Position numbers and translations under genes: made by a program | The notes under the pieces: generated by a model | The model's input: only the letters and a program-made list of their open reading frames with translations | Database searches by the model: none | Told to the model about the DNA's origin: nothing | Part shown: piece after piece, positions 1 to 64,000 of the stretch | Layout of the letters: each line of letters starts with the position of its first letter | Numbering within the stretch: position 1 is the stretch's first letter | Source: Capitulum mitella | Lineage: Eukaryota > Arthropoda > Thecostraca > Pollicipedomorpha > Pollicipedidae | Length of the DNA stretch: 64,000 nt | Direction: 5' to 3' | Assembly (NCBI GenBank): GCA_030062745.1 | Contig: CP099851.1 | Location: 10,914,393-10,978,392 of the forward strand

Positions 1-2030
1 CTGCGGAAAGGAGTGTGGGACAGAGAAAGGTGGAACTTTGCCTACCGGCTGGGGGTGCTAACGCTAGTATTGCTTTGAATGCTGAAAATGGTTAAGGATG
101 TTCCTCCCTAACGTTCCTTGTGAGATAAAAAAAGTATTTCTGGATGCTTAGGGACACTGGGATGCAGCGAGAGCACGTAGAAAAGAACAGAAAACCTCAT
201 TCACCCGTAATATGGAAGCGGGAGGAACGATGGCACGGCCGAATCGACTGGTATGACGTCATAATCGGTCTACTCGGCCTCGCAATGGACCCGTCCCGCC
301 TGAGGAGTTTTTCCAATAATGCCGCACGTGCATAACGCGTCCCGAATTCTCGTGCCGTTCTGTTCGAATCAGTGGTTCCCCTGCCGTCGTCGCTGCCTAC
401 CGGCGAACAGCGCATGGTGCTCTCTCGTGCTTGCCTCTGCTGCGTGGGTTCCATTAGGCTGCGGTGTACACGCGGTTTACTTGATGGTCGTTTTTGACGG
501 TGCTCATATCCGCCATTGTTTTGTTCGTCGTGATTCTTGCGACATCAGTATGGTGGTAAGGCATTGTAGACAGCCGAAGTTGACCGACTATGGCTGTCAT
601 GGGGACATTTATTGGCCTGTTGCTGCTGTAGTGTCGGCTTCCCGTGCCCGTCCTCGGGCACGGGACGGTGATGGGTACAGCGGTACAGAGGACTGGATCC
701 GAAATGCTGGAAAAAAGACGAACAGAAGTGAGGCCTTTCTGTTGCGTCCCCTGACGCCCATTTTCACTCTTGTCTGATCGACTGAAGAGCGTCCTTGGGA
801 CGTTGTCAGCTTGCGCCACATTCTTGAGAAATTACGGAGTCTGATGCAGAACCATGCGTTATGTGTAGTCACGAAAGTATACGCATTGTGTACGCGACAT
901 CAGGTTCGCGCAGGTGCATAAAGTCGATGGTAAATGAAGGGGAGCGTGGGGTGGGGAGATAGGAGAGGAAGGCGCTGCGTGCTCGCAATCCTGATCGATC
1001 TAATGCCCGGCCCTGATAACGGGGGACCATGCTACAGGTTGTCGGCATCCGTACGCATCCGGACTAGTTTGATGACGTTTCGTGGGTTGTATTCAGATGC
1101 AGATTGGACGCGGCGTCCGTGCAGTTATCTTTTCTGGAGTTCCTTACAAAAATAATTTTCGAAATAGACTACCCTGTTTCAGGGGTACCCGGCTTACATT
1201 ATATGTTCTGGGAATGAATAGAGTGATCATAAGTCGGGGAAACTGAACATTGAAATCGGAGAATAAAATGTGCGAATCAGTGTATGTTTCTCAAATATCA
1301 GTGACAAAGTCGTATGGATGTTAGCTGCGTCTACCTTCTTAACACACAAAGGTTATCCCATGGCCATAATTAATTACGCCCTTCTGCTCTCCGTAACCCT
1401 GGAAGAAACACCATCTGTCCTCTACCAGTCTGTGGTCGTGCTAAAACAACTTTCTTCGGCCTTTGGCCTTTACTCCATCTTCATATTTCGTTGATAGAAC
1501 CTCCTCTTTTCTGCGGACAATTTCCTCTGTCGCGTTTAGACGCTCTCCTGTACAGTTTTTGGGGCTTTCGGGACCTTTGACTTGTTGCCTTTGTTGACTT
1601 GTGCACTGAAATTTTGTGATGCCATCTTTGTTCATGTGCAGGTCCAGCGGAACGTTTCGGGAGGCCAAACCGCTTTTGGGATGGGTCGAAATGGTGTGAT
1701 TCGGGAGCCATTCCGCCTGGAGGCAGACGATGCACTTATTATCGAGCCTCTAATGGCTAATGGATTCCACTTCAGTTTCGTACAGGGCCGTCGACTTTTT
1801 GCAATAAAAATTGCACCGTCGTGTAGCCCGTTGTTTCGTGCACCATTTCCACCCTTAACATGGTCGTATTTTACTGCGGTTCGGTTGCAGTCCATCTTTT
1901 CGTAAAGTCCTGCACGTCCTAACGCGCATTTTCCAGTGAAAACATCACATACCGGCTGCAGCCTCAGGCTCAATTTGCAGCCAATTGAGCTGACTTGACA
2001 CACGCATAGCCCAGTACCTTGAATTCGCTA
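1..2030. other. Non-coding stretch, no gene recognised
   Basis: I see no conserved protein motif, RNA gene or repeat array here. Open frames are short, overlap on both strands and have no coding character. A perfect TGACGTCA palindrome (CRE-type site) lies at 254-261. The stretch is probably intergenic DNA or distal intron of the downstream + strand PKC gene. Confidence 0.5.
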
Positions 2031-2039
2031 CGTGGAAAA

Positions 2040-2780
2040 TTGGACGCTGTTTTCAAGGCAGTCTCTGTTCCAGCAAGTTGTATCAGCAGTCCAAGGTCAA
2101 AGAAACTAGAAATGGGTATCGCCTCAAAGGATATTGAACGCCCAATCGTACAGCACCATGCACGTGCAACAGCAGACGGCACATGTCATGTTCAGGACGT
2201 TGAAGTCCAAAAGAACTTTTATAACGTTTTCTTTTTTACCATCATCGTAACACGTAGAGCCCGATTTGGCCTATCGTTGAAAAGAAAATGGAAAAGCATT
2301 GACATTTAGTACAGATTGTTCGTTGCACGTGGTACCTGCCAAGCACAGTAATGTACGACGGAACAGGTTTTACTTTATTTTTTTTCGATCCACAAATGAA
2401 AGAGACTCGAAATTGGTATCACTGCAAATAAATTGGTATGGCTGCAAGCTGTATGGACAGTTCAAGGTCGGAAAGACTCAGATTGGGAAAAGTTCCGAAG
2501 GAAATTGAAAGCCAGTCGCACAGCATCATGCACGCGCAACAGCATACAGCACGTGTTACGTTCTGGATGCTGAAGACCAAAATGGACTTTTGTAACTTTT
2601 TAAGCATTAGACATATAGCCAGATTTGATGGTCAGGACCGAAATTGTAATGACATGGCCATGCGGAAAAGTCTATGTATTGCACATGGCACCCTTCACGT
2701 GCAGGAATGTACGACGAAATATGTGATCTTTTTACTTCTCTAACTTACGATTATGTCTTCAAATCATAACGACTCGAAAT
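2040..2780. repeat. Two-copy diverged tandem duplication, about 369-bp period
   Basis: The sequence around 2087-2228 (AGTCCAAGGTCAAAGAAACT onward) recurs at about 2455-2597 with the same order of short matches. These include the GCACCATGCACGTGCAACAG / GCATCATGCACGCGCAACAG pair and the AAGACCAAAATGGACTTTT pair. The tail GTACGACG...TTTTACTT recurs near 2351 and 2708. The copies have diverged with small indels. No protein-coding role is seen; this is an old tandem duplication or two adjacent copies of one repeat family. Confidence 0.7.
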
Positions 2781-5700
2781 CGGTATTTTAGGAGACCGGG
2801 TAAGGCGGAGGGACTCAGCAGCCTTACTTCACGAAGTAAACGGCGAAACTAAGCTGAATGTTCAAGTGTTGCTGTCCATTCTGTATCCTGTAGCCATCGA
2901 TAGCTGTCCCTGAACTTGAGAAGGCACGCGCTTGTTACTCAGTCTGGATCATGCGATCAGTCTGGACAGTGCAGCGACCTTCCGCAGCCGGCCGGGCAGA
3001 AAATGGACGGCCCGTTGTGCTCCCGAGACTGGAGAAAGTGTCGCCGCGTCCGCGCTAAATCACGCCACGTGCGGACATGTTCGCTGTTAGAAAGTAGCCT
3101 CTCTCGGCAGGCGTGGGCGCTACGTGTCTGGAGGAAAGTTTCGTGAATGGCGTCGTTAAATTCTCGAATTTTTGCAATTTGCCAACATGAAAGCCATCGT
3201 GGTTGGCGTGTTTCATTTGGATGGCTCAATGTTTCATCGTAACTTTTGTATAGCATAGGAATATCGTGGCTTTTCTGGTATGGGAAGATTTCGAAGTGAC
3301 TGAAGAAGGATTTTAACGAATTGTCAACCTTTGCGCTATGGTTTCACGGTGCTTTTGATATGGATATTGGGAACAGGAAATCCAGAATTCTACGTTCTGT
3401 TTCCAACAGTTATTTTGGGGGCTTTTGGGGCCATGCCAATTTTGCGAAGAAGAGACATTCCGTTCTGGGATGGCCATGGAAAAAATGTATTGACTCTTTC
3501 CTCCTGCTGCCTTATTTATTGCTGTGCTGATTCTATTTTTTCGTACCATACATCGCGTTACCAACGTCGATGTTATCCAATAATCGGATCCGACTTGCAC
3601 TTACTTTTAACCATGTGTCTCTTTGCTGGCTAGCAGCTGCGTTGGTGGCCGGACTATTACAGACAGAGTCATCCCGGCAGGTGGGGCCCTGACAATGGAG
3701 GCCGGCCTTTGTCCGTATGCTTGCAGTCCCGGTATACCTGGGCTCGCCGTTTGTCTTTCGCATTCGTCACGTTTCCATTCGGCCATGCGTCTCACCGCCA
3801 GCCCTTGCCGGCGTGACGTCACGACCGCAGCCATCTCCCGACCGCGCCGGGCGGCGTTTGTTCATCGAAAGAAATCCACCTCCGCTGCAGCGGATTTCCA
3901 GCGGCGGCCGACGATCCATTCATCTTGCCACGCCTCGGCGCGTTTTTGCCGATGGCGGCCCGGCTCGAGTACAGAGGCTCGTGCCGGCCTCCTTGACGAC
4001 ACACATCCACTTCGTTAGTCTCAATCTGTGTCGACGTGAGGGTCGCCCGCGACTGCGGCCTGCTGGACGACCACTCGTGCTCGCGTGCTGGCCAGCACTG
4101 GACTGCGGTGGCAAACAGAGCTGTCTGCTGGCCATGGCGTTGATTATGGAGCAAAGCCGTGATTCTGATGACCCGGAAAATGTCCAGGCACGGAATTTAC
4201 GTTTGGTGCGTCTTAGTGAAGACGACATTCCACTTGTATAAAATCCTGAGTAATATTTACGTTTTTGATAAGAACGCCATGTTTCTGTCTAACTCATTAG
4301 TACTTTTAATTTATATCCCATTGCGCAGCGATTGACAGCGATTTAGCGCCGACATTTCATTGCACCTTCGGAGTTTTTTTCTGGAAAAATAAGTGTCGTT
4401 CTAGTACACAACTTTGGCCTTGGATGACCTACCGAGAATAGACTGAATTGTTCCTTCCGAGCAAGAAACAGCTGAAAGAACGCATTGTCGTGGAAAAGCG
4501 TACTTCCAGAGAGGATATTCATGCTGTTGGAAAATGGATCAAACGCAGCAATATTCGTGCTGCTGGTTCCATGTCTGGGAGCGATATTTTGTTGAAAGTC
4601 GTGCGTTCGTTGCTGTGGCCTGCGATTGCACACGAAAAAGTTTTATGTGTGGTCTATTTCCGGAAAAAATCTAGAACCCTTGCCGTGAAGGGAGTGGAAT
4701 GGTGTGCGCTGTGCGGAACGGATGGGATAATAATCCGCACAACGAAGGATGTCGTAGCCGGGGTCTTTCTTTGTGTGTGTGTGTAAAGGGGGAGGGGGAG
4801 AACATTGTTGTATGTGTGTCTATCCATGCAGCGCTCACAGGCGTCATGTACGAGCCCGCGGAGTCAGGGGACGCGGCCGTCGCCGCCCTCGCTCCGGCCG
4901 GCGCGATGGCCGCCGGCTCCACTGCCCGGCCTGGCTTCCGAAGCCCTTTGACGCGCGCCGGCCGGCGCCGCGGCAGCTCGCGTGGAAGCCGCCGACGTCG
5001 GCGGTTTCGGCCGCGGCGCCGCGCGTCGCGCCGCGATTGACGCGCCCGTGGCCGCGGCGGCCGCCCGGCGGCGGCATGCTTGGCAGCAAGAGGTCGCGCT
5101 CCCTGCCAGCACCGCCGCCCGTTACCTGTCCCAGCCAGGCCGGCGAGGCTCGTCTGAGCTGTAAGCTGCGTCGCCGGTGTGGCTCGTTTGCAATCTATGC
5201 TGCGATGAAAGAGCCTGTGGCTGAGCGATGAGCCGTCAAGTTTTGGGACGTCAGCACTTATAATGGCCGCCGGTGAGCAGACTTTGGGTCAGGGACGTGG
5301 TTTTGTATTTATTGGGGTGTTCTGTCCGCCCCCCCCCCCCGCCCTGAGTTGGCTCCCCAGTGTTGTTCTAGGCCCCACAAAAGCTAAAGGCCGTTGAACA
5401 GGGATTTAAGGACACTAAGAACCTTTCATAGAAATTAAAGAGCACCCGCCCAGTCTACAAACTAGATATTATCATCGTTGTCAGCAAACCCTCAGGCATG
5501 GCTCTCCAAGGAGGCGTCCATATATGGAAGTGGAAGTCAGACTAGGAAGTCCAGGTAGGAAATCCAGAACAGAATATACTCATACGTTTCAGAAAAAGTC
5601 GGCATTCAGCATCATTAGGTGCAGTAAGAACAGCTATCAACAATGCACATCCAGACATGCACATGGTGGATTTCTGGATGTGATTGCGGATCATGGACAC

Positions 5701-7550
5701 GAGAGTGAGGAACAGTATCAGGCATTCCTTACGTGGTACCTAAAAAACTGTCAGGAGGAAACAATGAGCGCAGGGAAACTTAAAAGCAAGCCAAATACAT
5801 CAGCACAAATCACCCAACATCATGGCTGTAGCAGTCCGTAGGGTAGGCATGTACCAACTTTCGACAAATTTAACATTAACCGTTTGGCGTTGCCCACAAA
5901 AATGGCATTTTAATGGTTGTGACCACAGTTTCTTGCAACAGGAGAACGTAGCCATGGTCCTTCATTAATATCAACGAAGAGCACTGTCATTTACTGACGG
6001 TAACTGACGCTATATATAATAGCCGTCTGAGCCACTTCTTCAGCCTATCAGCTGGATTTCTCGCGGCCTTCTGCCCTTAGGCACCGCTAGTAAGCCACTC
6101 CAGTCTGACATCGTGCCTTATTTTAAAGGAGCACTTGACCATTAATCCTGACCTTCAGACGAATAATACTGCATGGTGTCTGAAAAATCACAAATGAGAA
6201 TTAATCATAGCGGATATACAACGTCGCACGATTAAATAGAGAGCACTTGTTAAGCCATGACGGAGGAATCGAGTGGCTCCGTGGCGTTGCGGTGCGCGGT
6301 TCGGCTGTGCAGGGCTACGCGAGGGCGCAGCAAGAGCAGAGCCAGCAGCACTGGCCCCCGTATACCGCGGGCTCTGTGGGCGATGCCAGGGCGACGCGAG
6401 GGCATGGCGAGGGAAGCGCCAGCAGCACCGCTCGCGGCATACCCTGGGCTGACGGACGACGCGAGGGCAGCGCGAGTTTCACACGACCTTTGATGCGTCG
6501 ATATCGAAATGACGTTTCGTTCGGACAGAGAACAAGGTGTAAAAGCCATAAGCCCGGTATGATATTGTCTGCGTTTGTCTGTTGGAGTGGTGTGGCGTAT
6601 AGTTTTTATTCGTTAGGTTGATTTCGTATTTGTATTTTTGCCTCATGAGTATAGTGCATGCTGAAGCCATTTACATTGAGGTACTTAACCAGTCATACAG
6701 TCAAACCAGTCAGACGTAACACTTAACGTTTTAGCCAGTCAAAGCTGGACTTCTCTGGATCGGAATGGAATCTGAATTTTTCTGACAATGTTAGCTGGCA
6801 GTCACCAATTACACCGTTGTAGTTCAGCAAGCTTTGGCCCATTTGTTTGAAGTCGTGACATAATAACTGCAAATGTCACGGCTTCGCTGGAAGTTGTAGG
6901 ATGCCACTGGCACTCACATTGGAAAATAAATAATTGGCACGCCGCTGACAACAATGTCGTCACGAAGTACCAGCCCTGCTCTGCTTTATGTGCGCATCCT
7001 CTGCACGTACTTCGACTTGTACTTGGTCCTTAAGATTGTCAGCTAAATGCGTGGAGTGCTTATGAAATTGGTCTGACATCATGAGCAGCCAAGGAGGAGG
7101 CCAAAAGCAGCCCAGCCTAACCTGAAGTACCCCAAAACTTGTCTTGGCTATATCGCTAAGCCACCAAGCCTTTGGCGTTTCAGCACTGCGCCTGCGCAGT
7201 AGCGACAAATCTGCTTTTTCAAAAGCATAACTAGCTGCACCCCTCCCTAGCGGCAAACAGCTGACAACAGAACATCCAGCTGATGGCGAGCCCCTTACGA
7301 AAATGCCCCCCCCCCAGATGGGCTAAGCGTGCCATAAACAATCGCCCTGTGTAGCTCGCGGGGTGAGTGAGACAAAACATAACTCGAGGAGTTTTTCTGC
7401 GATTTTAAACCAGTAGAATATTTGCTGTGAATTTCTTCTACTCAGTCTTATTTAATGACCACTGCATTTATAACTCAATTATATTTATTTCTTTATCGGA
7501 ATGTTTTTCCTTCCTACCAGAATCATACTAAGGGAAACAAAGTTTTTTTT
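2781..7550. other. Non-coding stretch with two CpG-rich patches
   Basis: No recognisable gene. CpG-rich patches lie at about 3640-4130 and 4840-5240, the first with a perfect CRE (3814-3821). A C12 run sits at 5329-5340 and a C10 run at 7306-7315. An ATG-initiated frame at 4134-4241 and one at 5524-5841 show no recognisable domain and no splice context, so I do not call them genes. The CpG patches could be promoter-type islands, but nothing downstream supports a transcript. Confidence 0.4.
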
Positions 7551-7980
7551 TTCATTTTTGTCGACATTCATGCAGCGGAAGACAGCCGACGTTCAGCCCA
7601 GATTTGGCCCAGCCCAGATTCGGCACGGAATTCCTTTTACGGGCTGATATCTCCCCCAGGGCTTGAAAAACCTAGCCATGCGACGCATCACCTGGAAGCA
7701 CTTCTTTAACCGAAATACATCCGCGCAAAAAACGCCTATCTTTTGTGAGGGAAAGATATAAACGATGGACCAAAATCATGTCTATGGGGGGCCCATCAGC
7801 GATTTTCTGTAAAATTGGCGCATCAGACTATCGACCCATGCCCCATCAGTGGAGCTGAATAAACCTTATTGGCCATTGAAATCTAGGGGTTCAGAAACCC
7901 CTAAGATACAAAAGGGGTTTGCAGCTTGAATAACGACACGCATAGGCTGAGTTGCATGTCAAATAAGAGCATTCGTTGAA

Positions 7981-8154
7981 TCAAATGCAATCATTCAAAG
8001 AAAAACCGTCATCTTGTCAACAGGGAAAGTTGTAGACGGCAGAAAAATAATGTTTGTGGAGAGACCCTTACGATTTCCGTCAGAATTGGTACATCGAACC
8101 ATCGACCTACCCATCAACCTGACTCAAGAAACCCTAGTGGGCATTAAAATCTAG
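7981..8154 (+). repeat. Left arm of a perfect 174-bp inverted repeat
   Basis: This arm is, by eye, base-for-base the reverse complement of 8497-8670, with a 342-bp spacer between them. Perfect identity contrasts with the strong divergence of the neighbouring subunits of the same element. Transcription through both arms would give a long hairpin RNA. Confidence 0.9.
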
Positions 8155-8496
8155 AGGGTCAAAAACCTCTTAGAAAACTTACGAGACTCAGGTTTTGTAG
8201 CTCAAATAACGGTACGCGTAGGCAGAGTTGCATATGGAATGAAAGCACTAAGCATTCTTGAACCGAAATGCAACCGTGCTCAGTAAAGCCACATCTTTCC
8301 GAGGAGGAAAGTTAAAGGCGATGGAAAAAATCATGTCTGTGGAGCGATCCCGGCGGTTTCCTTGAAAATCGTATATTGGACAATCGACCCATCCCATGCC
8401 CAGCAAGACATCCATATTTGTAAAGGAATGCTGCGGCCAAATCGCGAGGATCTTGAAGGTGCATGCGATGGACTTATCATTTAGTCATTTACTTAC

Positions 8497-8670
8497 TAGA
8501 TTTTAATGCCCACTAGGGTTTCTTGAGTCAGGTTGATGGGTAGGTCGATGGTTCGATGTACCAATTCTGACGGAAATCGTAAGGGTCTCTCCACAAACAT
8601 TATTTTTCTGCCGTCTACAACTTTCCCTGTTGACAAGATGACGGTTTTTCTTTGAATGATTGCATTTGAT
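8497..8670 (-). repeat. Right arm of the perfect 174-bp inverted repeat
   Basis: Reverse complement of 7981-8154 without a mismatch that I can find. The match fades within a few bases past the A/T-rich outer end. See the left arm for the contrast with neighbouring diverged units. Confidence 0.9.
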
Positions 8671-9090
8671 TTGATTATGCATGTACGAATCCTGTCTATG
8701 TCTCTGCTAGTCACGATTAAACGAGGGTCCTTTGAAGAGGCAGATATATAATAGACCTGAGATATTTACCTGTTTCTTCCCTGCAGATTTCAGTGGCCCA
8801 TAGGGTTTTTTTCAGCCAGATTAATGGGCATGGTCGATGGTTCGACTTGCCAGTTTTGTGGAAAACCGTAGGGGCCTCTCTATGGACATGAATTTTTTCA
8901 TCGTCTGTAACTTTCCCTCTTGACAAGATAAGTGACTTTTCTTTGCACGGTTGTATTTGGGCTGAGTGCTTTCAGATGATGTGCCGCATGACCAGGTTTT
9001 TCAAGCCCTAGTCCCTACCGAATCTGGGCTGGATCGAATCTGCGCTGAATGTGGCCTGTCTTCTGCTTCATGGGACTTTCTGCTTAGGAG

Positions 9091-10622
9091 CGTCGTTTGC
9101 GTCCATGCCCTGGTAAAGTGGTTAATGACCATAAACATCACATTCCAAGCCTTTGACATTTACCGAAATTCGAGGAGTCGTAAATCGAGTTCGGGTAGGG
9201 TTTTGGCTGGAGCCGGTTTCTCCTCTCCCTCCCAGTGATTTTCGGGAAACCACACCCCTGTTTCCGGTGGTTTTCTGGACAGGTTTTCTGGGCATCCGGA
9301 TGCGGGACGCGCGCGTTGCCTTAACGCCGGACTTGGTTGCATAGAGCTTGTTAAACAAACCATTTGACACATCGGCGGATTGTGCCCAGATCCGTGAATG
9401 ACTTGGCTACCTGGAGTTGAAAATCTGCCCTTTTCTGTTTTTGCAAGTGGGCCGGGAGACAGTCTGATTCCAGAGTGTAGTCAAGATTGTCTGAACGCCG
9501 CTTAAGATCACCATTTCCCACACTTTGCGCCTTTTCCGCGTGGCTGCGTTAGACAGTGCTGAGCCGGCCCAGCCGGAGACGTGACGGAACGGGACGGACG
9601 ACACCAGGTCGGGACGGGACGGGACGGGACGGGGACAGAGAGCAAGCCATTAGCCGGCGCGGCCGCGCTGGAGCCTGAAAGGCGGCAGCTGATGAGCGTC
9701 GGACGCTGTCCCGGACGTCGGCCGTCGGCCGTCGGCTGGCGGTGGGCCGGGGCCGGGGCCGCCGCCAAAGGTCGGCGCCCAGGCCCGGTGGGGCCGCTCG
9801 ATTAGCCGGGGACGCTATGGTCGCTGGGCGGGACCGCACCGGACCGGAACAGACTGGACCGAAAGAAATTTAACTTCACATCATCTCACACCCTCTCACC
9901 TCACCTCACCTCATCTCGCCTCACTAAAGCAGACCAGACCAGACCAGACCAAACCGGATGGAACACCAGGGAAGCTTGTGTTATAATTGTTAAGGAAGGC
10001 CGACGGATGACGAAAAGCAGCACACCGGGCACCCACCCCTTTCTAAACACGGGGCTGTTGTGACCCGGCTTTGTGAGCGCGATACGTAGGGATCTTTCCG
10101 TAGACATCCACTACATATCGTCCCCCTAGCCCGGTCAACGTCATTGTCTGCCCCCTCCGTTTTCAGAAATTTGGTCCATCCGTTTGACATGATGTCGAGC
10201 CAGTCTGAATTTTTGTGTGGAATGGAAGTTCTCCCACCGATCGTGCAATTTCAGGTAACTGCCGAATTTGCGGCGAAAGTTTAACGTGCCGCCATGCGTG
10301 CAACACAAGCGTGAGGTAGTCAGCACGACGGTCTTTTGTTCATTGCCAATAGATCGCACTTGTCACCGACGCTGGCACTTGTGACTAAGCGTATTGGTCA
10401 TCTGACTAGTGGCTTATTTAACGACCCATTCAGTCGTTAGATCATTAGCGTGTTCCAATATTTCTGGCTGGCTGACATTCTCGTGACCGTTAATCATGAC
10501 ATGGTAGTCTTGGCCCAGGAGGCTCAGTGTGCTAGACCGTGACGTCATGGAAACGGGCTCAGTGGCCACCCCACGTATTAGACCAAGCGTACAAAGATAG
10601 GTCGGATGAGGGGACCACTTTT
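9091..10622. other. Non-coding stretch with pentamer runs and a GC-rich patch
   Basis: No gene recognised. A GC-rich patch covers about 9540-9850 and includes a GGGAC pentamer run near 9610-9636. It is followed by CTCAC-type and GACCA-type pentamer runs (about 9880-9955). A perfect CRE lies at 10540-10547. Open frames here are compositional only. Confidence 0.45.
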
Positions 10623-10623
10623 G

Positions 10624-11944
10624 TTAACACGTGTAGTGGAAGGGGGTTTCGTGCTAACGCGCAATAGAAGGGGGTCAAAAAGTGCCCCCCCTCTGATCTC
10701 GGCAACGGAAAGAGCTGGAGACATGAAATTTTGTGGATGGGGTGGGGGCTATAAGGATTTACATTGTGTGCAATTTTTATGGCCCTAGATCAATATCTTC
10801 AAGGTCAAATGGGGTGGAAAAAGTCAACTTTTGATACTTTCTCGGCCCGTACAGGCCATTCCATACAATTTTTCGAACGAAACAGGAAAAGGGTGTTTGT
10901 TTGGCCGTTAAAACGAGGCGGACGACAACTTCCCTCCATTTGGCGTGTTGACGCAGGATTTCGGGTCGAGGTTATGCCAGGTCATTAACCTATGTCGTCA
11001 TTTTTTCATCTTTTGGAGAACAGATTTCCAACAACACGGAAGTAGCTTGAGTGTAAATAAGGGCAAAACACGTATCTTTTGGCGTATTTTCAGCGAAGGT
11101 AGTCAATATCGGTACATTTGGTCATTTGCAGCGTTTCTATTTATGTATTTAGGTATATGTATATATGCATATACTTGTATCATTGTGTCAAAGTGTTTTT
11201 ATTAGGGTCCTTGAATGCATATTTCATACAAACTGGCATATTGCAAAGGAAATCTGGACCAGGTTGCTAAATAGTCGCTCTTGACCTTTGATAACCTTGA
11301 CCCGATATGACCCTGGTATATATGTAAGCGTATCCATGTGCGCACACCAGTTTTTATTATGGTCTTTGAATGCATATTTCACACGAATCGACACGTCGTA
11401 AAACAAATCTGGGCCAGGTCACAAGATATTTGACCTTGACCTTTAGTGGCCTTGACCTTTACTGACCCTGGTATTTGCAAGCGTATCAGTGCGTGTACAC
11501 GTAATTTTATTAGGGTCTTTGAATGCGTATTTCATACAAACCGACATGTTGTAAAGCAAATCTGGATCAGGTCACAAGCTGTTCGACCTTGACCTTTGAT
11601 GATCTTGACCCTTATTGACCCTGACTTTGATCTCGGTACATCCATCACATGTGCCCAGATGACGTCGCGTGATTGTGCTCAAACGGTGATCTTAGGCAGA
11701 ACGCTGGTTCTTTCACCAAGTTCCCATTTGTCAGTGACAACCGTCGTTTTCGTTATGCTTGCCTTCAAATGCTTGCAACTTCAAAAATGTTCGGCCGATT
11801 TTCGATTTTTCTGCGTCATTCGACGAGTTACTCAATTGGCAAAAATGCCATAAAGTTGCAGCAACCAGCTCCGATCAGTTTTCGAGATATTCAAGAAAAA
11901 CAGGTGGGGGGGACAAAAAGACCCCCTTCCAGTGCCCGTGTTAA
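10624..11944. mobile_element. Non-autonomous element with TTAA ends and G/C-run inverted termini
   Basis: The left end TTAACACGTGTAGTGGAAGG (10624 on, with a second diverged copy of the end just inside it) matches the reverse complement of the right end, TTAACACGGGCACTGGAAGG (ending 11944). In both ends the match continues into a GGGGGT..CCCCCCC palindromic stretch and an ATCTCG-type motif. The interior carries three 153-bp tandem units and many AGGTCA/TGACCT half-sites, and no transposase. TTAA at both outer ends is the target choice of piggyBac-type elements, but the superfamily assignment is tentative. Confidence 0.55.
11197..11640. repeat. Three tandem units of about 153 bp
   Basis: Units begin with TTTTATTAGGGTCCTTGAAT (about 11197), TTTTTATTATGGTCTTTGAA (about 11350) and TTTTATTAGGGTCTTTGAAT (about 11504). 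Each continues through a CATATTTCA[CT]ACNAA stretch, AAATCTGG.CCAGGT and a GACCTTGACCTTT-type stretch. The array lies inside the TTAA-ended element. The third unit ends in runs of GACC half-sites. No coding potential is seen. Confidence 0.85.
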
Positions 11945-13572
11945 GCTCCTTTTTTTCGTGCGCTGTGACAGGAATCATGCTTTCTTTCTAAACTGTCTGT
12001 GCAGCTTGCCACCCGACCCCTCCCCTGCCCCCCTGGTGACGCCGCCTTTAGATGGCTCTGGACGAGCACGCTGCCTTTAATGACTGTTGCGCTCCCCTCA
12101 GCTTTTGAAAAAATTAACATTAGGCTGGCGTTCGGACCACGAGCCTAGTGGTATGTGAACATGTAAAACTGAATACCCCACGAAAGGGTATAAAATCCCT
12201 GGAGAATCTCCCGTGTAGTATTGTCAAAGACCGCCCATGGCGTTAACGGGAATTTCCCATCTTGGTCAGTTTTTCAAAAGTCGATTAGGAGTCTCCGAAG
12301 GGAATCGCGGATAACGTTTTCAGTAATTATTTCTGCTGAGAAATGTGTATTTCTATTAAAAAAAGCAATAAATGAAAACTTCCATGGGCGTAGTGTACTG
12401 ACCGTGATGCGATATTGATATGTGATAGCAGAATATGTGGTTTGTGTATTGAACACCGGTTTCCTATGGCAAACTAGAAGCCTTGTTTCGAATTGACAGC
12501 TTCGAATTAGAAGCATTGGCTGTGGGTACATCGCTAGGAAGTTTGGAAGCGAAGTCTAAAGGAAGTACGTATGACTGTTGACAAGTTTTTATGGTAAAAC
12601 AACAAATACTGCTCACGAATTCAAAAAAATATCAGCCTATTTATGTTTTCGATGAAGTCGGTTGGGTAGCTTTTGCATGGTGTTGTCGTCTTTGGTTGAA
12701 GCGATGTAGTGTGATTTGTCAAACGAAGATAGATGCTCACTTTGTTTTGATATCAGTTCTTGATAGTGTGAGAGAGCAGTTATTGTTTTGGTGTGGAATT
12801 TGGTATGTTTAGGTTATCCGTATGGCCCTCAAAAACGTGTAGGACTGACGAGCCCTGGTGGTATAGATGCACATAGCAAGGAATACCTGTTACGCTTGTG
12901 TTGTGCGTGTTTCACGTTGTTATCCTTGTGCCATTTTTCCATGCTTTAAGAAGTTCATGTCATTGCGATAACAGTCCATTTTCTATGTTGTTCTACATTG
13001 TTCTACATTGTTGCATTTTCCGTTATTTTCACCCCTATACATCCGATGTGGTTCACAGTAATCACTTTTCTTAGCACTCTCCGGCACCATATTTGAGTGT
13101 TAATGGTCTGTTTTTAAGTTTCTAAGTAATAATGCCAGGTAACAGGAACTCAGATGGTAGATGTAAGTGGGCCCTCGCTCGGCTATTGTTTGTAAACAAA
13201 AGCAAATATGCTTTTGATAGTATATTGTATTATCTGTAGTGCCTGTTACGTAAGTATGACATCAACACTGGCCATGTCAGTACCATACTTGCAAAGTCAT
13301 TTAACGTGTTTTATTGCAAACATTGAACTTAAGACTCTTGACCAAGGCTAGAGCAAAGTTCACGTGAATGCACACCATAGTCACAACAATATGGAAAGAG
13401 AGGATGAAGTGCAGTACATTTCTAGTAATTTCTTTTCCAAAATTAAATAGAAACTTAAATTTGCATGCAGTATAATCTCCAGGCTTACTAACGACGTCAT
13501 GTGCGCATAAGGATATAATAAAAGATAAACTTGTAATACTGAATGTAGAAAAAACATGAAACATCGTTGAGA
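11945..13572. other. AT-rich non-coding stretch
   Basis: Nothing recognisable as a gene, RNA or array. A block at about 13430-13520 (GCATGCAGTATAATCTCCAG) is similar to one at about 14950-15040 (GCATGCAGCATGACCTCCAG), which suggests two copies of a short interspersed repeat. Confidence 0.5.
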
Positions 13573-14165
13573 TTAACCCACCATTGACGGGGGGAGAGGT
13601 TTTAACGTTCCCACTAGCGCAATGCTTGAAGTTCTCCCAAACAAATAAACAAAGTCCTGCAGCTTTCAGTATCTTTTATTGCATCAAGTGTGCACGTGCA
13701 GAATTGGGAACGAGGTCATCCTAGGTCACACCTGAATGACGTCATAAAAAGCAATCATGTTTTGCGATTCTACGTTTAACTTAACTTTTACTTCGCCGCT
13801 GTTTTGTCTGTGCTTTTACATTGCATGTGGCTTGTCTTGCATATCAGCATGACCTGAGAGCCCAGTATAGTATACCACCCAGTATACCACTGGTCTCATT
13901 CTACGTCATCCTAGGTCAAATACGCCTTTTCCACTTTCCGGATCCAGTCCATCTTACAACGGACCGGGGTAAACTGGTTTCCGGATGCAACGAAATAGAA
14001 TATCGAGTTTTCGTGAAAGGTATTTAACATACAACAATCGCGGAAATGTCTTGCAACGATGCAAGATTTATTCGTTGTGTGGCCTGCGGGGGTTTTACGC
14101 ACATTTCAGCCTCGCAAGTAAACTGATGGCGTCCGTTTGACGCTCTGGATGACCGATATGAAGAT

Positions 14166-14275
14166 ATCGGTCCGATGTGCAGCATTCCGTAAAAATAGGT
14201 AACATGGGTCAGGTTGACTTATCGGTCCGATGTGCAACATTCCGTAAAAATAGGTAACATGGGTCAGGTTGACTT
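14166..14275. repeat. Tandem duplication, 55 bp x 2
   Basis: Bases 14166-14220 and 14221-14275 are adjacent copies that differ by one base (GTGCAGCATT versus GTGCAACATT). The near identity indicates a recent duplication inside the surrounding element. Confidence 0.95.
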
Positions 14276-15289
14276 GAAGGGTCACCCAGAGCTGGGAATG
14301 GAGAAAATCAGTCTGCTTGTGGTATTTCGAGTATGAAACCACGAAATGTTGCAATATTGCATGTGCACGGTAATTGTGTATCCAAAACTCTTCGAAAGTG
14401 TCGTTTTGAGATTCTTCGTGTCAAATGGGCCAGGAAACGTGTATTGCATGACTCCATGATCCGTTATCACGGACATCAAATTTTACCGAGCCTCTGACCG
14501 TGGCCTTTGATTATCTTAGGTCAGGTGGTACTCAGAATATGAGGCCAAGCTACCAGAGACATATTGTAATGTAAACCTCAGTCCCGGCGTGCTTTCCTTT
14601 GCGGTTTGGCCACTCTGGGAAAAAGGTCACTTTTTGGTGTCTGACCTGACCTGTGACTTCGTTAATGATCAAAAACAAAACAAAAACATGCATATCACAA
14701 GACTATTCGGCTCGGCGTTATCGGTTGCTGTCCGAATCAGCCGAATCAAGCGATTGCTTCTCGAAATTGACGGGGGGGGGGGGCCGTTAACGCTCCGAGT
14801 CGATGGAAGGCGGCGAAGAAATACGCCAGTCAGTTCCTGGTCGATAATAGTGTCAGAAGACAAGAGAGCTGTATATTTTCACAGATACTAACTGCCCGTC
14901 ACAGTATGAAATGACACCATCAGTTACAGCACATATGTGATAGTTTGTCCAGCAAGTTAAATGCAAACTTAATTTTGCATGCAGCATGACCTCCAGGCCT
15001 CTTGCCAAAGTGGCATGTGCACCTGATGATAAAGAATTGGAGCACGAATCCGTGAACTCCAGCGTTCTCAGGTAGTGAGCCAGGTTCAGGTCCGCCAGTG
15101 GTCGTCTGGTGAGCTGTTGTTCATGACAGCAGGTTTTACGGGTCGTGATGCTGATGCACGTGGGGCTGAACCAGTCCTTTAAACCCTTCATTCAAGAAAG
15201 GGACGCGGAGAAAACATGTGGTGAAACATATTATTCTTCGGAGTTTCTTGCATTTGTGTTTGGTGTTCATGTTATAATTTGCCAAACGG

Positions 15290-15437
15290 ACTTGACTTGA
15301 CTTGAGGTCAAAAGTTTGGCCCAAGGTGTCAGAATGGCAAAGCAAAAGGTACACGCAGTTTCGTGGCGCTGCGTTCGTTTGTTCTCGCAGTCTTGGAAAA
15401 CCTCTGGGGTCAACCCCCGCAGTTGGGGGCGGGTTAA
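15290..15437. repeat. Interspersed repeat, copy 1 (related to 25500-25655)
   Basis: The stretch AAAAGGTACACGCAGTTTCG through GGGGGCGGGTTAA corresponds in order to AAAGGTGCACATAATTTCGT through AGGGTCGGGTTAA near 25550-25655. The two share the TTTCGTGGCGC.GCGTT and TTCTC.GCAGT.TT segments between. Both end at a GGGTTAA boundary, which suggests they are the same terminus of one element family. Confidence 0.7.
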
Positions 15438-18400
15438 GAGCGCCGTTGGTGACCTCGATGCTGGAAACGAGCAGTAGCATCTTCATCGCTTATACATTCC
15501 CTTTTTAACCTCGTCTTTTATCGTCGGTTGCTACCTAGGTAGCCTGGATTGTTTTGTCGGTGTCTTATTTGTCTTATTTGTATCGATGTCTCATAGCTTG
15601 CAGCATCTTGTCGTTGATTTGTATGTTCATGATGCCAATCCGTGAGAGCCATTGAATGAATAGATTTTGGTGGCAAGACTTACACACAGGTATTAAAATA
15701 TGAATGCTGTAAAAGTCGTGGAAAATATTACACCGCTATTATCTCGCGAAAGATTGTACTCAGTGGGGCTTCAATTTTGGCGAAAAAAATTAATGATATG
15801 GAAAGTGAAAAATGCTGTATTCCATGTAATAAAATCATCAGTAGCATGCCTTCCTATGTTTATATGAACGATTGCTATTCAAGGGATAATTCTTTAAAAT
15901 GTGATGAAAACAGGTGACGCGGATAATTAAGAATGGTATGGATTTAACAGGTGCTGTTATCAAATCGCACCAGAATAGTCTTACTAATCTGCTTAATTTG
16001 CTAATGACTTCAGGTGTGGTGGAATGTGTACAGCAGTTGACTAAGAAGGTTTCAAAACCTGACTGCCCTTCCCGCAAACTTACATAAAGCTAACGACTTT
16101 TCGCCGGGAGACGCCACAAATCACAACTTTTTAGGAAGCGATTCCTGCTGTCGACCTGTTATCGGCCCACGATGTGCGCTGTTCTTTTCTTCTAGCGTTC
16201 GTTGGCGAACGCCAAATTGTCAAAAGTCAGCTGAAAAACAGGACGCAAAAATAGGACTCACAGGAAAAACGATAGATCACTTGGAAGCTCCTTCACAGCA
16301 GAGTTTTGAGACAATGTAAACCAGAAATAGGCTCGCTTTGGCTCTGGCTACAACTTGGCTGTATCAGTCCAAAATGCGTGTGAAGGTGAGACATTCCCTT
16401 TAAATGTCACAGTTCCCAGCACTGTGCGTGCTGCAGTCCTTAGGACTTCTATGATATTCTGCCAGTTGTCCAGAATTTTAACGTAAGCATGAAAAGAAAT
16501 TGCCTCGGAATTGCTCTGGCAGTACTAAGTTTAGAATGCGCCTACGCCCGTGCCGAGCGCACATCTTCCGAGACGCGCCAGCAGCGCAGAATTGCTTCGG
16601 CGTCTGCAGCCTTAGCCGCCAGTACCACGGCGCTGCGCAGTAGCGGCGTCTGTCCACCGTCCTGGCGGGGGCCGCGCCGGGTGCGCCGTCTGCCGGGCGG
16701 AATTCTGCCGCCGCGCCTTCTGTTCGGCAGCCCGTGCGGGCCGCGGCCGCGGCGGCTCACCGGTCGGTCTCGAGCTGTGCCCGCGACACTGCGGCCGGCC
16801 GGTCGCCGCCCCTCCGTCAGGTGCCGCCTCCCCGGAGATTCCGCCCAGTGGCCCGGCTGACGACGTGGGTCCAGTGCGGCCGCAGGCACGCGAACGTTTG
16901 AAATGGACTGGCGTAATTCGGTGCGTCGAGAGACGTTTTCATCGTGGTTTGTCATTTGCCATATTGATTGCCTGCCCGGTGGTCGCTTCAAGGACGCTAC
17001 ATCGACCAATAACTCTTGAGCCCGGTGGGCGCCACCTGCCAGCCATTTCAATATCCAGTGTTTCGTAACCCCGGGACATCAACCGTTCCATCTGTCGCCA
17101 TCTGAGGAATACCTCAGGCCAGACTCAACCAGTGTTGACACAAGGGCGGACCGGGCGAGACGTCACCTGTTGATGTGTCTCGTTCTGCCTTCCTTCCCCA
17201 TGCCGCCGAATCCCTGATCTGCTACTTGGTTCCGAGACGCCAGTCCGCTCGATCACCGGTGGACTGCGATAGCTGCACGATCGGGCCCCAGTTCGGCCTG
17301 AGCAGCTGGTGATGACCGTTCGTATGACCCTCTAGGTGACTGAATGCGACTGATCCAGTCCTGAAGGGACCGTAGCGCTGCCGGCCAGGGTTGGCATTTC
17401 AGCGAGACGAAATTCTTTGCTGCCACTTGCCGGTTAAACCAGTCGAAACGGGCTGAAAATAGCAGAAATTATTTCGACGTACTGAATGTTTCTATCGCGT
17501 TAACGTTCATTCTGCTTTTAGTTCTAATTAACTCAGTATTGTGCCAAAAGACTTAGATAAGCGGAACATTTGAATGCAAACCTGACCCTATCAAAAATGA
17601 ATTGGCCTACTGCAGGCAACATACTGTCTGTAAATTATTCCCGAATTGTCAGTGGAAATGTTTTGCGTATGAACAGGGAAGCACATGTTACAACGGTGAA
17701 ATAATACACAGCTAGTATACAAACAAGCAAGGTAAGCTTTTTACCTCCTTCGTAACTTTTTAACTTTTTTTTTGTTTTAACCTTAGGAATGCGTCGCAGG
17801 ACAGAGGCTTCCAAAGACCAGACGTTATTGGCTAGGACATAGTGATGGTGTTGTGAAAATGGTCTTTTCATGTTTTTCCTCAATGACTAGGGATATGGCA
17901 ACGAAGAAATCCCACCATGTGCTTGAACCGCCCGTGTTATACATTGTTTTGGTGTTCATTGTCGAAAAGTATCTCGATATGGCTGGCGGCAGTGAACGTT
18001 TTGCATTGTTTTGAATGCTCAATGTCGAAAACTAACTCTATATGGCTGGAAGCACTAAACGTTTCAGATGACCACCATTGGTCGCTGGCGTTATTGCAAA
18101 AATATTCCGACAAAAAGCACACCTGAAACTTGCTGGTTAAGAGGCAACCGTGGAGACAAGGCTTGGACTTTGTTGCGTCTCTGCCCTGGAATCCTTCACA
18201 ACTTTCTGGTCGTCACCCAAGGAATGGGATGTAACTCTCCCAAAACGCCGAGCCTGTGTTGGCAGCTGGAGGAGCTGCAGCTGCGGGACAGAGGGCGGCG
18301 GCTGCCGGCTCTCCCCGGCCATGGCGGCTTCCGGCGCTGGGGAGGCTTACCGAACCGGTCAGCGGCCATTTCCGACTGCGGCGTGGAACTCGTCCTTGAA

Positions 18401-21400
18401 ATGGGGTGAGGCCCTTGCGTGCTGCAGCTTGGGACTCTGCGTTCGGATTAACGCGGTCGGCACGGGCGTCCAGGAGGGAGGGGCAGCCCCGCCTTCTTCC
18501 TAGCCATTGCGGTGGCTATCCTCTGTCAGTGCAGCGGCGACCCTCAGTCACTGTAGAGACAGTCCTCTGTCAATGCAGAGACAATCTTCACTCATCGCAG
18601 AGTTGGCCCTCAGTCAGTGCAGTGGCAACACTCTGTTAGGGCCGAGGTGATCATCGGTCAAGGCAGAGTTGACCCCTTAGTCAGTGCAGCGGCGACCCTC
18701 AGCCGTTCCCTGGCGTCCTCTGGGGCTACTCGGCCTCCTCGTTGTGCCGAAGGAGAGGTACTTGGCCGGGAACGCCGCCTCGCCGCACTCAAGTCCTTCA
18801 GAACCCGGCGAGGAGCTGGAGTGGCGCTCACCAGGACGCGTCGGTCAGCCCGATGCATCGATTCTGTTTCCGGCCGTCCCCGAATTCAGATGGCGTCACC
18901 GCGGCCCGGAAGAAGCAGGTCTGCTTTATGCTGCCGGCAGCGCGGCCCGATGGTCACTAACAGTGGCGCTTCTCCACCCCCACAGAGAGGCTGCCCTGCG
19001 CCCCTCAGCCCTACATCCCCAGCAGAGAGCGTGCCCTGCATTCCTCCACCCCTTGCAGAGAGGGTGTCCTGCGCTGTGAGGTAGCCGTGTCGTGGCCTCG
19101 ACGGCCGGTTAAAGGCCCGTGGGCGCCGTTCAGCTCACTGCCCGAGGTAAAATCAATTCCGATCGGGTCCCGCGTGGGCAGCACGGCCAGGACTTGCACA
19201 ACAAGCTTTGCCCGGTATCGATTACGATCCGGACGCCGTCCAGTTGAAACGCTCGGAACAGCTGGATACAGAGGTAAATACCTAAACGAGCAGCGCTCCG
19301 ACAGGACTGCAGCTAACTGGGATCAGCTTTTTTCTAAAGCCGGTTTTTAGTCGATCCGTGGGACTTAACCAGTTTGGCAAGAACTGGATTTGCCTGAATT
19401 AGGCTGGACAATGACGTTTACGTTAATAATTTTCAAATTGATTACTCAGAGGCCTGGTGTCAGAGGAAGCCGCAACCGGTAACCTTTGTCTAAAACACTG
19501 CGTAAGCCCTAGGACTATTTTGCAAGCGAGTCCAATGGGAGATGCTCCCAAAATGTTACATTCACGTGAACCCATTTCACAAGTAATGGCGTAGTTTCCG
19601 CGCCCAGCTGCCACCATGGCGAACATACTGCCTTTTGCTGGAACTAATCAGATCTATAAATTAGTACGTCACGGGGAACACGCCAGAGCCGCGTACCTTC
19701 ACATCACGGAGTTTTGACATGTGGCCTGACGACGGAAAGTCTGCTCTGTTCTGGCAGTGTTGGTGGATGATATTCCCGTTTTATTCTGCTTTATTAGTTC
19801 AGGGGTACAGAACGAAAAGGAAAAGGACGAAATTGGGAGACGCAAAAATGCGGAATTGGACAACTTCCATGACGCATCTTGTTCTATTTAGCGTTGGGAA
19901 TGGTTCTCCGGGACGCCGTACGGTCAGTTCTGGAACGCTGCAGTAGTGCCAGAGACCCCGCCACGCGGTGACACCATTCACCTTCCCAGGCCGTCCCATT
20001 CAGTCCGGTAATCCAGTTGCGGCCGAGGCCGTCTCAGAGAGGGGCGCTGTGAAGCGGCGTCGAGCCGAGCGGCGGGAATCGCGATTTTCCTCCGTTTTGC
20101 GGGCGGATTGGGGAAGCAGACAGGACCATTATCCCCTAAACTTCCGGGGGTGAAGGTGAAATTGGATTTTCTCGATTCGCGTCGCTCTGAGGGCAGCGGT
20201 ATTATGATCCAGAAGCCCGGTTCTCACCGGGAGCAGAGCGTGCGGGCGGATGGCAGACGGAACGGAACGGAGAAAGACAGCTGCTACCAAGAGCGTTGAG
20301 CAGCCTGGCATCACCGTAAAGTCCGGTAACAGCGGAGCGGTATGGCTAAAGTATTAACATTTGCGACGCGTGACAAGGACGCTCGCTCCCTTGTAGGCCC
20401 GCCTGAGGTTGGACGTGGTACTGACGATTGAGTGTAGTCATGTCCGTTTTGTTATGAGGCAGTACTTATCCTGGGGCCTTCTGAAGAAGTTTTCAGTGGT
20501 TGTCGACATGCGCGACGAGGACATGCTCGTGAATGCGCAGTGCTCCATACCTTTAAGATACTGGTACACTGGTTATCAGAACCAGCACTTGATTGCGTAA
20601 AAGAACGTTTCGTACTGATGTAACTTAGACTCAGGTGTACGTACATGAAATTATTTAAAGGATCTTAAGCAAAGGCATATGATCTAAATTCAACGTCAGC
20701 GACAAACCCATTCACTTCATAAGGACCGTGCGATCTTTGACCACAGTCTGACAATTTGCGCAGCGAATTAGTCTACGCAGAATTCATAACAGCAGACCAC
20801 ATGCGGTGACATCTGCTTCATATATGGCCACACGACCTTGACCCACCCCCATTCCGTCCACGTTCCGTCCGAAATGTTGAAATCAATAATCCATTTTTCT
20901 GACGCGCGTCGTTCCCACCTAGCGCGAAGGGGGGGGGGGGGCTTTCCGCAGCGCGTTTGGGCCCGGTTCATAAAGCAAGCGTGAAAATATGAGCGGAGCT
21001 TGCCACTTTTACAAAGGAGCAGGAACAAAGGATGTTCCCGTTCCACTTAGGCTCCGCTTGTCTCCCGCTCCCGGTGTGAACTGACGTAAAACACGCTAAG
21101 GATCGTCATGAACTAATAGCTGAAGAGATCCTTGCAGTACATGGACACTGTTTTAAAGCCTTTTGAGTAAGATGTATTTATGCGTTTGTGCTATGAGTAT
21201 TAAAGTGATTATCGTGCTTCTTGCCAAACTGACTGGTTGCCTCTGCACCAGACCGTATGTTGTGCTGAAGTGCAGATGCCCGGCTTCACAACCAGTCGGA
21301 TTGTGTAATAATGTCGGAGATTTCTCCAGTCACCCTGCTGAGAGCATTTCGTCCGAAAACTGTGGGAGCAGTCTGGCTTCATCCTTTGGTTTGCCGCCGA

Positions 21401-21835
21401 AAGGTCTGGATAAGTTCCCACTTTGATTGTGTGAATTACGACTGCTGTAGGACGTTGAATCTAGCCGTGCGAGGGCGATTAGGGTTCGTGGGGATCGGTA
21501 GCATCCACGTTTCTTCAGTGCATTAATTGGCCTGGGGGTCGGACTGTCCGAAACAGTATTGCGGCTATGGCAAAAGGTCGGTAACACTACCATTTATGAG
21601 CGTAGAACAGTCAAAACTGGAATGCAATTGCAGTGTCCCCGCTTTCCCGTCTCAAGAAGATGCACGTTTGGGACGTAGTGGTCATGGGATATGGGAGTGC
21701 ATTGGTTCTGCGTATTCGTGAACAACCGATCCTTATTTCACATTGCTGGCTTTAGGTTTGTTCGTGCCAGGACATCCCAAAGAGCGAACAAACAACACTT
21801 GACCGGTTCGCTGGGCCAGTTTCTCACGCCAGATG
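15438..21835. other. Non-coding stretch with GC-rich patches and a short-period repeat
   Basis: No conserved exon recognised. CpG-rich patches lie at about 16540-16870 and 18240-19080. Long frames over them on both strands are low-complexity arginine/proline/alanine translations of GC-rich DNA. A G13 run is at 20929-20941. The remainder is mixed AT-rich DNA in which I see no structure. Confidence 0.4.
18519..18705. repeat. Degenerate tandem repeat of about 25-30 bp
   Basis: A loose unit, roughly CCCTCAGTCAGTGCAGCGGC followed by GA, is repeated about six or seven times with variants such as TCAGTCACTGTAGAGACAG and TCTGTCAATGCAGAGACAAT. It is an old minisatellite in GC-rich DNA with no coding role seen. 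Confidence 0.75.
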
Positions 21836-21930
21836 CCGCGGCATGTCCCACGCCGTCACGGGGGATGGAACCCAAGACCTCGTAATCCCAGCGAAGTCCT
21901 ACCACCTGCCACAGCCACGCGGCTGGCGGC
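21835..21930 (-). repeat. tRNA-derived SINE head (minus strand)
   Basis: On the minus strand an A-box-like GTGGC..AGGTGGTAGGAC is followed at tRNA spacing by an anticodon-arm-like CTTCG/CGAGG stem and a B-box-like GGGTTCCATCCC with a mostly paired TTGGG/CCCCG T-stem. Acceptor-stem pairing is not evident, so it is not a functional tRNA. It reads as a decayed tRNA-related SINE. No second full copy was found in the window. Confidence 0.45.
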
Positions 21931-21935
21931 GGACT

Positions 21936-22108
21936 CCCCCCCCCCCCCACCCGCCTTGCGCTCCCCCTCAGCCCTCCAGTCCGCCGGCAGATCGTAGCCT
22001 TCCTCTCTCCGCGCCGGCGCAGTCGGCCGTCTTGGCCCGGCCAAATCCACGCTGTGGGCCCCCCCCCCCCACCTCAGCGCCAGATTACCTCCCCCCGGCG
22101 GGGGGGGG
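21936..22108. repeat. Cluster of poly-C and poly-G runs
   Basis: Within 175 bp there are a C13 run (21936-21948), a C12 run (22059-22070) and a C6GGCG9 palindrome-like stretch (22091-22108). The sequence is strongly C-skewed on the + strand. No gene is seen. Confidence 0.9.
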
Positions 22109-22800
22109 AGATTCTGTCGTGAGTGATTGGCCGCTCTTTCAGCGGTTGGCCGGTTTCCCGCTGTTAACCTGCCTCCAATCTGCCGCTGCGGCGTCCGCAC
22201 CGGAACATGCTGAGCCACAGGGGGTCATGAGGGTCATTTAACCCGCCCTTTTGGTCAGAGTTTTGAAAAATTGGCCATTATCGGAAGTTTGATTGATTAA
22301 AGAGACAACAAAAGATTTTAAGTCATGAGCTCCTTGACCCCGTCAGTTTTCGAAACTTTCAATTAAATGGTAAGAGTAGTATGGAACCTTTTATTTTAAC
22401 TCTGAACGTCCCCCTACGAAAATCTCGGTGGCGTTACTGGCCGCCAACTTCCCGTGTCGAAGGGAGGAGGGGGCACTATGCTCTTGTCGTTTTTGGTCTG
22501 GCCGCATCGGATAGCGGTCACGCACCATGCGAAAGCGTGCTGGATTTTGAAACGACGAAGTCGTTTGCTGTCGCCTCTCGTTGGTGTGAGAATGCGAGCC
22601 GTGCGGACGCGACCATTAGCGTCGAGGCTCCTGATAGTAGCACTTACCGTTCTTAAACTGAAGATTTCTCCACCCGACATTGGTAAACGGTGTTTCCGCT
22701 TCCTCCACAAGCATCACAACAAAACGCGTCAATGACACCTCTGCGACCTTTCCATGGCTACCTATCTAACGGAGCGAACATTGCCAAGTCGAACAGCGAA

Positions 22801-22838
22801 CAAGTCGTTACAAACTCCTACGAGTTTGTAACGACTTG
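22801..22838. other. Perfect hairpin, 17-bp stem, 4-nt loop
   Basis: CAAGTCGTTACAAACTC is followed by CTAC and then its exact reverse complement, GAGTTTGTAACGACTTG. Pairing stops abruptly on both sides. The stem is too short for an animal microRNA precursor. It may be a relic of a small palindromic insertion. Confidence 0.9.
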
Positions 22839-25499
22839 AACGGGACTTGAGATTCTGGTGCGCGGTTTATTTGTTTACTTACATTGGCGCATCAGTCATC
22901 AGTCGCATGACAGGACGTGTGTGACTTTTTGTTAATTATCAAGGAGTTAATGAAAACACTCAGCGCTGCACACATATCACGCTGCATACAGCTCACACAC
23001 GTCAAGGTCAAGGTATATGAACTGTATCGGGAAGACGGGGCAGTCACGTGGAGGAATCAGCCGAGCGACGTGTTCAAGACGCGGCGAAGTTGTCAGGCGG
23101 AAGGGAGTCGTGCCCGCCGGTGCGTTTCTGGTTGGAAATCACCCAAGGCCGGCGAGCGGCACGTCTGGCGTTCTGGCTGCGCCCCAGCGCGTGGTCAGCG
23201 TGTCGGAGTGTCGCGCCGCTGGCGACGCCTCTCGGACAGCTGCCCGGGGCGGCGGCCGCGCATCGTTTGAGCGCGCCGCACGGGTGGCCGCACGTCCCGC
23301 GCTCCGACTCGGCCGAGTGGGGCGCGCCAGATTTGGGATCCACTGCCGGGCGGGGGCGGGGCCGCCGTCAAGCCCGCTGGCGCACCTGGCGGCTGTCGCG
23401 AGGCGGCTGCCGTTCCGGGGCTGTCGGAGGCGGTCAGACTTCGCTGCAGGAAGACGTCGCCGCGGCTCGGCAGCTGTCGCCGTCCAGAGCTGCAGCGCCG
23501 ACTGCCGGCCGGCAGAGGACCGCTGCAGCTCTGTCCGAGTCGCCGCCGGCTCGCCTCGCGACCTGGTCCCGGTCTCTCGCTGAGTTGGGCGCCGGACTCG
23601 CCTCGTCCGGACTCGGACTCGCTCTCGTGCGCCTGCCGCTGCTCTTCTGCTGGGTGGCCGTCGGCGTCGTGCCGTCCCTCCGACCGCTGCGCGTGGCCGC
23701 TGCCCCGCCTCCTCGTCCGCGGTCGTCGCCTCCTCCCGCTGCGTGACAACCCCGCCCCCTCACCTGCCGCTCCTCTGGCTGCTCGGCTACTGCTCTGCGG
23801 CTTCCTCGCGCCGCTCTCCGCCGCGTCGCGACCCGTTCGCGTCGGCTGCCCGGCCGCCGCCGACGGAGCGGCGTCGTCGGAGATGCATCGATCGTCGGCC
23901 GCCGACGAGATGGGGCACTTCGGGGACGGCCGTCCACCGGCCGCCGCTCCTCGGCCCGTGACGTCACCGGCCGGCGCGGTGACGCGACGCGGCGGCGCTG
24001 CGCCGGCCTCGCGTGCGGCTCGCTCGTACGGCGAGACTGGCCATGTGGCCGAGCAGGCGGGCGGTACGACCCCGAGACCGAGGCAGATGAGGGTAACTTG
24101 TTGAGCGACGAAGGCGTCCCGCATCGCCGATGGCCAGGAGGATGCGGGAGGCACTTGTTGAGTGCGACCGGGTCGTCAGGTCTGCTGATTTGCGAGTCAT
24201 TGCTCGTGAATGAACGTGTTACGGCCGCTGTTGCAGCCAGTGTGAGGCGTGGCGACTTGCAGCAGCCTCGAACGTCACGTCGTTTCACTTGCAGTTCCGA
24301 AATAGCTCGATGATTGTAGGTGATCAAGGAATTAAGGAATTAAATAGGTGAATAAGAATTAATCTTGTATGCTGCTGTGGCATGATCACGTCATCGGCAG
24401 AGACACGCCCAGCCGGGGCTCCGTGCCGGGGAGCCGGTGGTTGGCTAAACCGGGTCCGACTGGCGGTCGGCGCCAGGCGCGCCCAACGGAAGGGTTGTTG
24501 TGATTCTTGTTGACAAGCCTGGCCCCCCCCCCCGCCTAACTCGGGAACGAACTGTCGCACAATACAAATAAACATTCCATTAAAAAGTTCGTGACGGGAA
24601 GAACTCGAAACTATGGTCATCTTTTACTTGTCGAGAATATTTAAGCCATTTACGTCCTATATATGTTTTCCCCCAGCTGACCTCATGGACCCGAGAAAGT
24701 AGACACGCCCTAGAGCTCAGGGGCTGTGATTGATGAAGACGAAGTAAAGATACGAAGAGATAAACGTCCGGAGATACTGACACACGCCCAATGTCTCGGA
24801 TTTACTGAATATTTACGCAGGAACGTCGCCTTAAAGATGCCATGATTTCTGCGCCACAGCACAGTGAGCGTCGGCGCCTAAGGCGGGCTGTAATTGACGA
24901 GCACTAACTTTGACGCTCCTTTATTTGTAATAAATAAGCCTTATCGGTTTGCGTTTCGTCATACTGGTTGTTGATGTTATTGTTTTACGTGCTGGGTTTA
25001 TGGAAGAAATAAGTAATTATCAGTATACACAACTAGGCCCGTTCATTTGCAAACTATACGTTGCTCTTAAATTACTGGTATCACTGGCAACCTTGAGAGC
25101 CAGTTCAGTCCAGTTACGGTTGATCCAAGTCATTCATTGCCGGTTTTGAGGGCGTTGCATTTCTGCTCATAACAGTTATTGATGACCTGACCTCAGGTCA
25201 AGGGCTGGGAGTCAATGGTACTTCGGGCAAATGATGGCCACTGGAAGTTTCCATTACCTCATGGCCAAAACGCCCGAAATAGTTGTCGATTTCCGCAAAA
25301 TTGGCGACGTGTTGAACATAGGTTTGACCCAGGTACAGTGACCCGAAAGTTTCAAAGAACTGTGGGACGGCAGTTTTGTTGCGCCTGGCAAGATCTCCGA
25401 TGGTAGAAAGTTCTGCTTTGATTCATTGTTTTTCGAAAGAGATACGAAGGGCATTTTTCGGACATGGTCCACTTGACCTGACCTACTTCAAAGACCTGA
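22839..25499. other. Large CpG-rich block (about 22990-24160) and flanks
   Basis: About 1.1 kb is very CpG-rich with a CRE palindrome at 23959-23966. Long open frames exist on both strands at once (up to 319 aa on the minus strand), as expected of stop-poor GC-rich DNA. Their translations are low-complexity R/A/P/G/S with no domain. A CpG island or promoter is possible. An ATG frame at 23883-24101 followed by a GT-type site near 24091 is too weak to call as a first exon. A C11 run is at 24523-24533. Flanks are unremarkable. Confidence 0.4.
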
Positions 25500-25655
25500 C
25501 TTGAATCAAGATCAAAACTTTGACGGAAAATGTGAAAAAGATTAAGCGAAAGGTGCACATAATTTCGTGGCGCCGCGTTTGTCCGTTCTCATGCAGTTTT
25601 TTAAAAAATTCCAGGGGGCTCTCAACAACCCCTCCCAGCCAGGGTCGGGTTAATG
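25500..25655. repeat. Interspersed repeat, copy 2 (related to 15290-15437)
   Basis: This copy is homologous in order to the repeat ending at 15437 and ends at the same GGGTTAA boundary. Upstream DNA (25180-25500) contains clustered TGACCT/AGGTCA stretches like those in the other TTAA-ended elements. A matching opposite end was not identified. Confidence 0.65.
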
Positions 25656-25959
25656 CTAAAACTTTGCCTCAGTGTCGGGAGGTAAGAGTTCGGCTCCCGG
25701 CAGACTCCAGTCGCCATGACGTCACAGCGAGCGGGAGAGGTCGTGGCGCGTAATTGCCTCGGGGGCCGCCTCGTTAGATAACACGGTCGCCGCTCAGTGC
25801 AGCGAGACCTCGGCACCCCGGAGCTCCACGTTCTACACGGCTGAGTCTGCACGTTCTGAGTCTCCATGGCTTCTGTTCTTGCACCCCGCCGCATCGCGAC
25901 ACTGAAAATGAACAATGCGTGTTTGTACAGTTAAACGTTGATGTTCAGAGGCATATATG

Positions 25960-25976
25960 CACACACACACACACAG

Positions 25977-26013
<37 letters not shown>

Positions 26014-26064
26014 CACGGATAGATAGATAGATAAATAGACAAACAAACAGACAGATAGGTAGAC

Positions 26065-26122
<58 letters not shown>

Positions 26123-26125
26123 GTA
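25960..26125. repeat. Compound microsatellite (AC)n-(AT)n-(GATA)n
   Basis: An AC run (about 25960-25974) is followed by an AT run (about 25984-26010) and an interrupted GATA tetranucleotide array (about 26018-26125, with GACA/AACA variants at its start). The simple-repeat translations on the minus strand are not coding. Confidence 0.95.
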
Positions 26126-29100
26126 GATAAATTTACAGTACAGCCGGGGATAAAACTGGACTGCGACCATCTGTGGTGGTTGTCCGCTGCCGTGGTTGGC
26201 GGACGCTCTTGCCTTCGTGACCAACCATGGCAAGGGGCGACGCGTTGTCAGCTGAATCACTGGCTCAACGTCATTGTTTGGAATGCGAGTCTCCGGCGGC
26301 AGTAGTTTATCCACGACTGGGTCCCGGGCGCTGCCGCCGAAACCGGTTCCTGAGTCATGCGGCCATGCTGTTCTTTTTCCCTGTGACGTTTTACTGATGT
26401 TGCGTCATCACATGAATGTCAACTGCGCTCGTTTACCTGTCCCAAAGTTGGAATGTGTGGGCAAATTAAAACGCTTTTTGCAGCCACTACACACGGATTG
26501 TCATCCACATGAAGTGAGACCGGAAACCAGTGGCGTGCGACGCCGCCTGCTTTCTGTTCTTTGCGGACGACTTATATCTATGGAACAGTGATCCTTTTTA
26601 TTTAGCTGCCAACATTTCCATTATCGCCCTTTGACGTAGCAGTGCGATCTGGGGCATCTGATTATCAGGTCACGTCATTGCTCTTTCAGACTGTTGTCAG
26701 TGATCTCTCTTCCCGGAAACTCCCTCAATTATCAGTCAGCGAAAATCTGTCTGACAGAAAGCCTTTGTTCTCCGCCAAAGCTATGGTCGATTGAAGGCTG
26801 TCTCGCAATATAATGCGATTTTTCAGAGGCCCCACTCGGATCCTCACCCTGAACTCAATCATTCCCAGGCATTCCCGTCCCTCAGGCCACATGGAACGGC
26901 CGAAACAGCCGTCTTTCGTCGGCCTCTCCGTCGGCCGGGGCCGCGCCACTGGTCCGGCGACGCCGCCCTCGCCGCGGGGCGTCTGCGATAGCGTCGGCCG
27001 TCGATCGCCGGCCCCGGGAGACGCCGAGCGGCGGAGCCGAATAAGCGGCGACGCGTCGGCGCGCGACCACGGCCGGCGGCGGTCCGTCCCGCGTCCCGGT
27101 GGTACGCGGCGGCAGGGACAGGGACAGGGACCGGGTCACTGCCGCTGGCTGATGTGGCGCTTCGGGAAGGGCGGAGACGTCGCCGTTGCTGGCTGTTTAG
27201 GCGGCGGTGCGGCCGTGGGGGGGGGGGGGGCGGCCGTGGAAATGTCCTCGCGGGCCAGATAATGTGGTGTCTTCTTCGCCGATGCAACCGCGATTAAGCA
27301 CGAGGACGATCGCCTTCATGCACAAATATCTCATCATCACATAGGTGATTTGCCAAATCACGAACCAGTGGGCGGCCAAGCAAATATTTACGGAACCGCC
27401 TCCGGCTCGTTGATAGGATTGCCCAGCATAAGGTTCCGCGTTTCGAAGCTGGCGAAGCACCGCGCTGGTGCCAACCGCTAATCACCCCTGGCCGGCCGCC
27501 GACGCCGTGGACTTCGGCTCATTGTGTGGTCCGGCTGTTGGTTTTCGCGATTGCGTCTCGTTATCAGCCGACCCGGGACGCGGCATTCGCCGCATCATGT
27601 CCCGAGTGTGTTTGTGCCATATCGTCGTCGATACGGCATGTAAAGAGATGACAAAATGCCGTCAAGCCAGTGGTACGATGAATATTATGAATATGAATGT
27701 CGGATTTTCTGAGACAGCGGGGCGTCGCTTCAAAGTTAGGCGACCTCCAGAAGCGCGTGGGCGCCCTGTTGAACGTTTGAGATTGTCTGGTCGGCTGATC
27801 TGCCGGCTGGAGAGCCAGACATCCGCCACCACTGACTCCGTGGGCGTTCTGTCTAGGCATGTGGCGTGCCAGAGTTCTGGTCCCCTCGGGAGCCGGCCGG
27901 CGCCGTCCGTTGCCGGGTCCGGCCGCGGCCGGACGGACGGCAGGCCTGAGGCTGGGCCGGCCGCCGTCGCTGGACCGGACCTCAGACGTCGGAGCGCGGT
28001 CCGCCGGGGCCGCCGCGGCTGTCGGCGGGCGCTGATTCGATCGGGGGCTGCCTGGCCGCGCCTGGTTAGCTGCTGCCCGGACAGGGCGCCGAGCCGGCGG
28101 CCGCGACACCGCTCTGTCTGCCGGCTCGGCACGTTCTGCCGACGCTGAGGACCGCTGAAGCCAGAGGCAGGGCAGCGGACGGTCGGCCCGTTCTGTCGAC
28201 GCTGAGGGCCGCTGAGGACCGCTGAGGTCAGCGGCAGCGGTCGGCCGGCACGTTCTGCCGGCGCTGTGGGCCGCTGAGGACCGCTGAGGACCGCTGAAGC
28301 CAGCGGCAGTGGGCGGCCGGGACGCCGCTGGCGTCAGCGGCGTCCCGGCGGGAACGTTGTGCCGGTCGGACCAGAGGCGGTCGCAGATGAGGACAGCGAG
28401 CACCCAAGCCCGTGGGCTAATGGCGGGCCTTGGTGGTTGGTGAACCCTTGCTACTTTGGGGGTTGTTAGGGCGGCTGGTCAGAAGTTGGAGCGCTGCTGG
28501 AAGAATTTACGGACGGCGTTGGTGGCGGACGACTGCGGCGGCTCCTGACTCCTGGGCCCGAGACAGACTTCCGAACCTCGTGGGCTGGTGTTCCGCCGAA
28601 AATCCTCAGCGGCGGGACGTGGCGTGATATTCACGGACTGACTGAGCTACCTGCGTCCGGCGGCCGATGCCGTCGGTGGAGCGTTGCGCCTGTGCCACGA
28701 CTGCACAGCGTCCGCCCGCGGCGGGCTCTGGACATCTGAAGGCCGCCTGAGATACCTCGGCCCGTTCACGCCTGACTTCCGTTCTGGGTGGCCTGTTCTG
28801 GTGGGCAGCAGGGGCGTTTCCAGGGAAGCTGACCGCCGCTCGATAGCGTGTCGTTTGATGCTTTGTTCCTAGGCCGAAAGTGATCTCGGTTATCTGAGAA
28901 GGGATTCATGTCTTTCATTACGTCTCATGGGACGTTTTGAACTCGGCACTGGTGGCGCCGCGGGACGACATGCTCTCGGCGCCTGCCGGGCTAAATGGGA
29001 AGACGCCACGGCCACCATTGTCCGGTTCTGCCGGAACCAGTGTCTGTCTCCGACAGAATACCAATTCGCAGAATGGCGTCGCACAGGACTACCACCGCGC

Positions 29101-29771
29101 GGCACTGACCAAAACGAACCGAGCCCAGAGCCAGGTCGAGGCCAAAGATCAGCGAAGTACTCCCATAATCAAGCGCCGCCAGTCAACTTCTTGTGCGACA
29201 TTTGGGGTACTGCTTTAGTCTTTTCAGCGAAATGAATGTTCCCTCAGCCACTGAGACCTGATTTTATGGGTGGGTACTGGCCCTCTGGCCCGCTTTCTGC
29301 TGGCTGTCGTGCTTAATTTTGTTGAAGCCTTCAAGACAAGGGTGGAGGTACAGATGCGTCCGTAAACCAATGCAGCCTTAAGAAAAAGACTTCGTACTGT
29401 TTGGATTCCTACCCCATATTTCCTGGCAAGGTAGGACGATGGTGGGAAGTCGCCAGACGTGAGCCAGACCCATACCCGGACCTCCATTGTCCCACCGCCC
29501 CATTGTTTCTGTTTGCTCAGCTACGGTTACCCATCTCCTCGGCGGATCACCGCCATCACGGGTCGGTCTCTGGAAAACTCGTCTGGTGGCCCCGTCCCTG
29601 TCGGCACGGCTCGCCGTCTCAGCACCGCGCGCACCCTCGGCGTCCTGTCCCCGGCTGCATGGCTAACTTCTGCCGCCCCATGCCGGGCCGTGTTTGCGCT
29701 CTGTTTCACTGGCCGCCGCCGGAGCTGGTGTCCGGCGACTTCAGCGCTAACTTTGCCTGAAAACTTACCGC
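26126..29771. other. Non-coding stretch with GC-rich patches
   Basis: No gene recognised. GC-rich patches lie at about 26870-27245 (with a G14 run at 27217-27230, the longest homopolymer in the window) and 27870-28640. Long frames on both strands over the second patch are compositional. A short frame at 26530-26608 contains a reverse-transcriptase-like FFADDLYLW string but has no supporting flanking motifs. Confidence 0.4.
28120..28330. repeat. Degenerate GC-rich tandem repeat, about 65-75 bp
   Basis: Units begin GGCACGTTCTGCCGACGCTG or GGCCCGTTCTGTCGACGCTG and continue with GAGGACCGCTGA repeats and a CAGCGGCAG stretch. There are about three units plus internal GAGGACCGCT doublings. This is an old minisatellite. 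Confidence 0.75.
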
Positions 29772-30071
29772 CTCCCTCCCCCGACTCTCCCACCGGCTTC
29801 CTCCCCCGACTCTCCCACCGTCTTCCTCCCCCAACTCTCCCACCGTCTTCCTCCCCCAACTCTCCCACCGCCTTCCTCCCCCGACTCTCCCATCGGCTTC
29901 CTCCCCCGACTCTCCCACCGTCTTCCTCCCCCGACTCTCCCACCGGCTTCCTCCCCCGACTCTCCCACCGGCTTCCTCCCCCGACTCTCCCACCGGCTTC
30001 CTCCCCCGACTCTCCCACCGGCTTCCTCCCCCGACTCTCCCACCGGCTTCCTCCCCCGACTCTCCCACCGG
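29772..30071. repeat. 25-bp minisatellite, 12 copies
   Basis: Twelve near-identical 25-base units, each CCTCCCCCGACTCTCCCACC followed by GGCTT, run head to tail. Variants at two or three positions (CAACTC, CATCGG, CGTCTT) are concentrated in the first six copies, and the last several copies are essentially identical. The minus strand is G-rich with several G-tracts per unit, compatible with G-quadruplex formation. Frames stay open on both strands because the unit has no stop, so they are not evidence of coding. Confidence 0.97.
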
Positions 30072-31708
30072 CTCAGCCCTCGAGCCCTGGAGGCATCACC
30101 GCGTGCAGAGGGGGCCGCGTCCTCCTCTCCAGCGAGCGGGCTTGGGGGCTAGGCATCTTTGACGGTTCTGTCAGATCTCATGGGATCATCATCACTATGT
30201 TTATTACAGTCGCAGTATTGTTCGAATGTGAAAATGGGCCTTAAAACCTCGAGAAGGAGATAATTCCATCAAACCCGGAAGTGTTGGGCTTCCCTCGCTA
30301 CTGCAGCTGCGACCGTCCGCCGTGACGTCACTGGCCAAGCGGGGACTCCCGGACGTAGTCTTCGAACGAACGCCTAAAGACCCGCGAACTAGTGTGAAAT
30401 CGACGGCAGACAATGGAGCTCTGTGTTGTAATGGGACTGGCCCTCGCCAGACTGCTTCAGCGGAACGCGACACGAGTCCCGTCTGGTCGCGCAGATTTCA
30501 CACCCGGGCGGTGGAAGGGGAGCGCGGAACGGAAACATTGAATTAGGCATCGAAACATGTCTCACAGGCTGCGCAGAGCCCGAACCGCCGGACGGCGGAC
30601 GTCGACTGCCACGAAGAAATGAGTGGTTTAGAGTGAGATCCTCAAGGATGAGAAACGTTAGTTCGATGCTTTTTGGTGCTGTGCCTCAAAAGCATGGAAG
30701 CTGAATGAGTTGAACTTATTTCTTTCATCTAACAACGCTGATGGTAAAAAGTGGTATCCGTTTTAGCTCCGGAATGAACCGGTTTCTTCTCTTCCGGCCC
30801 AAATATCCTACCAATGGCATCCGGGGTGACGGTTTTGAGCATCTGAGCAGCTGCTGGACGTAGCTGGAGCCCAGCGACAGTTGAAATGATGGAAATATCC
30901 GCTTTAGAGCGCGGAACACATTTCAGCATCCCTGGTCTCTGAGTTTTAATAGCAGAATATGAAGAAGTTGGATAATGTTAATGCGACGGTCTGTAGTCAA
31001 GAATATTGAAAAATACAACGAATTTCTTGACATAAGCAGTGCGTAGCGGCGACTCGGATTGTATTTTTAGACTGGCTTCGTCGCAGGGATCACTCTCTTT
31101 GTAATACGAGACCACAGTATGGACGCCATCGGTAGATATGGTGTTTGCATCTGTCCGTGTGCTGATAAATTGTTTGTGATATCACACGATTTATTTTCTT
31201 ACTACGCATAATTAATATTAGTCACCATGGCGGTCATGAGAGCTGTGTAGGTATCTGTAACATGAGCTGCGTAGGTATCTGGAATCTGGTACTTCTCATG
31301 TGGTTAACAAGCGTGGAAGGCTAGGGTATTTCCATTGAAATTTCTGACGAGAATGATGTATTATTTTACGTCATTTCTTTTGGTACGAATGATTCGTGTG
31401 GACCAAGAAACCTGCCCATAAGAGCGGGAAAGAAAGAAGAAAAGGGGACTAATTTCATCCACCCAAATGTTTCGCTTCCAATAACTGTTGAACGTGACAC
31501 CTGAAGCAAACTTTTTTGTATGGATGGCCACGTGCTGGATGCAGAAGCAAGTGAGTTGCCCGTTCATTGCAAACGGAGCGGGACACTTGCGCGCTGCATC
31601 TGCATGTACTCCGGAGTGAGTTTCTGTGTCTCTGCTGGTGCCAGCCACCTGCTGTTCAGCTGGTGATTCTGGGCCCGGTTTTACTTCGCAGTTTTAGGTG
31701 CTTCTGGA

Positions 31709-31710
<2 letters not shown>
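30072..31710. other. Non-coding stretch
   Basis: No gene or array seen. A perfect CRE lies at 30323-30330 in a GC-rich patch. The rest is mixed-composition DNA. Confidence 0.45.
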
Positions 31711-31759
<49 letters not shown>

Positions 31760-31778
31760 TGTGCGTGTGCGTGTGCGT

Positions 31779-31848
<70 letters not shown>
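31711..31848. repeat. Compound microsatellite (AT)n-(GTGTGC)n-(GT)n
   Basis: An AT array (31711-31755) is joined directly to GTGTGC units (31756-31790) and a long GT array (to about 31848). The alternating purine-pyrimidine composition could adopt Z-DNA or cruciform structures. Confidence 0.98.
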
Positions 31849-31852
<4 letters not shown>

Positions 31853-34800
31853 GTATTTTGATTTAAGTGTGCTCCTGCGACGACAGCGGCGTTTTTTATG
31901 ACAGACCCCGACATGACCTCGCTGACGTTACCTGGAGAGTAAGCTGTCATAACTTGATCTGCAGTTACAAGGTGCTTATTGCGGATTAACAAGCAACATA
32001 CTTTTTTGCCATCTTGTGATGTTTCCTTTTAAGGCGCAAAGGTGCTGTTTTCACCTGGCGTGCGCACGGCGTAAAAATTCTGCGCTCAGGCGAACTGCAA
32101 ATGAGCTTGTTCTCCCGTTTTCGTTTGTTAGTGCTCATTTTCTTGCTGTTTCGACGTCTTCGGTCGCGATGCCGTGGGGGCGAGGACTAGTCGTGCACAG
32201 TGGGCACAGTTTGCCGACCCGTCGTCGAGCTGTCGCGTTGCCGGTTGGTGTTGATCTTGGCCCGTCGGCACGGCGCGAAACATCGGAACGCACACTGCTT
32301 GTGCGGAGACCGAATTGGTCGTTTCCCAATCAGAGGACGCGTGTGACAGTTGTGTAACACCCAGCCTTCACCTTAATAAGATTCGCATTACATTGATGGG
32401 GTGAGTGATTGATGATGGGGCCAGTGATTAAAAGAGGGACGCCTCAACATTGCAGTGGAAAAATATATTTAATTAATTTCCTTGACGATACTCCCTTTTC
32501 ACTCCTTGTTCTGTGTTTGTTTTCTTCCGCCGTTCTCTCTCATTTCCATCTTTTTCATTCCCTTTCTGTCTCGCGTCCCTTCCGTCTGTCTTATCTCTCC
32601 GACCCCTGTCTCTCCTTCCCGTTTCGTCTCTGTCCTCGTTTCTCCCACCCTCTCCCCGCGTCGCACCCATCAGCCATCTCACACACTCGACGCATTTCCG
32701 CTCCGTTCTCGCGCGCGCCGTTTGGCGCGGCAGATACTCGGCCGAGTCGGCGCTCGAGACGAGTGCGGCGCGGCCGGCGGGCAGGATCGGGCCGAGCGCG
32801 CGGTCCCCCAGGACGCCAGATGAGCCGCGCCTGGCGTCTCCTCGGGGAGATCGCCCCAGCCGGCTGGGGCAGGTGATCGGCCGGTGATAACGCGGACGGC
32901 GGCGGACGGCGGCGGCGCCGCTCTGGTGACGCTGGAGGGGACAGTACTGTGGGGCGATACTGTGCGAACTGTGCTGCCTGGTGGAATTGAATGGCTCCAA
33001 ATGGTGCTTTTCACAGTCCAGCGTGTCGCACGGATTACAACAGGGAGCTCCTGTAGTCTCATAACATTGTTTATACTGACGACATCATTTCACCGGTGTC
33101 GAAGGCGGTCGTCGCAGTGATGATGGTGACCATCACCCGTTCTGAGCAGCCCAGAAGTGCCAGGGGCAGGGGCTCGCCGTCGACACCGTTGGCAGCGGTC
33201 ATTCTCGGAGTACGTTTTGGGTGTGTCGCTGTGAACGGTTGAGGCTATGGACCAAGGCTGCGCGAACGGGCAGGCGAGGATAGGACACCGCGAACGGACA
33301 GACGAGGATAGGAGGACACCGCGCACAGTGCCTCCGTCAGTCGGACGTGGGCACGGCTGGGACCATGGGAGGCTGATAACTGGTGTCGGCATCGTCGTTG
33401 GGGGGCGGGAGGGCGGACCCTGTCTCCCGGACCGTCGAGATGTGGGGCACCTCGGAACCGGCCAGCCGCCGAAGTCCGAAGACAAACGACGGTCAGCTAT
33501 GGAACGGGGCTGGATTAGGCAGAAGTCCCTGCGCTGCTGATATGGGATTAACGTTCTGCGTCACATCGCCACCAACGGCTGGAGTAAATTCAGCGCAGCA
33601 GAACACAACACCGTTTTACGTGTTATTGAGAACAGAGGCGGCCGCAGTGTATTCTGGAACGACCCGTCTTCTCGGAGAGCAGTTTTAATGGCAGCATACT
33701 AGCCGCTCCATTTGCTGAAAGAAAAACACTCCCCTTGCCTGTAACAGCTGGGAAAGCCTTTGTTTTCCGAGGAAATATCAGGTGTGCGCATTGGCGGATC
33801 CAGGGTGGGGCAGGGGAAAATGGCCATTTCGAAGGTGCCCTAAACAGGGTATGAACATACAATTTTCTGGTTCTAGAGGAGTTGAAAAAACAAATACGGC
33901 TATGATTACGCTGTAATTTACTCGTGTCCAGCGAGAGGTGGGCGGGCCAGAGCAGCGCTGTATGGCAGCCACCGTGTGGCAGCCACTGTGCGCGGTCATG
34001 AATACGGTAACAGCCAGAGTCGCCTGTTGCACCGCCTCGTGGCGCCGATCACGGCCTGGGATACGGCGACAGAAGTCCTCCCCCTGTAGCCGCCGTGTTC
34101 AGCCACGGCTCGCCCTCGTCCCACTCTGCACTTTGCTGCGGTTTGAACTGTTCGGTGGTGATAACTCTGAGTATGTTCCGTGTTGAATGTAGGACACGTC
34201 GCTATTTAGTGTTGATCTGAATGAGAGCCAAATTCAATCAGAGTTTGCTTGCCGCTTTCCTTTCTCATTATCATTAGTTCCATTCATCACTGGCATAATG
34301 AAAGCACCTTATCGTGCTTTCTGATGGTGTCTGCTTTTGGTATGGCAGAAGCCACTCCATGAAATGTCATTTATGATGTATGGTATCCGTCAAGGTCATT
34401 TGGTAACTCATTAAAAAGCTTTTAGTATGCTTAAATGCCGTAAAAGTCAGTTTGAAGTCACTCAGTTTTACTGTCCGAAGAGTTCAGAGTGACGTAGTGA
34501 CACCCGAGTGGACAAGGGCTAAGCCTGGCCACAGTGTGTTTCAGAACCCCTAATATCGTTCATTGATTTGCTTTTAGCTGTTACAGGATAATTACAGATA
34601 GCCTGACAGCCAGCATGGAATATTGGTGCACGCGATGAAATTAAAGTGAAATAACGTTTGTCACTCGTTCCAAATACGAGTCTTTGACTTGAAAGAGAAA
34701 AAAACTGGCAGGAGCGGCAACGGCACCTACATTGTCAACAGGCGTTGTCCATTGCGGCTTGGCGTGGACTGGGATCGGTCCTGGATCGCAGAGAGCTTTT

Positions 34801-36103
34801 GCAGTTGGCTGGTGGCCGTCGCGGCTGCCGACTGCTGTCCAGGCGCGTCAGACCGTGACAAACGGGGCAGCAGGGCCAACAGCTCCCAGCCACGCGACGG
34901 CCGCGCGCCGCTGCCCGACCGGAAATGAGCTTCTCCGAGAGGTGTAAACAAGACGATACGTTACCGGCGGCGTAGGTGCATCGGAAGGCGCCGAGCCCGG
35001 TAGCGGCGTCGAGCTCCCGTAAATTCCGACTCGATTTCCGGCGCCTGCTTGTGCGTCGTGTTCAGTCCTTATCTCCACATGCGTGGCGTCCGTGAATTAG
35101 GTGCGCGAGCGCATTCGAGCAATTTTTCAACCTCTGAAATGCTCAGAAGTTGTTAACCAATTTTCTTTGTACGCGCAGCTCCCGGCAAAACCATGGTACA
35201 GAGCACTGCGAAAATTATCGCTTGAAATATAATAGTTAAATATATATATATATAATAAAATAATAGTTTGGTCAGGGATTAAAATGGGGGGGGGGGGGTA
35301 ACTGTGGACGCTTTGAGAAGCAGAAAAGTTTGGACAGATCAAGATGGTATTCATACGTTTGTTTTGTTTCCCTTAGTGGCGTTTGATTTCGCACATTGTT
35401 TCGGCAACGTGTTTCCGTTATTTATTTGATGACACTTGAAACGTTGCCCTGGGATTTTGTTGAAATCTGTGCCTAAACAACAAAATAGGTATTTTACTGC
35501 GACTACTGTTGGCTTAAACTGACTTTGTAAGGTCTGCCCGCGTGCGACTTCGTAACCTGGGAAAAGGCTGGTCTGGTTTCCTACTATTGCTCAAAAGTCC
35601 AAGAATTCAAGACTTGTCATCATAAGATGTCTGGTGTCTTCCTATGTCTTTTGTTATCCTTAAAGCCAATTGCACAGATGTCTCATTCAAGGGAGTGAGT
35701 ACTTTTGTTGGTTCCACCGGTCTTGAATGATCTCTGGTATGTTAGGCTGACTGGACAACAGTGGACGACTGTTTTTCAGCCGGAGGCTGCGCCAGCACGG
35801 TCCGTCCGTCTCCGGCTCCGACGGCCCAGCCGCGTCGTTTCCGACTGTCCGGCGTTCCGTGGTCCCGTTTGTCCAGCTGCCTGCGGCCTCCGTCGACCGT
35901 GTTCCGGTTCCGGTCATTCGTTAATCAGCGATCTTCCGGCTGCGAGGAATTCCCCGTCTCCCTCCCTCTCCCCCCAACATTATCTCTCCTTGATCACTTG
36001 ATGTGCATTGCCGCTCATCCAGGGATGGCTGTCTTTTTTATTTTTTCTTGCGGCCAGATTTTCGACAAGTTTTCCGTTGTTCGCCGCAGTTCCCCACTTT
36101 GAC
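31849..36103. other. Non-coding stretch
   Basis: No conserved exon recognised. Two pyrimidine-rich blocks (about 32500-32700) and GC patches (32700-32960, 33240-33480, 35770-35960) give stop-poor frames only. A fragment at about 33790-33812 (GGCGGATCCAGGGTGGGGCA) resembles the end of hAT-type elements. A G13 run is at 35286-35298. Confidence 0.4.
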
Positions 36104-36165
36104 CAGTAACTCGGCTGGTAGAGCTCTGATCTTTCCATCCTGGCAAGATGGGTTCGAGTCGCCTT
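36104..36165 (+). repeat. tRNA-like SINE head (+ strand)
   Basis: ACTCGGCTGGTAGAGC resembles a tRNA A box (TAGCTCAGTTGGTAGAGC type), and GGGTTCGAGTCG about 30 bases downstream matches the B box. The T-stem pairs at only about three of five positions and no anticodon stem is evident, so this is a decayed tRNA-derived SINE rather than a tRNA gene. Confidence 0.45.
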
Positions 36166-36477
36166 GGCGCTCGATATTTGGCCCACGGGTCAGCTGACAA
36201 CCATCCAACATGGGGCCAAGCTGACTACCACAAGACTGTCGTGCCGCGCCCTTGGCGGCACGTTGAACTTCGCCACAAAATCAGCCATTACGTGGAATTG
36301 CGCGATCGAGTGGAGGGGTCGGAATCCATAGGAAAAGCTCTGCGTAGCACGGTCTCCGATAACTGACATCACCACTCGAATCAAATTAGAAAAAGGGTGC
36401 TAAGCCACCGTTGAACATTTTTAAGCGCTATTTTTCTTGTATGCGCATTCCTCAGCGCTTGCTAAGCGGAAGTCTGC

Positions 36478-36650
36478 TGTTCCATCTTCCCGAGCAGGCT
36501 TCTACGCCGTCTGCTTGGCAGTCTGCTGTGCGTTCTGTCCAGGGACGTCTGCTGTGCCGTCTGCCCGGGCATTCCGCCGTGCCGTCTGCTCGGGCTGCCT
36601 GCTCGCACAGTCTGCGGTGCCTTCTGCTGGGTTCCGGTGCCGGCCTGTTC
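36478..36650. repeat. Degenerate GC-rich tandem repeat, about 30-35 bp
   Basis: Variants of CTGCTGTGCCGTCTGCCCGG, GCCGTGCCGTCTGCTCGGGC and CTGCGGTGCCTTCTGCTGGG recur four or five times. The unit is poorly conserved. No coding role is seen. Confidence 0.55.
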
Positions 36651-37855
36651 GCTCGGCTCGGCTCCGTTGATTTTCGGCTGTTGATCGCCAGGCGACGGTC
36701 TTCCGTCGCCGAAAAAGCCGGACCGCTCGTCATCTGGCCGCCGCTCGCTCCCCATGGTCCGTTCCGCCCGGTAAATACGGCTCCGAAAAACGGCAGGAAT
36801 CCGCCAGCCAAGCGGGCGGTTTACAGCAGCTGGCCTTCTCTGGGGCGCGGGTTAAACAGGTTTCACGGCACGTTTTGTGTCCGAGTCCTGTCGTGTCCGT
36901 CCTAGTCTTTCGTGTGCAGTCAGTTATGACGTGATCTATAATGATATGTCTGTCATTGTTGTTTTCGTGCGAAGAGAAACACGAGTATCAAGTCGATTAT
37001 ACGAAGGTTGTTTTAGTCGTCGAGCTCCCTCAATTTAGGTGCATATCGTAGGGATATGTGAAATGGAGGATCGTCTTTGAGTTAAGCGAGTGCGTGTAAT
37101 GGAAATCCCTGTGGACAGCGGCGGGAATATACCGACCTGATCTGCTGGGTCTTCAAGCGGAGAGAAATCCCAGCCTGTCTTCCAGAACGGCCTGAAAGCC
37201 CCAGCGCTGGCGTCAGCGGCTCCGGGAAAGACGCATGCTGCAGTGCGTCTGTCCCTTAGCAGGATTGTCCCGGGTGCTGGGGCGCTGTCGGAGGCGTGCT
37301 GAAACGCGGACCGTGGCGTGCTCGCTGTGTCACGCGCGGCCCGACGTTCGATCGGCTACTGCAGACTGTGAATCATTGTGCAGTGTTATCCAGTGGATAT
37401 TACCATCTGTATATTTCCATCCAGGGGTGGATATTTCCGTATATTGTTGTTTTCGGGCGCTCACAACACTAGACTGGGCACCCTCCAATACTGCCCTGAT
37501 GCACACGGGAAATGAAGTGGTTCGTGTTTGGTTTACGTAACCGTATGACAAATTGTGGGAATGGTTGCATGTTGAAAATAAAAAAGCGGTTGAAAAAAGC
37601 GGTTTGCTGTACAAGGTCGTCTGTGCGGCGCCGCTCTCTGGGATGAGCGCCCGTCAGTCAGCGCTTGCCACCTTTCAACAGTTTGCGGTCTGACTGAGCA
37701 GTTGTCGTGGTCACCCTGACGAGCCGCCAATGATCCCGGCTGACCTTTGACCGCGCAGCAGTCGGCCGGCTCCTGCAACGCCAGCGGCGTCATTCGTCAT
37801 TCATAGGGTTAATTCCATTCGCGTAAGCATCCGTCGAGGGAAGAAGGCATTCACG
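36651..37855. other. Non-coding stretch
   Basis: No gene, RNA or clear repeat recognised. GC-rich DNA continues to about 36850 and mixed DNA follows. Confidence 0.45.
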
Positions 37856-38083
37856 TTGGCTGCGAAAATGACAGTAAGGCATGCGAAAGACAACGAAACG
37901 AAACCTAACACTAGCCCACAACGTGCTTACATGCCATCAAGACCCTACGATCAACACAGTAAGCCTGCAAATTATATTGATGATCGCTGCGCACGTATGT
38001 TAGAAATTCTGGGTATGCCTGATCTACGGAGAAGTTCTGAAGCATGCCTCATGGCTAACAAAATCCTAATGTTATTCAGATAG
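37856..38083 (+). CDS. Unidentified small ORF, possibly part of a repeat
   Basis: I do not recognise this 75-codon frame. Unlike most open frames nearby, it lies in DNA of balanced composition and gives a varied, protein-like sequence (for example KPANYIDDRCARMLEILG and an SEACLMANKILMLF tail). It starts GCTGCGAAAATG, with an in-frame ATG at 37868. No membrane segment, zinc motif or known catalytic motif is visible. YIDD is not in a reverse-transcriptase-like context. It is followed within 100 bp by one copy of a repeat family (38150-38262), so it may belong to a mobile element. It could equally be a chance ORF. Confidence 0.25.
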   Translation: MAAKMTVRHAKDNETKPNTSPQRAYMPSRPYDQHSKPANYIDDRCARMLEILGMPDLRRSSEACLMANKILMLFR

Positions 38084-38149
38084 GCCAAGTAGGTGACATG
38101 AGACCATTATGTTTGAAGGCTAAGTTGTAGTGTTCTCTTTTGAAATATT

Positions 38150-38262
38150 TTTGAAGGCATCGGTGGCAGTTTTTAAGCATTTTATGTATGCGACGTGCAC
38201 TGTCACCACGGGCATTCATTTGACCTTTACCTAGCCTTGTGCGATTCATCAGGTCTGACTTT
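38150..38262 (-). repeat. Interspersed repeat family, copy 1
   Basis: The sequence GGCATCGGTGGCAGTTTTTA to GTGCGATTCATCAGGTC is about 90 percent identical by eye to 40551-40660. On the minus strand both copies keep the same frame (NRTR..KGQMNARGDSA.RIHK), so the family may derive from a protein-coding element. I do not recognise the peptide. Confidence 0.85.
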
Positions 38263-40550
38263 GGGAATGGTAGGAGCAAGCCGAATATACGCATATTTCA
38301 GCTGAAATACACCGTCGTGTAAATTCACAACGGTTGGACCGCTGAACTGGCACTCAGAAAGGTCCACAATGAAACTGAGATGGCCCAACGTCCTTGTTGC
38401 AGCCCTGCGATGTTTCCGTTGTGCATGAAACAGATTCCTTATGGCCAGGGGATTTCGAAGGTTTTTCGATCAGGACAAGTAACGGGATCTTAACTGTAAC
38501 CCCTTTCACAGGGACTTCCGAGTCGGTCAGAAGATCCCAATAGGGGGGTCCTGGCATGCTGAAAATCTCACCATGCGCTCAAATGCGCAAACTTTTCTGC
38601 CGGTGCCGTCAGTGCTCTGCGACCGTGCCAGCAGTTTCTTCCCCTACACTGGGTTGAAACGTGCTGTTGGAGTCTTGTGAGGGGTCAAGGCTGACACGTC
38701 GACGTGACATCTCGATAATGGTGCTTGTGTTGTATTGCGGGACCGAAACTCTGCCTGTTGGAGGCATTACATTCTTTGTGTAGGTTCGCGGGGCTCGCGA
38801 TACAATGGTTAAACTTTGCTGCCTTGATTCCCACGAAATCCCTTTTCCAGAACAATTTTAATATTAATTTCAGCAGTGGTTCTGTTTTGAACAACTTTTA
38901 AGTAGTTCTCGAGTTTTCGATGGCTTAAAAGGAAAGAGATCTGTGGTGGTGACGTTTCGATAATAATGAATGTGCCGAGACATAACGAGTATGATAATGT
39001 CGATTATGAAATATGGTAAGAAAGCATCCTTCGCCGTTTTTTTCAAGTGCATCATCAAGGTGATGTCTCTGCCGGGCGGGTCAGTCGCCTATTGCGCCGC
39101 GTTGGCTGCCGATTCCATGTAACTTCTAAGGTCTGGACGTCCAGTATTCAGTAATTACTGAATTCGCAGAGCTATTAGGGACCGGCACCATCGACGCGAG
39201 AGACGGACGATCCGTCCCACCAACTCAATAACGGCACCAGCACGTTTGTGGGCTCTCTTTCCTGTGATGCCTGCAGAACGAAGTTCGGATCGCGGCCGTC
39301 GGACGGGGGAGGTGCGGGGGGAGGGCAGGCAGGGCGTGGGCGGATGGCAGCAGAAGCCGCTGAAGTTGTGAGCGAGTCTCGAGTGATTCAGGCCGCCTTT
39401 GGGCGGTGGTTGACGCCGGTAGAGTCGCCAGTGGCTGTCGGCGTGCGCCGGCGGTGGTGGGCGGCGTTCAGCGTTCGGTGGTGGCCGCTGGCGGCTGCGG
39501 ATGACCTAAGAATGTCCTGAGCGACATCGGTTTTGGACCTAGTCACTATTCGAAGATGTTTGTCGGGTGTCGCTGAGCTTTGGACGACCGTCTGGTGTTG
39601 CCGTCCGCAGTTGGATTCAGCTACGTTTGCCCTGTGCCTTCGTCAGCTCTCAGAGCCGGCCACCACGGCCGCGGAACACCCTCGAGCTGGGCGGGACAGC
39701 TCCGCAGCCTGGACGCCTCATGTTCGCCCGGGCGTTCGCACGCGTCGAGCGTTGTTCGGAGAGGGGAGCCAAGTGGCCGTGTAATCGGTGCTTCCTGAGC
39801 CCGCGCTGGTAAACAGGTGTCGGTCCGTTCGGTGGCCAGCCGGGCAGATCTGGCACAGACTGCGACAGTACCGACAACCTCCGTTCTCCAGACGTCCACG
39901 GCAGGCTCCCGCGGCGCCGGCCGGCTGAGGCCGATCTCCGATGACCTGGTCAGTCTCGGCTGACCTCCGGACTCCCAGTAAGCCGTGGCCGGGCCCCTGA
40001 GCGGCGCTCCTGAGGGCTGCAGACAGCCTCGGGTGGTGTTGGACGGCTGCGACTCGGCCGATATGCCGGGCCGCTCCCGGTGGCGGCCGGCGCCGGCTGG
40101 CTGTCGCGGAAACAGACCACGATCAGCTGCGCCCCCATACCGCGATATAGCCGGCCGGGGGCCCCGCAGTGGTGCCGGCGGCGATTTGGGGCGGCCGCCG
40201 CCCGCGCCCGCGCCCTCCGGCTGCGGGCTTTGGTTACCCATTAGTTGATTAGAGCGGTTGATCCGTTTTAATTAGCTATTAACGGCGTCGGTGGCGACGG
40301 GAGGGCGGGCGGCGGCCTGCGCGCCATTGGGTCTGGGTCCGGGGGGGATGGCTGGTGCCTGATGGGAGCTGGGGAGGCCCTTCAGGAGGTTGACTGGCTC
40401 TACTGCTAGCCGGAGCCAGGTCCGGGGCGCGGTGATGCCGAGAGAACGCCGGAGAACGGCGCGCCGTTCGTGACGTGCTGGGTCTGTGATGTGACGGGTC
40501 CGTGATTTGATGGGCCCTGGACGTCATGGGCGTGGGTGCGGAACTTGTTT
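38263..40550. other. Non-coding stretch with a 1-kb CpG-rich patch
   Basis: No gene recognised. About 39240-40250 is CpG-rich with stop-poor frames on both strands (up to 206 aa, minus strand) that are low-complexity and unsupported. The patch could be a CpG island. Confidence 0.4.
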
Positions 40551-40660
40551 CTCCATCGGTGGCATTTTTTAAGCGTTTTATGTATGCGATGTGCACTGTC
40601 ACCACGGGCATTCATTTGACCTTTAGCTTGCCTTGTGCGATTCATCAGGTCCATGATGTC
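40551..40660 (-). repeat. Interspersed repeat family, copy 2
   Basis: Matches 38150-38262 over about 110 bp, including TGTGCACTGTCACCACGGGC and CCTTGTGCGATTCATCAGGT. The minus-strand frame is preserved between the copies. Confidence 0.85.
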
Positions 40661-43600
40661 TGGTAGGTCCACGATGTGGCTATGCCGTAGTGTGATCTGG
40701 CGGGCCTGTGGCGTGCTGGGTCGGTGACGTCATGGTTGTCCGGTTGTGCGGGTCGATTTTTAACACACAATGCACTCCTGAAATGTACACCAGAGTGGAA
40801 CAATGCCCGACCCACCCTCATCCGGAGGGAGCAGTTTACTCAGCCACCGTTCTTGAAGGAGACACAGAGCGCGTCACGCCCCCACAGACCCGGGGCTTCC
40901 GGAGCTCTGAGTGGGAGGCGGCTCATATTGCGCTCTGCGGCACCATTATGCTGATCTGGCGCTCCTGCGCATCCATGGCTCGCCTAATGCACCGGAACAC
41001 CGTCCGCCGCCGGCCGGCGGCACCCGATGGCCCACATTTGGGGCCGTTTGGTGTCGTGCTGCGATGCTGAAGCGTGACCGTACCACACAGCTGGGAACCT
41101 GCTCGGCGCAGTGATGTGGCCGCCAGGGAACCGCAGCGGTACTTTGTCGGCCTGCGTACCGTGAACGGGGTCGGCTGAAACTCTGAAACCTCTGGTCAGA
41201 GTGTTGACTCGTCCGGGGCTAACGGACGATCTTTGCTTGATAAGAGCGTGGAGGGCCTTTCTGCTCGGCGCCTTAGAAGAGCTCTCTTATCATCACTGGA
41301 CGCGACGCTCCTGTCGATCGTTGCACGATTTTTCACGCGAAAGATTTCGGCTATCTCCACAGCCGAACATTATCCCGTGTATCTGAGAGAGCCCCAAGCC
41401 CCCAGCGGAGCCCCCACGTGTATCTGAGAGAGCCCCCAGCGGCTGTCGTTACTCTGCCGTCCTACCCCACTCGAGGCACATCAGGGTCCAATTGACGGCT
41501 GAGATGCCGGACCTGCGGCGCAGGAGGGGAACGCTGGCGGCGTCAGCGTGTGCCGGGACCTCTGTGCAGGTGTTGGTCCGGACGCAGCCCACCTGTCCTC
41601 CCAGCTGCGGTGCGGCTCGGCCGGGCCAGAGCTGCGGCAGACGAATAAAAGGCCCGTCTCCGGCCTGCTGCGTCTGACGGGAGGGGGAGAGGGAGGGGTC
41701 CTGTGGAGGCGTTGCTGGGGGCAGGGAGCGACAAGTTCGGTTTAGCTCGGACTCGGATCCCAGCGCTACGCATGTGTTCGGGCTAAATTATAAACAGAAG
41801 TGAGGTGGCAACCTTCCACTAAGACTGGGAACATAACGTTGTCCAATGATGATGCATGGAACGAAGGGACTCGATAATGCTTTTGCCTTCTCCTTGTCAT
41901 GCTTTTGCTCCTCCTAGTCGGAATATCTAGCGCCGCCTCTGGGGTATCTGGGATATCGAGCTGTTACGATTGCGCTGTCTGGGGCTTATTGGGTAATTGG
42001 ATGTGGGTCTTATTGGCTGGAGTATGTTGATGAACTCAACACGCGGTAATTATGATCGTGGCGTCGGCGTTACCACAGACAACACATTTGGAAGAAATCA
42101 CCGTAAATGGTTTGCGTGGTAAGGATAAGCGTGGACGTACGGAAAGCTGAAATCCTAGGATAAAACAGTGCTCGAGTGCATTACCGAAACAGGGCCAGTG
42201 GCACTGGTACTTGGCGCATGACTGCAGTCAACATTGCTGTATTTCCGCATGCATCACATGAACACCGATTCCGTGGGATACAGTGATAGGTTCTTCATAT
42301 CCATTGCCTTCCACGTGTTGGTTGATGCAGCGCTGCGCAGGTACGTACATGACTGGAGGTCTCGTGGGGATGTGGGGTCTAAAACCCCGTTTTTCGGATT
42401 TTTTTTAACATTAGGGCCACGTCAGTGGCACAGCACTGGATTACATTGCGCTCATTCATGCATTTGCGTTGCTTCACCACTGTCGTGGTGCGCAGGTAGC
42501 GACCTGACCCTGGTAGCTCCTCCGCTTGTTTCGTGGCTACATCGTGTCCTGAGAGTACGCTGCAGACGGCTGTTTGTTTTATCACTGAGTGGTCCTCCCT
42601 GGCGCCGCCGGCGGCCGGCCTTGCAGGCCAATGTGCGGCGTCCGGGCCCCCAGGCGGTTGACCTCTCCTGTTGCCCGTCATGGCCCGTTGGCGCTCTGGG
42701 CTTCTTTCACGCGCCGCACGAAGTTGCTCGTGGCATCCTGGTGCGCGAAAGGCCCAGTTTGTGCCATGGCATCTGGCACAAACTGCTTAATGGAGAGCTC
42801 CAGTGCGCTGTTGTTATTTGTCCCAGTTGCACATAACTATTTGAATCTAATAATGCATAAACATTATTGCAGTCGTTTCACGGGCATCGCCAAGTGCCAC
42901 TGTGGAATCTGGCCTGCTTGTGCTGTTTGTGAATTCAGGAACGGATTCTGGCCTCAATTTTTCTGCCTCTGAAAACAGCAACTTCCGTTTCTGCCTCTGC
43001 ATCTGCCAATGCCTGCCTGGCATCTGTCTCCCGACCTCTAAGGCGGCGCTCTCCCCAGCCTATTGCCTTGACGGCGGGCAGCGGCGGTGTGCCTCCGGAC
43101 ACGTCACAGCTGACCTTGGCCGTCGTCCGCGCCGCCGCCGCCGCCGCCGCCGCCGCCCTTCCCCAGCTGGGCGTCCGCCATGTGCGGCGAGTCGAGAAGG
43201 GCCGACGCGCGAGACGGCGTCTCGAGCGCAAACGTCAGCCGCGTCAGCCGCCGCCGTCTGCTCACCGCCAGCGGCGCTGATGTTGAGAGCAGTTAGAGAC
43301 CAGCCGTTGAAATGGTCGACACGGCGGTCATTTGTAGGCACCAGCGCGGTCGTTCCAGTTGTGGAAATTAAGCACGGAACGTGATATTGGAGCAACGGGA
43401 TTAATTATCCGGAGTTTTCGCATAGGTAATGAAGGCAGAATGCGGCAAAATTGGGCAGTGGTCCTTTTTCAAGGTGATCGTACCATTGCTGTGACTGGAG
43501 TGACGGTCGCTGGCCGGGACCAATGTCGCCCCATGCGTTCTGGGCGTCTGGCCGCGGTGCAGGACGCGTGAACAGAGTGAGGAACGTCACGTTAGCGTGC

Positions 43601-44966
43601 TGCAAGTGACAACCGGACTGGTTTTAACCGTGGTACCGTTTCACCCAGGATGTAGCAGGCCAGACTTGGCTGTTTGTGATCGTTGGGCGACATTCGAAAA
43701 TTGAGACGGACGCTTTTTCCAAGGTTCAGGGCCATTGCATGTGACTACGCTGCTCCGGGTCCCCAAAGCCGTCTTTCTTCCGCAAATTGTCCTCACTTTA
43801 TTGGCGGACTATTTGGTGCTCTTGGGGGTCAATGATCAGCAGGTCGCAGAGCGGTTAGCGATAACGGCGTAGCTAAGACTGCATTTGAATAGGTGCACTC
43901 CAACACGTCCTTGTTATTCTGTACAGCGGCTGACTGGTATTATGACCCGCGGCTCCGTTTCTCCCGACCTAACTAGTTCTCTGTATGGGTAGTGGCTGGT
44001 AATTCTCTGTATGGGCAGTGATTGGTCGTGGCGGATCTCTCTATTAAAACTCAGCCCTTCCGAAGTTAACTCGGTGTTACGAGCCATCCAGGCCTCTTAT
44101 CACATCGCCTCCTGGATAGGTTTTTAATTCCGTCCGTTTGCCAGCTTTAAATTCTGTCAGCAGTTTGGCGGAACTCAACTCCCACGCGACCGTCAACGGT
44201 TTCGCAGTGGATTCCTGTCAGTCTCTGGGGATTGCTGTGGGCTGGCCTGGTCCCAGAAGTCGACCCGAGTCCGGTGGGGCAAGCCTTGGGTCAGGTCGTT
44301 GGTCAGACCACGGGTTCATCCGTGGGTCGGGTGGTGGGTCCGGCCGTGGGCCAGGCCGTGGGTCAGACGGTGGATCCGGCCGTGGGTTCTGCGGGACCGG
44401 AGCCAGGTGGAAGGGGAGTGACGCGCCGCGGGCTGCGCCGGCTGGCGTTCGTCGGTCTGGCCGCTGCACATCGGGGTGTTTTGTAATTCATTCGGAATAA
44501 ATTTAAAAAAAATCATTTTCGGTGCATTTCTTGTTACATATATTCAGGAAATGTCTGAACTTTTTGATTGTAAAGTTATTTTGGCTTACCATGCAAGGTA
44601 TTGCACCAAAATAATCAGTAAAGATGCAGTGAAGTATATCCTTGTGCGATGACCGTCCAGGCCGGAAACGTTTGAAAATGCGCCATGCATATGTCTTTGG
44701 TAGTGGTCTGTGTTTCCGGTCCAAGTGAAACATACATATTTCCCAGATAGGTACCATCATCAGCAAGATGGTGATATGCGTTAATTATACTTTCGTTAGA
44801 TTTCATTGCCATAGAAAATCACACAATCACAATCACGCTACAATATCCAAAGATGCCCGAATTTGGAAGCGTTTTCTGGAAACATGCAACAGACTGAAAG
44901 GAAACATCACGAGCCGTCACGCCGAAGCCTGTATCGTGACTCCACTTTATTCCGAGCATATCATAG
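40661..44966. other. Non-coding stretch
   Basis: No conserved exon recognised. A CRE lies at 40726-40733. A GCC/CCG trinucleotide run of about nine units lies at about 43127-43157, and a GTGGGTC-type short tandem repeat at about 44270-44400. A GCAGAGCGGTTAGCG motif near 43850 resembles a tRNA A box but lacks a B box. Confidence 0.4.
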
Positions 44967-45300
44967 GCTCGATATAGCTGCCAAGACTTACCTAGCGACG
45001 AGGTGTTCAACATGGAGCATGTCTGGTCCGTCCCGGGTGCTGCGCGGCCGGCTCGAACAAGAGTGACAGCCAGCTCCGGGTCAGCGTGCCTGCCGCCATT
45101 GGACGCCATCACCGTGCAGCCGGACAGAGGCCGTGCGGTGCCGCAGCAGCTGCTGTGCCACACAGCCACCCGGCTGCTGCAGTTGCAGGCAGAGGTGGTG
45201 GACAGAGGCACGGACGATTCACCAGCCAGCTCACTCTGCCCTGCAAGTGGGGCGTGGACGGGTCGTCAGGACATAGTCCTTGTAAAGAGGTGGCCTGGAC
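44967..45300 (+). pseudogene. Degenerate coding region, part 1 (upstream of a hAT insertion)
   Basis: This open frame, with a first ATG at 45012, gives varied protein-like sequence (for example LPSDEVFNMEHVWSVPG and LLCHTATRLLQLQAEVV). It runs directly into the left target-site duplication of a hAT-type element. If the element and one duplication are ignored, the frame is the same as that of the open stretch beginning at 45838, apart from one TGA. That supports a common ancestral ORF. I cannot assign a family. It could be an old gene fragment, a retro-element protein or another integrated element. The minus strand is also open but reads less like protein. Confidence 0.4.
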
Positions 45301-45821
45301 CAGTGTTGCAAACCTGGTTTTTCTTCCTGGTGTCGGAGTACAAATTCTGTTTTGGAGTACAAAATGTCATGCGTTTATGTGAGAAAGATGGACTAACCAG
45401 GTGCTTTGCAAGTATATATGGCCAGCAGGGGCGGATCCAGCAGCTTCGTTTGGAGGGGAGGACAAACCAGTTTCCTGGGTCTCCATGGAAGGCCAGCGGA
45501 GTCGTTCAACGCAAGGGGGGTTGGGGGGGGGGGGTGGAAGGCGGCTGGCCGTGGCCGTGGGGTCGGGGTTTACTTCAGCGGCCGAATATGGATAGTAACC
45601 ATCAACCGGGGGAGGGGGACGCTGGGCAACTTCATGGTCTGGTGGAAGTTTGTAATACCGTGTAAGTGTAAATACACGGTATAAGTGTGTATTTACCGTG
45701 AAGTGTAAATACCGTGTCTTGGGGGGGGGGGGCAATTGACCATTTTGAAGTACAAAATTTTCTTGGAGTATAATTTTTTGGTGCTCCTTGACACCAGAAA
45801 ACGACAGTTTTTCCAACACTG
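45301..45821. mobile_element. hAT-type non-autonomous transposon with 8-bp target-site duplication
   Basis: The left end CAGTGTTGCAAACCTGGTTT and the reverse complement of the right end, CAGTGTTGGAAAAACTGTCG, form inverted termini. Similarity continues inward (CCTGGTGTC.., TTTTGGAGTACAAAATG versus AAAATTTTGTACTTCAAAAT). The flanks GCCTGGAC (45293-45300) and GTCTGGAC (45822-45829) match at 7 of 8 positions, the 8-bp duplication expected of hAT elements. There is no transposase frame. A second hAT-like end, CAGGGGCGGATCCAG, lies inside at 45426, so the element may itself carry an insertion. G12 runs occur at 45523-45534 and 45721-45732, and palindromic AATACCGTGT units at 45653-45719. Confidence 0.85.
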
Positions 45822-45837
45822 GTCTGGACCGGGATGA

Positions 45838-46113
45838 TCAGGTGTTCGCCGTCACTTTGGTGCCACTTCGCCTTACGGCGGGCAGCGGAGAGTCATATCG
45901 ACGAGCACCACGCCCAGCTCGCCTCGCTTCCGCAAGCCCATCAGCCTGCAGTTCGCGAAGGAGAGCATCCACCTCGCTGAGGAGGAGACCCGCCGGCTGG
46001 GGGCCGAGATCAGCGCGCCGCAGCCGCCTGCGACGCATCGCGCTGTGGTCAGCTACAGCATCAGCATGACCATGGTTGGCGGCAAGATCGTTAACGCAGT
46101 CACACAGCTTTAG
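45838..46113 (+). pseudogene. Degenerate coding region, part 2
   Basis: Open frame bounded upstream by TGA (45835-45837) and ending in TAG at 46111-46113. The translation is protein-like, with a serine/proline-rich start, then RFRKPISLQFAKESIHLAEE, an AEISAPQPPATHRAVVSYS stretch and a hydrophobic SMTMVGGKIVNAVTQ end. It is in the same frame as the open stretch left of the hAT element. The family is not recognised. Confidence 0.4.
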
Positions 46114-46252
46114 CTTATGTGGTACCGGTCCGCGGCTTATCAACGACCTCGCTGCTGCCTTCCAATGAATAACCTCGAACATGGGCTTCGCAATCTGCGC
46201 GGTTGGATTCGGTGCTTCGAGTGCCTGGTCCACACCAGCTACCGCCTTGTAG

Positions 46253-47083
46253 ATGCAGAAGTGGCACCTACGAGCTGAGGAAACACAGCGCTATCGGGAG
46301 TGCAAACAGGAGGTACAGGCAGCGCTGAAACTGAAGCTGGGCCTCCGCGTGAACGAGCGCCTTGCTGGCGATAACGGAAACTCGAACGACCGCAGCACCG
46401 CCTGCCGATCTTCGCTCGCTCGCCGAGTTCTTCGCCTGCACCGGTTTGTTTATTTCTGTGTTTGTTCGTTTATTAGGGTATAGGGGCGCACCGACTCCAC
46501 GGCCATATGGTGCCCCTGCACCCGTGATCGACGAGCAGCTGATTGGGGATCTGCGCGTCATCTTGCAGGCGATCAACTGCCTGTACCAGCTCAACACGAC
46601 AGGCCACGCCGAATTCCGCCGGCACTCAGTTGAACGCTACGTGGCGCTGTACGGTTGGTTTTCCGTGCCCCCACTTTCCACGAGTCGCTACTCCACTCCA
46701 CAGCTGTCGTGACGTCTTGCCAGCTGCCCAACGACGTGACGTCCGAAGAGGCTGCGGAGTCTGCCAACAAGAATGTCCGCCACGGCCGTTTGCGGCGCAC
46801 CAGGAAGGACTGCCGCCTCCGCACCGTGTCGGACACGCTCGGCCGCCTCTGGTCGGCGAGCGACCCTCTGCTGAGAGGCCTTGGCCTGCAGCGCCACCGA
46901 GGCGTCTGCGTCAAACGCCAGGGGAAGGCTGGTGCCAGAGACGCTGGCTGCCCCCGCTGGCCGATCCCCAGCTGCCTGGTGCTGAGACAGCTCAGAGGTA
47001 CGGCGCTTGTGCCGCCAGCAGTGATGACAGCAGCAGCAGCAGCAGGGAGGAGTGACTTGCGCGCGACGAGGAACGTTTGTTGA
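46253..47083 (+). pseudogene. Degenerate coding region, part 3 (frame-shifted pieces)
   Basis: Three overlapping + strand pieces in different frames read like decayed coding sequence: 46253-46390 (QRYRECKQEVQAALKLKLG), 46470-46660 (VIDEQLIGDLRVILQAINCL then ALYGWF) and about 46690-46960 (LPNDVTSEEAAESANKNV, then DTLGRLWSASDPLLRGLG). They follow parts 1 and 2 in order on the same strand and are separated by single frame changes, the pattern of an old inactivated ORF. Alternatively, small introns could join some of the pieces. A CAG run (47030-47047) lies near the end. I do not recognise the protein. Confidence 0.35.
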
Positions 47084-50000
47084 TCTCCTTGTTCCTGTGG
47101 TGGTCTCTCTGTCTGCATGTGAGCGCGCGCGTATTATTTTCAAATGGATGCATAAACGAAACCTTGTGGTGGCGCACATCATTCGCTTCACTGGGAACTG
47201 AAAATGAGTTGGTCTCTTTTGATAAGATTGAAACAATTCGGAGGCTAAACAGACAATGCAAAGAAAAGCTAAAAACAATGAAAAACATTCAAGAGAATCA
47301 TTTCCTTTCTCTGCAAATGCAACATAAGCTCCTTTTATACGTAAAGTATTTTTTAGATACCCCAGAGACCGAGGCTGGATGTAAAGTGTACACACTAAGT
47401 CAAATTAAATAAAATGAAACGAGTAAAAGCTTACATTAATGGTTCCTCACCACTCATAATGCTGTTGAACAGAATTTTGTAAACACTTTGGAACTGCATA
47501 TGAACGAGGGCCTACGCATGTAATTTATTCGCACTAAATCGCAAAAATCCTCAGTGTGCGCGAGATGGCCCGTTAACGGGTCATATCTCCAGGGCTTTTG
47601 TCCCTAGTCACGACCTTTTGCCACACGTTGAGCCACTGTCAGGCAGCACTGGCGCGAGGGATGCCATTAGTCATGTTTCCGCGGCATGCCGACAATGAAG
47701 ATTGATGTTTGGAGCGGTAGTCCTTTTCGGTTAAGGCGTGCTGTTGGCGTGATATTAATCTCTGATTGTCTTCATAAGGCAGGTGTGCTGGATTGTCGAG
47801 CTAACTTAGGAGCCGACTAATAAGCTCGCCCTAAACTATCCCATCTGTTGCGCCGAATTCAGCTGGATGCTCAGACCTCTTGTCTGTCAGTCTCCCAAAG
47901 CTTATCGAGATCATTTCGTGATTTGTCGGGGTCATCTGCCCACATTTGACGGGAGCGGGTGTTGGGGTTTCCAAAAACTTTGTATGCAGCTTTTGTCCAG
48001 CACAGGCTTTTCCGAACTCTGAAATCCGCCTCAGCGAGCTGGTGGGTCCCAGCTGCGCCGAGCCGGCCGACCGGCCGGCGTCTGTTGCCTCCGGCGACGT
48101 GCTGACCCTTGACCTTTGGGCGTATCCGGCTGGCAGATTTCAGCGGGATCGGCTGGGATCCGAGGGCCCGGGGGAGGGGCGGGGGAGAGGGGAGGGGTCG
48201 ACGCACTCCCCCGGAAAGGTCGCGAGCCGACCTGCTTCGGCACAGGCCGACCTTTGACCCCCGCCGCCGCCGCCGGTCGGACCGGATGTTGAGCGGCTTG
48301 TCGGGGGGGGGGGAGTGGAGGGGCGGGGGCGAGAAGATAGATTCGATGCGTGACAGGGTGATGGCTTGAGCTAACTGTTCCTCGTTACCGAATTCCCTCG
48401 GCGATGCAGCGGTTCGAATTTCACGGCGTTGTGTTTCTCTTTCGCTTGACTCACTGTATCGCCTAGGAGCTTGGTAACGCTCACCACAGCGGGCAACAGG
48501 GAAACGGCAACGTTTGTGGCACTCAGTTTCTGTGGCTTTGCTGGTCGGATTCAAAGTTTGACGTCGTTGGCACGCAGGCCTATCAATTCGTGGTGTTCCT
48601 TGATTCGTGAGAATCACAAGTGCTCCCGTACTGCAGCTCGGTTAGGCTTTGGCTCATGGAAACTGGGTATCAACGCAAGAGCACGATGTCGTAAATACGA
48701 CATGCTTTCCCAAGGGTGCGTGTGTGCGTTACTTGGTTGCCGCGAAAAATCCAGATTGGAACCACCGCGACCCGATCCGCCCCAGTGCATCGCGATTCAT
48801 GGCCGATTGCTATTGATTCCATGCGTGTTAATTTGATGATCATTAATGTCATGCCACCGTGACACGTGTCAGTGGTACGTAGGCTAGACAGCTACTAAAC
48901 CACAACCGTACAAACAGGCTTGTAAGCCATGTGACTAGGCATACGTCATCGGCAAGGGTGTCACAGGTTGTTGCTTGGCCTTGCTAACCTGTGCCCGCAT
49001 GAGTATGTTTTGATCGATCGGGATCGGGTCGAGGGGTCCGACTCCCCCCCCCTCCGTACCTTTGGATCCCCTTTCGCATCCTTTTCACAATGGACACATT
49101 CAAAACGACGGTTATTTGTGGCGGTGGCGTTGAAGCGGAGTCGAAGGAATGTGTTTGGTGTGTTGTCCTCGACCTGTTTTGTATATTTCGACTTATTAAT
49201 TAAAGCATTGGTAGCTTGGATGTTGGCGGACGCCATTGCGTTGCTGTTTAAACAGTTGTGCATTCCGTGTCCGATGCGGGTGATCTGTTTTCCGTTAAGC
49301 ATGAAGTCTCTGACATGATTTGTGTCTTGCTGCATAAACGTTGACAGTTTTTATCGGTGTCAGTGGAGGGAAATGTCTTGGTAGACACGGTCATGTTCCG
49401 TCGATGGTTCGGTAGTACAGTTGCGTAACGATTGTCATTGTTCTGCCATGCTATCAGGACATACAGAACAGACGTCCGTAAATGATGTGAGAGAGGCCCG
49501 AGTTATTGTGGTAGAAAAGTACCAGCGTTATTTCCTGGCATTCTTGTGTTACGGATGATGAGGATATTATGTCTAACTAATGACTGAATGATTATTGCCT
49601 CAGCTTACAAGCCGAGCTCTGCACGTTATTTCATTCATAAATCACACCTCCATACATTAATGTGTCACCCCCTCTCGTCCTCGTTTTCCGATCCTTATCC
49701 CTTAAACCATCCTTATCCGGTATGTCTAATTGCCACTTTTTCCCATTCCTTATCCCATAGCTGCGTCATGACCTAACGGGTCGAAGGAGCTCCAGCCAAA
49801 TAGCCCCACTCGGATTAATTTGTCATTCCGTGTGACAGCAGCGCAGTTAACACTGTCTTGCAACCCGTAGTGCGCAGATTAAAGGTGTGAGGTGCTAAAA
49901 GTGTATTTTACAAACCTCGTCAACTTTGCTTTAATAAAGAATGCTGCCAATATTTACTTATTTTGGTGGAGTGAGAAAACTTTATAAACGATGTACTGTA

Positions 50001-50374
50001 TGTATACCCGTTTATTTAGGTTTATGCACATCCCCATTTTTTATATGAGCATTTTGTTGAGCCTGGCGGAAAAATATCACGAGACGTTTTCCCTGTGGTT
50101 TTCCCGTAACAGCTGAACTTAGTGATACTCTGTGTTCTTGAATGTTGTGCAGATTTTCACTGAATGATTTTAACATTCACATGTGCATTTAAATCTTTGT
50201 CGGTTCGTATTCATCTAGCTAACATGTTTACTTTTCAGCAGTGTGTCTGAGTATTGATGTGAAGCTTCCTTTGATGCCAAGAAAACTGCGGAAATTTTAC
50301 AACCTCCAACATGTGATTACGCACTAGAGACGATTTGGCTTGACTGACCCAACTCCTCTGCTTGTCTGTTCCAG
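47084..50374. other. Upstream flank or intron of the PKC gene
   Basis: No exon recognised before the 32-nt PKC exon. An AT-balanced frame at 47077-47412 has a lysine- and glutamine-rich translation without a known motif and is not called. A G11 run (48303-48313) and a C9 run (49044-49052) are present. The preceding PKC exon, which would encode the start of C1A up to the Phe-Ile-Trp block, was not found anywhere upstream in the window. Confidence 0.5.
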
Positions 50375-50406
50375 GGGGTTCGGTAAACAAGGATTCCAGT
50401 GCCAAA
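50375..50406 (+). CDS. PKC: Conventional protein kinase C, 32-nt exon (C1A, first-half end)
   Basis: This short exon encodes GFGKQGFQCQ, the conserved end of the first half of the C1A domain of calcium-dependent PKCs. Its cysteine is a zinc ligand. The acceptor is TCTGTTCCAG and the donor GTAAGT. The exon takes one base (G) to complete the preceding codon, as expected for the conserved Trp (TG|G) before GFGKQ, and leaves one base (A) for the next exon. The reading continues exactly in frame into 50807-50889. PKC is a membrane-recruited serine/threonine kinase; C1 domains bind diacylglycerol or phorbol ester and zinc. The exon is too short to identify alone, and its neighbour makes the call secure. 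Confidence 0.92.
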
Positions 50407-50806
50407 GTAAGTCTACGCCGCATCTTATCTCCAGTCCATTTGACGGGCATTGGCCTGCCAGTAAACGTCCTGTTCCACTGTCCTGCGCGCCTTTTCGGCA
50501 AAATCGCTCGGCGATGCAGTGCGATGTTCGCCATGTCGTCTCTGTGTTGTGTCGCCGACGACGAGGCTCTGGGAGACGTGCCCGTCACCACCGCTTACGG
50601 TTCCGGATTTCATCGGACTGCTAAGCAACTGGAGCGTCTGCTCTCCGGCCCCAGCTAGCGGGCTGCTGTCAGTCTTCATCTTCCCCCGCCGCCCAACGGC
50701 TCCACTACGCGCCGAACCGCTCACGGGCGCGGACGGAGTCGATGTCGAGCCGCGGACACGCGAGGCGCTGAGGGACGGAGCACTGACGGCCGGCTCTCTG
50801 TTGCAG
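50407..50806 (+). other. PKC intron, 400 nt
   Basis: Runs from GTAAGT to TTGCAG. The interior is GC-rich toward the 3' side. A stop-poor frame crosses it but shows no PKC sequence, so it is intronic. Confidence 0.85.
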
Positions 50807-50889
50807 TCTGCAGCTACGTCGTCCACAAGCGCTGCCATGAGTTCGTCACGTTCAAGTGCCCGGGCGCGGACAAGGGGGCCGATTCAGAT
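50807..50889 (+). CDS. PKC: Conventional protein kinase C, 83-nt exon (C1A, second half)
   Basis: Encodes the second half of C1A, with [20 protein letters not shown] followed by DKGADSD. The Cys, His and Cys residues of CSYVVHKRC, and the later Cys, are zinc ligands in the C1 pattern. HEFVTF.CPGADKG is a signature of conventional (alpha/beta/gamma, fly Pkc53E-type) PKCs. The acceptor is CTGTTGCAG and the donor GTAAGT. The first two bases complete an Ile codon with the A left by the 32-nt exon, and the exon ends in phase 0. Third positions are mostly G or C (23 of 27 codons). The following linker leads to C1B, encoded by either of two alternative exons. Confidence 0.97.
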
Positions 50890-51943
50890 GTAAGTTGCCC
50901 TGTTTTGGGACAAGGCGGTCGTCGGTTCCGATTACATTCAGACTGCTCACGGGCAGCGACGTCTTTCAGGAAACTACGGATGTTTGCTCGCGGGATTGCA
51001 CACCTTAGGGGCACAACGTATATCTCACAGGGTGATTGACGTCCAAATGATTCCGAGGTTTTTGTATGCGTATTTGCGTTGTTGCTGTTGTGCCATTTTT
51101 GTTTCCACCCATGTTTTTTTAACAATATGCGTACCATTTAATGAAATTTAAGTCATATTTGGTCATCAGATGGACGAAAGGGCGTTTCTGGATTCATTTT
51201 GTAACAGTATATAACCAAGGTTTATTTTAAACAAAAAGCCCTGCACTCCTGCACACTTTTGTCGTCAGTTGATCTGTCAGGCGTTGCGAAACAAGTCCAA
51301 AAATTATACTCTGCCGTGTGGCGGAGTGGTGTGATCATTATGCGTTGCTCGTGCGTTGTCCGTAGATTTTGCCGGATATTTTATCGCGTGTGCTAAGGAA
51401 GTCGGTTTTGCACAGGATCGTATCTAGCACATCTAAGGTGTATTTCATGTCTAAGATTTGTTTGATTTAGGTTTGAAATGCCCGAAATGTGATAAATGTA
51501 TGGAAATCTAGCTTTGGTTTACATTTGAGCGCTGGGAGAGAAAAAAGGAAAATATATCCTGGAATATGCGGAGGTTGCGCTTACGGCTCGTACATCGAAC
51601 TTTTCAGATATTTGCCCTGTTCCTGGATATATTGGCATCGAGTTTCATATGGCATTGCTATGCGCAGGGAAAGAATTGGTGGGCTGATGTCGCGTAGGCA
51701 GTCGCGTTTACTCACTTTCATGTTACTCACTCAGTGTCACTTCCGTGTGCTCCAGTTCACTTATACCATTAATGGAGCTACATTCCTTTCAAACAGTGAA
51801 CCAAACGTGTTCACCAAACAGCGATTTGCACGCGCTGTTTATTCATACTGGATAACGGACAGAACAACGGAGCTGAGTAGCACTCCGTGAACAGTGTAGA
51901 TGTGTTCTTCGCATACAGTGCTGTCACGACCTTGCTCTTCCAG
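50890..51943 (+). other. PKC intron, 1054 nt
   Basis: Runs from GTAAGT to CTTCCAG. The interior is AT-rich with no repeat array or other exon recognised. Confidence 0.85.
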
Positions 51944-52055
51944 GACAAGCGAACTAAGCACAAATTTAAGGTGCACACGTACAGTAGTCCAACGTTTTGC
52001 GACCACTGTGGATCCCTGCTGTACGGCATCATTCATCAGGGGATTAAATGTGAAG
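51944..52055 (+). CDS. PKC: Conventional PKC, alternative C1B exon version a (112 nt)
   Basis: Encodes the linker DKRTK and the first half of C1[18 protein letters not shown] then [15 protein letters not shown]. The zinc ligands His-1, Cys-14, Cys-17 and Cys-31 (C1 numbering) are all present, and position 22 is Tyr, as in conventional PKCs. It is the canonical version, closest to fly-type Pkc53E (GIIHQG). The acceptor is GCTCTTCCAG and the donor GTAATT, entering in phase 0 and leaving in phase 1. The exon that should follow, encoding the CDMNVHKQC-type second half of C1B, is not in the window. A second version of the same exon lies 3.8 kb downstream. Third-position G or C occurs in 21 of 37 codons. 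Confidence 0.97.
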
Positions 52056-55000
52056 GTAATTCGGAGCTGGCAGCGCGTCGCTTCGATAGAGGCCACCGTC
52101 TTGGTCACTCCACTATCGAACGCATCAGCTGACGCTGCGCTTTGCATGTGCTTGGTGGCATGGGTCTGATGTGTTCGGATTATGATGGATTCCGTGCCTG
52201 TTCTGCACGCGGTGGTTGAAAAGCCGTGGAAAGCCACTGTTGAGTGGCTTGGCCGTCCATGGCGGAATGGGGTTGCACGTGTCGTAGATACCATTGTTTG
52301 TAAATTTTCTCATTGTCTTTTTGGGGCCTGTCAAATCTTTCGCGAAAATATGCCTGGCATTTTCGTAAGGATAGTTTTTGAATTAAAAGTTGCGGTCAAC
52401 GTGGTTTTGAATGCGGCCCCTTCCATGGAGTATCGCAGGGCGAAATGTTGAAATTTACAAAAGTTGGCGATGGTGTGCCGGTCTCCATCCTCTGCGCTGT
52501 ACGTAGTTACTTGGACCGCGGTTCACCGGATGAGAGGAAATATGACTGCGTTCACTACAAAATGGAGCCACATTTTTGATGTAGCTGTTTGCTATAACCA
52601 AATGTATTCCCAGTTGTCGAGGAGCTGTGTTTGCCCAAACAAAAAGTTTGACGTCAAGGATACATATTTTGATCATGAACACGCCGGACACAATACATAG
52701 AAGAATAATCGTACAAAAAAACGAAACAGTGAATTTGTGCCTAAATGACTGGATGAAAGTAAGCTTATTCCATCTTCTCAGTTAATAACAGTCGTTAAGA
52801 ATAAGTAAACGAGCTACACTTGACCTATATGTGGTATCAATCCAAAACGTTATTCTGGTACATGAAATCATTCTTGCAGATATGCACGTAAATGTACGGT
52901 TGCTCGCGAAAGAAAATTTATGGGTTCTTTCGCCCATGGGCTGGAAGAGCGATAATATTTTTGCGGAGCATACCCTACACCAGAACGTTGCCTTAGCATC
53001 AGACGCTTCTGAACATTCCATGAGGTGAACTGCCACAAACATACAAGCATACAAGCAAGACAAATTTGTCCACTTTTTGAGAGCAGTCATGGGCGTACGG
53101 CGGACTCTTGCGGTAGTGCATGATATTCATATAGGCTAATGTTTGGAACGTAATGCAGTGGGATGTAGCCGGGGAGAGACGAGGTCGTCCTTTGGTACAA
53201 TCCGTCGCAAACATGTGACTAACGCTCCGGGCGTTCCTTGAATGTTCGCACTTCTGCCATTACGTGCAACTATGGGCACCGCGAGACACATTTCGAACTA
53301 GATGAAATTTTGCGGTGCGCCTGGGGCAGTCGCAGGGAAAAGGCGTTGGAACTTCAACACTCTCCCCCGCCTTGACACCACGATGAATCCCTTGAATATG
53401 GTTTCTGTCGGCCATTTGCTTCTTTCGATTTTTATTCGCCAGTTTCTTCAACGCATTTCATTCTCTGTCAAGAACCTGAGGTGGGGAGATGGGGGTCGAG
53501 GATTTGGCGTCGGCTATCAGTGAGACAACATCTCTCCCGTGGCTGGTGGGTGCAATTTTCGTTTCATTTGACTTGTAGGTAAGAGTTCGTAACACGGTAA
53601 GGAAGTCAGGGCTGCAACGCGTTCCCCGCCGAAATTGTGTTTAGTTATGGTAATAATGTCAGATGGAGCGTAGCTTTGACAGTCCCCGGTAATGTCTTGC
53701 CTTCGTACCGTGCAAAGCGGCAGTTAAACCAACATTGACCGCAAAACGGCTGTTGGACGGGTATCGACGTTCACGGTTGATTGCAATGGACATTGGCTGC
53801 AGGTAATGGCGTGTCCATTGTCGGCCAGGGTCCATGGCGGCACGAGCATGCCCAGTAGTCCTCAACCAAATAGCTCGGGGTACGAGCCTGGAGATCGACG
53901 GCCAACTTGTGGCCTTTAAAATATCAAACGGAAAGCTTAAAATTGCTGGTCCACTTTGCTTTTCCAGGGATTAGGTTAAGTCAGGTATAGGTAGTAGACA
54001 TCGACTGCTCAGAGTTTACGTGCCGCCACAATGCGTTATTTTGCGTCGGAAAACGACATTTATTTCGGCCCCCTCCCTGTCCACTAACTTTCCTCGTTCA
54101 GCGCAGAAGTCGCAGGTGATTTCCTTCCGCCCTCGTTCGCGCGAATGGCGTGCAGATGCGCGAGTATTGTGAAACATAGCGGGGGGTTGTGTAAGCTGTC
54201 TGGCCTGCGGTCTGTTGTGTTTTAGCATCTGCGGCAGTATGTTCTGCGGCATTATGTGGCTTGTGTAACGAGAAGCGTCTTACCGCGTCATCGGTCGAGG
54301 CCACCGTTGTTAACGTAGTGGCATCACGATGCGCTGCACTGAGTCAGTTTGTTGCTGGTGTTTCGTTAAGTTCAACATAAAGAGGGCGTTTTCGAAAGGA
54401 TTCCCCATTACGGAGAGGGATGGAAATTTGTTAGAAAGCTGTTCGGAAACAAGCGACCATCTGTGTTATTTGCACCGATGATGTTCGCTGGCTGGGAGGC
54501 AACGCCGACACTTAGGCCTGCCCATTACCGCTCTGCTCAGCCGTTGACGACCTTAAGTTGCATTGCCTGGATATTGCAGAATCACGTTTGCTTTTGTATA
54601 AGGAATGTTGTTCAGCTTTTGCGCAATAAACAGCCGAACACCGAATACATTTCTCGTCGCAATTTCCCAAAAGAAGTGGGACGGATGGGTATTCTCGGGT
54701 TCCTCGACTCTCCATTCTGCGGAGCTTTCAGGCTGTTGGTAAGCGGAACGCCCCGTTAATTCTCGACTCGCGTATGTTGCGAAAGTAGCTGCCTTAAATC
54801 GACACATTCACAGCGTCCGCCGACTGTCCCCAGAAACGAATGTGCATCCATTTCTGTCCTATAACGAGGCGCAGTTCAGACGGGAGGCGACCTTCGATGA
54901 CCGTCGAGAGTCTGTTGCCGTGTCAAGACTCGTCAGGTATTACCCGTATCGCAGCTGGCATTATTCACCCGATTTGTACCGTGCGGCGTTGTGCGTACTG

Positions 55001-55118
55001 CGGATATACATGTATATATCGGAAACAACGTCCTGACGCCGAGGCATCGATCAGTGCAGCGGCAGGAAGGGTAGCGGGGTGATATGTGACTGAGTGGTGG
55101 TTCGACCGCCCGGTGCTG
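52056..55118 (+). other. PKC intron DNA between the two alternative C1B exons
   Basis: About 3 kb of mixed-composition DNA with no further exon copy recognised by scanning for the Thr-Phe-Cys-Asp-His-Cys coding pattern. A CRE palindrome lies at 52649-52656. No gene on either strand is supported. Splicing enhancers or competing RNA structures that could enforce exon choice would be expected here, but I cannot identify them by eye. Confidence 0.6.
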
Positions 55119-55470
55119 ACCAGAGCTGGTCACCGCCTGGTCAGAGCTGGAGCCGCCTGGTCAGAGCTGGGGCCGTCTGGTCGGAGCTGGGGCCGTCTGG
55201 TCGGAGCTGGTCACCGCCTGGTCAGAGCTGGGGCCGCCTGGTCAGGGCTGGTCACCGCCTGGTCAGAGCTGGAGCCGCCTGGTCAGAGCTGGTCACTGCC
55301 TGATCAGAGCTGGGGCCGCCTGGTCAGAGCTGGTCACCGCCTGGTCCAGAGCTGGAGGCGCCTGGTCAGAGCTGGGGCCGTCTGGTCGGAGCTGGAGCCG
55401 CCTAATCAGAACTGGTCACCGCCTGGTCAGAGCTGGGACCGCCTGGTCAGAGCTGGAGCCGCGTGGTACC
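55119..55470. repeat. Minisatellite, 20/21-bp unit, about 17-18 copies
   Basis: Units alternate between GGTCAGAGCTGGAGCCGCCT (or GGGGCCGCCT) and a 21-base GGTCAGAGCTGGTCACCGCC T form, with GGTCGGAGCTGGGGCCGTCT variants. The array lies in the intron 385 bp before alternative exon b. Its in-frame translations are simple repeats and not coding. Its size is probably variable between individuals. Confidence 0.97.
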
Positions 55471-55854
55471 GGCTTTTGGTTACCAGCGCTGTCCGCTGGT
55501 CGTTCCCGAACTCCCCCTCCACCTAACTTCTACCTCCACATCCCTGAGAATTTACCACCAATTCCGCATGCGCACCCACAGACAACATTACAACAACTTC
55601 GTCTCCACCTCGGCCCCGGCCTCTGCCCACACTTCGGCTTCCAATTCCATGTCCACATCTGCATACACTTTTATGTCGACGATCACATCGACCTGCACAT
55701 CCACAGCCCCTTTCACATCCACATGCGCATCCAACTCCTCATTAAAATCCGCTTTCACCTACATCCAGATCCACGGGCTCATTCACGTCCCATGCCCCTG
55801 GCATTTGGCCGGCCGCGGTGAACTCGGCGTACACACGCTACCGTCCTTCGGCAG

Positions 55855-55966
55855 ATCGAGTCGGCCATCCACCAGTGGGTGGAGCACACGTACGCATCGC
55901 CCACGTTCTGCGACCACTGCGGATCCATGCTGCACGGCCTGTCCAAACAGGGCCTGAAGTGCGACT
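55855..55966 (+). CDS. PKC: Conventional PKC, alternative C1B exon version b (112 nt)
   Basis: Encodes IESAI then [17 protein letters not shown] and [15 protein letters not shown]. It has the same length (112 nt), the same entry phase (0) and the same exit phase (1) as version a at 51944. It keeps His-1, Cys-14, Cys-17 and Cys-31, and 20 of 37 residues are identical. Differences include Phe-3 to Trp, Val-5 to Glu, Tyr-22 to His, and a GLSKQGLKC end that resembles novel-type PKCs. The acceptor is CGTCCTTCGGCAG and the donor GTAAGC. Using both exons, or neither, would shift the downstream frame, so exactly one can be used. Third positions are almost all G or C (34 of 37). An alternative reading is a fragment of a second PKC gene, but the matched length, phase and strand favour a duplicated, mutually exclusive exon. 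Confidence 0.93.
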
Positions 55967-57849
55967 GTAAGCCCGCCCCGTGTGGCCGACTGTCACCGTA
56001 CTCGGCCGGAGCAGGGTCGTGTTCGCGGTCGGTCACCGGCTCCCGCACGTAGGCGGTTCACCGTAGCAGAGCCCTCCGGAGCGCTGATTGCGAGAACGGG
56101 AGCGGCCCCCGTTTCGGAGTCGCTGGACCCGTCAAACGGGCTTCGCATCGCTGATGCAGGGCGTGGCTCGTCGCTGACGTACTCGGTAGTCGTTGCGAGC
56201 GATACGCACTCCCCTGTGAGAGGTGACGGTAGCAGTTTGCAGAAGCGGCTCAGAGCCGACACTCAGCTGCAGCCCATTATTATTGGGGCTCCTTTCTAGG
56301 GAGCTTTCTGCGTTGTATGCGCATTCGCGCTATCGTGCCATAACACGAGTAAGACAACGCTTTTGTTTAGACTTTTCGTGATGGAGTCTGTTTGGGCTAA
56401 CCTGTTGTGGTATTTCGACCCCATTTCCTTTGTTTCGCTCTGCTGTATATGCTTCAGGCAGTTTTTACTTTGTGGTAGTCAACGCTGCACAGCTTGCATG
56501 AAGGCCGCTGCCATGGCATGGTTGCCTAGGAGTATCCTGCCCGTGCCTGAACTTAGCTGCTTTCTTTGTTTCACTGCTCGTATGCATTAACGTAGTTTTA
56601 TACCAATATCACACTCGTGCAGTATGCTGACACTTGTTTTTTTTCGTGGGTCTGTGGTCACCAACTCTCACGTGCAGGGCCACGTTTTATACCACGTGTG
56701 CTAGCATTGTTACTCTCTGTCTGCCCTGTGCTTCGTGGAGGTGCTGTTTGGTTATTGTTGTGCTGGGTTTAATTAAGTTTCGTCACGTTCGCAGTATGTT
56801 GTGTGTTTGCGAGACTTGTGCTAAGTGGCACGATGTTGATGGGCAAACATTCTTCTGATGTATGAGGTCGCCCGATCTGTGTATGCCTGACGAGAAAGCA
56901 AAAGCAGTGAGATACACTGATACGAGCCGCACAAATTTATGACGCAACATCGAGTTACATCCAAAAGAAATTAATCTAGAATCCCACTGTCTCAGAAGGG
57001 GCAAGCCCCTCTCAGACATTATAAGACGACGCCAATGGATGGTCAGCGGGCGAAAGGCCACCGAGAACAACAGCCGAGGCATTTCTGCCGTCGGCCATCT
57101 GACATTCACTCAACCGCTCCTGCCTCGTCAGACATTTCCTGTGTATGTGGATAAATCTGCGGGGCCATGTCATATTTTTCTTTGGGCACCGTTCTCCGGC
57201 TGTGCTGCTGTTTTGGTATGTTGTCCTCCACGGTTGTGCTTTCCCAGACGATGAAAACATGAGTGCTGAAGTCGACGCAACTGGTAGGTTTAGGAAATTT
57301 CTGTCTCGAATACTTATAGCATTGGCCGTGTGCTTGATATTCCCCAAGTTCGGGAGCCATGCCCCCCCCCCCCCTCTAGTGCCTCTCCTCGTATGTGTCT
57401 CTTCCGAATGGCATCGAAATTTCCTGCTAGGATTGCGTTTTATCATTTTCGACCTAACGCAGACGCGGCATCCTTTATATATTTACGAGGTCGCAACGGA
57501 CGTACGTATCACGAATTCGCGTGAGTGGTCGGTGTAACGTTTCGACAGAGCAGTTTCTCAACTTGACGACGTGCAAATACCTCCGCTGAAACCTCTGGCC
57601 GTTTGCGACTCCGCAGCGCCGACGTGAAGTCGGTCGTGACGCTCCGGTGACGTGGCGTGACGCGGCGCTGCGGTCACAGGGCTGCCGCGGCCGACAGGAA
57701 CGGCGTATCGCCGTTTGGCCGTGGTGTCCACCCAGCACTGGAGTGGCGTTCACGACTCACGCACCCTCGCAGCTCGACCGCCCTACCTCGGCCGGAGTCG
57801 GTCACAGCGGCAGGTCGGAGCCGGGCCAGGAAGGGCCAGGTCGGCCGTC
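55967..57849 (+). other. PKC intron or downstream DNA, no exon recognised
   Basis: I looked for the second half of C1B (Cys-Asp-Met-Asn-Val-His-type), C2 and kinase exons and saw none. A 36-nt stretch at 57248-57283 has exon-like borders (TTTCCCAG / GTAGGT) but cannot fit the C1 fold. A C13 run is at 57362-57374. Confidence 0.6.
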
Positions 57850-58085
57850 ATCTGCCGTATGACGTCATGTGTGCCCGCCGAACCGGCCGTCAGCTGACAT
57901 TTGACGTCATCCAGGCCTTCCGGTTCTACGGCCATCCAAACCTGTGGTCAGGAGTTACGCGATGTCCATTGGGCTATCCGGACGTATTATCAGCATTTCT
58001 GCGACGTCATGTGGGCCACCCAAACTTGCTGTCAGCAGTTTCCATGACGTCAGTTGGGTCGTCCAAATCTGCGACAGGCGTCCAG
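57850..58085. repeat. Diverged tandem repeat of about 45-55 bp carrying CRE palindromes
   Basis: Four or five loose units share a (T)GACGTCA/GATGTCCA core, a TTGGGC.. or TGGGCC.. stretch, a CC.AA.CT block and GTCAGCAGTT-type ends. Exact TGACGTCA occurs at 57860-57867, 57902-57909 and 58045-58052, with a near match at 58001-58008. The sites are part of the repeat, so their number reflects duplication. Whether they bind CREB/ATF-type factors is unknown. Confidence 0.6.
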
Positions 58086-58625
58086 GACGGTGTACTTCGT
58101 CGAACGACTCCAGTTCTGCAGCCAATAGACAACAGCAGTAGATTTCTGTTGTTTCCGTTTTTCCATCTGCCCTGGACCCGGAACACGGATGACGAGACCG
58201 GATGGGCCTCCGGCAGCCCCGTCCCAGATGGCGAAGCGCTGTGAGGAGATGGCGACTGTTAGTGTTGACCCTAGGCTAGGAAAGTTGTTTCACGTTGAAA
58301 AGGATGGTGACGCAGATCCATCGGTCGAGTAAAGCTGTGCGCGGTTTGTGCGGTGAGTTTTGATAATGGAGCGGGCTTCGCCGCTAGAGGCGTGGGAAAA
58401 AAACCCTCTCAGATTTGCATTATCAAGGGGGATCCAGGTAAAACGAAAATTTTTCACGTGAGACATTCGCGTTTTTGTCCAGGTGCATAGAATAAACTGA
58501 TCTTAATCCGACGGAAAATCAGCCTTTGGCGGTGGAACTGTACTGAACAGAGGCGTGCACCTCCTATCCTCCTGTGCGTGTCTCCCGGCTAATCCCTCCA
58601 GGCCGAAGAGCTGTGACGAAGCCAT
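58086..58625. other. Non-coding stretch
   Basis: No gene, repeat array or RNA recognised. Confidence 0.5.
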
Positions 58626-59873
58626 TTAACCCTATTCCCAGAGGGCTAGACGGTATGGTCGATTCCCGGCAGGGGGGGCGGATTCGGCCCCCCCCTGAGA
58701 TCTCGAGAACTACTCGTCCGATTTCATCGCAACAAACGGCAATCGATTTGCCGTCACGTGAACTACATCTTTATAACAAGAAATTCTCAAAATTTTGAAA
58801 TTTGTGGATACAGGGGGGCAAAAATATCAAAATGGGGGGTACTTTTGGACTTCTTATAACTCCGTCGTTTATGGACCGATTTCGATGAAACTGGCATGAA
58901 TCGAGAGATTATGGATAGGGCTTTTACCATGGGTCCGCAAAGCTGAAATTTTGAGAAAATTCATGGGCGTTCACAGGGTTTCAAAAATAGGAGGATTAGT
59001 TTTCTAACAACTGAATGAACAAAATAGGCAATCACCCTTTTTTGGCTTCTGCTAGTCATGTTATACTAAAGAAGTAAAAATCGCATTACAATGTTTGTAT
59101 AATGTTAGCATAGGCGGTGCCAGGGACATGAAAAAGGGGGAACTGTCATGGTCACACGTTTCTCAGATCAACTTGTGACCTTTGACCTTAAATGACCCCC
59201 AGTGACCTTGGGGTCACTTGGAATGATCTCGTGTGCATTTAGTATTATCTGTAAACGTTTTCAATCATTTGAATTCACTGTATCTCAAAAATTTCATTTT
59301 ATGGCTATTGCGATATAGGGTACGCGCACTGACATTTTAGGTCATAGTTCCGTGACCCGACCTGATATCAGACTGAAACTTGGTACACAAGTGGAGGGCA
59401 CCGTTCGACGTCATATATATTCCGGGTTTGGCATTTGAAAAAATGGCGCCGAAATTATAGCGAAAAAACAAATTTTGACTTTTGACCTTGACCTGACCTT
59501 GTAAAATGACCTCAGATAAACAAAATTATATCTGCACATTGGCCAACTATTTAGCTATACATCCATATAAAGTTTTAAGTTCTAGCTTTAAAACACTGTT
59601 TTTGGCAGACATTTTCCTTTTACCCTGAACATGGCCAAAAATGGCATGAGGTGCCTCCCAAAAACGTTACCTGGCTCCGCCCCTGAGCAAAATAGAATTT
59701 TGAAATTTTGTCACAGCACGTAGAAAAAATAGCTAGGAAAAGTCACCAAGTTTCGTGAAGCTGCGTTGAAAAGCCCGGAATCGGCAAGCAAAAAACCCGA
59801 GGGGGGGCGGATTCCGCCCCCCCCCTGCCGGGAATTTGGTGAAAGGGAAATTCCCGCTTCTGGACGCTTAAAA
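58626..59873. mobile_element. Third TTAA-ended element with palindromic G/C-run termini
   Basis: Subterminal sequence ATTCCCGGCAGGGGGGGCGG (from about 58662) recurs in inverted orientation ending near 59834 (CCGCCCCCCCCTGCCGGGAAT type). Each copy is itself a near palindrome of a G7 run, CGGATTC and a C7 run. Both outer ends reach a TTAA (TTAACCCTATTCCC on the left, ...GACGCTTAA on the right). The interior is AT-rich with TGACCTTTGACCT stretches and an ATCTCGAGAACT motif like that of the element at 10624-11944. There is no transposase. The inner inverted repeat is certain; the TTAA boundaries are inferred. Confidence 0.6.
59109..59688. mobile_element. Possible hAT-like insertion nested in the TTAA-ended element
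   Basis: The left CATAGGCGGTGCCAGGGACA and the reverse complement of the right, CAGGGGCGGAGCCAGGTAAC, form a degenerate inverted pair. CAGGGGCGGAGCCAGG is a common hAT terminus. No matching 8-bp flanking duplication was found, so the insertion boundaries are uncertain. The interior is non-coding and contains a perfect TGACCTTTGACCT direct repeat. Confidence 0.4.
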
Positions 59874-59995
59874 AACAATCATGAACTGATTAATCAGAGT
59901 GGATAATGATTTCTCATCTCAATCAAAAGTGCCAGTGCAACTGTCAAAACATCGAAATTTTGAAGTTGTTTTTTGCGACCGGATTGGCATTACGT

Positions 59996-60180
59996 CAGCG
60001 CGCCCTTCACTGTCGGGTCAGGTCAGGTCAGGTCGCTGTCAGCCGTCAGGTCAGCGCGGCTTTCACAGCCGGGCCGACGTCAGGTCAGCGCGCCTTTCAC
60101 AGCCGGGCCGTGGTCAGACGTGAGCGTCTCTCACGGCCGGACCACTTTGATACGTGAGCGCCTCTGACGGCTGGGCCACT
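59996..60180. repeat. 34-bp tandem repeat, four clear units
   Basis: Units at 60045, 60079, 60113 and 60147 follow GTCAGGTCAGCGCGCCTTTC ACAGCCGGGCCG with increasing divergence (GTCAGACGTGAGCG.., TTGATACGTGAGCG..). A GGTCA pentamer run (60014-60033) and a partial unit precede them. Confidence 0.85.
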
Positions 60181-62320
60181 CCCACTGGCGGAGGGAGAGA
60201 GAACGCTTCTTACGCACAGAACGTCGTCTGAAGTGAGCACCTCTAGCGGCGTTAGACGCAAAGAAAAGTATGAAAACTGTGGTTGGTATGAAAAATATTC
60301 AAAAATCGGCATGCCCATATCATTAGAAAATATAGAATGTGGCTGAACAAAGGGAGACAAAGAAAAAGCCAAAGGAGACAAAGAAGCGTTGTCGCTTCTT
60401 TGTCCTCGCATCAGTTTCAGAAAAATTAAGAACATCATGACATTCCAGTAAAGTTATAGTTTCATGATGGCGTTTGGCCCACAATTCTCCAACATTTTGC
60501 TACTGGTCATTCACGTTACATTAGGAATGACATTCCTTCGCAGTTGGGGGGAGGGGAAGGCAAAAAAGCCTTTTGGCCCATTTCTGTGCAGTTAGTGTCC
60601 ATAGCTTTCACGCAAAATCTCACAGAAGTTAGGAGCAGCTTACCCCAACCCTCCACTGTTTATGTCCTTCCATGACAAAACTTCAGTGGAGCAGACCTGG
60701 TATTTTTGTGGATCACGACCAAACGAATGGATGCTGAACAAGTGCCTAACACATCACATATTATGGCTGTACGCCTTAATGTGTGTCATAATACCCACAT
60801 TTCTTGAAATGTTTTTTGCAGCTATTATCCAGCCATTTATTCAAACTGTGTCCAATGCAAAGTGCCTTTGATTGATATTGCCACGTCATGGGTAGATTTA
60901 TGAGCCCAAAGGGCAAATAATTCAATGTGTTCATATTCAGGGCCAGAGATGCGGACAGCAGTGCAGCCATTTGCGGCCAGCTGCCCCCCAACGTTTGAAA
61001 TTTTTCATTGGCACTGTGAGCACCCGGTGAAGGGCCGCCTTCGGAGATTTCCACTATGACCTTTCCCCATTTGTCTCTCTGACCTCCTTCTTGACCTTTT
61101 CCTCTCCTTCTGGAGACGATCAGGCCTTTTCTTACCGGTCTGCCCTTCCCTCCTCCTTGCCTTTGTCTTTTCCCTTCTTCTTTTTGCATTATTCCGTGTT
61201 CAGGAATTTCCCCTTTTCTTTCTTCGATAAGGCATAGCCATAAAAGAACTAACTAAAATTTACAATGCCTAGTGACATTTATCGAAACGTACATTAGAAC
61301 GAAAATATCCAGCTATCAAGAAGAAGATATGAGCCGTTCAGGATATTGGGTTCAGCATTTGAGGAACTTAGTGTCATGAGTGATTAATGCTTTTCCAGTT
61401 GGAGATTCAACCAGTGTGGGTAAATTTGTCCTTGGGCATATTTTTAGGAGCTGATATGGCTGAAAATTTTAAGGACAGCACGTCGTCTGAATGGCTTGGA
61501 TTAGGAACGCAGCAGTGTAAGAATTGAAGTGGTACCAAAACTGTGTTGGAAATAAACAATAAACTTTTACATCATTTAAAAATTTAGCTCATTTAGCACT
61601 TGCCTGCGAGCTACTAGGTTGAGAACTTAGTGGAACTTATATAACTTGTAGTACACTTTGTTTCCGTCGAACAGTTGTAATACACGGACTTATTCAGCCG
61701 GCAGCGAACGTGAGTGAAATTCTCTAGGCAGGCATGACCCTACACTAAATTTGAAACAGAAGGCTAGAAGTTGGTCGGGGCTCGGGAACCGGAGTTCCAG
61801 TTGGACTGGACATTGTTTTATTTTTCAAGATAGAACATTTTAACGGTACCTTGCTCCCACAAAAATTGCGCTGCGACGCACCATTTTTGCTGCGTTACGG
61901 TAACGAACAAAAAAAAAATGCTTAAATCAGATCGTTATAACATAGAGCCACTGGAAAGAAATGACACAAAATGCTTCCGCCCCATACGCAGCTGCAGATG
62001 TGTTCCTGCGCTCCTGCTCAGACAGGGGCATTGTTTTGTATTCCTTAGGAGTGTAAGTACCCCTTCATTGTTCGAATTTCCTCCTGCAAATAAATTGAAT
62101 TTGGCCCCTTAACTTTGCATTTTGTCCCATCCATGTGCGCTTTCCCTTGAGATGCGAAATATATTCTAGTCAGCAAGGCTGCAGGTTTGTCAAAACTGCT
62201 GGTGTCGCCAGAAACCCCTAGAAGGCTATTTTTTGCATACAGTGCCCGTAGACTTAAAACTGAATGCCAAAACTGTTGTCACAGTGACAGCATAAAAATA
62301 CATGACACCTGGCTATGCCT
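60181..62320. other. AT-rich non-coding stretch
   Basis: No exon recognised. A stretch at about 60760-61010 reads on the minus strand like a decayed repeat or element end (CCGCAAATGG, CAGCTGCC with a C6 run), but I cannot define boundaries. Small open frames at 60662-60871 and 61918-62112 are unsupported. Confidence 0.4.
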
Positions 62321-62324
62321 ATCA

Positions 62325-62591
62325 TTGCCAGGGACGTAGCCAAGGGTAGGCCATGGGGGCCATGTCCCCCCCCTCCTGAGCCAATCGATCTACACAAGAT
62401 ACATGGCGATTTCGCATGAATACGTAATATTGATCATATATATCTTGCAAAAACAAACATTTATGTTTGCCTGTGCAGTAAATATGAGATAAATTGCCTA
62501 AAATTACTGCCTTTTCTTGCAAATTTCGCCATATGCCTATAGCATATGACAAAATTTGACATTTGGCCCCCCTTGGGGAAAATCCTGGCAA
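62325..62591. mobile_element. hAT-like MITE, about 267 bp
   Basis: The left TTGCCAGGGACGTAGCCAAG..GGGGGCCATGTCCCCCCC and the reverse complement of the right, TTGCCAGGATTTTCCCCAAG GGGGGGCCAAATGTC, are imperfect inverted termini of the CAGGG(G/A)CGTAGCCA type seen in hAT elements. The interior is AT-rich without a transposase. A target-site duplication was not found. Confidence 0.6.
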
Positions 62592-62680
62592 CATGCCTGA
62601 TCATTGCAGTGAGAGAATTTCCAGCTCATTGTCAGTGCATTCTTAGCTTCTACTCCAAGAGCGGAAAGGACGGTGATTAG

Positions 62681-62691
62681 AATATATATGT

Positions 62692-62732
<41 letters not shown>

Positions 62733-62840
62733 TATATATACATATATATATACACACATATATATCTGTGTGTGGGGTGGGTGTGCGTGTGCGTGTGCGT
62801 GCGCGCTGCGCTGTGCTGTGCTGTGCTGTGCTGTGCTGTG
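62681..62840. repeat. Compound microsatellite (AT)n, (GTGTGC)n, (TGTGC)n
   Basis: AT-rich dinucleotide runs (62681-62760) are followed by a GTGTGC stretch (about 62783-62805) and about seven GCTGT/TGTGC pentamers (about 62808-62840). Confidence 0.95.
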
Positions 62841-63110
62841 TTTACAGCTTCATGACTTCCAGCTAACAGACTTTGGATTCATGCCATGAAAACTTGCTAT
62901 GTTGTGATAAAACAAAACGAGATTAAAATTAAATGTTTTGATGTCGCCCAATGTCGATAGGGGTGATTCGATGAATTTGGTTAAAAACTGGCATCTTTAA
63001 TGTATTGGGCAACTAGAATGGTTTTCGTCATCCAGTTGGCACGGGCCTGATCTATCGACTTATGCATTCAGCTCAAAACCGCCATTTGAAGTGAGACTCT
63101 CCCTTTAACG
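62841..63110. other. Non-coding stretch
   Basis: AT-rich DNA with no feature recognised. Confidence 0.5.
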
Positions 63111-63190
63111 GTGGTCCGCCGGTCCGTCGGTGGTCCGCCGGTCCACCGGTCCGCTGGTCCGCTGGTCCGCCGGTTCGCTGGTCCGCCGCG
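63111..63190. repeat. GGTCCGCC-type short tandem repeat
   Basis: About eight imperfect copies of a 9-11 base GGTCCGCCGGTCCGCTGGTCC pattern (quoted here as two units plus) run head to tail. No coding role is seen. Confidence 0.85.
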
Positions 63191-63256
63191 CGCCGGGGGG
63201 CCGCCGTCGGCCGCGGCTGGCAGGCGGCGGAATCAATACGGGCCGGATCACGGCCC

Positions 63257-63445
63257 GCGGCGGCACACTGCTCACGGCCCCCAGCCCGGCCACGCGGCAC
63301 ACTGCTCACGGCCCCCAGCCCGGACACCGCGGCGACACAATGCTCACCGCCCCCAGCCCGGCCACCGCGGCGACACACTGCTCACCGCCCCCAGCCCGGC
63401 CACCGCGGGGACACACTGCTCACCGCCCCCCAGCCCGGACACCGC
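63257..63445. repeat. 38-bp minisatellite, five copies
   Basis: Units follow GCGGCGACACACTGCTCACC and then GCCCCCAGCCCGGCCACC, with single-base variants and small length changes. Frames through the array are repeat translations. Confidence 0.92.
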
Positions 63446-64000
63446 CCGACGACTGCCCGGGACGGCGGCAGACCGCCATCACCGGAGCTGGGGACTCCTG
63501 TCAGTGCTGGGGGTTCGGACACTCGCAGAGCCGAACCCGGCACTCGCAGAATTGCTCTAGTGCTCTCAGTTGGGCAACATTAATGACGGTACATCGGCGG
63601 GTTCTTCGCAGATTCTAGAGCAACACAGCATGCGTATACGTGCATTCATGTTTGCTGGGCTACTTCACACTGCGTCCACAAAACGGGTGCTGCGTCATCG
63701 CTGGGCGTTCAGAATAATGGTCGAAAAGTTGCGCCCCCCGTGATGACAAGTCGCACTGATATTTTAGAACCATCATCGCGAGGAGGGTCATTGACAGGAC
63801 ATGGGTGTGAAGTTGTCATTACGGGCAGCTCAGCCTGGCGTGATGGATGGGGTTAGATAATTCCACATTTCCAGCAAATGAATCAGCTGCCCTTTGCAAG
63901 CGGTCATTTTGGCTCGAACTCCTAGCGTTCTCAAAAAACCGATCATGCGCTTTATGACGCGACCATGGTTGGTATTTTACCCTTTCTGGATTTATTTGCT
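63446..64000. other. Non-coding stretch to the window end
   Basis: No exon, RNA or repeat recognised. The PKC gene presumably continues beyond the window. Confidence 0.45.

Follow-up and report, generated by a model that had tools for sequence, protein, structure and literature searches.

The window that we analysed, a stretch of 64,000 nucleotides from the barnacle Capitulum mitella, carries exons of a conventional protein kinase C (cPKC) gene. Exon 2 (50375..50406, + strand, 32 nt) encodes part of the C1A domain (GFGKQGFQCQ), is entered in phase 2 and left in phase 1, and is bounded by ccag and gtaagt. Exon 3 (50807..50889, + strand, 83 nt), bounded by gcag and gtaagt, encodes the second half of C1A together with the linker and ends in phase 0. 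Compared with human PKC alpha, exon 2 gives a tblastn match over 10/10 residues and exon 3 is 82% identical. The donor of exon 3 is common to two exons that follow it on the same strand, exon 4a (51944..52055, + strand, 112 nt), which encodes a canonical cPKC-type first half of the C1B domain, and exon 4b (55855..55966, + strand, 112 nt), which encodes an alternative first half. Each is bounded by AG and GT, entered in phase 0 and left in phase 1. The two exons share 20 of 37 residues and 70 of 112 nucleotides (20/31 residues when only H6 to C36 are counted), and their GC content at third positions differs (0.57 versus 0.92). A whole C1 domain has eight zinc ligands; the four that fall in this half, H6, C19, C22 and C36, are present in both exons. 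The sequence-only reading had given the equal length, the phases, the four ligands and the 20 of 37 shared residues, and had placed the two exons 3.8 kb apart; all of this was confirmed, the intron between them (52056..55854, + strand) measuring 3,799 nt. Within this intron neither tblastn nor a pattern search detected a second half of C1B or any other PKC exon, and scanning the window for Rfam families and tRNAs returned none.

A tblastn survey of 264 kb around the locus (rows at E < 3) recovered C1A in three exons once, the first half of C1B twice, its second half once, C2 and the kinase domain once each, and two C-terminal exons, all in order on one strand. Exons 1-3 and 5-15 were each found in one copy, save the last exon, which is doubled; two further rows on the minus strand (E 0.26 and 2.9) look like noise. 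The order pseudosubstrate, C1A, C1B, C2, kinase and C-tail on one strand is that of a cPKC gene, and we assign the gene to the arthropod Pkc53E type. Exon 5, which encodes the second half of C1B, is present in a single copy 20 kb 3' of exon 4b and downstream of both alternatives; since this shared exon lies beyond exon 4b, exon 4b is part of the same gene. In the window itself exon 5 was absent from the tblastn matches listed (E up to 1000), and the pattern CxxxxHxxC matched six times, with exon 3 the only C1 match and no exon 5. Exon 13 contains a 1-nt frame slip, which reflects an error of the consensus or genuine damage to the gene; a comparable 1-nt slip is seen on C6, in the kinase of a different PKC.

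Exons 4a and 4b are homologous neighbours of equal length and phases that lie between common exons, as is characteristic of tandem-duplicated, mutually exclusive exons. Splicing in silico with each copy in turn left the frame uninterrupted through exons 1 to 12, and the junction codon into exon 5 was GCC (Ala) after 4a and TCC (Ser) after 4b. Skipping both leads to a stop at the fourth codon of exon 5. Exon 4b read directly after 4a contains no internal stop, and inclusion of both leads to a stop in exon 8. The prediction that the frame is lost unless exactly one copy is used is borne out by these stops. The matching exon of human PRKCA is also 112 nt long, and this length (1 mod 3) probably predates the duplication of exon 4. 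This suggests that the frame effect came with the duplication and is not in itself evidence of selection for exclusivity. Frame-constrained mutually exclusive exons are a class known from other genes; the pair resembles them in being a homologous tandem with the same phases and a length that is not a multiple of three, but differs in that its exons probably owe this length to the exon from which they were copied. The spacing of the two exons argues against steric exclusion, as an intron of 3,799 nt is probably too long for exclusion through crowding of splice sites.

We consider it very likely that exon 4 was duplicated in tandem within one cPKC gene and that either copy can enter an mRNA, giving two kinases that differ in C1B. 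In the mRNA, exon 3 would be followed by 4a or 4b, and this in turn by the single exon 5. Each transcript would carry one of the two alternatives, both of which would be in use, and mRNAs with neither or both would be eliminated by nonsense-mediated decay. The products would differ in the diacylglycerol (DAG) sensor alone, over a span of about 37 residues. The earlier proposal of one cPKC gene with interchangeable C1B half-exons and a common C1A, C2 and kinase is supported as far as tblastn matches, reading frames and Pfam matches go.

The likeness of exon 4b to exon 4a stands far above chance. We screened the 264-kb region for stretches of the form AG-(112 nt, no stop)-GT, which yielded 521 candidates (279 on the + strand, 242 on the - strand). 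Scored against the exon 4a protein, exon 4a reached 213 and exon 4b 127, and the next best of the 521 candidates reached 9. In neutral simulations with divergence set to that observed (100,000 runs per starting exon), the combination of no stop, four ligands and at least 20 identities was retained in 1e-5 of the runs started from exon 4a and in 0/100,000 of those started from exon 4b. Overall, the NG86 dN/dS between the two exons is 0.435/0.880; for the core it is 0.282/0.867. Exon 4b is conserved beyond neutral expectation.

Joined to exon 5, both halves make full C1 domains: Pfam C1_1 scores 72.7 bits with 4a and 73.8 bits with 4b, in each case over positions 1-53/53. The complete C1B-b matches the C1B of PKC alpha with 77.9 bits over all 50 residues and that of PKC delta with 72.9 bits, also over 50 residues. 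The half-domain from exon 4b alone scores 49.4 bits against the C1B of PKC alpha, 48.1 against PKC delta and 44.3 against PKC beta (PDB), so that exon 4b cannot be assigned to the cPKCs by its sequence alone. Its identities to other C1 domains point the same way: 21 with the C1 in L014, which we take to be a PKD, 20 with that in L009, presumably an nPKC, and 21 with rat PKC beta, versus 20/31 with exon 4a; over all C1s compared other than C1A the range is 18-21/31. We considered a derivation of exon 4b from another PKC class; half-domain identity and PDB scores leave this undecided, and the exon's length, phase and position link it to this cPKC gene.

The sequence-only reading knew of no description of such a pair in cPKCs. 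The idea that it is undescribed is not upheld, as transcripts of Drosophila Pkc53E carry different first halves of C1B (PMC10318518). The C1 domains vary between Pkc53E isoforms, and RT-PCR detected the PB and PC/PE mRNAs (PMC10318518); a second paper counts Pkc53E as one of the genes with annotated tandem-exon substitutions, with the exon unspecified (PMC9741552). The published isoform primers translate to EPFTYAG for the B/F reverse primer and WQNVTF for the C/E reverse primer (PMC10318518); the latter, together with the amplicon sizes, fits exon 4b as a possible orthologue of the fly exon, a comparison that covers six residues of the latter. The fly transcripts PB and PA/PF versus PC/PE would thus differ, like those proposed here, in the first half of C1B, and the fly alternative half appears to have Trp in place of the standard Phe, as exon 4b does relative to exon 4a, in an alignment deduced from amplicon sizes. 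The two systems are not identical. The fly PC/PE proteins are one residue shorter than PB (678 versus 679 aa), and the fly gene has an additional 9-residue difference (670 versus 679 aa), which, judged by the amplicons, lies after TFCSHC of C1A and before the primer in C1B. Unlike the barnacle gene, the fly gene is reported to have different N-terminal sequences only, without alternative C-terminal tails (PMC10318518). Our search of the open-licence literature returned no paper joining protein kinase C, mutually exclusive exons and C1B, and the texts of two human exon surveys (PMC5740500, PMC4465641) and a review (PMC9013439) make no mention of the PKC terms looked for.

An alternative explanation is that exon 4b is an old duplicate that was once kept by selection and is now silent. 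Exon 4b is indeed further diverged from cPKC C1Bs, and its splice sites score below those of exon 4a: in a rough score, expressed as percentiles among all AG/GT sites in the window, its acceptor lies at the 94.0th (4a, 99.4th) and its donor at the 96.2th (4a, 99.5th). The acceptor of exon 3, at the 93.1th percentile, scores no higher than that of exon 4b. However, this explanation is unlikely as 37.5% nucleotide divergence has left the open frame, both splice dinucleotides, the four zinc ligands and the core residues undamaged, exon 4b completes the C1 domain as well as exon 4a does, and flies transcribe an alternative C1B half. Less probable still is that exon 4b serves mainly as a poison exon that, when joined with 4a, lowers the PKC level through the frameshift and the stop in exon 8; such a role needs no C1-coding constraint, yet exon 4b shows both coding constraint and C1 quality. 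The assembly could also be at fault, with exon 4b misplaced from elsewhere or representing a collapsed duplicate. The frame slips in exon 13 and in the PKC kinase on C6 would fit this, as would the low gene completeness (BUSCO 67%) that PMC11331182 reports for a similarly sized C. mitella assembly of earlier date; but of the PF00130 matches in the genome, at least 19 in a search that misses short half-exons, only exons 4a and 4b resemble a cPKC C1B, and the length and phases of exon 4b fit this gene exactly, which makes an artefact very improbable. That exon 4b comes from a second, tandem PKC gene, a possibility the sequence-only reading had itself raised and one that recalls the pair of cPKC genes that Drosophila carries at a distance of about 25 kb (PMC10318518), is scarcely credible, as no further copy of C1A, exon 5, C2 or a kinase exon was found in the 264 kb and the single exon 5 lies 3' of both copies, which contradicts it unless the assembly lost a gene here.

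If the two exons are indeed alternatives in one kinase, the exchange would affect the part described as the DAG/phorbol sensor of mature cPKC (PMC10586763). C1B-b appears to retain the DAG headgroup pocket, which in the numbering of PKC delta consists of Tyr238, Thr242, Leu251 and Gln257, as well as the residues that in PKC beta make the autoinhibitory contacts, S111 and F114 (PMC13385876). The membrane rim of C1B-b seems to be more polar than that of C1B-a (Tyr123->His, Ile126->Ser, Leu121->Met and Ser110->Ala, with His127->Lys beside it). The position at which a Tyr/Trp exchange significantly alters apparent DAG affinity (PMC9110374) is His in exon 4b and Tyr in exon 4a. With pocket and contacts kept and the rim more polar, the b isoform would be autoinhibited as usual, and its binding to DAG membranes may be weaker or depend on pH or anionic lipids. 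With less confidence, we therefore infer from these residues that C1B-b may be a weaker or differently tuned DAG sensor.

The last exon also comes in two forms, Ct1 (116653-116832 in window coordinates, 180 nt; Pkinase_C 29.4 bits) and Ct2 (134261-134413 in window coordinates, 153 nt; Pkinase_C 47.0 bits). Both follow the common kinase exon in phase 0 after FKPRI and have their own stops, and one of the two has Glu at the hydrophobic-motif phosphosite. Judged by sequence, they may represent an alternative C-tail pair of the PRKCB type. The beta-I and beta-II forms of vertebrate PRKCB are likewise two isoforms from a duplicated exon pair in a cPKC, to which the last exons here would be analogous; unlike exons 4a and 4b, the PRKCB pair encodes the C-terminal tail (50 residues, PMC13385876) and not the C1B sensor.

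Two forms of the enzyme with different tuning are thus a probable output of the C. mitella gene. Such half-domains, with His versus Tyr in an otherwise identical kinase, would be a ready-made natural test of the DAG threshold in signalling. A broader and more doubtful reading, to which we give somewhat less than an even chance, is that the gene embodies an ancient pancrustacean sensor switch in which a C1B swap (His at the DAG-affinity position) and a separate tail swap (Glu at the hydrophobic motif) yield four kinases, the C1B switch being older than the split between barnacles and flies. If true, each of the four would pair one of two DAG thresholds with one of two degrees of dependence on phosphorylation of the hydrophobic motif. 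The proposed barnacle C1B switch appears not to be unprecedented, as the fruit fly seems to do likewise, and the presence of the pair in both suggests that C1B swapping may be a long-lived arthropod device and not a fly oddity.

The gene was searched in the window and 100 kb to each side, using human PKC alpha as the query and keeping rows at E < 3; the window (G000:C13:10914393-10978392) belongs to an assembly of 477,042,490 bases in 16 contigs, and coordinates below 1 or above 64000 continue its numbering into the flanking contig. On the + strand the gene runs from exon 1 (-7062 to -6872, starting at a likely ATG) through exon 2 (50375-50406, 32 nt), exon 3 (50807-50889, 83 nt), exons 4a and 4b, exon 5 (76246-76374, 129 nt), the C2 exons 6-8 (87012-90105), exon 9 (97867-97998, hinge and kinase start) and the kinase exons 10-15 (100435-112570) to two last exons, Ct1 and Ct2. 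A single copy of each of exons 1-3 and 5-15 turned up in these 264 kb at E < 3; two extra minus-strand rows (E 0.26 and 2.9) look like noise. Since the other exons occur once each, and a and b both lie upstream of the only exon 5 found, b is placed in the same gene as a. That b belongs to a separate PKC gene is contradicted by the lack of a second set of exons 1-3 and 5-15 in the 264 kb.

Exons 4a (51944-52055, + strand) and 4b (55855-55966, + strand) each span 112 nt, are preceded by AG and followed by GT, enter in phase 0 and leave in phase 1. They share 20 of 37 residues and 70 of 112 nucleotides, and H6, C19, C22 and C36 are present in both, so that the lengths, phases, four ligands and identity described in the sequence-only reading are all borne out. 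PKC beta chains head the PDB search for both a (2.6e-26) and b (1.4e-17), these whole-chain E-values combining the chain's C1A and C1B. Over the C1B stretch alone, a scores 71.5 bits with PKC alpha and 68.5 with PKC beta; the scores of b are 49.4 (PKC alpha), 48.1 (PKC delta) and 44.3 (PKC beta). Scored against the exon-a protein, 521 open AG-112-GT candidates from both strands of the 264 kb gave 213 for a, 127 for b and 9 for the next best. A whole-genome PF00130 scan returned at least 19 matches, a lower bound because short half-exons such as exon 5 are missed; among these 19 only a and b resemble a cPKC C1B, the family labels of the others being provisional.

A minisatellite built of 20-, 41- and 61-bp units, with the 20-mer repeated about 17 times, occupies 55121-55467, a few hundred bases upstream of b, and the tandem-repeat listing of the window has none adjoining a. 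Elsewhere in the window are a 25-bp minisatellite at 29767-30073 (12.3 copies, 96% matches, several frames open) and a 153-bp tandem repeat at 11195-11623 (2.8 copies) with TGACCTTGACC-like motifs.

Exon 5 starts with CC, giving a junction codon GCC (Ala) after a and TCC (Ser) after b. Joined to exon 5, both form complete C1 domains (C1_1 over 53/53 positions, 72.7 bits for a and 73.8 for b), and with either one no stop interrupts the reading frame between exon 1 and the end of exon 12. Skipping both brings a TGA at the fourth codon of exon 5 and including both a stop in exon 8, which confirms the earlier expectation that the frame is lost unless exactly one is used. Vertebrate PRKCA has the same exon series as exons 2-5 here, 32-83-112-129, and the non-multiple-of-3 length of exon 4 is probably inherited; it is thus not by itself proof of selection for exclusivity. 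The a-b spacing of 3,799 nt argues against exclusion by crowding. Regulated choice of a or b, with decay of wrong products, would be the likeliest mechanism.

Under neutral simulation at the observed divergence, sequences that stayed free of stops, retained the four ligands and had 20 or more identities made up 1e-5 of the 100,000 runs started from a and none of the 100,000 started from b. NG86 gives dN 0.435 and dS 0.880 between a and b, and dN 0.282 and dS 0.867 in core codons 10-36. The simulation and the NG86 estimates show past constraint on the pair, as distinct from present use. Counted against b are its splice-site scores, lower than those of a on a rough weight matrix, and its third-position GC (0.92; a, 0.57); on the same matrix the acceptor of exon 3 scores no better than that of b.

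Exon 13 (110653-110743; G000:C13:11025045-11025135) measures 91 nt where 90 would hold the frame, with a 1-nt slip near DYIAPE that is either an assembly error or a real lesion. Another PKC, probably of the novel type, lies at 1384-3067 of L003, a locus on contig G000:C6 starting at 20911461; its C1A, C1B and much of its kinase fall within 1.7 kb, which suggests that this stretch has few introns or none. A 1-nt slip (L003 2418-2420) breaks the kinase match of this PKC too, and this tips the balance for exon 13 towards consensus errors.

Adding 96 to an exon residue number gives the PKC beta numbering, according to the PDB alignment of a and the residue names in PMC13385876. According to PMC9110374, the headgroup floor of PKC delta C1B comprises Tyr238, Thr242, Leu251 and Gln257, and its hydrophobic rim includes Leu250, Trp252, Leu254, Val255, Met239 and Pro241; position 252, called "DAG-toggling" there, is occupied by Trp in novel PKCs and by Tyr in conventional ones. 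All four floor residues are kept in b, and the rim differs from that of a at 250 (Leu to Met), 252 (Tyr to His), 255 (Ile to Ser) and 239 (Ser to Ala). Summed hydropathy of the seven-residue loop is 11.7 in a and 1.2 in b; for two C1A loops the sums are 4.5 and -2.2, so that polarity in this loop has precedents among C1 domains. In PKC beta II the autoinhibitory contacts run between S111 and pT641 and between F114 and helix alpha-B (PMC13385876); b retains both contact residues, as S15 and F18. Given the kept floor and contacts and the altered rim, the b isoform is predicted to have normal autoinhibition and a DAG sensor that may be weaker or differently tuned.

The suggestion that a C1B half-exon swap is undescribed in conventional PKCs did not hold, as Drosophila Pkc53E isoforms already differ there (PMC10318518). 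The isoform-specific reverse primers of that paper translate to EPFTYAG (B/F) and WQNVTF (C/E), and with a common forward primer the RT-PCR products are 289 nt for B and 282 nt for C/E. With W placed opposite the conserved Phe, the 7-nt gap would equal 3 nt (a one-residue isoform difference) plus a 4-nt primer-end offset. Exon b has Trp (HQW) where a has Phe (HKF), and on this alignment Pkc53E C/E would share the signature, among the six fly residues compared. Primers and product sizes thus indicate that an exchange of the first C1B half is already present in a fly cPKC. PRKCB, Pkc53E and pkc-2 are listed in PMC9741552 among genes annotated with tandem-exon substitutions, in a passage that leaves the exon unspecified and treats many such cases as convergent.

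Ct1 (116653-116832; G000:C13:11031045-11031224) and Ct2 (134261-134413; G000:C13:11048653-11048805), both + strand and found in the PKC alpha search, share one preceding kinase exon, which both continue in phase 0, and each has its own stop, a pair resembling PRKCB beta-I/beta-II in position. Ct2 carries LTPTD and FSGFSY, the usual cPKC tail motifs, and in Ct1 the corresponding motifs are LSPAD and FRGFEY, the latter placing a Glu at the phosphosite of the hydrophobic motif. The best PDB match of Ct1 is atypical PKC iota (E 4.2e-6; PKC alpha, 1.3e-5), and Pkinase_C scores 29.4 bits for Ct1 and 47.0 for Ct2; the C-tail of the gene is presumably Pkc53E-like. If the a/b and Ct1/Ct2 choices are both free, this one gene would yield four kinases.
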